Shown one piece after another: positions 1 to 37,161 of a stretch of DNA of 37,161 bases (position 1 is its first letter; the number at the start of each line of letters is the position of its first letter). The notes beneath the pieces were generated by a model. That model was not told the origin of the DNA and did no database searches. It worked only from the letters and a program-made list of their open reading frames with translations. The DNA is from a virus. The stretch lies in the IMG/VR virus record IMGVR_UViG_3300036832_000393, positions 1 through 37,161 of that record. One strand, given 5' to 3'. The translations under genes were made by a program, and so were the position numbers.

Positions 1-651
1 GCCAGCTACTGCGCAAAAGCTCAGAGAGCCCTAATCAACGACGCAGCTAGACCATTGCAATCGTTGTCGCTCAACGACATCAAACTTGCGCCGTTCCACC
101 AGCGGTTCAACTTCCCAGAGTTGAACTCGCTGGCCTCCAATGGCCTGGCCATTCAGGAAGCTGGCACCGATCAGCAACCGATGATCCTGCGTGAACAGAC
201 AACGTATCAGCTCAATCTCTACGGCGCGCCGGACGACGCATATGAGCTCGTAACGACGTTAAGCACGCTCGCGAAGCTGATGCGCAATCAGAAGCAGATG
301 GTGACGAGTCAATTCCCGCGCATGAAACTTGCTGATGATGGAACTCGCTTTGGTCCGGGTCAGGCAATCGTAACGCCGGGGATCATCAAGTCCGCGCTGA
401 TCTCACAATATCAACAAGACATGTACAACGGACTTGTTGAAAATCTGAGTGCGTTCAAACAACACCTCCTAGTTGAACGCGACCCAAATGATCCCAACCG
501 GGTCAACGTCCTGTATCCACCGGACCTGATCAATCAGCTCAGAATTTTTGCCGTGCTGAATCAGTTCAGGTTGCAGTACGACCGCGGCGTCGACTTCGAG
601 ATCATCGGACAGGCGCCGCCTCCGTTCAACGCGGCTAACCAGTCACCCTAA
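1..651 (+). CDS. Phage tail sheath protein, C-terminal part (Mu gpL-like)
   Basis: The reading frame is open from base 1, so the 5' end lies outside the window and 216 residues are visible. The sequence matches the C-terminal half of the Mu gpL sheath family: a PLQSL segment followed by the inner-fold region, then DDGTRFGPGQAIVTP and the closing VNVLYPPDLINQLRIF. Sheath subunits polymerise around the tail tube and contract to drive it through the host envelope. The tail tube gene follows, as in Mu, but about 600 bp away because a minus-strand gene lies between them. An internal TTG at 55 is not the start, since coding sequence clearly continues upstream of it. The family call is secure. Confidence 0.93.
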   Translation, partial: ASYCAKAQRALINDAARPLQSLSLNDIKLAPFHQRFNFPELNSLASNGLAIQEAGTDQQPMILREQTTYQLNLYGAPDDAYELVTTLSTLAKLMRNQKQMVTSQFPRMKLADDGTRFGPGQAIVTPGIIKSALISQYQQDMYNGLVENLSAFKQHLLVERDPNDPNRVNVLYPPDLINQLRIFAVLNQFRLQYDRGVDFEIIGQAPPPFNAANQSP

Positions 652-653
652 GC

Positions 654-670
654 TGTCAACTATTGACAGT
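654..670. repeat. Short perfect inverted repeat between convergent genes
   Basis: CTGTCAACTATTGACAG has 7-nt arms around a 3-nt centre. It begins three bases after the sheath stop codon and ends 11 bases before the stop codon of the minus-strand HNH-like gene. There is no T-run, so a classical Rho-independent terminator is not supported. A near copy lies at 27127-27142, at another convergent gene junction. Confidence 0.6.
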
Positions 671-681
671 TAGAAACGTCC

Positions 682-1227
682 TTAAGAGCGATTGTTAGCT
701 TGCTCTTTCGCAGTGGCCCAACGGCAATTGCCAGGTGTGTAGTTGCCGTTGGGGTTGATGCGATCAATCGATGTTCCTGGCGGACGCACACCCATGTCTG
801 CCAGGAAATTCTCAAATGAGTGTAGCCATCGCTTGCAAACCGTTATGCCGCGTCCGCCGTATCGTTCGTAGCGAGCGTAGTCGGGATTATAGCAACGGGA
901 CTTCATGCTCACCCACGTTCCATAGGTAGGACTCATACTGCCGCCAACGATGTGACCGTGAGTGCGATTGCTACGTCCCATCTTCTGTACGCGGTCTAGA
1001 TTCCAGCAACCGCATGATCGTGTGGTTCCGTTGTTGAGCTTCTTGGCGAGCACAACAGTCTCATTGCGGCATTCGCAGCGACAACGCCAAAGCGATCCCT
1101 GTTTGGTGGTCCCGGCGAATTCGATGACTTTCAGACGACCGAATGTGCTGCCCGTAAGATCGGCGCGGTTCCAAGCTGGTTGTCCTGTCACGTTGTTTAT
1201 CCCCAGCAACCATCCGTGATTTGGCAC
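682..1227 (-). CDS. HNH-like free-standing homing endonuclease candidate
   Basis: 181 residues from a GTG start; an in-frame GTG at 1188 (residue 14), preceded by GGGG, is an alternative start. The N-terminal half (about 25-75) has FGRLKVIE and a cysteine cluster (CRCEC...SCGC) that looks metal-binding. The C-terminal half has YGTWVSMKSRCYNP, YGGRGITVCKRW and SIDRINPNGNYTPGNCRW, the pattern of a widespread phage family with an HNH-like DNA-binding or nuclease region. The usual first HNH histidine is replaced by SIDR, so nuclease activity is inferred, not shown. It opposes the tail genes, splits the expected sheath-tube junction, and lies upstream of a tube gene carrying a group I intron, which suggests a mobile element. 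It could also be a DNA-binding protein without cleavage activity. Confidence 0.75.
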   Translation of the reverse strand: MPNHGWLLGINNVTGQPAWNRADLTGSTFGRLKVIEFAGTTKQGSLWRCRCECRNETVVLAKKLNNGTTRSCGCWNLDRVQKMGRSNRTHGHIVGGSMSPTYGTWVSMKSRCYNPDYARYERYGGRGITVCKRWLHSFENFLADMGVRPPGTSIDRINPNGNYTPGNCRWATAKEQANNRS

Positions 1228-1259
1228 TAGCCAAAACGGAAAGTCAACAGGAGGTACAG

Positions 1260-1909
1260 TTGGCCCAACGCATCGCCGGGACCGCCTTCCTTACGGTAGG
1301 TCAGGTCCAAATGGCCCTTCGGGGCAACTTCACGGTCTCACCAAGTATGTGGGAACGTACGATGCTAGCAGGACTCGATGGGATTAACTATTAGTTCCCT
1401 TTGCCGAGCAATCGGCAATGACAAAACCGGGTGAATTCGGTGGAAGTCCAGACCGGACAATACCGAGCCAAGCCACCGCAAGGTGGAAGGTGTAACGACT
1501 AGGCGAAAGCCGTAGCGTCAAGCGACGCGAAGCCCCCGGCACCCCACGCGGGTGAAGAGATAGTCTGTTCTGCGCGGTTGAACGCGCAGCGGCCCTACTT
1601 CCGAAAGGGCGGTGACGAATTAGCGACTCGTCGTGAACATCAAGACATGGTTATCAGGAACTTCCACGTGTCCCGTGGATCGAAGGCGACATCTCGGCGA
1701 TGCCGGGAATGTATCTGGAAACGCTCGAGGCTCAGGTTGACGTCACTGTCGTGGCGCAGCTGGCCAACGGGATGCAGTACACGTTGACCTCGGCCACCTG
1801 CAAATCAGGCTTCGAGGAAAACGCGAGAGACGGCCAAGTCAGGATCCGTTGGGAGGGATTGACCTGCCAGGAGGTCCAGATCGGCGCGCCCGTCACGGCG
1901 CTCGGTTAA
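1260..1909 (+). CDS. Tail tube protein (Mu gpM-like), interrupted by a group I intron
   Basis: Exon 1 starts at a TTG at 1260, five bases after a strong AGGAGG. It encodes AGTAFLTV...LRGNFTVSPSMWERTMLAGLDG and then meets TAG at 1392 inside the intron. Exon 2 runs from about 1645 to the TAA at 1907-1909 and begins HGYQELPRVPWIEGDIS. Joined at 1384/1645 the frame is restored, giving 129 residues with the continuous GLDGIHGYQE...PRVPWIEG core of the gpM family. The protein forms the inner tail tube under the sheath. Position between sheath and chaperone is canonical. Splice points are inferred from the protein alignment and the intron's terminal G. A one-base shift at the 5' site would give the same residue. 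Confidence 0.85.
1385..1644 (+). ncRNA. Group I self-splicing intron within the tail tube gene
   Basis: About 260 nt with the conserved core in order. P2 is a hairpin at about 1402-1419. P4 pairs UCGGU (1437-1441) with ACCGA (1462-1466) around P5 (GUCC/GGAC). The Q-like element reads AAUACCGAGCCAAGCC. P6 is CCACC-GCAA-GGUGG (1473-1486). P7 pairs GACUA (1497-1501) with UAGUC (1561-1565). P8 is CACCC/GGGUG (1540-1554), followed by AAGAGAUAGUC, the S element. Two hairpins between the P7 5' strand and P3', one with a GAAA loop, look like P7.1/P7.2 of group IA phage introns. P9 is CUGCGCG/CGCGCAG. There is no internal ORF. The 5' exon GGGA can pair with UCCC of the guide region, though the splice-site wobble pair is not perfect. 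Confidence 0.88.
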
Positions 1910-1930
1910 GCCTAAAGGAACACACCCAAC

Positions 1931-2392
1931 ATGAACGACCAACCACGCGAGGGGTTTATCATTGGTCAGCCGCAACGTCCGGCGCAGCCAGAGCCCCAGC
2001 CCCGACCAAACGGCCCGGCCCAGCAGGCCATGCCGATGCCCGAGCCGGTGCTCGAGCAGCCGCCGATCGAGCGCGACGCGACGGTGATGCCGCAAGAGCA
2101 TTGGCCGATCGTGGTCAAACTCATGTACAAGCCGATCAAAGACGAGAGAAACAATACTCTAACCGAGCTCTCGTTCCGCGAACCGCGGGGCGGCGATATC
2201 AACCGGTACGGCAATCCATGTCGCATCAATCAGGAAGGCGACGTGGTGATCGACGAGCGCAAGATGCACTACATCATGTCGGCGCTCTGCGGTGTGCTGC
2301 CGCCGATGCTTGAGATGCTGGATCCGCGCGACTGGAACTCCTGCGCCTATAGGCTGCGAAATTTTTTTCTACCGGACTTGCGCAGCTGGTAG
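1931..2392 (+). CDS. Tail assembly chaperone, zero-frame product (Mu gp41-like)
   Basis: 153 residues starting at an ATG preceded by AAAGGA at spacing 9-10. The first 50 residues are Pro/Gln-rich. The rest (HWPIVVKLMYKPI, TELSFREPRGGDINRYG, MHYIMSALCGVLPPML, LDPRDWN) matches the phage tail assembly chaperone family that sits between tail tube and tape-measure genes in Mu- and P2-like phages. Such proteins coat the tape measure during tail growth and are absent from the virion. The last 10 codons follow a slippery heptamer, so this is probably the shorter of two products. The family call rests on sequence and position. Confidence 0.85.
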   Translation: MNDQPREGFIIGQPQRPAQPEPQPRPNGPAQQAMPMPEPVLEQPPIERDATVMPQEHWPIVVKLMYKPIKDERNNTLTELSFREPRGGDINRYGNPCRINQEGDVVIDERKMHYIMSALCGVLPPMLEMLDPRDWNSCAYRLRNFFLPDLRSW

Positions 2393-2556
2393 GCAGCGCA
2401 GACGACATAGTTCTCGACTGCTATCGGTTGGCCAAACACTACAGCCAACCTCCTGACGTCTTCCTCAACATGCCCCTGACCGATATCCGCCTGCACATGT
2501 GGCGGACATCGCAACTTGCGCGCATTCAGCAGCGGGAAGCCAGCAGTGGCAACTGA
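1931..2556 (+). CDS. Tail assembly chaperone, -1 frameshift extended product (G-T type)
   Basis: Moving to the -1 frame at 2365 gives a 208-residue protein. The added 63 residues (STGLAQLVGSADDIVLDC, YRLAKHYSQPPDVFLNMPLT, DIRLHMWRTSQLARIQQ) look like a genuine second-frame chaperone domain with the usual PPDVFLNMPL motif. They have no start codon of their own near the beginning. The frame ends at TGA 2554-2556, overlapping the GTG of the tape measure at 2546. In lambda G/GT and P2 E/E' systems this extension recruits tube protein to the tape-measure-bound chaperone. The frameshift is inferred, but the uninterrupted -1 frame strongly supports it. Confidence 0.8.
2359..2365 (+). promoter_or_regulatory. 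Programmed -1 frameshift slippery heptamer (A AAT TTT)
   Basis: The zero-frame codons CGA-AAT-TTT contain the X-XXY-YYZ heptamer AAATTTT within a run of seven T. Slippage by -1 joins the zero frame to the open frame running to 2556. The same run could also allow polymerase slippage. I did not identify a definite downstream pseudoknot. Confidence 0.75.
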
Positions 2557-5422
2557 ATACGAAGAGTTGAAGATTACAGTAAGCCTCGACGATAATGCGT
2601 CGGGCCCACTTACGACGCTGCGCACCAACCTGCAGCAACTCGCCGATATTCCCCAGCGCGCTTCGCGCGGCGAGGAACTCGATCCCGCCATTCGCAAAAC
2701 TGCAGAATATCTCAAAGGCGTCCTGGCTCTTGGGCGCGGCTTTGAGGTACTTAAAACATTTATGAATCCGGTGGCGCTCGGGGTCGCCGCCGTCGGCTAT
2801 GAGTTCTATCGCGGGCTCGTGGCGCTGAAGAACTACACCGAAGAAATTAACAAAATGGCGCTGACGGCGAAGCAGGCTGGCATCAGCTTTGCCGAACTGC
2901 GCAACATCACGCTGCAGCTGCAGGCCTCCGGCATCGCGGTCGATAAAGTCACGGAAAGCATTCAAGGTCTCAACCACAGCATCGCACAATTGGTGCGCCC
3001 GTGGAGCGAGTTGCGAGTACGGTTGATGGAAGATGCCGGCCCGCGCGGCGCGGCACAGATGGGAGAATGGATCGAAAAGCTCACCTCAGCAAAAACTGAG
3101 ACTGAACGTCTCAACGTCGCGATGCAGGCCTCGCGCAATGTCTATGAGAATGCCCTGGCTGAAAGTCACAGTGAGATTGAGGCCCGTGATCGACAGCGGA
3201 TGTTCATGGAGGAGATCGGGCTTAACCAAGCCATGATCAGACGTGCTGAAGATCTTGGTAAGATGACGGCGGCACAAACAGCCAGATACGAGTCGCTCGT
3301 AAAATACAGCGAACAGTTCGAAAGCAAATGGGGAGAGATCCACCGGCAGCTATCTCTGAGTAAAGACATTCTCGCGAGCGAGGCGCTGTCACCAGACGGC
3401 CCATTCATGCAGCTCACGCAGCAGATACTCGAGCTCACGACAAGCATCGAGACAACGTGGGAGGACATCGACCAGCATCTCAATCAAATGAAACTTCCGG
3501 CATGGATGGAGTTGTTGATCAAGTCTCCGTATCAAGCGACTGGGAAGGCGTTGGGACTGGAGCATCTGCCGACGCTGAATGAATTATCTGGCCAACCAGG
3601 CGCGAAAGAAGGCGAAAGCTTTACAGACTATATGAGCCGCCTCGGGGGAGGCGGCAATCCAATGGCCAGGATGTTGAAGTCTTTGGGGCTTCCAGGCCTG
3701 CAGGAAGGCGGCATCGTCAATGAGCCGACACTTGCGATGCTCGGCGAGCGCGGACCAGAAGCGGTGATGCCGCTCGCGGGCAGCATCCTGGCGAACAACA
3801 CTAAAGACGATGCCGAGGCGACCGATGAGAACACGGCGACCGTGAACGAACTGACCGCGCTACTGCAGCAGTGGAACGACACGATGCGCGACCAGCTGCA
3901 GGGCGGCGGCGGTTCCACCGGCGGTGCAGGCGCGACAGGCTCATGGGGTGACGACGGCGGCGGTGGGCAAGGCGCCCAAGGTGCTGGAGGTCAAGGCGCT
4001 GGCGGTGGTCTCGGCACGACGACACCAGGAAAAACCGGCGCCACAGCTGACGTCATCGCGAAGGCTGAACAGCTGGCGAAGACCGGCAACACGGGCGCGG
4101 TCTATCAGTTCATTCGTTCACAAGGCATCCCGGTCAGTCGCTATTGGTGCGGCGAGTTTGTGGGCGCGATGGTCAAATCGTCGGGCGGCGATCTTCCGAA
4201 AGGATTTGAGACAGCCTCGAGCTGGTTAACGTGGGGACAACACGTCGATCCGAAGGATGCGCAACCGGGTGACATCGTGGTGTCGAAGGTCGGCACCTAT
4301 GGAGGAATGGCCGGCAGACCATTGAGCCCAGGCCAGCAAGGCGGCCACGTCGGAATGGTCGGATCTGGCGGCTACGATGCGAAGACCGGCAAAATTCAGA
4401 TGCTGCAGGGTGATCCCTGGCGGGAATACCCGATGGCGGTCGGCAATTACGAAATCCGCCGAGCCGTCAAGCCAGAGCAAGCGCAGCAATCGCCGAAGGC
4501 GATGGCCGAGGGCGGCATCGTTACCTCACCGACTCACGCACTGCTTGGAGAGAAGGGGCCTGAACTCGTTGTTCCGCTGAGCCGCGGTGGAGCTGGGAAA
4601 CCTGGCGCTGGAGCGCCTGGAATTTTTCACACGCCCGAGCAAATTCAGCAGCAGAAGGATTTCATCGCGCGTACGCAACTCACCTCCAATCCGCTCACCG
4701 ATATTTGGAATCCGGTCAAGAATCGCATGCAGGGCGCAGGCGATCTTTATAACACCAGCGAGACCGGCGCGACCTACCGCGAGCGACTCGGAGCTCGGGC
4801 CGCACTGCTCGGCAAACTCCTCATGGCAGGAACGTATGATCTGCCGAGCGGGATTGTGGACGCAACCCTCGGCAAGATCACTGCCGGTTGGACGGGCTTA
4901 GAACGCGGTGAAGCAAATAAATGGGCCGAGACTGCTGTAGCTGGGGTGTCACTTGCTGGCGGCGCGGCGACGGTGGCGCGGGGGGTTGGAGAACTCTCAA
5001 CGGCAATCCCCGAAGTTCTTGGAGGCGGCGAGGGCGCCCTGGCGAAAGCCATCCCGCCAGCACTTGCAGTCGGCAAAGAAATTAACAAAGCCTATCGCGA
5101 CGTCACGAACCAAGCTTATCCAACCTTTGGCGATTTCGCCCTGATCGGTGGTGCAGAAGCGCGCCCGATGGAATCATTCGGCGGCGAGCTGGCGATCGAC
5201 CGCTCGGTGGTGGGAGCTCCGCAGCGCCGCGGTGGGGGCGCCGACGGCACGATCACGGTCAAGCATGAGGCACCTGGCGAGGCTGCAGCGCCGAAGGTGC
5301 CGGTGTTCGATGGGTTCCATTTAGACGGGCAAACCCAAATGGCGGACGCAGCGCACGGGCCGCAGCTCAATCATCAGCTGTCCCCAATTGAGGTGCGTGG
5401 CGTTAAGCATCTGGCGCAATAA
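2546..5422 (+). CDS. Tail tape measure protein 1 with CHAP-like peptidase domain
   Basis: 958 residues from a GTG at 2546. This start is chosen because MATEYEELKITV matches the start of the next gene (MGTEYEELKIRI). It overlaps the chaperone frameshift frame by 11 nt. Residues 1-270 are helical and related to the next gene. The motif GGIVNEPTLAMLGERGPEAV (about 389-408) and a second copy, GGIVTSPTHALLGEKGPEL (about 654-672), are typical of tape-measure proteins. Between them (about 505-645) is a cysteine-peptidase-like domain with RYWCGEFVG (candidate Cys) and QGGHVGMV (candidate His), resembling CHAP/NlpC-type virion hydrolases. The C-terminal part is Ala/Gly-rich. Likely roles are setting tail length and local peptidoglycan cutting during entry. 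Confidence 0.85.
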   Translation: MATEYEELKITVSLDDNASGPLTTLRTNLQQLADIPQRASRGEELDPAIRKTAEYLKGVLALGRGFEVLKTFMNPVALGVAAVGYEFYRGLVALKNYTEEINKMALTAKQAGISFAELRNITLQLQASGIAVDKVTESIQGLNHSIAQLVRPWSELRVRLMEDAGPRGAAQMGEWIEKLTSAKTETERLNVAMQASRNVYENALAESHSEIEARDRQRMFMEEIGLNQAMIRRAEDLGKMTAAQTARYESLVKYSEQFESKWGEIHRQLSLSKDILASEALSPDGPFMQLTQQILELTTSIETTWEDIDQHLNQMKLPAWMELLIKSPYQATGKALGLEHLPTLNELSGQPGAKEGESFTDYMSRLGGGGNPMARMLKSLGLPGLQEGGIVNEPTLAMLGERGPEAVMPLAGSILANNTKDDAEATDENTATVNELTALLQQWNDTMRDQLQGGGGSTGGAGATGSWGDDGGGGQGAQGAGGQGAGGGLGTTTPGKTGATADVIAKAEQLAKTGNTGAVYQFIRSQGIPVSRYWCGEFVGAMVKSSGGDLPKGFETASSWLTWGQHVDPKDAQPGDIVVSKVGTYGGMAGRPLSPGQQGGHVGMVGSGGYDAKTGKIQMLQGDPWREYPMAVGNYEIRRAVKPEQAQQSPKAMAEGGIVTSPTHALLGEKGPELVVPLSRGGAGKPGAGAPGIFHTPEQIQQQKDFIARTQLTSNPLTDIWNPVKNRMQGAGDLYNTSETGATYRERLGARAALLGKLLMAGTYDLPSGIVDATLGKITAGWTGLERGEANKWAETAVAGVSLAGGAATVARGVGELSTAIPEVLGGGEGALAKAIPPALAVGKEINKAYRDVTNQAYPTFGDFALIGGAEARPMESFGGELAIDRSVVGAPQRRGGGADGTITVKHEAPGEAAAPKVPVFDGFHLDGQTQMADAAHGPQLNHQLSPIEVRGVKHLAQ

Positions 5423-8400
5423 TGGGAACGGAATACGAAGAACTAAAAATCCGGATCGGCCTCGAGGACGCCGAAGATGCCTACGCACGCGTGCGCGCTC
5501 AGGCGCAACAATTGGCGCAGGCTGGGGCCCTAAAATTTCCAACGCAGGAGCTCAACAACTTCAACCGGTCGCTCGATCAGGCGACGCGCATGACGGCCTC
5601 CTACATCCAAGGCCTGGCCGGGCTCGGCCGAGCTTTCGAAGTGCTTAAACTGTGGATTAATCCCGGCTATCTCGCCATCGGCGTCCTCGGCTATGAATTC
5701 TATCGCGGATCGCAGGCGCTGCGTCGCCAAGCAGAGGCCATGCAAGACATGGCGCTGTCGGCAAAACAGGCTGGCATTAGCTTCGGCGAATATCGGAATG
5801 CAGCCAGTCAATTTCAGGCGGTAGGAATTGGCATCGATCAGGTGAAGTCAAGCATCTCCGGTTTGCACAACACCATTGCGCAGTTAACCAGACCATGGAG
5901 CCAGCTCCGCGTGACCCTGCTAGAAGACGCCGGGCCAGCTGGCGCTGCGCAGATGCAGGATTGGATCAACCGCCTCGTCTCAGCGCGCACCGAAGGAGAG
6001 CGGTTCTCGATTGCCCGCGTAGGATGGGAGAACGTCTATCGCAATGCGCTGCGCGAAACCAATAGCGAGATAGAGGCCCGCAATCGCGCAGCGATGTTCA
6101 TGAACGAGATCGGAGTTGATCCTCAGTTCATCCGTTGGATGCGCGACTTTTCAGACATGACGGCAGAGCAGACACGACGCTATGAAAATCTTGCTAATTA
6201 CAGCGGAATCTATGCCGGGAAATGGAGCGAGATCTTTAGAAACTTCCGGCTGATGGGAGATCTCTTCGCAAGCGAACTCCTCACGCCAGACAGTCCAATC
6301 ATGCAAGGAACCGAGCAACTCTCGATTCTGGTGAAGGGTGTTCTCGACATTCTCGAAAAGATCGATGCGATAGTTAGAAAAATTCCGCCGATGCCGAAAG
6401 GCAATGTGTTCGGTAATGCCTCACAAGCAGCCAAACGCTTGCTTACGCCGCAGATGTTCGGTGGTGGATTGTTCCAGCCGGGCGCGCCCGGGTCTCCAAC
6501 AGGGGCAGCGGCTGGCATGGGTGTGCCGCCCGATCGACGAGCAATCCCACCGATCCAACGCGGCGGCGCTGGCGCTGGCGCGCTGCAGCAAGGTCTCGAG
6601 GTCGAAAAGAGCACCGCCTCGACGAGCTCCAACACATCCGCTTTCCGTCGGCTGATCGACGAAGTCGAGGACATGCTCGCCGGCGCGCTTGGTGGCGGCG
6701 GTGGTGGTGCCGGCGGCCTCGCGCAGCAGCTTGGCATCGGAGACATCGGCCGCGGCCCAGGCGGCACCACAGGCACGGACGGCACGCAAGGCACGACCGA
6801 TCAAGGCCCGACCGGACCAAAGGCACCAACAAGTCCAGAGGAAGCGGCGGAAACTATCGAGGATGCATCGAAGAAAGGATTTATCGAGACCGAGGGCGGC
6901 GGCGGCCCAACGACCGTGGAGAACGCCCCTGAGACAGTCGCGGACGCGCAAAAAGCCGGGATGTTTGATCAGGCGCTAAACCTGGCCAATATTCGCAACG
7001 CGGTCGCCGGACGTCAGATACATGGTTACACCACCGATCAAATCGCGGCCGCACTCGCTGGTCCGAAAACCGGTGGCGGCGCTGGCGGCCTTGGCGGCAA
7101 CGTGGCTGGTGGCGCCGTTGTAACGAAACCTGGCGGCACGGTCGATGCCGATTCTTTGTACAAATATTATGTCAGCCAATTCCGCGGCTCCAAGCTCGAT
7201 GGGTTTATTCCGAAAGACGGCGCACAGTTTGGCATCATTAAAGGCACGCCAGAAGAATATGCGCGGCTGGCGCTCGCGACCTCAATTCAAGAAAGCGGGT
7301 TGCGAGCTAACGCGCCGCGCGGCGGTCTCAATCAGATGGCTGCGAGTAATTTAAGGGATTACGGCGTTACTGGCGACGTCAATGATCCGACCGCCCAAGC
7401 GACAGCTCTTAGCAATGTATTCAAGAAATTTATCCCGCAGGATGGAGTGATCACCGGTCCAGGCAGAGAGAGCGCCGGTGCAGGTCGATACTTCGGATCG
7501 ATCCGCGCGGGCTGGAATCAACGCGGCGTCGATATTTTGTCCGGTCGAGATTCGCCGATGGCGCAGGCGAATAGGATTGCCACGGCCGCTGGCGCTGTGC
7601 CCACGGGCGCAGCACAAGCACCGACACCGGTCGTAGGCGGCGGCGGCACATCAGGAGGCGCTGGCGCGACAGGCGCCGTTCCTACAACATCGCCACTACC
7701 GCGAGGCCAGGTTTATCCTGGCGCACCGACAGCGCCTGGCGCGATGCAATCCGCAACCGGCGCACCTCAGGCTTTCATCGTTCATCATACCGGACCAGGC
7801 ATTAACACAGCAGCTCAATTGCTGAGCGTGTTGAAACAGCGTGGCGGCTTGGGGGTCGAATACACGCAATTGCCGAATGGAGACATCGTTCAGGTCGGTC
7901 AGCCTGGTGCGGCGAACATCCGCCCGGAAGACATGATCAATCCGAAAACCGGGAAAACCTACGGAACCGAACTTGGCGCTTCTCTGAAATTACGCAATCA
8001 AAATATCGTCGGCATCGAGGTGATGGCGGCGAACGATGCTGCGGTGAAAGACGAAAATGCCAGGAAACTAGCGAACTGGATCCAGACCAACTATCCGCAG
8101 ACACCGGTTTATGGTCACGGCGAAATACAAAGCGACAAAGAGCCGGACGAGGGTCAGAAGGTTACCAGAATGGTGCGGGCGATGCGGGCCGGCACTATGC
8201 AGAGTGATGCTGGTGCCCAGGACGCGAAAGACGATTTGTTAGATAAGCTGATCGGGGCGCCACCATCTCCAACCGTAATGTCTGCTGACGAAATACGTCA
8301 GGCGCGCAAGGGGCTCGATAAATCTGCTGCCGCAGACACCGGTGGCGGTGGCGAAAAACCAAAACTCACTATCAATCATGAAGACGCGCCCGACGGTGCA

Positions 8401-8589
8401 AAGGTCGAGACCGACGGCAAGGTCTTTGACGGGTTTGAGCTCGAGCATACCAAGACCACGACCTCTGATAAGCGCCGCAGCGCGCAAGCGCCCGGCTCTT
8501 TTGGCCGTGGTGCTCCTGGTGCAACGAAGACCGCATCGCCGCTTGAGCTTGAGGGCATCAAGGGCAACACGATAGCAAAGGCCGCGTGA
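5422..8589 (+). CDS. Tail tape measure protein 2 with lysozyme-like and amidase domains
   Basis: 1055 residues. Its ATG overlaps the preceding stop by one base (TAATG). Residues 1-270 share long colinear blocks with tape measure 1 (MALSAKQAGISF, TRPWSQLRV, EDAGPAGAAQM, SEIEARNRAAMFM). Gly/Ala/Thr-rich linkers follow. About 573-715 resembles a lysozyme-like fold with SIQESGLRANAPRGGLNQM (candidate catalytic Glu near 622). About 782-915 is an Amidase_2/PGRP-type N-acetylmuramoyl-L-alanine amidase: FIVHHTGPG supplies the first zinc His, and GHGEIQSDKEPDEG has the His...Lys-x-x-Asp arrangement of AmpD. The protein would be virion-associated and help DNA entry. It ends in a short region related to the end of tape measure 1 (KVFDGFEL vs PVFDGFHL). 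Confidence 0.85.
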   Translation: MGTEYEELKIRIGLEDAEDAYARVRAQAQQLAQAGALKFPTQELNNFNRSLDQATRMTASYIQGLAGLGRAFEVLKLWINPGYLAIGVLGYEFYRGSQALRRQAEAMQDMALSAKQAGISFGEYRNAASQFQAVGIGIDQVKSSISGLHNTIAQLTRPWSQLRVTLLEDAGPAGAAQMQDWINRLVSARTEGERFSIARVGWENVYRNALRETNSEIEARNRAAMFMNEIGVDPQFIRWMRDFSDMTAEQTRRYENLANYSGIYAGKWSEIFRNFRLMGDLFASELLTPDSPIMQGTEQLSILVKGVLDILEKIDAIVRKIPPMPKGNVFGNASQAAKRLLTPQMFGGGLFQPGAPGSPTGAAAGMGVPPDRRAIPPIQRGGAGAGALQQGLEVEKSTASTSSNTSAFRRLIDEVEDMLAGALGGGGGGAGGLAQQLGIGDIGRGPGGTTGTDGTQGTTDQGPTGPKAPTSPEEAAETIEDASKKGFIETEGGGGPTTVENAPETVADAQKAGMFDQALNLANIRNAVAGRQIHGYTTDQIAAALAGPKTGGGAGGLGGNVAGGAVVTKPGGTVDADSLYKYYVSQFRGSKLDGFIPKDGAQFGIIKGTPEEYARLALATSIQESGLRANAPRGGLNQMAASNLRDYGVTGDVNDPTAQATALSNVFKKFIPQDGVITGPGRESAGAGRYFGSIRAGWNQRGVDILSGRDSPMAQANRIATAAGAVPTGAAQAPTPVVGGGGTSGGAGATGAVPTTSPLPRGQVYPGAPTAPGAMQSATGAPQAFIVHHTGPGINTAAQLLSVLKQRGGLGVEYTQLPNGDIVQVGQPGAANIRPEDMINPKTGKTYGTELGASLKLRNQNIVGIEVMAANDAAVKDENARKLANWIQTNYPQTPVYGHGEIQSDKEPDEGQKVTRMVRAMRAGTMQSDAGAQDAKDDLLDKLIGAPPSPTVMSADEIRQARKGLDKSAAADTGGGGEKPKLTINHEDAPDGAKVETDGKVFDGFELEHTKTTTSDKRRSAQAPGSFGRGAPGATKTASPLELEGIKGNTIAKAA

Positions 8590-9320
8590 TCGCTATGGCA
8601 TTCGGACCGTTCGGTGGAGCACCAAAGCAACCTGTGGCACCAATCTTCGGACCATTTGTAGAAGCTGGTCTGCCAACACACCATGCTTATGGCCCGTATA
8701 GTCCGCCGCAAGATCTCTCCAAGAACATCGTCGACTTCAACAAACGGAAGTCGCAAGCGGGGGATCAATTCGGCTGGGGCTACAAATTTGTCACCGCCAA
8801 CTTCAAGGGCGCGTTTTTCCATTGCGAGACCAGTAGCGTCGAGAGCGGGCTACGTCTTGTCGAGCATGAATTCCCGAAAAAAATGCTGCCCTATGCGGAG
8901 TCGATGGGGCACAAAGCGATTACGTGGTCAGTGCGCGGATACATCGCGACGTTCCCCTACGACAGTGCCGACAATGTTCTGAACACGACGGACTATACGC
9001 GTGGCCGCGATGAGCTCGCCCGTGCGGTCGATAGCAATAATCCTGGCTGGCTGCAGATCCACACGATGCCGCCGCTCTATTGCTACTGTCAGCGATGGCG
9101 ATTGACGGAAACCGAGAAGCAAGGCGGCTACTGCACATTTGACATGGAATTCGTCGAATACGGTTTGCAGCCGTTCCAATATACGACGGACGCCTACACT
9201 GCGGTGCAGGCTGCGGTCGATAATCTGCGCGCCCAGTTGGTGGCGCCCGGCCAGCCCTGGGTTCCTGATAGCATTGGCACATTGCTATCGCCGCACGGTG
9301 GCGCCAGCGGGAGCTTCTAA
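8586..9320 (+). CDS. DNA circularisation/baseplate protein, N-terminal domain (Mu gpN-like)
   Basis: 244 residues. The GTG at 8586 overlaps the previous stop (GTGA); ATG at 8595 is an alternative start. The core FKGAFFHCETSSVESGLRLV, EHEFPKKMLPYAESMGHKAI and a C-terminal YCTFDMEFVEYG match the N-terminal domain of the Mu gpN family (DNA circularisation protein), a baseplate hub component. Family members usually have about 450-500 residues. Here the frame stops after the N-terminal domain and the C-terminal domain is in the next gene. The unusual N-terminus (MAFGPFGGAPKQPVAPIFGP) is Pro/Gly-rich. Confidence 0.85.
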   Translation: MIAMAFGPFGGAPKQPVAPIFGPFVEAGLPTHHAYGPYSPPQDLSKNIVDFNKRKSQAGDQFGWGYKFVTANFKGAFFHCETSSVESGLRLVEHEFPKKMLPYAESMGHKAITWSVRGYIATFPYDSADNVLNTTDYTRGRDELARAVDSNNPGWLQIHTMPPLYCYCQRWRLTETEKQGGYCTFDMEFVEYGLQPFQYTTDAYTAVQAAVDNLRAQLVAPGQPWVPDSIGTLLSPHGGASGSF

Positions 9321-9992
9321 ATGGACAAGGCAGAGGCGCTCGAGGCAGCTGGCATCGTCATTCGATTGTGCGAAAACTTGCTGCAAACGGTTTCGTCATA
9401 TGGGCGCGCGGCCACGGATGCGCGCACGGCCTGCGGCGATCTGATCGCGCAAGCTTATACGCTGCTACGCAACGACGATGTTGCGGTTTCGCTGGATAAA
9501 TGTTTCCAGCTGATCTGGTACGCTGGAGCAACGCAGCCCGAGATCGCTTCGGTGCGCGTGTTTCTCGAGGCCGAACAACCGCAGACACTCGGCGGCATAG
9601 CGACGCAAAATCTCGGCATTCGGTTTTGTCTGGTGATTGAGTGCACGATCATCATCAACATGACGTTTGTCAGTCGCGAAGACGTCGATGCCATCAAGTA
9701 TTCGATGACGCTGCCGTTCCGCGCGGCCGAGGAAATCGCCGCCGATGATATGGACCAGGCTAATCTCATGCCCATCATTGCGCTCTGGTCGGCGCTGACG
9801 AATTATCTGTGCACGATAGAGCTGCCGTTGCCGCAGATGCTGAACTACTGGTTTGCTGACGTGTTCCCGAGCTTGCTTGTATCGCAGCGACTCTATAGCG
9901 ACGCCAGCAATGCGGACACAATCCGCGATGGCAACAAGATCGTTCATCCGGCGTTCTGCCCGCCGACGGGTAAAGCCCTAGCAAGCAGTTGA
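9321..9992 (+). CDS. gpN C-terminal domain as a separate protein
   Basis: 223 residues. The ATG follows the preceding TAA with no gap (TAAATG). The N-terminal half is helical, and the end (LPQMLNYWFADVFPSLLVSQ, RLYSDASNADTIRDGN, IVHPAFCP) matches the C-terminal region of gpN-like proteins, where LPSLVVAQRLYGDA...RNxIxHPxF is typical. Together with the upstream gene it would rebuild a normal gpN. Immediate coupling suggests equimolar synthesis. The C-terminal assignment is by recognition of this motif only. Confidence 0.7.
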   Translation: MDKAEALEAAGIVIRLCENLLQTVSSYGRAATDARTACGDLIAQAYTLLRNDDVAVSLDKCFQLIWYAGATQPEIASVRVFLEAEQPQTLGGIATQNLGIRFCLVIECTIIINMTFVSREDVDAIKYSMTLPFRAAEEIAADDMDQANLMPIIALWSALTNYLCTIELPLPQMLNYWFADVFPSLLVSQRLYSDASNADTIRDGNKIVHPAFCPPTGKALASS

Positions 9993-9999
9993 GCCATCC

Positions 10000-11184
10000 A
10001 TGCCAAACGGAGAGGAGATCGCCGTTCTAACGGTGAACGGTCAGACGTTTCAAGATTGGGAATCGGTGTGGGTGCGACACCGCTGGCACGAGGCCTTTCA
10101 TCAGTTCAAGTTCACTGCGGTCGAGCGCGATCCGATGCCGCAGTATTGGACGCAGACGAAATTCAAGCCGTGCGACATGTGTACGATCACGCTCGGCGGC
10201 CAGATGGCAGTCAACGGCACCATCCTAACCCGCCAGACTGTCTACGACGCTAATAGCCACGGCGTGCAATTGAGCGGCGTCAGCCTAACCTACTGGGGAA
10301 ACAAATCGAGTGTCTGGACCGACACGATGAACTTCGATGGCATGACCTTTGAGCAGATCGCGCGCAAGGTCACCGAGCCGTACAACATGAACATCCAAGT
10401 CGTCGGTCAGCTTGATGCGAAACCATTTGACAAACTCTCGGCGCAGTATGGCGAAACGGTCTGGGATTTCCTTGAGCGCATCGGTCGAGATCGTAGCGTA
10501 GTGCTCGGCACCGGCGCTGATGGAAGTATGTTGCTGATCGGCAATCACACCAAGCCAATTGTGAGCGATCTCATCGAAGGCGTGAACATTCTGCGCTGCA
10601 GCTGCACTATCAACGTTGCACCGAAATTCAGGCACTACGGTGTAGCTGTGCAGAAACCGAGCAGCGATCAGAGCAGCGGCGTTGACGCCAATCAGATCTT
10701 GAAATTGGCGCAAGGCACAGGATGCTATCCGAGCTTTCAGCTGACGAACATGGAACATCCAGGGGACGAAGATGACGCGCAGAAGCGCGCCAACTTCGAA
10801 GCGCGCTGGCACGAGGGTTATTCGGTCACGGCGCAGGTCACGGTGCAGGGATGGTTGCGGGCACATGGCTCGCTGTGGACGGTCGGCGACAATGTGTTTG
10901 TTCATTCGCCGATGGCAATGTTGGACCAAGTGCTGAAGATCCAGCAGGCCACTTTCATGCAAGACAGCAAGAGTGGGACGACGACGACCCTCGATCTCGT
11001 TGTGCCATGGTTGCTTGAGGATCGCGCCGGTGGCGGATTCAACCCTGGCAACCCGACGACGCCGCCAGAGCCTGGAGCAGCGACGACGGCACCCGCGCAA
11101 CCGAAAAGCAGTCCGGTGCCTCCTCCTCCACCAGCTCCTGGCACGCCGGGTGGTGTCGACAATCCAATCATTCCGGGTAGGTGA
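10000..11184 (+). CDS. Baseplate hub protein (Mu gpP/gp44-like)
   Basis: 394 residues from an ATG 8 bp after the gpN-C stop. Features are VLTVNGQTFQDWESVWVRH at the N-terminus, a region with GVQLSGVSLTYWGNKSSVWT, and TVWDFLERIGRDRSVVLGT, typical of the gpP/gp27-like hub family with its split-barrel domains. The last 60 residues are a Pro/Gly-rich tail (PPPPPAPGTPGG) not usual for the family. The hub sits at the centre of the baseplate, above the spike encoded by the next gene. Order gpN-gpP-gp45 is as in Mu. Confidence 0.87.
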   Translation: MPNGEEIAVLTVNGQTFQDWESVWVRHRWHEAFHQFKFTAVERDPMPQYWTQTKFKPCDMCTITLGGQMAVNGTILTRQTVYDANSHGVQLSGVSLTYWGNKSSVWTDTMNFDGMTFEQIARKVTEPYNMNIQVVGQLDAKPFDKLSAQYGETVWDFLERIGRDRSVVLGTGADGSMLLIGNHTKPIVSDLIEGVNILRCSCTINVAPKFRHYGVAVQKPSSDQSSGVDANQILKLAQGTGCYPSFQLTNMEHPGDEDDAQKRANFEARWHEGYSVTAQVTVQGWLRAHGSLWTVGDNVFVHSPMAMLDQVLKIQQATFMQDSKSGTTTTLDLVVPWLLEDRAGGGFNPGNPTTPPEPGAATTAPAQPKSSPVPPPPPAPGTPGGVDNPIIPGR

Positions 11185-11187
11185 ACA

Positions 11188-12084
11188 ATGCACAAAGTCA
11201 CACCAGACAACACTTCGCACCGCGCCTGGTCATCGGGCGGGTCGCGCGGTCTCGTCGATACCATCGACGACAACAAACTAATGCAAGAGCACAATGGCCA
11301 GATGATGAATAGCGAGGCCAGAGCAGGCATGGAGTCGCCGCAGAATTACGGCTTCACGTCTTGCAACATGCCAGCTGATAAGGGACCAGATGGCAAGATC
11401 ACTGGCAGCGCCGAAAATCATATCAGTTATTCAGGCGGCAACCGGAGTTTCGGGGTCGGTGGCAACATGGACGACCGGCGGCATCGGCTGCGCGGATTAG
11501 CATCCGGCGACAGTGCGATGTTCCGCACCAAGAACGACGACATGCAAATCCATCTTACGTCCGATGGCATGTATCATTCAGCACCGCAGAAAGTGCGGAT
11601 GCAGTTGGTGCCAGCTGGCAGCGGCCAAGCAAATCCGCCACAGAACCAAGCCCAAGCAACTCAAGCAAAGAGAAACTTATACGACACGTTTGAACCTAGA
11701 ATCCGAGCACGGCTATGGGCCGGATTAGAACCTGAACTACAATTAGAATTAGATCGTAGATTGTCAGTAGAAGCGCACGACGGTAGCAGCGCAGGTCCGA
11801 GCTCTGGTTCGCAGTCATCGCAGGGAGGCAACCAACCGACCGGGCAGAAAGCGGTTGCTGGCGCAGGCGCGAATAGCAAAGACTTTCACGACCTACAAGC
11901 CAGTGACCATCGAATATCTAGCGGCAAAAAAGTAAGTCTCGCCATGTCGAAAGATGACGATGACGTGCTGCATCAAACACGGGATCAAAAAGACTACTGC
12001 GGCGGCACGCCCGACAAGCACAAATTTTCCAAGGTGCTGACGCTCGACGGGCCCGCCAAGAACGTCTTCGGCAGGATCGGGTGA
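11188..12084 (+). CDS. Baseplate central spike protein (Mu gp45/gpV-like) with an insertion
   Basis: 298 residues. The N-terminal oligomer-binding region has TIDDNKLMQE, YGFTSCNMPADKGPDGK, SYSGGNRSFGVGG and DDRRHRLRGLASGDSAM, all typical of the gp45 spike family. The C-terminal DVLHQTRDQKDYCGGTPDKH and SKVLTLDGPAKNVFGRIG correspond to the end of the spike shaft. Between them (about residues 150-235) is an extra segment, RNLYDTFEPRIRARLWAGLE followed by PELQLELDRRLS and a Ser/Gly/Gln-rich linker. Its DNA (about 11660-11780) is visibly richer in A/T and in AGA, TTA and TTAG-type codons than its surroundings, which suggests acquired sequence. The protein is expected to be a trimeric membrane-piercing spike. 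Confidence 0.86.
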   Translation: MHKVTPDNTSHRAWSSGGSRGLVDTIDDNKLMQEHNGQMMNSEARAGMESPQNYGFTSCNMPADKGPDGKITGSAENHISYSGGNRSFGVGGNMDDRRHRLRGLASGDSAMFRTKNDDMQIHLTSDGMYHSAPQKVRMQLVPAGSGQANPPQNQAQATQAKRNLYDTFEPRIRARLWAGLEPELQLELDRRLSVEAHDGSSAGPSSGSQSSQGGNQPTGQKAVAGAGANSKDFHDLQASDHRISSGKKVSLAMSKDDDDVLHQTRDQKDYCGGTPDKHKFSKVLTLDGPAKNVFGRIG

Positions 12085-12088
12085 CCCG

Positions 12089-12613
12089 ATGACAAGTTCT
12101 GTTCCAGATATCAGGTTGCGCCAAAATCGGTTCTTCCCGAAATACAACGTAACGATGGACTGGAGCATGCTGATCAATGGCACGCTCGATGATACGCAAG
12201 CACTCGCGACCGCGATCTGCGTGGCGCTCGGCACCAACCGCCTGGCCGATGCCAACGACGAGCTCCCCGACCCGGACTCGACGGATCGCATGGGTTGGTG
12301 GGCCGACATGGATGCGGAAGCCATCTGGGGAGGGTGGCCGATTGGCAGTCGGCTCTGGACACTGTCGCGCTCTAAAATTCTCGACCGCGGCAACGGACCT
12401 CCAGGCTCGACCGTCGCGCGCGTTAGGTTTTACATCATGGAGGCTATCCAGCCTTTCGTTCAGGCAGGCGTATGCTCGCGCTTCGATGTCTACACGACGC
12501 TGATCCCGCCGCAGGAGATCGATGCTTTGGTCACGATCTATCGCGGACCGCTGCCGGAAATTCAGCTGCGCTATCAGATCCTGTGGGACGAGCTCGTCAC
12601 CACTTCGGGCTAA
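12089..12613 (+). CDS. Baseplate protein gp46-like (wedge component)
   Basis: 174 residues. DIRL at the N-terminus, then DRMGWWADMDAEAIWGGWPI, GSRLWTLSRSK and a C-terminal half of beta-rich sequence match the Mu GP46 family. This is a small baseplate protein encoded between the spike and the J-like wedge protein. It starts five bases after the spike stop. The family is structural, with no catalytic residues. Confidence 0.88.
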   Translation: MTSSVPDIRLRQNRFFPKYNVTMDWSMLINGTLDDTQALATAICVALGTNRLADANDELPDPDSTDRMGWWADMDAEAIWGGWPIGSRLWTLSRSKILDRGNGPPGSTVARVRFYIMEAIQPFVQAGVCSRFDVYTTLIPPQEIDALVTIYRGPLPEIQLRYQILWDELVTTSG

Positions 12614-12619
12614 CACATC

Positions 12620-13711
12620 ATGCCATGGTCTACACCAGCATTGCGCGACGTGCGCGGGTTCGTGCGCGACGCGATCAGGGCGACGCTGCCCGGTTCGGAC
12701 GCGAATGTCCCGAACTCGATCTTGCGCGTCATGGCAGACGCAATGGGCGGCCTATGCCATCTGACCCTTCAGTATATTGATTGGCTCGCGAAGCAGCTGC
12801 TTCCCGACACGGCTGAAACAGTCTGGCTCGACCGGCACGGTGCCATCTGGTTGGTGAATAGCGATGGCACTGTCGGACGAAAGCAAGCGACCTTGGCCAC
12901 CGGGCTGATCGCGGCGACCGGACAGGCCGGCATCATTGTTCCGCAATATTCGCAGCTCACCGAGGCGGGCGGTCTGGGCTATGAGACCACGCAGATGGTG
13001 ATCTTATCGGCAGCGCCGGTATCGATCCCGGTGCGCGCTCTTGATCCTGGTTCAGCTGGCAATCTGTTGGCAGGCTCGACTCTGTCCTGGGTCAATCCTC
13101 CCCAAGGGCAAGATCCTACGGTACTGGTCCAAGAGCTCTCCGGCGGCGCCGATGTCGAGACCGACGACGAGCTGCGCTCGCGCATTCTAGCCCGCATAAG
13201 ACAGCCACCCATGGGAGGCGATGCTTCGGATTGGCAGCAATGGGCGCTCGCGGTTCCAGGCGTGACCCGCGCCTGGTGCTCACCCCTCGAGCAAGGGATG
13301 GGGACGGTCACGTTGCGCTTCATGATGGACGATCTCAGAGCGGACAACTATGGCCTTCCGACTACCGAGGACGTGGCTGCCGTGCAGGCCTACCTCGACG
13401 TCAAACGGCCGGTGGCAGTCAAAGACACGTTCGTAGTCGCGCCGATCCCATTTCCGCTGCAGATCGCAATCAACAATTTGGTGGTCGATGCACCATCAAC
13501 GCGCACGTCGATTGAACAGCAAATTACGGAAATGCTCCTCGAGCGCGCGATCCCAGGCGGCACGATCTATGAATCCTGGATTGATGCGGCGATCTCGAAT
13601 TCGCTCGGCGAAGACCACCACGAACTCGCTTTCACGACTACACAAATGCCGAGCCCCGGCCATATCGCCATCGTTGGTTCGATCATTTATGCGGGCGGTC
13701 TGCCGTCCTAA
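12620..13711 (+). CDS. Baseplate J-like wedge protein (Mu gp47-like)
   Basis: 363 residues, six bases after gp46. SNILRV-type sequence near the start (VPNSILRVMADAMGG), GSAGNLLAGSTLSWVNPPQG, GGADVETDDELRSRILARI and WQQWALAVPGVTRAWCSP are hallmarks of the baseplate J family (gpJ/gp47). These proteins form the wedge ring that triggers sheath contraction. Length is normal for the family. Confidence 0.92.
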   Translation: MPWSTPALRDVRGFVRDAIRATLPGSDANVPNSILRVMADAMGGLCHLTLQYIDWLAKQLLPDTAETVWLDRHGAIWLVNSDGTVGRKQATLATGLIAATGQAGIIVPQYSQLTEAGGLGYETTQMVILSAAPVSIPVRALDPGSAGNLLAGSTLSWVNPPQGQDPTVLVQELSGGADVETDDELRSRILARIRQPPMGGDASDWQQWALAVPGVTRAWCSPLEQGMGTVTLRFMMDDLRADNYGLPTTEDVAAVQAYLDVKRPVAVKDTFVVAPIPFPLQIAINNLVVDAPSTRTSIEQQITEMLLERAIPGGTIYESWIDAAISNSLGEDHHELAFTTTQMPSPGHIAIVGSIIYAGGLPS

Positions 13712-13722
13712 AGGAATGAATT

Positions 13723-14436
13723 GTGGCCGACCAACATGTCAGACGCACCGGCGATGACTATGCGGTAGCTCTTGGCAATTTGCTGCCGTGGGGACCAGCT
13801 TGGCCACGGCATCCAACCAGTATCTTGATGCAGGTCGTTTCTGGCTTAGCGAACTACTGGGGATTTGTGGATGCGCGGGCGGCAGACTTACTGGAGCAAG
13901 AAAGCGATCCGCGATTAACGATTGAGCTCCTACCAGACTGGAACAGAAATTTCGGGCTACCGGATCCGTGCTACCGGCAAGCTCTTACCATAGATCAACA
14001 GCATCAGTTGCTGCTTTTCCAAATGACGCTACTCGGTGCTCAAAGCCGAGAATTTTTTATCAATATGATGGCGTGGTTGGGTTACAGCATCAGTATTTCG
14101 GAGTGGGCCCCATTTACTTGCGGAATCTCGCAGGTTGGCGACACGCGCGGCATGATTCCGTGGAACGATACGCCCGGTCATCACCCTGAAGTCACCGATT
14201 TCAGGTGGGAGATCGGCGACCCGACGATGAGGTTTTATTGGCAAGTCCACGTTCATCTAGCTCCGCTGACGTGGTTTCGAGTCGGGTCCGGCCAAGCTGG
14301 CGTCGATCCGCATTTGACCATTCAGTATGCAAAAGATCTTGAATGTTTGCTTAGGCGCTGGAAGCCGGCGCAGACTGATATAATTTTCGACTACAGCAAC
14401 CTCACACCCGCCGACAAGTATGCAGGATTGCCATGA
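13723..14436 (+). CDS. Baseplate/tail fibre connector gp48-like (YmfQ, DUF2313)
   Basis: 237 residues from a GTG at 13723, preceded by AAAGGA. DDYAVALGNLLPWGPAWPR, LPDWNRNFGLPDPC and the long central region place it in the YmfQ/gp48 family encoded between gpJ and the tail fibre. The last four bases overlap the fibre start (ATGA), so the two are translationally coupled. It is the likely attachment point of fibres on the baseplate. Confidence 0.87.
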   Translation: MADQHVRRTGDDYAVALGNLLPWGPAWPRHPTSILMQVVSGLANYWGFVDARAADLLEQESDPRLTIELLPDWNRNFGLPDPCYRQALTIDQQHQLLLFQMTLLGAQSREFFINMMAWLGYSISISEWAPFTCGISQVGDTRGMIPWNDTPGHHPEVTDFRWEIGDPTMRFYWQVHVHLAPLTWFRVGSGQAGVDPHLTIQYAKDLECLLRRWKPAQTDIIFDYSNLTPADKYAGLP

Positions 14437-16217
14437 AATATGAAAGTCCCTTTGGAATCTCCGATCCTAACGCGCCGTACATTAACGGCCTGCCGGCGCA
14501 GGGGATTCAAGGATCGATTCCAAGTGCTGCTACAGTTGAAAATCCAATGCGCGAGATCGAAAATTTAATCGAGAACTCGCAGCAAACGCCTAGCGATGAT
14601 GATTTGATGCAGGTTACTCGGTCAGTTCGTGACGGACGATTGAACTTTCGCGTTGATCAAGGAACAGCACCAAATCAACTTATTGTGGCGCAACTCTCGC
14701 CACCGATAACGTCATATGATGCCGGATTGGAATTGCGCGTGCTGGTCGCCCACAGCGTAACCGGCGCGACTACAATTCAGGTTGGCACGCTTCCGCCAAC
14801 GGGGGTGATAGATTTACAAGGCAGCGCCTTAACGGCCAATGATTTGTTGGCTGGACAGATTGCCGATTTGGTCTGCGATGGTGTGCAGTTTCAGGTTCAG
14901 AACCTTGGCATTGCTGATCAGGCTGGAGCTGGCAATATTGATCGATATCAAGTTTTGATTCCTTATGTTCACGATACCGGCACTACAAATCATCTGATCG
15001 GCTTATACGTTCCGGCATTGCCGGATATCAATGAACATAGAACGGTTGAGATCAAACTGGCAAACGCCACGACCGGGCCGGTTGACTTCAAGCCCAACAA
15101 CTTTCCGGTCTATCCCGTGCGGCATCCAGATGGTTCTGACCTAGGGCCTGGCGATGGCGTTGGCAATCAAATTTTTCTTCTCTGCTTCGACGGTGGGCAG
15201 TGGCAGTTGATCAGCAGCCGCTCGGATCCGAATGCCGTTATTGTAAGAACGCCAAAACGGTCGCTGCAATTTCAAGACCCGAATGCGGGATGGTGGGGAA
15301 CTTACACGTCTTTCCCATTTATGATGCGCACGCCCAAAGCTGCTGGCAACAGCAACATATGGACGTTCAGCACATTCATTCGTTGGCCGGTTTTGATCCC
15401 GCGGCCTAATGTACTTCCCGGCAATCAAACCGATTTGAGAGAGTTCGTTTTATCCGCCGCCGACGCTACCGGGTCGGCTACTGGTGGGGCCGGCGATGTG
15501 ACTTGCTTGGAATTTGAAGGTGGTGACATCGACACTTGTCTATCGACCTTTTGGCATAACACTAACGTCCCAATAACTGGCTACGGCGACTCCACCACCC
15601 CGCCGACGCATAACGGCATTTTTAAATGGGGCCTGTTCAAAGACACAAATTGGCATCACTTGTTGTGGAGGGCAGACGCGATCACTGCCCATCAAACTGA
15701 AGTGTGGGTCGATGGCATTCTGGTGAATGCTGCTTCTGTGACTAGTGCGAGCACGATGAATGCGGCGCGGCTTCATGCTCTTGGCACCGAAACCGGCCCG
15801 GACAATCCTGCCACAACTACTCCAACTCCAGTCGCGTTCCAACCATCGGTCTACGGCTGTCGTGCTCGTATGGCCGAGGTTTGCATGGTGGACGGGCAGT
15901 GGCTCGATTGGAGTTATTTCGCCTACAACATCGGCGGCATCATGATTCCGAAAGTGCTTAATATAGGAGCGATGAATTTCGGGACGAACGGCTATTATTT
16001 GAATTGGGCGGATGGCACAGCCATGACCTCAACAACTTTAGGCACCGATTATAGCGGCAAAGGTAACGCCTGGACGCCTGTGAACTTCACGGCTGCGCAC
16101 CTGCATTTGGACTATCCTGGCAATCCTGACTCCACCGAGACCTTTGGAACTTTCACCAACGGCGGGACGTGGCCAACGGGTCTCCCGCCGGGATGGCGCA
16201 CGACATCGGGACCGTAA
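14433..16217 (+). CDS. Tail fibre 1 with C-terminal LamG-like domain
   Basis: 594 residues. The N-terminal 170 (ESPFGISDPNAPYINGLPAQ, a GSIPSAATVENPMREI segment, then beta-rich sequence) is probably the baseplate-binding part, and is shared with fibre 2. A segment with VEIKLANATTGPVDFKPNN follows. The C-terminal half is a concanavalin/LamG-like carbohydrate-binding region: NIWTFSTFIRWP, NWHHLLWRADAI, TEVWVDGILVN, RMAEVCMVDGQW, NGYYLNWADG and SGKGNAWTPVN, a pattern common in phage fibres. It probably recognises a host surface glycan. It is coupled to gp48 upstream. Confidence 0.8.
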   Translation: MKYESPFGISDPNAPYINGLPAQGIQGSIPSAATVENPMREIENLIENSQQTPSDDDLMQVTRSVRDGRLNFRVDQGTAPNQLIVAQLSPPITSYDAGLELRVLVAHSVTGATTIQVGTLPPTGVIDLQGSALTANDLLAGQIADLVCDGVQFQVQNLGIADQAGAGNIDRYQVLIPYVHDTGTTNHLIGLYVPALPDINEHRTVEIKLANATTGPVDFKPNNFPVYPVRHPDGSDLGPGDGVGNQIFLLCFDGGQWQLISSRSDPNAVIVRTPKRSLQFQDPNAGWWGTYTSFPFMMRTPKAAGNSNIWTFSTFIRWPVLIPRPNVLPGNQTDLREFVLSAADATGSATGGAGDVTCLEFEGGDIDTCLSTFWHNTNVPITGYGDSTTPPTHNGIFKWGLFKDTNWHHLLWRADAITAHQTEVWVDGILVNAASVTSASTMNAARLHALGTETGPDNPATTTPTPVAFQPSVYGCRARMAEVCMVDGQWLDWSYFAYNIGGIMIPKVLNIGAMNFGTNGYYLNWADGTAMTSTTLGTDYSGKGNAWTPVNFTAAHLHLDYPGNPDSTETFGTFTNGGTWPTGLPPGWRTTSGP

Positions 16218-16222
16218 ACCCA

Positions 16223-16717
16223 ATGGCAATTTTTACACACGACAGACCAGATCCCAAGTACTACACGAATATCGTGCAGTACGACAATGGAGATTGGGCT
16301 GCCGATCCACTGCCACTCGATGATACGATCATATATCCGGTCAGGGGCGGATACGGCAGCGCGGGTATTCCAGCTCCTGGCTTGCGCACGATCACTTCGA
16401 ACAGCTTGAAAACCCTGGCGTTGCAATTGATCAACACGTACGCGCCCAGCGATTTGCAACGAAATTCTCTCTTCATCTTGACAACGCAAACATCTGGTAC
16501 TGCTTGGACGAACGCCAAGGCGATGATGGACTGGATCGTGGCGGTTAATGCTTACAGAGACACCCAGATTGCGAACGTCAAGACGTTAAACTTCAACCAA
16601 ATAGTTTTATATATCCCGCCCACTGGAATGCCGCCTTGGCCTGCGCCACCGGCAAGCCTGCCACCAGTCCCGCCGGCACGGGTAGGAAGTGCTACCCACA
16701 AACTTCGCTATTCCTAA
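16223..16717 (+). CDS. Small fibre-associated protein 1 (possible fibre chaperone)
   Basis: 164 residues from the ATG at 16223, chosen because MAIFTHDRPDPKYYTNI aligns with the second copy near 18.6 kb; no clear Shine-Dalgarno precedes it. The conserved C-terminal half has INTYAPSDLQRNSLF, VNAYRDTQIANVKTLNFNQI and PPTGMPPWPAPP. The position directly after a fibre gene and the helix plus WP-rich end recall phage tail fibre assembly chaperones, but I do not recognise the family with confidence. It could instead be a structural cap. The last residues are Pro-rich and basic. Confidence 0.7.
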   Translation: MAIFTHDRPDPKYYTNIVQYDNGDWAADPLPLDDTIIYPVRGGYGSAGIPAPGLRTITSNSLKTLALQLINTYAPSDLQRNSLFILTTQTSGTAWTNAKAMMDWIVAVNAYRDTQIANVKTLNFNQIVLYIPPTGMPPWPAPPASLPPVPPARVGSATHKLRYS

Positions 16718-16729
16718 AGGAGAGATGAC

Positions 16730-18466
16730 GTGCAGTATCAGCCTCCATATGGACCGCCGGGATCAATCCCTCCAGATAGTTCGTACATTAATGGCGATCC
16801 TAGCATTGGTCGTCAGGGCAGCGTGCCGCCCGCCTCAGCGTTTGAATACCCGCAGCGGGAAATAGTAAATTTAATCGGTAACTCGAATCAGGTTCCCACT
16901 GATCAAGATTTGAATCAGATGACGCGCGCAGTGCGCGACGGCAAGCTGATCTACAATCTCGACAGCGGGCCGCTGAACACCGTAGAGATTCCCAATTTTA
17001 CTCCGCCCATCATATCCTACACCCAAGGGCTGACGTTACACGTTCTCATTGCCCACACAGTCACCGGGCCTACGACGATAGCGATAGGCAGCATCAATCC
17101 GACAGCCATCAAGCGTAGAGATGGTGCGGAACTGCAGCCTAACGATATGGTCGCGGGGCAGATTGCTACGCTCGTGTGCGATGGCACTTATTTTCAACTT
17201 CAGAACATGGGCTCTGACGGCAGTGTTGGTGGTGCGACGACGGTGCACAATGTCGATATCCCCTATGTTCACGACACTGGCGCGCTGGACCCGAACTGGC
17301 AAGTTGCAACACAAATTACAAAAAATCACGTGATTGGTGCGTATAGTCCTGTCTTACCTGACATCAACGAAGGCCGCACGGTTGAGGTTAAGCTCGATCA
17401 AGTCATCCAAGGGCCAACTGACTTTGCTCCAAATAATTTTCCGATTCATGCAGTCGCGCATCCAGACGGTTCGCCAATTGCAGCTGGCGATGGTGTACCG
17501 AATCAAATCTGGCTCCTCGTCTTCGATTCAGTCCAATGGCAATTGCTTGATGTTTTTAATTCAGGCGTGCAGACCATACCTGCGGCACCCAAAGCCTATG
17601 ATGGCAGATCGCTTCAATTGGATCCTCCCGGCACTCCTTATTACATAGCAGGCAACACTACCTCCTGTCTGACTCGATCTCCTACGATGAACACTAATAG
17701 GCAAGTGTTCACAATCAGCGCCTTCGCAAAACTGCCTGTGCCAGTAACTTACAACTCGGCGGCCCCATATCAGGATGCCGGTGATATGTTGTTCTCTGCC
17801 GGTGATGAAGGTGGGACATGGTGGGGCTGCACCATGAATTGGTTTGGGATACTTGGTGTCGGAGATGGAAGCGGCGGCAACATTTTTGAACTCTTTTGGG
17901 CTAACTCAGGCGGCCAAGTTGCTGGTGTCGGATCATATCAATCCTACACCGGAACGACCAACGGCTACTATACGTCAGGCGTATTTGTTGACAACAAGTG
18001 GCACCATGTTTTGATTGTTGCTGATGGTGCCTTTCTATATGCCTATTTGGACGGAATTCTAAAGAGTAAGGGATCAATCTCTGGCAACAGCCCTTGGAAC
18101 AGCACGTTGATACATAGTATCGGAGCGATGTGGGATTGTACTGGAGGTCCACTGGGAGCGGCCGCTGGATACTATGCAAGCAGCCGGCTCCGTTTCGCAG
18201 AAGTGATTCATCTCGATGGTCAGGCGATAGGAGATTACACAAAATTTGCCGTAGCTAACAATGGCATCCTTGTGCCGCTCGATCCGAGCGTGATCAGTGC
18301 GCTTCCATTCGGCCCCAACGGATTTTATTTGAACTGGCAAAATGCGAGCGATGTTACGCCGACCGGATTGGGCAAGGATTTCAGTGGCCAAAACAATAAC
18401 TGGACATGTCTCAATCTTGATCTGAGCCACCTTCAGACTGACTTTCCTGGGAAACAGCAAACGTGA
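16730..18466 (+). CDS. Tail fibre 2, paralogue of fibre 1
   Basis: 578 residues from GTG at 16730 behind AAAGGAGAG. The N-terminal 170 residues follow fibre 1 block by block (YINGDPSIGRQGSVPPASAF, YPQREIVNLIGNSNQVPT, LNQMTRAVRDGKLIYN). The C-terminal LamG-like half has FTISAFAKLPVP, KWHHVLIVADGAFLYAYLDG, RLRFAEVIHLDGQA, GPNGFYLNWQNAS and FSGQNNNWT and is more diverged than the N-terminus. Two fibres with a common base and different tips suggest two receptor specificities or a heteromeric fibre. It overlaps the next small gene by four bases (GTGA). Confidence 0.8.
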   Translation: MQYQPPYGPPGSIPPDSSYINGDPSIGRQGSVPPASAFEYPQREIVNLIGNSNQVPTDQDLNQMTRAVRDGKLIYNLDSGPLNTVEIPNFTPPIISYTQGLTLHVLIAHTVTGPTTIAIGSINPTAIKRRDGAELQPNDMVAGQIATLVCDGTYFQLQNMGSDGSVGGATTVHNVDIPYVHDTGALDPNWQVATQITKNHVIGAYSPVLPDINEGRTVEVKLDQVIQGPTDFAPNNFPIHAVAHPDGSPIAAGDGVPNQIWLLVFDSVQWQLLDVFNSGVQTIPAAPKAYDGRSLQLDPPGTPYYIAGNTTSCLTRSPTMNTNRQVFTISAFAKLPVPVTYNSAAPYQDAGDMLFSAGDEGGTWWGCTMNWFGILGVGDGSGGNIFELFWANSGGQVAGVGSYQSYTGTTNGYYTSGVFVDNKWHHVLIVADGAFLYAYLDGILKSKGSISGNSPWNSTLIHSIGAMWDCTGGPLGAAAGYYASSRLRFAEVIHLDGQAIGDYTKFAVANNGILVPLDPSVISALPFGPNGFYLNWQNASDVTPTGLGKDFSGQNNNWTCLNLDLSHLQTDFPGKQQT

Positions 18467-18654
18467 GCTGTCACTTTTGCGAGGAAACAAGACGACGATT
18501 GGCAGAATTGTCGGCTATCGTTGATGAGTGGACCAAGAGAAGGACAGGAGCCAGTCCACGCTGGACGGCTGAGATTGATCGTCATTTCAGTGAGAAGTAT
18601 CGAAACGCAGCGAATGCAGAGGGCAATCCAAATGGCCATAATCACGACAACTAA
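18463..18654 (+). CDS. 63-residue CxxC protein of unknown function
   Basis: It starts with GTG overlapping the fibre 2 stop and encodes SCHFCEETRRRLAELSAIVD, then a basic Trp-containing region and a His/Asn-rich end (GNPNGHNHDN). The CHFC pair and terminal histidines could bind metal. It overlaps the start of the next gene in another frame. There is no counterpart in the first fibre cassette. Function unknown. Confidence 0.55.
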   Translation: MSCHFCEETRRRLAELSAIVDEWTKRRTGASPRWTAEIDRHFSEKYRNAANAEGNPNGHNHDN

Positions 18655-19078
18655 GCCGGATGGAAGATACTACATGAATATCCAACAATTGCCTGATCTA
18701 ACTTGGTCATCTGATCAGAGACCTCTCGCGGATCAACAGATTATTCATCCTAGCTTCACCAGTTCCGATGCGCAAAACGTTGTAACTGTTCCTGGGCTAA
18801 CGTCAGCGACGGCGGCGAATGTTACGGAGCAAGCTGCACAGTTGATTAACAAGTATGCGCCTGCGGATGTTCAAAGGAATGCTCTTTATAAATTGTCCCA
18901 AACACCTACTGACGCCAACTCATTGGCCACGATGAATTGGATTGCCTCAGTGAATTCCTACAGAGACACGCAAATCGCTAATGTCAAAACACTAAATTTC
19001 AACCAACTCGTCGCCTACATCGTTCCCACCGGCATGCCGCCGTGGCCAACGCCACCGTCCTTTCTAACACCGCAATAA
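18632..19078 (+). CDS. Small fibre-associated protein 2, paralogue of 16223-16717
   Basis: 148 residues from the ATG at 18632, preceded by GAGGG. The open frame continues upstream to 18521, but similarity to copy 1 begins at MAIITTTKPDGRYYMNI. Shared blocks are LINKYAPADVQRNALYKL, VNSYRDTQIANVKTLNFNQL and VPTGMPPWPTPP. The near-identical YRDTQIANVKTLNFNQ segment in both copies marks a conserved function, perhaps fibre folding or attachment. The C-terminus is shorter than copy 1. Confidence 0.7.
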   Translation: MAIITTTKPDGRYYMNIQQLPDLTWSSDQRPLADQQIIHPSFTSSDAQNVVTVPGLTSATAANVTEQAAQLINKYAPADVQRNALYKLSQTPTDANSLATMNWIASVNSYRDTQIANVKTLNFNQLVAYIVPTGMPPWPTPPSFLTPQ

Positions 19079-19083
19079 AAGCC

Positions 19084-19452
19084 ATGCCCACAAACATTCT
19101 CTACATGCCACAAGTCGTGATGGACATGACCGTGTCCACCAACGCCGATTGGCTGGATGGCCTCGAGTATCAGGATCTGCAGACGCCAGCGCAGCCAATC
19201 GATCTGTCCGGGATCGCGTTCGAACTCGAGCTACGGGCCGATCCGCCGGCCGCGACCGTCGTGCTCCGATGCGGGACCGACAATGGTTTGATCGTGGTCT
19301 ACTTCAATACTTGGCAGCTGCTCGTGCCGTCGACGACCATGCTGCTGCTTCCGCCAGCAACTTACGTTTATGACATGTTGGGCATGGCAGACGGCTATAC
19401 GCGCAAGCTCTCGTCCGGCAACGTCACGGTCGTGCAGGGAGTCACCCGATGA
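19084..19452 (+). CDS. Small baseplate-type protein ending in VTR
   Basis: 122 residues from the ATG at 19084, five bases after the previous stop; the frame also extends 14 codons upstream into the previous gene, which I regard as non-coding. TNADWLDGLEYQD, PIDLSGIAFELELRADP, ATYVYDMLGMADG and SSGNVTVVQGVTR resemble a common phage family whose beta-sandwich N-domain attaches adhesins to baseplates. The IDLSG...YDM...GNVTV...VTR layout is the basis of the call. The last four bases overlap the collagen-like fibre (ATGA). Confidence 0.65.
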   Translation: MPTNILYMPQVVMDMTVSTNADWLDGLEYQDLQTPAQPIDLSGIAFELELRADPPAATVVLRCGTDNGLIVVYFNTWQLLVPSTTMLLLPPATYVYDMLGMADGYTRKLSSGNVTVVQGVTR

Positions 19453-20846
19453 CCATCAACACTGTCGAAGTCATCAATGGTAGCGCCGGCAACATCGGCC
19501 CGCCTGGCCCGGCCGGCCCTAGTTACAACGGGACCAGCACATCACCCTTCGTCATCGGCGTCGGTCCGAAAACATTCATCACGCAAGCTAATCTCGCATA
19601 CTTGCCGGGAAGTAGGGTGCGTTTTGCTTCGGCGGCATTACCTGTGGACGATTGGATGGAAGGCGTCGTCACGTCTTACGCCGCTGGTGTCATGCTGGCC
19701 AACATTGATCTAATTAGTACGACGCGCGATTCAAACAGTCACAATGATTGGAATTTAAGTGGGACAGGCAACCCCGGCGAAAAAGGCGTTAATGGTGCGC
19801 AAGGCGTCGCTGGCCGTCCGGGCAATGTCATCTGGCAGGGCGTCAACGCGCCGACTAGCACTGTTCCAGCCTCACCCGTCGACGGCGATTATTATTTGCA
19901 AAACAATCCGGCCACGCCGGGAGCGGCTGCATATCTGTGGGGGCCTTATCTGCATACAAACACGCCGCCGTGGGGAAGTGCTGGATTGCTGCTCGCGGTT
20001 GGTCCTGCCGGACCTGCGGGAGCGACCGGAGCTACGGGAGCGACCGGAGCTACGGGGCCTGCGGGACCTATTGGGCCTGTTGGTCCTCAAGGTTCGACCG
20101 GGGCGACCGGAAATCAGGGCGCTCAGGGTCTTCCTGGACCTGCCTATGGGGGCCAATCACTAACCTCACAAGCGGTCGTAATCGGGAGTGTCACTCTCAC
20201 TATGACTGCTACTGGCTATGCCTACGCCGTTGGGGCGCGCATTCGTGCAGCCTCGCAGTCGACCGGCGAATGGATGGAAGGCGTCATCACGGCATACAGC
20301 GGCTCGAGCCTGACCTTCACATCGGATCTCGTGAACGGTTCTGCGACGCACGCAGACTGGAACATCAACATTGCTGGTGTTCGCGGTCAGCAGGGCCCGG
20401 CCGGAGCTGCGGGAGCTGGCACTGGCGACATGCTCGGGGCGAACAACTTATCTGACGTTGCTAGCGTATCGCAATCGCGAATTAATCTCGGACTGGTCGC
20501 TGTCGCGAGCAGCGGCTTGTATTCGGATTTGACCGGCAAACCGCTGCCGCCAACGCAGCGTCTCGCTACGGCAACTCCAATCACGGTCGTCACGGGCGAC
20601 GAGATCATCAACTGCAACATCGCGAGCACAGCTTCTTGCAATTTGCCGGCGGCGTCCACGCGCGCCGGCAGGGCGCTTGTGTTCAAGGACGTTGCTGGAT
20701 TATTCGCCGCGCATCCTTTGACGCTTAATTGCGCTGGTGCGGAAAAGATGGACGGCCTCGCAAGCATCACGCTCAACACCAACTATCAATTCCTGCGGCT
20801 CGTACCCGCCAACGATGGGACATCGACAGGATGGTCACTGCAATAA
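19449..20846 (+). CDS. Collagen-like tail fibre with two related globular modules
   Basis: 465 residues. Gly-X-Y stretches occur near residues 10-25, 104-121, 180-237 and 315-330. Between them lie two related modules of about 80 residues: one with GSRVRFASAALPVDDWMEGV and HNDWNLSG, the other with GARIRAASQSTGEWMEGVI and HADWNINIAG. The main collagen-like block (AGPAGATGATGATGATGPAG) contains an 18-bp perfect tandem repeat in the DNA. The C-terminal 130 residues (LGANNLSDVASVSQSRINLG, then beta-rich sequence) look like a trimeric fibre end. Collagen-like triplets in phage fibres form triple-helical rods. It probably trimerises and carries receptor-binding or spacer modules. Confidence 0.8.
   Translation: MTINTVEVINGSAGNIGPPGPAGPSYNGTSTSPFVIGVGPKTFITQANLAYLPGSRVRFASAALPVDDWMEGVVTSYAAGVMLANIDLISTTRDSNSHNDWNLSGTGNPGEKGVNGAQGVAGRPGNVIWQGVNAPTSTVPASPVDGDYYLQNNPATPGAAAYLWGPYLHTNTPPWGSAGLLLAVGPAGPAGATGATGATGATGPAGPIGPVGPQGSTGATGNQGAQGLPGPAYGGQSLTSQAVVIGSVTLTMTATGYAYAVGARIRAASQSTGEWMEGVITAYSGSSLTFTSDLVNGSATHADWNINIAGVRGQQGPAGAAGAGTGDMLGANNLSDVASVSQSRINLGLVAVASSGLYSDLTGKPLPPTQRLATATPITVVTGDEIINCNIASTASCNLPAASTRAGRALVFKDVAGLFAAHPLTLNCAGAEKMDGLASITLNTNYQFLRLVPANDGTSTGWSLQ
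20018..20053 (+). repeat. 18-bp perfect tandem repeat coding for GAT collagen-like triplets
   Basis: GGGAGCGACCGGAGCTAC is present twice head to tail (20018-20035 and 20036-20053), encoding two Gly-Ala-Thr pairs of triplets. Tandem repeats here can change copy number in frame by slippage, altering fibre length. Confidence 0.85.
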
Positions 20847-21640
20847 GACTGCTTGTCATCTTCGTCGCTCTGTTGCTTGGCGTCAGTTCGGCGCAAGCAC
20901 AGTGTTCGGGCCAACCGAGCGCCAATCAATTCTGTGCGGGGCCGGCCTCGGGCGGCACGGGTTTGCCTGGCTGGCGCGCAATGGTGGGTGCCGATCTTCC
21001 CACACCGATCAGCGCGCCGATCATTGTCAATAGCACTTTGATCCAGGGCGGCACGAACCTCAGCCTGCCGTACAACAACGCCGGCAAGTACGGCGAATAT
21101 GTCCTCGGCGGAGACTGCTCGTTCACCGGCACGTTCCCGAGCCTAACTTGCACCAAGACCGGCGGCACGGCATTTGCGGCATCAGCCACGACCGACGCGA
21201 CCAACGCCAACAACATTGGCAGTGGAACGCTCAACAACGCTCGGCTCAATATGGCGGCGGCGGCAGACTTCAGGGCCGGCACTGCCGGCAAGATATTGCC
21301 CGCCGATCAGGTGTTCACCGCCGAGGTCGCGATCACGGCATCGGCCACGCCGACGTTTGATTTTTCGACATTCATCAATGCGTCCTACACGCTCGCGCAG
21401 AACGTAACGTCTATTACGTTTTCGAACGTAAAGGCCGGACAGGCCGGTTTGCTGCGTTTCATCCAGCCAGCGTCGGGTGGCCCGTACACGATCCCGGCAA
21501 CAGTCAACACCAATCTAAAATGCGCAGGAGGGTGCAACTACGTGTTAAGCACGGCAGCGAGCGCGGTCGATATCATCGGATACACTTGCCTAAGCGCGAC
21601 ATACTGCGTCGGCGGCGCATTGCTGAAGGGCGTTCAGTGA
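20831..21640 (+). CDS. Fibre-like protein with N-terminal signal peptide
   Basis: 269 residues from the ATG at 20831, which overlaps the end of the collagen-like gene. The first 24 residues (VTAIRLLVIFVALLLGVSSA then QAQ) are a clear Sec signal peptide with an A-x-A type cleavage site. The mature part starts CSGQPSANQFCAGPASGGTG and includes TDATNANNIGSGTLNNARLN, a sequence type seen in phage fibre shafts, and a C-terminal region with two cysteine pairs. I recognise this as a type of protein found among tail genes of alphaproteobacterial phages, but its function is not established. Export of a fibre-like protein is unexpected, because virions assemble in the cytoplasm. Confidence 0.7.
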   Translation: MVTAIRLLVIFVALLLGVSSAQAQCSGQPSANQFCAGPASGGTGLPGWRAMVGADLPTPISAPIIVNSTLIQGGTNLSLPYNNAGKYGEYVLGGDCSFTGTFPSLTCTKTGGTAFAASATTDATNANNIGSGTLNNARLNMAAAADFRAGTAGKILPADQVFTAEVAITASATPTFDFSTFINASYTLAQNVTSITFSNVKAGQAGLLRFIQPASGGPYTIPATVNTNLKCAGGCNYVLSTAASAVDIIGYTCLSATYCVGGALLKGVQ

Positions 21641-24111
21641 GACGCTTTCTTCAAAATCTTACAGTCCTCGCGGCGCTCTGTGGGTTGTTCTCGCAGGGCG
21701 CGTTCGCGCAAATGCCTGGGACGTTTCAGCCATTCACTGCCGTGGCTGCTGGTGGTGGCTTACAGGATTGCCTCGGCGGGACCGTTAGCTATTCCGGTGG
21801 CAACACGATTCATACGTTTACAGTAGTCGGCAGTAATAGTTTTGTTTGCACGACGCCGCGAAGCGTCAACTATTTGGTCGTTGCTGGCGGCGCTGGCGGC
21901 GGCAGTAATTATTATTCTGGCGGCGGGGGCGCAGGTGGAATGCTCACCGGCGCCGCAACGATCCCCAGTGGAACGACAACTGTCACTGTCGGGGCTGGTG
22001 GTCCCGGCGGCGTGTCTTCAGTTGCCGGAACCAATGGAGGCAATTCAAGTATTGGATCGATTGTCACCGCTACGGGCGGCGGTGGTGGTGGGATGGTTCA
22101 GAGCGGCGGCAGTCCGTTCGCTCTAGGACAGAACGGCGGCTCGGGTGGAGGCGGCGCGGCTAGTCTCTTAAGCTCCGCTAATACATTAGGAGGCAGCGGC
22201 ATTGCAGGGCAGGGTAACAATGGCGGCAACTCTGGCACCGTTAGTGGGCAGGGGGGAGGCGCTGGCGGCGGTGCAGGTGCAGTTGGTGGTGCTGGCTTAA
22301 CTACTGTAAATCCTAATGGCGGCGCAGGCGGTGCAGGCCTTGCATCGTCTATCACTGGTGCATCGATTGTTTACGCGGGCGGTGGTGGCGGTGGCACTGG
22401 TGCTACGTCATCGGGTATTGGTGGCGCAGGCGGCAGTGGTGGGGGTGGAAAGGGCAGTGATTATAACGGTGCAAGCTCAAATAATTGTACGAATGCCGTT
22501 CCAAATACAGGCGGTGGTGGCGGCGGTTCTTCATATGTGGGAGCGGGATGTAATGGAGGCAGTGGCGTTGTCATCGTTTCGTATCCGTCCGGCGCACCGA
22601 ATGTGAATTGTATCGGCGGCACCGTCACAACGTCGGGTGCAAACACGGTTCATACGTTCACGACCGTCGGCACGGCCTCAATCACTTGCGCCACCGGCAA
22701 GTCTGTCAACTATCTGATTGTCGCGGGCGGCGGCGGTGGTGGCGGGACCAATACGAATGTCGGCGGCGGCGCAGGCGGCGCGGGCGGCCTGCTGCAAGGT
22801 ACAGGACAGTTTCTCGCTGGTGGTGCCACGATTATCACTATCGGCTCTGGCGGTAACGGATCAGTTCCCACGGCGTTCCCGACCAGCGGCGGCGGTTCGT
22901 CCATAGCGAGTATCGGAACCGCTGTCGGTGGAGGGGCCGGGGGGACGTATCTCTATGGAGGATCAAGTCAGGTTGCGGCTGCTGGAGGTTCTGGCGGAGG
23001 CGGTTGGTACAACAGTCCGGGCGGGGCAGGAACAGCCGGTCAAGGCTTTGCAGGCGGCGCTGGTGTTAATTCCACGCCAAATCAGGGCGGCGGCGGCGGC
23101 GGCGGCTGTGGTGCGGTCGGCACTAATTCCACGTCCACGACAGGTGGCAATGGTGGCGTGGGCTGCACAAGCAGCATCACCGGCTCGTCGGTTTGCTATG
23201 CGGGTGGCGGTGGCGCGGGCACCTACAACGGAGGCACGGCAGGCACCGCGACATGTGGTGGTGGTGCTGGTGCCCCCCCGAGTACGACTGCGGTAAGTGT
23301 CGGTTTTCCCGGATCGGCCAACACTGGTGGTGGCGGCGGCGGGGCTTCGACCGGAGCTGGAGTGGGAACGTCGGGAGGCAATGGTGGCAGTGGCGGCTCC
23401 GGGGTCGTCATCGTGTCCTATGCGACCGGCTCAACGCAACCACCGCCTCCTTGTGCGCCAAACACTGATGGCGGCGGCGCATTCGCCAACGTAGTCGGCC
23501 TCTGGCACATGGACAACGCCAACACTGACAACAGCGCCGCAGGTACACGCGGCTTAACTCTGAATGGCACGGCGGCCTACTCGACAACGCAGGCAAAGTT
23601 TGGGGGATACTCGCTGAAAATCGTGGCCTCGGGAGACTATGCGGGATTTCCCGGAACCAGCATGTCGATACCCGGCGACCTGACGGCTGAAGCGTGGCTC
23701 TACATGACCGCTGTTCCCGCCAGCTACTTCGGTTGGATCGGAGACGATCAGGCGACCAACTTGCTCGCAGGTTCCATTCCGCAGCTTTACATGCAGGTTG
23801 CTAGCACGACTACTCAGATCACGGCCACAATTTCTGTGTTCACACCGAATGCTTGGCACCACGTCGCATGGGAGCGGCAAGGCGGCAATCTTCGCATCTT
23901 TCTCGATGGTGTTGAGCAAGCTGGCAGCCCCAAGTCAGGAGTACCAACCAGTACGGTAGGCGGCACGGCGACGACGTGGAAGATCGGTCGCGCCTATGTC
24001 AACACCTACATGATGCCAGCCAACAGCTACATCGACGAAGTCCGCGTCAGCAACATAGCGCGCTACACGGCGAACTTCACGCCGCAGACGACGGCGTTCT
24101 GTAACAACTAA
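21637..24111 (+). CDS. Glycine-rich adhesin, two modules plus LamG, with signal peptide
   Basis: 824 residues from GTG 21637 (GTGA overlap with the preceding stop); the frame is open upstream, but MRRFLQNLTVLAALCGLFSQ then GAFAQ is a convincing signal peptide. Module 1 (about 43-320) opens with DCLGGTVSYSGGNTIHTF and closes with SGVVIVSYPSG. Module 2 (about 322-600) opens with NCIGGTVTTSGANTVHTF and closes with SGVVIVSYATG. Both are packed with Gly runs as in polyglycine-II sandwich receptor-binding tips. Residues about 617-824 are LamG-like (VVGLWHMDNANTDNSA, NAWHHVAWERQGG, YIDEVRVSNIARYT). It is likely a surface-binding protein, either an adhesin of the virion or an exported cell-surface protein. 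Confidence 0.78.
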   Translation: MRRFLQNLTVLAALCGLFSQGAFAQMPGTFQPFTAVAAGGGLQDCLGGTVSYSGGNTIHTFTVVGSNSFVCTTPRSVNYLVVAGGAGGGSNYYSGGGGAGGMLTGAATIPSGTTTVTVGAGGPGGVSSVAGTNGGNSSIGSIVTATGGGGGGMVQSGGSPFALGQNGGSGGGGAASLLSSANTLGGSGIAGQGNNGGNSGTVSGQGGGAGGGAGAVGGAGLTTVNPNGGAGGAGLASSITGASIVYAGGGGGGTGATSSGIGGAGGSGGGGKGSDYNGASSNNCTNAVPNTGGGGGGSSYVGAGCNGGSGVVIVSYPSGAPNVNCIGGTVTTSGANTVHTFTTVGTASITCATGKSVNYLIVAGGGGGGGTNTNVGGGAGGAGGLLQGTGQFLAGGATIITIGSGGNGSVPTAFPTSGGGSSIASIGTAVGGGAGGTYLYGGSSQVAAAGGSGGGGWYNSPGGAGTAGQGFAGGAGVNSTPNQGGGGGGGCGAVGTNSTSTTGGNGGVGCTSSITGSSVCYAGGGGAGTYNGGTAGTATCGGGAGAPPSTTAVSVGFPGSANTGGGGGGASTGAGVGTSGGNGGSGGSGVVIVSYATGSTQPPPPCAPNTDGGGAFANVVGLWHMDNANTDNSAAGTRGLTLNGTAAYSTTQAKFGGYSLKIVASGDYAGFPGTSMSIPGDLTAEAWLYMTAVPASYFGWIGDDQATNLLAGSIPQLYMQVASTTTQITATISVFTPNAWHHVAWERQGGNLRIFLDGVEQAGSPKSGVPTSTVGGTATTWKIGRAYVNTYMMPANSYIDEVRVSNIARYTANFTPQTTAFCNN

Positions 24112-24122
24112 AGAGATCGGCC

Positions 24123-24377
24123 ATGGCCTGGGTATTTGCGAAGGGCCCGTTCGGCATGTATCGCGTCGGCCAGATGCGAGAGCAGAAGACCTTCGTCCCT
24201 ATCGTCGGATTTATCACCGCTGCGGATGCCACGCGCGCCGTCAATAGTGCCAACAACACCGCGCCTTATGTTCCGCCAGCTCCGCTGCCGTCGCCAGCGC
24301 CGGTGGTGAATCCCTATCGTTCTGTCACCGTGAAGCGCGTCAGCGCGAAGTTTCCAATGACGGTGGTGATCAAATGA
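24123..24377 (+). CDS. Hypothetical 84-residue Pro-rich protein
   Basis: It starts at an ATG 11 bases after the adhesin stop. The first 45 residues (AWVFAKGPFGMYRVGQMREQ, TFVPIVGFITAADATRAVNS) could fold as a small domain. The rest is a Pro-rich linker and a basic tail (VKRVSAKFPMTVVIK). No family recognised. Four-base overlap with the next gene (ATGA) indicates an operon that runs to the endolysin. Confidence 0.65.
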   Translation: MAWVFAKGPFGMYRVGQMREQKTFVPIVGFITAADATRAVNSANNTAPYVPPAPLPSPAPVVNPYRSVTVKRVSAKFPMTVVIK

Positions 24378-24763
24378 GCACGTCCTTTCATGAGGACTGG
24401 CGCATTGGTTCCGCGCTGCTGGCCACGCTTCTCGGCCTCGGGATCCTTGGCGCGGTGATCATCGTTCTGCTCGGTGGCGCCACCCCGCTGCCGCATCATG
24501 ACGTTGGCAAGATTAAATTCTCGACGACCATCGGCCCGCTATGTTCCGACGATCCAGCCGTGCGCGAACAGGTGCGCGGAACTGTGCTGGCTGGATTGGA
24601 AAGCGCGCTGCACCAACATGTCGAAAAACTAATGGCCGTCTGGATCAGCGACGGCGGCATAAACCCGGAGCGCGCCGCCAACGGCGTTTGGATCGGCTCG
24701 CGTGCTTACTTGTTCGCGCGAAAGCAGATTGAAGAATGGGATATTCCATCCTGCAAACAGTAG
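24374..24763 (+). CDS. Membrane-anchored protein upstream of the endolysin
   Basis: 129 residues. One strong membrane segment lies at about 12-36 (GSALLATLLGLGILGAVIIV), followed by a soluble domain with two cysteines. No lipobox and no recognised family. Position two genes before the endolysin and membrane anchoring suggest a lysis role (holin- or spanin-like), but this is only inferred from context. Confidence 0.65.
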   Translation: MSTSFHEDWRIGSALLATLLGLGILGAVIIVLLGGATPLPHHDVGKIKFSTTIGPLCSDDPAVREQVRGTVLAGLESALHQHVEKLMAVWISDGGINPERAANGVWIGSRAYLFARKQIEEWDIPSCKQ

Positions 24764-24773
24764 GCCTGCTGAA

Positions 24774-24989
24774 ATGAGCATCGAGGGCGCACTGCCACCG
24801 CACCCGCCGCCGCTGGAGCCAACGCCTTCCTACATGGTCAAGGAGATGCTCACGGAGGCGAGCATCGATGCGCTCAACGATGGGCTCGCCGATCATGGCG
24901 TCCATCCTGAGCAGATCATTTCCATTCAGTACAGGCGCATGCAGGGAAGCGCGCGTTATCACGTCTTCTACAAAGGAACGCAGACATGA
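24774..24989 (+). CDS. Hypothetical 71-residue protein
   Basis: It starts at the ATG at 24774, ten bases after the previous stop. The first 18 residues are Pro-rich (PPHPPPLEPTPSY), and the rest looks like a small alpha/beta domain ending YHVFYKGTQT. Its last bases overlap the endolysin start (ATGA). Function unknown. Confidence 0.65.
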   Translation: MSIEGALPPHPPPLEPTPSYMVKEMLTEASIDALNDGLADHGVHPEQIISIQYRRMQGSARYHVFYKGTQT

Positions 24990-26257
24990 GTAGATCCATT
25001 GCCATCAGCTCCGGGCACTCGCAGGATGTGCGCGGCGCAGCAGGCTCGCCGATTCCACCTCAGTGCGACGAGGTCACAGAAGCCAGAAAAATTGTCGACC
25101 GCGTCCACGAACTGCTGCAGCAAGCAAACGTCCCATGCGTAAAATTCCATGACAACGAATCGGATTCGCAGTCTGAGAACTTGGACAGGATCGTTTCATG
25201 GCATAACCAGCAGGATCGTGAGCTCGATATCAGCGTGCACCTAAACGCCGGCGGCAATGATGGCCCGATGGGCGTCGAGGTGCTTTGGATCACGCAGGAA
25301 GAACTTGCATGGCAGATTTCCAACGCTATCGCAGCTGCAGGTCATCTCAAAAACAGAGGAGCAAAGGAGCGCAATGATCTCGCGTTCCTGAACGGGACCG
25401 ATATGCCGGCATGCTTACTCGAGGTGATATTTTGCGATAGTACTGCCGACACGACGCTGCTGAACGAACATCATGAGGCTATATGCACAGCCATAGCGGA
25501 GAGCATTGCAGACGTGAAGATCGGTGAGCCCCCTGCAATCAAGCCACCCGAGCCGCCGATCGAGCCGGCCGAGGAGCAAAGCCGCGTCGATATTCTCGGT
25601 CGCGCCTACGGAGACATTCAGGTCACTATCAATGGGGTGGTCGTGTACGGGCATGCCAGACGCCGCGGTCAGCGTTGTCCGAATGGCGTCGACATGACTG
25701 TCACGATGCAGGGCGACGTCGTCGTCGTGCTGAACGGCGAGGAATTTCGAAATAAACCTGGCCAGGCGCCGCCGCCGGACGAGCTCGAGCCAGAGCCCAA
25801 GCCAGACATCCCTGAGAATCAGCGAGACATCTTCGCAACCACGTTCGGCGGCGAGAAGGACAACGAGTACTCGGCCTATCCGCCATACGACGAAGACGGC
25901 AACGGTCCATATATGGATGACACTAGTCTCTACGTATCGGTGCCGTGGAATATGGAAGACGCAGACCAGCGAGCGCGCGGCGTCAAGGTTTACAATCGAG
26001 CGAATGGCAAGAGCGCGGTTGGCCCAGTGATGGACAAGGGTCCGTGGATGATCGATGACTATTTCGTCGAGGCTGGGACACGGCCGATCGCCGAGCAATG
26101 TTTCAACAATCAAACGCCACTGCCGCGCGGGCCTAACGCTGGCAAGATCCCGACTAATCCCGCGGGCATCGATCTCTCGCCTGGCATGTTCGAAGCACTC
26201 GGCATGGACGACAACGGCGTGGTCGATTTCGAACTGGTCAAAGCCGAGGTCGCCTGA
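24986..26257 (+). CDS. Endolysin: Amidase_3 domain plus double-psi-barrel-like domain
   Basis: 423 residues. The N-terminal 175 is an N-acetylmuramoyl-L-alanine amidase of the Amidase_3 type: ISSGHSQ (first zinc His, residue 11), CDEVTEAR (Glu), DISVHLNAGG (His 85) and LLEVIFCDS (catalytic Glu near 146). After a Pro/Glu-rich linker and a small beta domain (about 200-255), residues about 283-420 (DIFATTFGGEKDNEYSAYPP, VKVYNRANGKSAVGPVMDKG, GIDLSPGMFEALGMD) resemble the RlpA/double-psi beta-barrel fold found in rhizobial phages and their hosts. No signal peptide is present, so release probably needs a holin or similar. It would cut the amide bond between MurNAc and L-Ala at host lysis. Confidence 0.88.
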   Translation: MSRSIAISSGHSQDVRGAAGSPIPPQCDEVTEARKIVDRVHELLQQANVPCVKFHDNESDSQSENLDRIVSWHNQQDRELDISVHLNAGGNDGPMGVEVLWITQEELAWQISNAIAAAGHLKNRGAKERNDLAFLNGTDMPACLLEVIFCDSTADTTLLNEHHEAICTAIAESIADVKIGEPPAIKPPEPPIEPAEEQSRVDILGRAYGDIQVTINGVVVYGHARRRGQRCPNGVDMTVTMQGDVVVVLNGEEFRNKPGQAPPPDELEPEPKPDIPENQRDIFATTFGGEKDNEYSAYPPYDEDGNGPYMDDTSLYVSVPWNMEDADQRARGVKVYNRANGKSAVGPVMDKGPWMIDDYFVEAGTRPIAEQCFNNQTPLPRGPNAGKIPTNPAGIDLSPGMFEALGMDDNGVVDFELVKAEVA

Positions 26258-26380
26258 CGTCATACTGTCATATCGTCGTGGAAAAGTTTTCCGTTTACTA
26301 TTGACGAGGCATTCCCAAGGGGCATTGATGCTTCGGTCGACCGAGGCCCCATCCAACCTACAAATCACAAGGAGCTTTTT
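26258..26380 (+). promoter_or_regulatory. Intergenic region with palindromes upstream of the Pro/Gly-rich gene
   Basis: This gap holds GGAAAAGTTTTCC (26280-26292, 6-nt arms, 1-nt centre), CTATTGACG (a possible -35 element) and TCGGTCGACCGA flanked by GGGGC/GCCCC. There is no good -10 at standard spacing, so a promoter is only possible. Confidence 0.35.
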
Positions 26381-27019
26381 ATGCAGCCGTTCCTCGCTAT
26401 GATTACTCCGATCGGCGCCGCCGGTGGTGGTCCGGTCGATCCTGGGTTCGGTGTTCCAGGATGGCCCGCTCATCCGATTGCACCCGGAGGACCGGGAGGA
26501 CATCCTTCGCATCCTTGGGTGCCGCCTTGGGGCGGTGATCCGGGGTTTGGGGTTCCCGGGTGGCCTGCCCATCCTATCGCGCCCGGTGGCCAGCCCGGAC
26601 ATCCGGCACATCCAATCTATTGGCCGCCCGGAATTTGGGGCGGCGGCAATGTGCCAATGCCGACACCGCCGATCTATTTGCCTCCGGGTGGTGGTCAACC
26701 GCCGGGGATTTGGGGCGGAAGGCCGCCGCCCTTTGTCGATATCGGTGGGCCGGGACCGCAGCCGAGCCCCGGCTGGCCTCCAGTCGCGATGCCGCCAATC
26801 TATCTTCCGCCCGGTGAAGAAGTCCCGCCTGAAGGCTCAGGCAATTCGCCAGCACATCCAATCTACATCCCGCCGCCGCATGGACAGCAACCGGGCGGCG
26901 GCAAGTTCTTGGTCCATGTATATGTCCCCGGTGTCGGTGGCGTATGGTTCCTGATCGAAGCGCCTCCGACTCCCACACACCCGATACAGACACCGCCTGA
27001 GACTGGACCCAAGACCTGA
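26381..27019 (+). CDS. Pro/Gly-rich repeat protein with HPI motifs
   Basis: 212 residues with a strong Shine-Dalgarno (AAGGAG). A repeated unit GFGVPGWPAHPIAPGG occurs twice in the first 70 residues, followed by variants (HPAHPIYWPPGIWGGG, PPIYLPPGGGQPPGIWGG, PPIYLPPGEE, HPIYIPPP). The last 45 residues (KFLVHVYVPGVGGVWFLIEA) form a short non-repetitive end. There is no signal peptide or membrane segment. Low complexity prevents family assignment. It is an extended protein, perhaps structural or cell-wall-associated. It is read toward a terminator and a convergent minus-strand operon. Confidence 0.75.
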   Translation: MQPFLAMITPIGAAGGGPVDPGFGVPGWPAHPIAPGGPGGHPSHPWVPPWGGDPGFGVPGWPAHPIAPGGQPGHPAHPIYWPPGIWGGGNVPMPTPPIYLPPGGGQPPGIWGGRPPPFVDIGGPGPQPSPGWPPVAMPPIYLPPGEEVPPEGSGNSPAHPIYIPPPHGQQPGGGKFLVHVYVPGVGGVWFLIEAPPTPTHPIQTPPETGPKT

Positions 27020-27089
27020 ACGCGCCGGGACGATCGGCAGGAGCGACGGCATGACCGTCGTGCCGACCGCCGCGACTAAGCAATAAAAA

Positions 27090-27114
27090 GCGGGGCACCG
27101 ACATGGTGCCCCGC
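27090..27114 (-). terminator. Rho-independent terminator for the minus-strand operon
   Basis: A perfect 10-bp stem, GCGGGGCACC/GGTGCCCCGC, with a 5-nt loop. On the minus strand it is followed by TTTTTATT, a good U-run, so it ends transcripts of the 27164-28116 genes. On the plus strand it is followed only by ATCATTTC, so it is at best weakly bidirectional. Confidence 0.85.
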
Positions 27115-27126
27115 ATCATTTCAGGT

Positions 27127-27142
27127 TGTCATCTATTGACAG
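27127..27142. repeat. Near copy of the 654-670 inverted repeat
   Basis: TGTCATCTATTGACAG differs at one position from TGTCAACTATTGACAG at 655-670. The mutual 5-nt arms are TGTCA/TGACA. It lies between the terminator at 27.1 kb and the stop codon of the minus-strand gene at 27164, again at a convergent junction. Confidence 0.55.
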
Positions 27143-27163
27143 CGGACAACAGCCGTAGATCGC

Positions 27164-27610
27164 TTATTTCCTCGCTTCCATCTCCGCTCTGAAATCATCC
27201 GGCGTTCGCCGGCGTTTCCGTTTCGGCTCAGCCCCATCCGATGCCCTTGCAGGTGCTGCGGTCGGGGCGGGAGGGGGACCGGCCTCGGTCCTGTGTTCCG
27301 CCGAGGTCGGTTTCTTCTCCCCGAATGTCGGAACCTTATCGTTGAGCGGAGCTGCCACCGGCTTGGCGGCGACCGCCGTGATCAGCGCAGGCACGGCCGA
27401 CGCGGTCGGGCCTCCGTTGTGGGTGGCGATCGCCAGGCGGTCGAGCTTCTCGAGCCGCTTGCCGCTGCGGGTCACGGTGCGGATCTGGAGGTCGATCCGC
27501 TTTTCCCGCCGGACGAATGCTGCGAGCATCTGTTCCCGCTTGTCTCGCATCCGGTTAAGAAGCGCGACTTCGGCATTGTGCTTGCGTCGGGCTCGTTCTA
27601 GTCTGTCCAT
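27164..27610 (-). CDS. Basic coiled-coil protein of unknown function
   Basis: 148 residues from the ATG at 27610, with AAGGA eight bases upstream; the open frame continues further up but shows no similar support. Residues 1-60 are Arg/Lys/Glu-rich helix (LERARRKHNAEVALLNRMRD), then an Ala/Pro linker, and the end is strongly basic (RKRRRTPDDFRAEMEARK). Such composition fits a nucleic-acid-binding protein, but no family is recognised. It lies downstream of the papain-like gene. Confidence 0.65.
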   Translation of the reverse strand: MDRLERARRKHNAEVALLNRMRDKREQMLAAFVRREKRIDLQIRTVTRSGKRLEKLDRLAIATHNGGPTASAVPALITAVAAKPVAAPLNDKVPTFGEKKPTSAEHRTEAGPPPAPTAAPARASDGAEPKRKRRRTPDDFRAEMEARK

Positions 27611-27647
27611 GGTCTTTGTCCTTGAGGTAGGTTGGTTGACGAAAGGG

Positions 27648-27673
27648 CCCCGGAGTGTTTCCGCACTCCGAGG
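27648..27673 (-). other. Intercistronic hairpin
   Basis: CCTCGGAGTG/CACTCCGGGG on the minus strand forms a 10-bp stem (one T-G pair) with a CGGAAA loop, between the stop of the 144-residue gene and the start of the 148-residue gene. There is no U-run, so RNA stability or partial termination is more likely than full termination. Confidence 0.6.
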
Positions 27674-27681
27674 CCTCTTCC

Positions 27682-28116
27682 TTACTTTTGGTAATATCCG
27701 TAGACACACCGTGTCCCGTCTCTCGACGGATCGAATGTGTCGTGGATGACGCCATCGATCACGGCGACCATGTGACCGCTGACGCTGACGACTAATCTTC
27801 CTTTCGGAAGTTCATCGCTGCGAAGATGCACTTTGCATCCGCTGCCGATAGTCATGGTCGGGAACCAATTAAATCCAAGCGAAGTCATGTAGTCGTTGAA
27901 CCACTTTCGCTTGGTATTGATTCCGTTGCGGGCGCTCGCAGACCGTTTCTTGGTCCGCTTGCTCGCGCGCTGGGCGCCAGTCTCGCCGGCGAGCTTGTCG
28001 TACACTTCCGCGTACGGCAGTCCCGCTGCGATGGCGACGGCGCGGGTAACACAGTCGCCTGCCTTACCCTTGTATCCGGCGGCCTCTCGACCGCCGTCGT
28101 CGTATTGCCATTCCAT
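27682..28116 (-). CDS. Papain-like fold candidate (DCxxRA...GHMVAV...D)
   Basis: 144 residues from the ATG at 28116 (MEWQYDDGGREAAGYKGKAG), with AAAGGAAAA upstream. GDCVTRAVAIAAG carries a candidate nucleophile Cys, VSVSGHMVAVIDG a candidate His, and HDTFDPSRDGTRCVYGYY the third polar residue. The order Cys-His-Asp and the spacing resemble small cysteine-peptidase-like proteins common in phages of Rhizobiales. The central region is very basic (ASKRTKKRSASARNG). Activity is untested; it could be a non-catalytic relative. It is read from the extended -10 promoter at 28.2 kb. Confidence 0.72.
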   Translation of the reverse strand: MEWQYDDGGREAAGYKGKAGDCVTRAVAIAAGLPYAEVYDKLAGETGAQRASKRTKKRSASARNGINTKRKWFNDYMTSLGFNWFPTMTIGSGCKVHLRSDELPKGRLVVSVSGHMVAVIDGVIHDTFDPSRDGTRCVYGYYQK

Positions 28117-28208
28117 AGTGACTTTTCCTTTCGAGGTTTTTGCATCCTGGGTTAGTAGGCCCGCTCTCGGTGCCACCCATTAGGAATTCCCAGATCAGCA
28201 ATGACATT

Positions 28209-28217
28209 ATTATAGCA
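28209..28217 (-). promoter_or_regulatory. Extended -10 promoter for the leftward operon
   Basis: On the minus strand this reads TGCTATAAT, a consensus -10 with the TGn extension. No good -35 is present at 17 bp, as expected for extended -10 promoters. It lies about 95 bp upstream of the ATG at 28116. Confidence 0.5.
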
Positions 28218-28263
28218 ACGCTAGTTTGGAATTTCTTACTTATCGATTTTCGAGTTGTTGCTA

Positions 28264-28356
28264 CGATCTACAAATCGATAGTTTGGTAGGAATTTTATGA
28301 GCAACAACAAATGTAACAATTCGTGATAAGTGACACTTTTCCGAATTTGTAGATCG
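28264..28356. repeat. 12-nt inverted repeat pair, 69 bp apart
   Basis: CGATCTACAAAT at 28264-28275 is the exact reverse complement of ATTTGTAGATCG at 28345-28356. The spacing suits DNA looping by a dimeric repressor better than an RNA hairpin. Confidence 0.65.
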
Positions 28357-28445
28357 CGATTTGATCAAATACTTAGCTGCCAATTCGGCGAAATTACTGA
28401 ATGGTTACGTGGAGAATATTTCTCTTTTGAGCTGAGGAGGAGACC

Positions 28446-28907
28446 ATGAGTGGATCAGGATTGGTGCAATTTGCCATCAACATCGTGGCCCTGTTGGCGG
28501 CGGGCGCGATCTTCTTTTTGGCCATCGACAAAGTGGCGCCGGACGCTTTCTTCGCCAAGATCGCCAAGATCGCTATCGGTGCGCTGTTGCTGATCGCCGT
28601 GATCGTCACCATTGCTGCAGTATTTGGCATGGGTGGCGGCGTCGCCATCTCACCGTTGGGCGTTGTGTGGTTTGCGGTCGCGGTGATCGTCGCCGTCGTG
28701 ATCCTCTACATTATCAATCTGGTGATCGATTGGATCGGGGCGAATATGGGCGGTGGACCGTGGATTGTGCCGGTCAAATATATCCTCGGCGCGATAGTGC
28801 TGATCGGCCTACTGATCGCCGCTGCCGATACTCTGTTCGGTTATCGGGTTGTCGGCGGGCGGGTGTCGATGACGCCGCCCTTTCGGATCGCGCTCAACCT
28901 ATCCTGA
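28446..28907 (+). CDS. Four-helix membrane protein (possible holin)
   Basis: 153 residues with a strong Shine-Dalgarno (GAGGAGGAG). Four hydrophobic segments lie at about 7-27, 38-60, 70-92 and 109-130, separated by short polar loops. No family recognised. It is the only gene between the control region and a strong terminator, so it is monocistronic. A holin is one possibility given the lack of any other clear candidate near the endolysin, but it is separately transcribed, and a superinfection or envelope protein is equally possible. Confidence 0.75.
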   Translation: MSGSGLVQFAINIVALLAAGAIFFLAIDKVAPDAFFAKIAKIAIGALLLIAVIVTIAAVFGMGGGVAISPLGVVWFAVAVIVAVVILYIINLVIDWIGANMGGGPWIVPVKYILGAIVLIGLLIAAADTLFGYRVVGGRVSMTPPFRIALNLS

Positions 28908-29018
28908 CGCGCCGATAGCGCCGCTGCCGCCGCCTATCTGCAGCAATTGCTGAAGAGTTCCGCGTCGCGCTTCGTGCGCGGAAGGCCGCACCACAGCGCG
29001 GTCGATGCCCTCCCCACT

Positions 29019-29045
29019 AGCCCCGGCTCACACCGGGGCTTTTTT
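29019..29045 (+). terminator. Rho-independent terminator after the membrane protein
   Basis: AGCCCCGG/CCGGGGCT, 8-bp stem, 6-nt loop, then TTTTTT. It ends the plus-strand transcript. The T-run touches the stop codon of the convergent minus-strand gene. Confidence 0.9.
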
Positions 29046-29286
29046 AATGCTCGCGCGGGATGTCTTGGAAACGTGTTTGCTGCAACAGCGTGATCAGATC
29101 GCGGGATAAAGCGCCGGTATCGTCTAGGCGGCGAATTGCCACCACTATGCCCATCAGACACGCAGCGACCACCGTCAATTCATCAATGATGTCGTGCTCA
29201 TTAATGGCATCATTCATCACCTTTTCAATCCCCTTCGCGATCGTATTGTAAACCTCAAAAGGCACCTCGCGTCGTTCCTCACTCAT
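29044..29286 (-). CDS. Hypothetical 80-residue protein
   Basis: It starts at the ATG at 29286 (SEERREVPFEVYNTIAKGIE). The middle (IIDELTVVAACLMGIVVAIR) is moderately hydrophobic and helical, perhaps buried rather than membrane-spanning, and the end is polar. It is the last gene of a seven-gene minus-strand operon. No family recognised. Confidence 0.6.
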   Translation of the reverse strand: MSEERREVPFEVYNTIAKGIEKVMNDAINEHDIIDELTVVAACLMGIVVAIRRLDDTGALSRDLITLLQQTRFQDIPREH

Positions 29287-29303
29287 GGTACGGTGAACCT
29301 CAT

Positions 29304-29453
29304 TTATCGTAGCATCCACACCGCGAGCCCAAACAATGCCGCGCCGAGCGACATGCCTATGATGGCGACTGCTAAGCCAAGCAGCATCAGTTGCCAGCCT
29401 TGGCGGCGGCTCATCCAACTATCAATCCGACCGATCGGTACTCGTTCGCTCAT
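29304..29453 (-). CDS. 49-residue single-span membrane protein
   Basis: ATG at 29453 to TAA. Translation begins MSERVPIGRIDSWMSRRQGW and continues with a 25-residue hydrophobic segment (LMLLGLAVAIIGMSLGAALF) to the end (GLAVWMLR). The start overlaps the end of the helix-turn-helix gene by 32 bases. The short basic cytoplasmic part and single helix resemble small phage lysis or exclusion proteins, but no family is recognised. Confidence 0.6.
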   Translation of the reverse strand: MSERVPIGRIDSWMSRRQGWQLMLLGLAVAIIGMSLGAALFGLAVWMLR

Positions 29454-30102
29454 TTGCCTTTCGCCATTCCTGTGCGGCGTCGAACGTAATCAGGCGGTTT
29501 CGACCGCCGTAAATCATTGCCGGCGCTTTACCCTGTTTCTGCATTTTTGAAAAAGTGGCACGAGATAATCGATGCGCCTTACAGAATTCGGCTACTGTAT
29601 ATACAGGTGCTGGCGGCGTTGTCGGCAAACCGCGCGCGATATTAATTGCTCGTTGGACATCTGGAAGCAGATCGCGCAGACGCGCGAAATAAATCATGTT
29701 GCGTGCCGCTTCAAGCAATTCAACCGTTGCAGCCAACGCCTGGGCTTTTTGAAATGGATTCCAGTCATTGTGTGCGCGCAATAACTCGCCATGTGTTTGT
29801 AAATGAAATACCCTGCGATATGCGGTTAGAGATTGATACCAAAGAGCATCAGCATCGCCATCAGTCCGATCTTTCGCGAAGAATGCTTCATTTTCCTTAT
29901 CGATTTCCTGCTGCCATCTAGCAATCCGCAGTTCGTTATTTTCTAATTCCTCAACGATCCTACGTTTGTAGGCGAGATGCGCGGCTTGGACAGCGGATCG
30001 CCCACGTGTACGCTCACCGAATAGCTGGAGACGCTCTCGCTCTCTCTCAGCCTGCCCACGCAATTCCTCATAGCGTTTGTCAATGCTGCTGGTCATGTTC
30101 AC
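29422..30102 (-). CDS. Coiled-coil protein with C-terminal helix-turn-helix
   Basis: 226 residues from GTG 30102; an in-frame ATG follows at 30096. Residues 1-75 are a charged coiled coil (ELRGQAERERERLQLFGERT). A helical middle follows. Residues about 166-215 (YTVAEFCKAHRLSRATFSKM, then NRLITFDAAQEWRK) are an excisionase/MerR-like winged helix. It probably binds DNA as a regulator, with the coiled coil for oligomerisation. It overlaps the neighbours on both sides. The codons are somewhat richer in A/T than the flanking virion genes. Confidence 0.72.
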   Translation of the reverse strand: MNMTSSIDKRYEELRGQAERERERLQLFGERTRGRSAVQAAHLAYKRRIVEELENNELRIARWQQEIDKENEAFFAKDRTDGDADALWYQSLTAYRRVFHLQTHGELLRAHNDWNPFQKAQALAATVELLEAARNMIYFARLRDLLPDVQRAINIARGLPTTPPAPVYTVAEFCKAHRLSRATFSKMQKQGKAPAMIYGGRNRLITFDAAQEWRKANERTSTDRSD

Positions 30103-30248
30103 ATACGGTGGATGTGCTGCATGAAGAAGTCACGCTTCGCGATCTCCATGAAGACCGCGCGCGTATCAGGCGGCAACGGATTGAGCTTGGCCCAGCTCAC
30201 CATCAGGACGGCGATGGCGAGCGGCAGCATCGGGGCGATCCGGGTCAT
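30099..30248 (-). CDS. 49-residue membrane or exported protein
   Basis: It starts at ATG 30248 (MTRIAPMLPLAIAVLMVSWA), a short hydrophobic segment, and ends in a charged helix (FMEIAKRDFFMQHIHRM). Start and stop overlap the adjacent genes by four bases each. Function unknown. Confidence 0.55.
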   Translation of the reverse strand: MTRIAPMLPLAIAVLMVSWAKLNPLPPDTRAVFMEIAKRDFFMQHIHRM

Positions 30249-30439
30249 GTCTTCGCCAGGTTGAGCAGGGCTTGGCCCATCTGCTTTGCTTGCTCGCGCG
30301 GGATCAGCCAAGTGATGTCGATGTGCTCTGGGTGTTGGATGCGGATAAAGATGTGCTCCGACCCGTCGAACCTCACCTTGCCGACCTTCCAGCGCGGGTC
30401 GAGTGCGGCCTGAAGTATCTTCTCGTCATCGATGCTCAT
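30245..30439 (-). CDS. Hypothetical 64-residue protein
   Basis: SIDDEKILQAALDPRWKVGK, then a beta-rich stretch (RFDGSEHIFIRIQHPEHI), then an amphipathic helix (REQAKQMGQALLNLAKT). Four-base overlaps with neighbours indicate coupled translation. No family recognised. Confidence 0.62.
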   Translation of the reverse strand: MSIDDEKILQAALDPRWKVGKVRFDGSEHIFIRIQHPEHIDITWLIPREQAKQMGQALLNLAKT

Positions 30440-30771
30440 GATGCGGCCCGGCCGCCTTTGATGAGCCGCACCGAGGCTCGCTTCGGCGCCCGCAGCACGG
30501 CGCGGAGATCGATCTGGGTCTCACCGCAAGCCAGCAGCACAGCGGCGACCGTCGCGAACTGCGGCCGGCGGGTCTTCCCGTGAAACCAACCGTAAAGTGT
30601 GGTCGGTGCCACACCAGAGGCCGTGGCGACCTTGCTGGGACCGCCGCCATCGCCGTAGACGCGCGTCCTCATGAAATCGACGATTGGATCGCGATCCACA
30701 AAATTGTAGCTTCGATAGGTGCGCAGCGCGCCTCGGTCTGGTTTACGGTGTGCCATATGTGCCGTCCGCAA
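30436..30771 (-). CDS. Helix-turn-helix DNA-binding regulator
   Basis: 111 residues from 30771, or 106 from the ATG at 30756. The segment GGPSKVATASGVAPTTLYGW, then FHGKTRRPQFATVAAVLLAC, is a canonical XRE-like helix-turn-helix. The flanks are basic. It probably binds operators in this region. It overlaps the upstream winged-helix gene by about 29 bases. Confidence 0.75.
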   Translation of the reverse strand: MRTAHMAHRKPDRGALRTYRSYNFVDRDPIVDFMRTRVYGDGGGPSKVATASGVAPTTLYGWFHGKTRRPQFATVAAVLLACGETQIDLRAVLRAPKRASVRLIKGGRAAS

Positions 30772-31093
30772 ATTTCTTAAGCAGCTTCTTTTCGACGAGC
30801 ATGTAGATTGCGGAGTTGGCCGCTTTATCTTTCATGCCTCTGCGCTCGGCCTCGGCGCGTATTTCGCTATGGCGAAGCCGCCTGCCGGATGACGTCATGA
30901 ATTTGAGGATCCTTGCGCCGACGGTGTCCTTACCTGGTTGATAGTCGCCGTTTGGTGCGCGGGTTCGGGCCTGCTTGCCCTCGGCCGGCTCGAGCTTGTC
31001 ATAGCCGACCATCGGGGCCCAGTCCGGCAAGGTTTCGATCAGCTGCCCCAGCTTGGTGATTGGGACGCGCAGCCGAACGTCAATGAATTTCAT
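30743..31093 (-). CDS. Winged-helix-like protein, first gene of the minus-strand operon
   Basis: 116 residues. The ATG at 31093 has the recurring leader AAGGATAGACCACATG. The N-terminal half is short beta sequence (FIDVRLRVPITKLGQLIETL). The C-terminal half (GARILKFMTSSGRRLRHSEI, RAEAERRGMKDKAANSAIYM, LVEKKLLKKFADGTYG) is a clear winged-helix layout. It probably acts in regulation. It diverges from the plus-strand gene at 31185, with 91 bp between. Confidence 0.7.
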   Translation of the reverse strand: MKFIDVRLRVPITKLGQLIETLPDWAPMVGYDKLEPAEGKQARTRAPNGDYQPGKDTVGARILKFMTSSGRRLRHSEIRAEAERRGMKDKAANSAIYMLVEKKLLKKFADGTYGTP

Positions 31094-31184
31094 GTGGTCT
31101 ATCCTTAGTTATAGAGGCCCTCCCCCTAGTGCGAATCTCAATCTTGTGATTAACGTCGTACCTTGTCAACCACAGGTTACCGGC

Positions 31185-31469
31185 ATGGTCGTAAAAGTCG
31201 AATTTGTTCCAACGCTGCGAATGCGATGGGTTGAGCCCAACGGCCGCGACTTTGGTGACAATCTAGCTTTCCGCGATTGGTATCTCTCACGGTCGCATCG
31301 TGAGCAATTGCGCATAATGAAACGACCGAATGGCACCCTGACTGCTCGCGAATGTTTCCGCTTGTGGCGTTACCTCGGTCGCACTGATCCGGTGCCGAAA
31401 GCACTGACGATCTATCTCAATAAGCCTGATTTATTGAAAATGTTGGACGACGACCCGAAGGTCACGTGA
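31185..31469 (+). CDS. Hypothetical 94-residue protein
   Basis: It starts at ATG 31185; the frame is open upstream, but the leftward promoter and gene start lie there. Trp/Arg-rich N-terminal region (MRWVEPNGRDFGDNLAFRDW), then a helical part (TARECFRLWRYLG) and a polar end. No family recognised. First gene of a five-gene plus-strand operon. Confidence 0.6.
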   Translation: MVVKVEFVPTLRMRWVEPNGRDFGDNLAFRDWYLSRSHREQLRIMKRPNGTLTARECFRLWRYLGRTDPVPKALTIYLNKPDLLKMLDDDPKVT

Positions 31470-31894
31470 TGCGTGCCTATCTTATCGACCCGATGCTGCA
31501 TCGGATCTCGGATATCGAGCTCGACGACCGCAATATCGTCGAAGATATGCACCGAATTATCGGTGCCGTGACCCTCGACAAATTAAAGATCAGTGACGCC
31601 GGGGACCGCATGTGGTGCGATGACGGCGTGCTCGCTCGAGGTGCTCCCTGTTTTGCATTCAAGCTACGGGGCCAAGGACCGTTCGGCGGCAAGTGCATCA
31701 TCATCGGACATGACAGACAGGGCGACGCGCGAGCTCCGGTCATTCCGCTGGAAATGATCGAGAACGACTGCGATTGGCTCGATGAAATCGTCCCGGAAAT
31801 CATCTGGCTCCAAGAGCCCGCGACCGTCCTCGGGAAAGAAGGAACACGGTTCCACAGCGTCGTCACCTACTCGCGTCTCAAGAAAAAAGATTAG
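31469..31894 (+). CDS. Hypothetical phage protein, MRAYLIDP type
   Basis: 141 residues from ATG 31469, which overlaps the previous TGA; a GTG at 31466 is an alternative. MRAYLIDPMLHRISDIELDD, a helical DNIVEDMH-like stretch, WCDDGVLARG and GGKCIIIGHDRQG follow a pattern I recognise from small phage early proteins of unknown function. The end is basic (SRLKKKD). Confidence 0.68.
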   Translation: MRAYLIDPMLHRISDIELDDRNIVEDMHRIIGAVTLDKLKISDAGDRMWCDDGVLARGAPCFAFKLRGQGPFGGKCIIIGHDRQGDARAPVIPLEMIENDCDWLDEIVPEIIWLQEPATVLGKEGTRFHSVVTYSRLKKKD

Positions 31895-31904
31895 GCGGCG
31901 ACAA

Positions 31905-32117
31905 ATGAAACGGCCGTTGCTCGATGGCGGGCTGGTGATCTGCGCACGTTGCACGCTACGCGCGGCTTCGCATTTCATTACTGAGTTGGTGGGTAAGACC
32001 TCGCGATATCGCATCTTGTGTTGCCAGTGCTACATTGCGGAAGGCAACGCGCCGGCGACTTGGCATCCAGACTGCCAACGCGCCTTCGCTGCGAAGAAAG
32101 GAAATGGCCGTGTGTGA
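31905..32117 (+). CDS. Small zinc-ribbon-like protein (two CxxC pairs)
   Basis: 70 residues from ATG 31905. VICARCTLRAAS and ILCCQCYIAEG place two CxxC pairs about 28 residues apart, a likely single zinc site. A His/Cys pair (WHPDCQRAF) follows. It may bind nucleic acid or protein. It lies ten bases after the previous gene. Confidence 0.62.
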   Translation: MKRPLLDGGLVICARCTLRAASHFITELVGKTSRYRILCCQCYIAEGNAPATWHPDCQRAFAAKKGNGRV

Positions 32118-32176
32118 TTTTTGCAATCAAGTCAGGAATTGGCCACGTGCGATCGGCCGATGGATAGGAGACCGTC

Positions 32177-32479
32177 ATGCTCATCCGCAATTTAAGCGAC
32201 CAACCGGAGTTGGACGCCGAGCAAGCAAGCCTGCAAGCTCGAGCAGTCGTGCAGCAGATCCGGCCTTTATTGGCTGGCCTCCGGTCCGAGAGTCAGGGCG
32301 CGATTTTGGCCGATCTCCTGTCCCTCTGGCTAGCTGGCCACCTGGTGCCGGGCAGTCAGGAGGAGACTGACGAGCTCCGCACCCTCCTACTCGACAATCA
32401 TATCGAGGCGGTGCGCGCGCTCATTCCCTCGAGCGAACAGGAAATCTTGGAAGGCATGTCGACAGAAGGCAAGGCATGA
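32177..32479 (+). CDS. Hypothetical all-helical 100-residue protein
   Basis: ATG 32177 follows AGGAGA. It is predicted helical throughout (AQASLQARAVVQQIRPLLAG, GAILADLLSLWLAGHLVPGS, ETDELRTLLLDNHIEAVRAL). No family recognised. Its stop overlaps the start of the next gene (ATGA). Confidence 0.68.
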   Translation: MLIRNLSDQPELDAEQASLQARAVVQQIRPLLAGLRSESQGAILADLLSLWLAGHLVPGSQEETDELRTLLLDNHIEAVRALIPSSEQEILEGMSTEGKA

Positions 32480-32937
32480 GGCGGAAAAAATCCGAGCAGC
32501 AAAAGCAATACGCCAAGGAATGGAAAGCGTTCGGCCGCGCCATTAAGAAAAAAGGCGGCCTTAGTCGGATGTTTCTAATCACGCATGACGATGCATCGTT
32601 TATCGCTGCACTCTTTGCTGCCGATTATCGTGCACTCATGTTCATGACGGCAATTAGGGCGGCACTTGCCGAAATTGCTGGCAAACTCTGCCTTTGTTGT
32701 GAGTATCGTTTCGTTCAAGATGGCGCGCAGCCGGCGGGATTCATAATCTTAACGGCCGGCGCCCTAGATGAATCTCCGAATTTTGGTGATGTGACGCTCG
32801 TATCCCCAATCTGCCAAAATTGTCACCGAGCCCAATCACATGATGATCTTTTCGGCCGGTGCCTTAAAGTTCTCTTGGAACAATTTCCAGGTTTTAAGGC
32901 AGTAAATTCCCATGCAGAACCGGATCGGATGATGTGA
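32476..32937 (+). CDS. Zinc-finger-like protein with two CxxC pairs
   Basis: 153 residues with a basic start (RRKKSEQQKQYAKEWKAFGR). CLCCEYRF and CQNCHRAQSHDDLFGRC provide four or more cysteines and histidines for metal binding. The N-terminal half is helical and hydrophobic (FIAALFAADYRALMFMTAIR). Unknown function; a metal-dependent DNA-related role is plausible but unproven. Its stop is one base from the convergent minus-strand gene stop at 32939. Confidence 0.66.
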   Translation: MRRKKSEQQKQYAKEWKAFGRAIKKKGGLSRMFLITHDDASFIAALFAADYRALMFMTAIRAALAEIAGKLCLCCEYRFVQDGAQPAGFIILTAGALDESPNFGDVTLVSPICQNCHRAQSHDDLFGRCLKVLLEQFPGFKAVNSHAEPDRMM

Positions 32938-32938
32938 C

Positions 32939-33163
32939 CTAGTCGGCTTTCGGCCCGATCTCACGAATGTATTCGATCGTGAGTTTATGATCGTCCAAAG
33001 CGTGTAGCACCAGGGCGAGCGTAAAGGGCACCTTGTACGTGCCCTCACTGTAGTACCGGATCATCCGATCGGTGAGCTGGAAGAGCTCCGCGGCTTGCTG
33101 GGGGGTGAGCTTGAGCTTGGTTATGAGGCGCTCGAATTCCTCACCGGACATTGGCTTGCCCAT
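32939..33163 (-). CDS. Helix-turn-helix regulator (74 residues)
   Basis: It starts at ATG 33163 with AAAGGAA seven bases upstream. TPQQAAELFQLTDRMIRYYS is an XRE-like helix-turn-helix, and the rest (EGTYKVPFTLALVLHALDDH) completes a five-helix domain. Last gene of a long minus-strand operon of about eleven genes. Confidence 0.75.
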   Translation of the reverse strand: MGKPMSGEEFERLITKLKLTPQQAAELFQLTDRMIRYYSEGTYKVPFTLALVLHALDDHKLTIEYIREIGPKAD

Positions 33164-33518
33164 CGGTGGTTCCTTTCCGAGGGTGTTTGCGTAGCCACAA
33201 TCCTAGCCGACCGCAGAACTGTTCGTCAGGGTGCTTGTCACAGAAAGCCTCTATGTCGTCTTCGATACCCTTAGCCTCGGCGGCGTCCTTATCTGCGGTA
33301 GCGTCGTCGGGAGGCGGCACCTGTACGTTAGGCCGTGAGCGGCGCGGCGGTGGTACGGCCGCGACAGGAGGCGGCGCTCGCTGCGGGATCGCGTGCACGG
33401 TGAAGTTCGGCAGCGCAATGCTCCTGCAGCCCCAGTTGCTGCAAACAGTAATGCCGCCGGCCTGAGCCGACGGCACCAAGGCGGCCAGGGCGACGGCCGC
33501 GAGTAGAAGGCTGCGCAT
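33141..33518 (-). CDS. Exported Pro-rich protein with four cysteines
   Basis: 125 residues from ATG 33518 (MRSLLLAAVALAALVPSAQA), a clear Sec signal peptide. The mature part has VCSNWGCRS, a Pro-rich linker (APPPVAAVPPPRRSRPN), and a C-terminal charged part with two more cysteines (AFCDKHPDEQFCG). Two disulfides are possible. It is periplasmic or secreted, of unknown function. Start overlaps the upstream stop (TGATG). Confidence 0.66.
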   Translation of the reverse strand: MRSLLLAAVALAALVPSAQAGGITVCSNWGCRSIALPNFTVHAIPQRAPPPVAAVPPPRRSRPNVQVPPPDDATADKDAAEAKGIEDDIEAFCDKHPDEQFCGRLGLWLRKHPRKGTTDGQANVR

Positions 33519-33823
33519 CAGTATTCGTCCGGGGTAAGGAACGTTGTCACCTCGCGATGGCCGCTCTCGCCGACGGCATCGGTGATGATCCACAGCGTCT
33601 TGCCATCGAGCGAGAAGCTCGAGTGAACGCGGTTACCGTCCTTGAGCGAGGCGCGGTTGAGCTCGGCGTCGCTCGGATCGACGTCGCCGAAGTCTCCAGA
33701 CATATGCCGCGCCAGGCTGCGGGCGAGGAATTCTGGCGGGAAGGTCTCTAGCGCGCCGGGTGTGGAAACGACGCGCCCGAGCTCGAACTTGCGCTCGAGG
33801 TTGTCACAGATATCGAACACCAT
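33518..33823 (-). CDS. Plasmid-type conserved protein (GRVVSTPGALE)
   Basis: 101 residues, start leader CAAGGATCACTCACATG. GRVVSTPGALETFPPEFLAR, HMSGDFGDVD, RVHSSF and KTLWIITDAVGESG follow a small conserved protein family found on plasmids, ICEs and phages, whose function is not established. Complete length for this family. Confidence 0.72.
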   Translation of the reverse strand: MVFDICDNLERKFELGRVVSTPGALETFPPEFLARSLARHMSGDFGDVDPSDAELNRASLKDGNRVHSSFSLDGKTLWIITDAVGESGHREVTTFLTPDEY

Positions 33824-33837
33824 GTGAGTGATCCTTG

Positions 33838-34065
33838 TTAGCCGGCAAGACGCGCGCGCACGTGTTGCTGCAATTCACGCACTTTCTCGGCATACACCGC
33901 GATTGCGCTGGCCCAGGCCATCTCTGGATGTTCGCCATTCATTGGAACTCCGTCGATGTAGACTTGGCCGTTGTCATAGGCTTTCAAGACCACGGTCAGC
34001 TGCAGTCCGGCGTTCTCGCCGGTGGGCTCGATGTTGGTGGTCCGTCGTAATACTTCCGTCTTCAT
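33838..34065 (-). CDS. Hypothetical 75-residue protein
   Basis: Start leader identical to the previous gene (AAGGATCACTCACATG). The first half is beta-rich (LQLTVVLKAYDNGQVYIDG), the second half a helix (WASAIAVYAEKVRELQQHVR). No family recognised. Confidence 0.65.
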   Translation of the reverse strand: MKTEVLRRTTNIEPTGENAGLQLTVVLKAYDNGQVYIDGVPMNGEHPEMAWASAIAVYAEKVRELQQHVRARLAG

Positions 34066-34092
34066 GTGAGTGATCCTTGGTTGAGTTGAGGG

Positions 34093-34398
34093 TTAGCGCC
34101 CGCGGGGCCCGGTCTGGGTCACAGAGCCGGTGAAGTGCCCGTTGCGGTCGTACAGCGAAGTCGTTCCGTCGCTGTTGCGGATTGCGGAGCCGTCGAAATG
34201 ACCGCGCGCGTCGTAGGCGCTGGTGGTGTTGCCGTTGCGCACACTGGAGCCAGCGAAACTCCCGTGGTTGTCGAAGAACGATTTCTGATCCGTCGACAAG
34301 TTCTGGCCGTGCGCTACCGTGACCGCGAGCACGATCGCGATCGCGAATAGGAGTACGGTGCCGACTAGTTCAACTGCATTGGCGCTGTAAGCACGCAT
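34093..34398 (-). CDS. Exported repeat protein (GHFxGS...YD units)
   Basis: 101 residues. An N-terminal hydrophobic segment (VGTVLLFAIAIVLAVTVAHG) is a signal peptide or anchor. The rest holds three tandem units of about 20 residues: GSFAGSSVRNGNTTSAYDAR, GHFDGSAIRNSDGTTSLYDR, GHFTGSVTQTG. The units suggest a small repetitive beta structure. Such proteins occur in rhizobial genomes. Function unknown. Confidence 0.7.
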   Translation of the reverse strand: MRAYSANAVELVGTVLLFAIAIVLAVTVAHGQNLSTDQKSFFDNHGSFAGSSVRNGNTTSAYDARGHFDGSAIRNSDGTTSLYDRNGHFTGSVTQTGPRGR

Positions 34399-34425
34399 GT
34401 GAGCTATCCTTTAGGTTTGAGTTGG

Positions 34426-34704
34426 TCAGTTAGGATTGCCGACGTTGTAGTAGAAATCCTCGCCTCTGGTTCCGACGCGGCAGGATCGCCAGGAGTTCGT
34501 TTCCATATATCCCTGGGCGCTTGCCCAATTCGGAAATTTGACGATGTCCGGTCGATCGTGAGTCAGCGAGACGCATAGAAGCGTCGTCCCGTAGACCTTC
34601 TCCGGTTGACTGATTTTCTCCGCGGGCTCGGGAGACGGGCCCTTAGCAAGCCCGTATCCAACAGCGAGCGCCAGGAGACCCAGCGCGATTCCTCTAAGGT
34701 TCAT
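34426..34704 (-). CDS. Small exported or anchored protein
   Basis: 92 residues. NLRGIALGLLALAVGYGLAK is a signal or anchor, then a Pro-rich linker and a domain with two cysteines (LLCVSLTHDRPDIVKFPNWA, SWRSCRVGTRGEDFYYN). Start leader AAAGGATAATCACCATG. Unknown function, probably envelope. Confidence 0.65.
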   Translation of the reverse strand: MNLRGIALGLLALAVGYGLAKGPSPEPAEKISQPEKVYGTTLLCVSLTHDRPDIVKFPNWASAQGYMETNSWRSCRVGTRGEDFYYNVGNPN

Positions 34705-34861
34705 GGTGATTATCCTTTCGGTATTGCCACAGTTTCTGAATGCACTGCACCGTCGCGCGCTCGCCCTTCAAACCGAAGTGCTCGAGCACGCGATGGAAGT
34801 CGTATGCGGGCCCGTGGCGATGCCCGCATACGGAACAGAGATTGAAGCGGCGCGCGATCAT
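34694..34861 (-). CDS. 55-residue CxxC protein
   Basis: ATG 34861, TAG at 34694-34696. Translation IARRFNLCSVCGHRHGPAYD FHRVLEHFGL shows CSVCGHRH, a likely metal site, then a helical part with a further Cys. It overlaps the stop of the upstream gene and the start of the downstream one in another frame. The tight coupling on both sides supports it. Function unknown. Confidence 0.6.
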   Translation of the reverse strand: MIARRFNLCSVCGHRHGPAYDFHRVLEHFGLKGERATVQCIQKLWQYRKDNHHEP

Positions 34862-35061
34862 CAGGCCGAGCCCTTAGTACTGGCCTCGGCGAACTCGAGC
34901 AGCTCGAGCAGCTTCGGCATGGTTTTGATGGCGTCGGCCTGTTCCTGCACTTCAGCGTCGGTCATCTCGGCCATGGTTTCCCATGTGATATCTGTCCGGC
35001 TCGCCATGCCGGACAGCATCCAAATCCAGGTGATGTATCGCTTGCGTTCAGCGCGGGTCAT
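34861..35061 (-). CDS. Hypothetical 66-residue helical protein
   Basis: TRAERKRYITWIWMLSGMAS, then an acidic helical region (MTDAEVQEQADAIKTMPKLL). No membrane segment. Overlaps both neighbours by a few bases. No family recognised. Confidence 0.6.
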   Translation of the reverse strand: MTRAERKRYITWIWMLSGMASRTDITWETMAEMTDAEVQEQADAIKTMPKLLELLEFAEASTKGSA

Positions 35062-35288
35062 CGCTGGCCCTCCTCCTCATCGATCAAACGGACCGCGCGG
35101 CCGCTCCCGTTCTCCCACCGATAGTTGACAGGATCCGTGCATTCGACGACGCGCGTGTCGGTTACGGACGTCCAGCGATAGGCCAGGTCTTTGACGTAGG
35201 CCTCGGCCTCGGCGTGCGTCGCGAAACGCAAACCATTTGGCACGAAGGTGCCAGTGCTATCTGCTATAACTTCGGGTCTCCAACTCAT
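35058..35288 (-). CDS. Hypothetical 76-residue protein
   Basis: Start leader AAGGACATCTCACATG. PNGLRFATHAEAEAYVKDLA, then YRWTSVTDTRVVECTDPVNY, match a common small phage protein layout (FxTxAEAxAYxxDLxxRW...RVVExxxPVNYxW). No known function. Confidence 0.68.
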   Translation of the reverse strand: MSWRPEVIADSTGTFVPNGLRFATHAEAEAYVKDLAYRWTSVTDTRVVECTDPVNYRWENGSGRAVRLIDEEEGQR

Positions 35289-35299
35289 GTGAGATGTCC

Positions 35300-35608
35300 T
35301 TATTTGGAGTTGAGGAAATCCTGCACGGTCTTGGCAGGAGTGATGATGTCCCGCACCTTGTCATGCAGCTCTTTCTTGGAGGCCTCGAGCGCCTTGATGC
35401 CGAGCGGCGTGATGCACAGCCAGCATTGGGTGCCCTGGCTGTGGGCCAGCCGATGCTCTCGGATGGTGACCAACCGCGCCTTCGTAAGCTCGAGCATGCA
35501 GTCCATTGAGACGCCGAAACGGAACGACAGATTGAAGTCTGTCGTCCCGGTCGGACATCCCTCGAGGATCTTCAGCACGCGCCGATGATCGGAGGTGAGG
35601 AGGATCAT
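35300..35608 (-). CDS. Winged-helix-like protein (102 residues)
   Basis: The true start is the ATG at 35608 (MILLTSDHRRVLKILEGCPT), since upstream sequence in this frame is a shadow of the next gene. SDHRRVLKILEG, MDCMLELTKARLVTIREHRL and CWLCITPLGIKALEASKKEL fit a MarR/winged-helix layout, with the TPLGIKAL strand after the wing. Probable regulator. Overlaps its upstream neighbour by one base. Confidence 0.68.
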   Translation of the reverse strand: MILLTSDHRRVLKILEGCPTGTTDFNLSFRFGVSMDCMLELTKARLVTIREHRLAHSQGTQCWLCITPLGIKALEASKKELHDKVRDIITPAKTVQDFLNSK

Positions 35609-35865
35609 TATGACCCCCGCGCCATGCTCAGCCGGATCGCCTTCGCCAACTCGACTTGGGCGTTCGGGTCGACAACTTTTTTGGGGGTGGAGAGCTGGAG
35701 GATCTCCTCGGCCTCCATCATGCAGACGCGGTACAGCGTCAGCTCGCGGGCGATCGCCGCGGCCTTGTCCTCTGCGAAACCATCGGCCTCGTACGAGGCC
35801 TGGACCTCCTCTTGAAACTCGAGCCAGGTCGTGGTCTTCGCGGTCTTCTTGGTCTTTGTAGCCAT
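35608..35865 (-). CDS. Hypothetical 85-residue protein, first gene of the operon
   Basis: ATG 35865 with leader AAAGGATGTTTCACATG. Lys/Thr-rich start (ATKTKKTAKTTTWLEFQEEV), then a helical domain (EDKAAAIARELTLYRVCMME). No family recognised. Upstream, TATATT on the minus strand (35904-35909) is a candidate -10 without a good -35. Confidence 0.65.
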   Translation of the reverse strand: MATKTKKTAKTTTWLEFQEEVQASYEADGFAEDKAAAIARELTLYRVCMMEAEEILQLSTPKKVVDPNAQVELAKAIRLSMARGS

Positions 35866-36011
35866 GTGAAACATCCTTTCGTCGGGCATGATTGCCCAGA
35901 CCCAATATAGACACGATCGGAAGTATTTTCCGCAGGACGGTAGCAACATGAGGTTGACATCATGTCGCAGGGGGTCAGACTGCCAGAGCCTGCAAGGGGA
36001 AGGGGGAAATC

Positions 36012-36446
36012 ATGAGACTATTCACAGGAATGCTGTTGCTCGCGAGCTGCTCGACGGGTGCGATCGCGGCCGACACTTGCATCAGCTCACTGCCAACGCA
36101 CCGCGAAGGTCATTGGCATTATCGTTATGTCGCGGGCGAAAAATGCTGGTATGGGCCTGGAACCGATCGGATCCAGATCTCGCGCCGGCATGATCGAGAT
36201 CTCGCGCCTAGACGCGATCGCGAACCCGATCAGACGGCGCCGGCGCCGACGCCTGTCGCGAGCATCGCCGCCAATATAGAAGAAGAGGCCGACGAGCCGA
36301 TGCCGCCGCCGGCGGTGAAGCGCGTTCGGGTGATTCCTTTTACGGTGCCACTCAGCCCGAACCGACGTCTGCAACGGACCTTTGAGGAACTTGTCGACGC
36401 GTGCCAGATGAGCGTGGACGCATGCGAGGCATTCACGCGACGCTGA
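36012..36446 (+). CDS. Exported protein of a Rhizobiales type (GHWHYR...CWYG)
   Basis: 144 residues, strong GGGAAGGGGG upstream. MRLFTGMLLLASCSTGAIAA is a signal peptide. Mature start DTCISSLPTHREGHWHYRYV AGEKCWYGPG has the HWxYR...KCWY motif seen in many small periplasmic proteins of Bradyrhizobium-like genomes. A Pro/Glu-rich middle and a helical end with two cysteines (VDACQMSVDACEAFTRR) follow. It lacks any link to known lysis or structural roles. Confidence 0.68.
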   Translation: MRLFTGMLLLASCSTGAIAADTCISSLPTHREGHWHYRYVAGEKCWYGPGTDRIQISRRHDRDLAPRRDREPDQTAPAPTPVASIAANIEEEADEPMPPPAVKRVRVIPFTVPLSPNRRLQRTFEELVDACQMSVDACEAFTRR

Positions 36447-36796
36447 CTATATATATCGATCGGTAGATGGAACACTCGGTTGACGGAAGCGCATTCATGG
36501 GGACGATGGGGTCGTTGCCGGGACGGCCGCCGGCTCTGCACCCTGTTATGCGGCGGGAACCTGGGGCCTCGGGTCTCCCGCCGTATTCGTCTTAACCCCG
36601 CCGCGTTTCGGTTCAATGATAGCGGTCACTTTTTAATTGGCCCGGAGGACCGGTGAATCCTACCCGCAGCCGCGTTCGTCAACGGGCGGCCGTGCAAGGC
36701 GGCGCAAAGGCAATCGCTCGGGCGGTCCTTCGGGGAGCACGCGGGTTGCCGTGCTCAACGTGAAACCATCCCGCTAAAGCGGTGCAAGGCGAACCA
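36447..36796 (+). other. Structured intergenic region with only doubtful small ORFs
   Basis: No convincing gene. Inverted repeats include GCGGCGGGA/TCCCGCCGT (about 36549-36583), GAGCACG/CGTGCTC (36734-36755) and CCGCT/AGCGG (36773-36784). A 42-codon frame at 36467 lacks a Shine-Dalgarno. The region ends in a strong terminator, so an untranslated RNA from here is possible. No tRNA cloverleaf was found. Confidence 0.4.
36653..36763 (+). CDS. Possible 36-residue basic peptide
   Basis: GTG start five bases after GGAGG. The translation is rich in Arg/Ala/Gly (NPTRSRVRQRAAVQGGAKAI, then ARAVLRGARGLPCST). The good ribosome site is the main support; overlap with hairpins argues for caution. Confidence 0.3.
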   Translation: MNPTRSRVRQRAAVQGGAKAIARAVLRGARGLPCST

Positions 36797-36834
36797 GGGG
36801 CCGGGAGGCATCTCCTTCCGGCCCCTTAGTTTTC
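36797..36834 (+). terminator. Rho-independent terminator
   Basis: GGGGCCGGGAGG/CCTTCCGGCCCC, 12-bp stem with one G-T pair, 5-nt loop, followed by TTAGTTTT. It ends transcripts from the 36012 gene or the structured region. Confidence 0.8.
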
Positions 36835-36970
36835 CACCGGAAACCTTTAGTTGACGCTTATATCGAACGGTATACGGACAGCGCCGCAGATTTGGGCATA
36901 CAGTCTGCACCGCGTCGGGAAGCTGCCCGGCGGATTCACGGGACGGGCGACCCCCTCCAGAAAGGAAACG

Positions 36971-37161
36971 ATGAATAAGCTATTGCTTAGTGCGATGGCG
37001 CTTGCCGCGTTGGCGTTCGCGACGCCAGCAAGCGCGCAGAGTGAAAGCGTCACTATCGACCTGACTAACATCAATCTCCCTGGCACCACGTTCTCGCTTA
37101 ACGGCAGCGTGACGCAGAACGCGACGGGTGGCCTTGATGTGTCGTTGAAGACTGACGGTTA
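36971..37161 (+). CDS. Exported protein, 5' part only
   Basis: 63 complete codons are visible before the window ends. AAAGGAAACG precedes the ATG. NKLLLSAMALAALAFATPAS AQ is a signal peptide with a likely AxA cleavage site. The mature start is Ser/Thr-rich beta-type sequence (ESVTIDLTNINLPGTTFSLN). The family cannot be judged from this part. A TTGACG element at 36851 is a possible promoter. Confidence 0.65.
   Translation, partial: MNKLLLSAMALAALAFATPASAQSESVTIDLTNINLPGTTFSLNGSVTQNATGGLDVSLKTDG

Follow-up and report, generated by a model that had tools for sequence, protein, structure and literature searches.

Does the tail tube gene of this soil phage, which reads as two pieces in the genome, still encode a whole protein, and how might the element between the pieces have come to lie there? 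The stretch of DNA analyzed (hereafter the window) comprises positions 1–37,161 of the IMG/VR virus record IMGVR_UViG_3300036832_000393. Its genes run from a truncated Mu-like tail sheath gene, past an antisense HNH gene, to the tail tube, tail assembly chaperone, tape measure, and baseplate genes. The 3′ part of the sheath gene occupies 1–651 on the plus strand (phrog_165, 3.6e-56), its 5′ end being upstream of the window start, and a free-standing HNH endonuclease gene of 181 aa lies between sheath and tube at 682–1227 on the minus strand (phrog_374, 8.1e-61). The nearest prophages to this myophage group are in Bradyrhizobium. Farther downstream, two ORFs at 14433–16217 and 16730–18466 belong to the same uncharacterized families (phrog_27411 and phrog_17588), which looks like a duplication within the tail genes.

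The Split Tail Tube Gene and Its Predicted Joined Product

The tube frame, which opens with TTG at 1260, is closed by TAG 1392 and reopens at 1646 (CAT GGT TAT CAG). The initial annotation had attributed this break to a group I intron of about 260 nt, with the frame resuming at 1645, and the attribution is borne out by an intron model match above cutoff and by a joined protein that matches intronless relatives. On the plus strand, exon 1 extends over 1260–1384 and ends with U1384 in the codon AT/A, exon 2 extends over 1645–1909 with its stop codon at 1907–1909, and the ORF-less intron between them (1385–1644) is 260 nt long. Against the Tail_tube family of the Mu gpM type (PF10618; cutoff 23), exon 1 alone scored 19.4 bits (E 1e-3) and exon 2 alone 55.3 bits (E 7.7e-15), and the joined exons reached 87.1 bits (9.9e-25). 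The profile coverages of the two exons (2–41 and 42–116) abut without overlap, and the gpM-type identity is also indicated by position, the tube gene coming just after the sheath gene.

Removal of the intron restores the frame and gives a tube protein of 129 aa, equal in length to those of two intronless relatives (L002 and L003), which are 96% identical to it over 129 aa. Both relatives carry the junction sequence GLDGIHGYQELPRVPWIEG exactly and thus hold empty sites, as the initial annotation had expected of intronless relatives. The position of the intron in the most conserved motif of the tube gene is part of the best explanation of the locus, and the observation of a tube gene split by an intron is confirmed.

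Fold and Subgroup of the Intron

The Rfam group I intron model (RF00028), proposed earlier as a check, matched the window at a single place, 1375–1589 on the plus strand, over the full model (1–253) and with 57.9 bits (E 2.5e-12) against a gathering cutoff of 50 bits. R1, a covariance model of the intron core from this intron family, scored 165.6 bits on the window tube intron, a value that is high by construction. A blastn search with the intron region returned only partial core matches, in many phages, and no ORF of at least 70 aa was found inside the intron.

The intron structure is directly supported by covariation in a full-length alignment of six related introns with 61 pairs, in which 95% of the cells pair, compared with 82.9% after shuffling. 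Two-sided changes were seen at 31 of the 61 pairs, P7 included, against 13.6 in shuffles (0/500 shuffles reached 31), and when partners were slid by 1–3 columns, just 3–6 pairs retained such changes. Folding of the single sequence gave weaker support (z −2.67).

The helices P2 through P9, with P7.1 and P7.2, can all be drawn, and the pairings P4 to P9 listed in the initial annotation are covariation-supported. Both RF00028 and covariation place P3 (1427–1433/1533–1539), P4 (1436–1442/1461–1467), P5 (1447–1449/1455–1457), and P6 (1473–1477/1482–1486), all on the plus strand like the remaining helices. Covariation also supports P2 (1403–1407/1412–1416), P8 (1541–1544/1549–1552), P9 (1571–1576/1583–1588), P9.1 (1592–1594/1608–1610), and P9.2 (1612–1618/1628–1634), and it extends to the guanosine-binding pseudoknot helix P7 (1497–1501/1561–1565), which shows one compensatory change, from A-U to G-C, in a relative and is missing from the nested consensus. 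The conserved core P3–P8 with its P3/P7 pseudoknot is therefore present. Between P7 and P3′ lie two extra hairpins that covary, P7.1 (1502–1504/1509–1511) and P7.2 (1515–1519/1524–1528), as had been noticed from the sequence. Such hairpins are the hallmark of subgroup IA, to which the intron is accordingly assigned, with IA1 and IA2 not separated.

Splice Sites and Predicted Splicing

Splice sites were placed by the rule that a U precedes the intron, a G ends it, and the frame is kept, which leaves few options. U1384 is the only U near the end of exon 1 that combines a good P1 with a U·G pair (score 10, all others at most 4). In P1 (1380–1398, plus strand), the exon sequence GGGAU (1380–1384) faces the guide GUUCC (1394–1398), with U1384·G1394 at the 5′ splice site. 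When guides and exons of eight introns from different sites were permuted, only 6 of 40320 permutations reached the summed fit of each guide to its own exon. The last base of the intron is omega-G1644, and a P10 pairing, sought by eye, gave nothing convincing. Together, U1384 and omega-G1644 set the intron at 1385–1644 with exon 2 starting at 1645, and give the junction GLDG-I-HGYQ with the Ile codon AT/A spanning it. The joined protein of the initial annotation omitted this one Ile; the correct reading is GLDGI-HGYQ.

Judging from the sequence, we consider it very probable that the element within the tail tube gene is a self-splicing ribozyme of group IA, and splicing is predicted to proceed as follows. 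In the tube mRNA, the guide would pair with the end of exon 1, and exogenous guanosine, held in P7, would attack after U1384. The freed exon 1 would then attack after omega-G1644, so that the joined exons would encode the 129-aa tube protein. Ribosomes would not enter the ribozyme core, as the in-frame TAG would halt them after eight bases of the intron. An early in-frame stop in phage introns goes with coupled transcription and translation, and the 10 related introns examined fit this pattern, each having such a stop that starts no more than 11 nt from its 5′ splice site.

A Second Intron in the Sheath Gene

The record IMGVR_UViG_3300036791_000068 (L010/L030) is identical to window positions 1–11005 (11005 bases at 100%) and extends upstream, which makes the sheath gene of this phage readable there (L030 as oriented, 6097–8180, minus strand; phrog_165). 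In the 5′ end of this gene, some 1.1 kb before the window begins, lies a second, related group I intron, likewise of 260 nt (6144–6403, minus strand; 77.6 bits). It splits the sheath gene after MPISFSDIPQNIKVPL, and the joined sheath reads ...VPLYWVEVDPSMAGLP. The same sheath site is also occupied in L002 and L008, and adjacent sheath sites are occupied in four further relatives (L021, L020, L038, and L261). In the closest relative, L002, the sheath intron is present, and both the tube intron and the HNH gene are absent. We also considered that the tube intron might be a copy of its counterpart in the sheath gene, but in a tree of intron cores the window tube intron clusters (supports 84–90) with introns from coat genes, capsid genes, and other tube genes rather than with that counterpart, a result that is weak because the cores are short.

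Recurrence among Relatives

A search with R1 found tube introns in L244/L330 (MADRVAGIA-F), L228 (PRV-PWIEG), and L383 (LPLRG-NF), so that, with the window, tube introns occupy four different sites in four phages. The tube protein of L361–L363 is unbroken and 100% identical to the joined protein of L228. Most tube relatives are intronless. No intron was found in the prophages at nine Bradyrhizobium loci, and each of 19 records of cultured phages with a related tube (25–37% identity) gave one unbroken match. In another arrangement, L051 (2501–3262; also L052, L056, L058, and L062) has a tandem pair of tube genes after the sheath, with identities to the query of about 76% and 64%.

The intron core pattern itself occurs in at least 120 stretches in viral contigs, and the intron family is therefore common. 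In a gene survey whose sample, being drawn by pattern from these introns, is biased, 18 of 65 downstream exon frames among the matches listed match the major head protein phrog_1328 and 8 of 65 match the tail sheath phrog_165, followed by tape measure and DNA polymerase. L198 (1234–1773 and about 1860–2090) repeats the layout of the window: a LAGLIDADG endonuclease gene immediately precedes a probable major capsid gene, which a related ORF-less intron splits. Three or four introns of the family occur per short stretch in L201, L243, L224, and L221, perhaps within one many-exon gene each.

Endonuclease Genes between Sheath and Tube

At six of 120 distinct tube loci from the closer group, all of them covering the end of the sheath gene, a homing-type endonuclease gene stands between sheath and tube. 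These are HNH genes of phrog_374 in the window and in L330 (48.5% identical), EndoVII-like genes in L383 and L380, and GIY-YIG genes in L045 and L346. The HNH gene of the window (682–1227) has its conserved motifs intact in an alignment with relatives. In L383, a second free-standing endonuclease gene (NUMOD4 and HNH_3; 2867–3391) lies just downstream of the tube, and the two endonuclease genes bracket an intron-bearing tube gene. In a more distant subgroup, the sheath–tube gap holds a sialyltransferase-like gene (phrog_4603; L402 1738–2394, similarly L418, L403, and L426).

An intron without an endonuclease of its own and a free-standing endonuclease gene adjoining the interrupted gene are both found in the window. 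This arrangement matches collaborative homing, given the F-CphI/psbA precedent and the association of these introns with endonuclease genes, an association that is directly observed. We put at about even the chance that the protein-less intron enters intronless phages together with the neighboring HNH gene by this route. The HNH enzyme would cut tube alleles that lack the intron, at the insertion site or close by; repair would copy both the intron and the HNH gene, and the intron would shield its own genome from cutting. Both the target and the homing are here inferred.

Alternative Readings of the Locus

A reading without any intron, in which the break comes from an error in sequencing or assembly, from a programmed frameshift, or from two genes being distinct, was suggested by nothing other than the raw translation in two pieces, and its likelihood is negligible. 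Such causes do not account for the ribozyme fold, with its covariation, of the 260-nt insert, for the exact empty sites in relatives, or for exon profile coverages that abut; moreover, the 100% identity to another record over 11 kb argues against assembly error. The RF00028 match, the empty sites, and the covariation together refute this reading. An intron that has decayed, with a recognizable fold, lost or poor splicing, a broken tube, and hence a defective phage, is improbable. RF00028 does score the tube intron (57.9) below the sheath intron that this phage also carries (77.6); yet all core helices pair, P1 and P7 are intact, and the tail genes around the tube gene read open. The exons contain no other stops and have a dN/dS of about 0.04, which would mostly reflect time before insertion if the insertion is recent, and the identical sequence recurs in the second record.

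A further reading competes with the homing step only, and we judge it slightly short of an even chance: the intron is real and splices, and the HNH gene is an unrelated passenger, the intron spreading by flank recombination or reverse splicing. On this reading, free-standing endonucleases and introns both gather at conserved late genes, and gap endonucleases (GIY-YIG, EndoVII-like, or other) occur in phages without a tube intron (L045, L346, L380, and L390). L228, conversely, has a tube intron and a gap without an endonuclease gene; none of 79 further HNH relatives has an intron of this kind within about 3 kb, L244/L330 alone having one; and the variety of sites occupied in tube and sheath is in keeping with several independent arrivals. 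Against the passenger reading stands the distribution of gap endonucleases, found at three of the four tube-intron loci and at three of the 116 intronless ones (Fisher p 2.8e-4; a small count, uncorrected for ancestry). The intron and the HNH gene were also gained or lost together between the window and its closest relative L002, and collaborative homing is known elsewhere (PMC6083498, PMC10448857).

A Possible Hot Spot

Beyond collaborative homing at this one tube gene, we tentatively propose, at odds clearly below even, that the sheath–tube junction of this myophage group is a hot spot. Small ORF-less IA introns and free-standing homing endonucleases from unrelated families would have been paired there repeatedly, each pair having a target site of its own, and the wider intron clade would prefer highly expressed virion structural genes (major capsid, sheath, and tube) over DNA-metabolism genes. 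If so, collaborative homing arose several times over at one short locus. Introns of this endonuclease-free family of about 260 nt occur in both sheath and tube of one phage and occupy several positions within these two genes in its relatives. In the pattern-drawn and hence biased sample, the family is often found in virion structural genes, in contrast to the preference for metabolism genes in recent papers. Close phage pairs with and without the intron and endonuclease offer a natural set for studying how collaborative homing arises, and the twin sheath and tube introns, with several endonuclease families at the junction, make it testable. Annotators of metagenomic phages should bear in mind that a short, split tail gene can be an intact one that bears an intron.

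Comparison with Known Systems

Group I introns in virion genes are already known, and the window is a new case of a known kind of element. In Staphylococcus phage Twort (L441), the gene right after the sheath gave RF00028 matches at 16606–16892, 16973–17197, and 17248–17506, and R1 matched two of the three Twort introns (107.4 and 79.7 bits), so introns of this ribozyme type are not without precedent in a tube gene. One of the Twort introns, orf142-I2, is the crystallized Twort ribozyme. The gene concerned, orf142, encodes the tail tube protein (PMC11878797) and, like the window tube gene, bears group I introns directly after the sheath, three as opposed to one. The Twort tube, however, is of the Herelleviridae (phrog_985, with no match to phrog_185), whereas that of the window is PF10618. 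Exon skipping is reported for Twort, where an intron-encoded-nuclease gene lies downstream; the nuclease gene of the window is upstream, antisense, and outside the tube gene. The initial annotation was not aware of such an intron in a gpM-type tube gene; for phage tail tube genes at large, group I introns are not new. Neither an intron in a gpM-type (PF10618) tube gene nor a phage with both sheath and tube split was found in the literature searched, beyond which most subscription literature lies.

Cluster J mycobacteriophages have group I introns in capsid and tail genes, shown by RT-PCR (PMC3706429). The tail-gene intron of BAKA and Optimus resembles that of the window in being ORF-less (265 nt) and in a virion tail gene, with an RT-PCR-confirmed exon 1 ending in U and intron ending in G, and free-standing HNH genes occur in the same genomes; the host phages, by contrast, are actinobacterial siphoviruses, and the gene is a different one. 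The introns of T4 td, nrdB, and nrdD and of the SPO1 DNA polymerase gene are group IA and share with the window intron the subgroup features, the early in-frame stop, and a location in conserved codons of needed genes. Unlike it, they interrupt nucleotide or DNA metabolism genes and bear endonucleases. Recent papers describe phage group I introns as favoring nucleotide and DNA metabolism genes, a preference that they call mysterious (PMC12350094, PMC11878797).

A parallel to the arrangement as a whole is the psbA intron of cyanophage S-PM2 with F-CphI, for which collaborative homing was described (Zeng et al., 2009; PMC6083498). The arrangement has also been noted for T7-like and other phages in a paper that offers, as an alternative, the replacement of an intronic enzyme, since lost, by a free-standing one (PMC10448857). 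S-PM2 and the window share a group I intron with an adjacent free-standing endonuclease gene, as well as intronless relatives. Cleavage of intronless alleles and protection by the intron were shown for S-PM2, whereas for the window both are inferred; and F-CphI is of the EndoVII type, whereas the enzyme of the window is an HNH endonuclease of phrog_374 and the neighbor of the tube intron in L383 is EndoVII-like.
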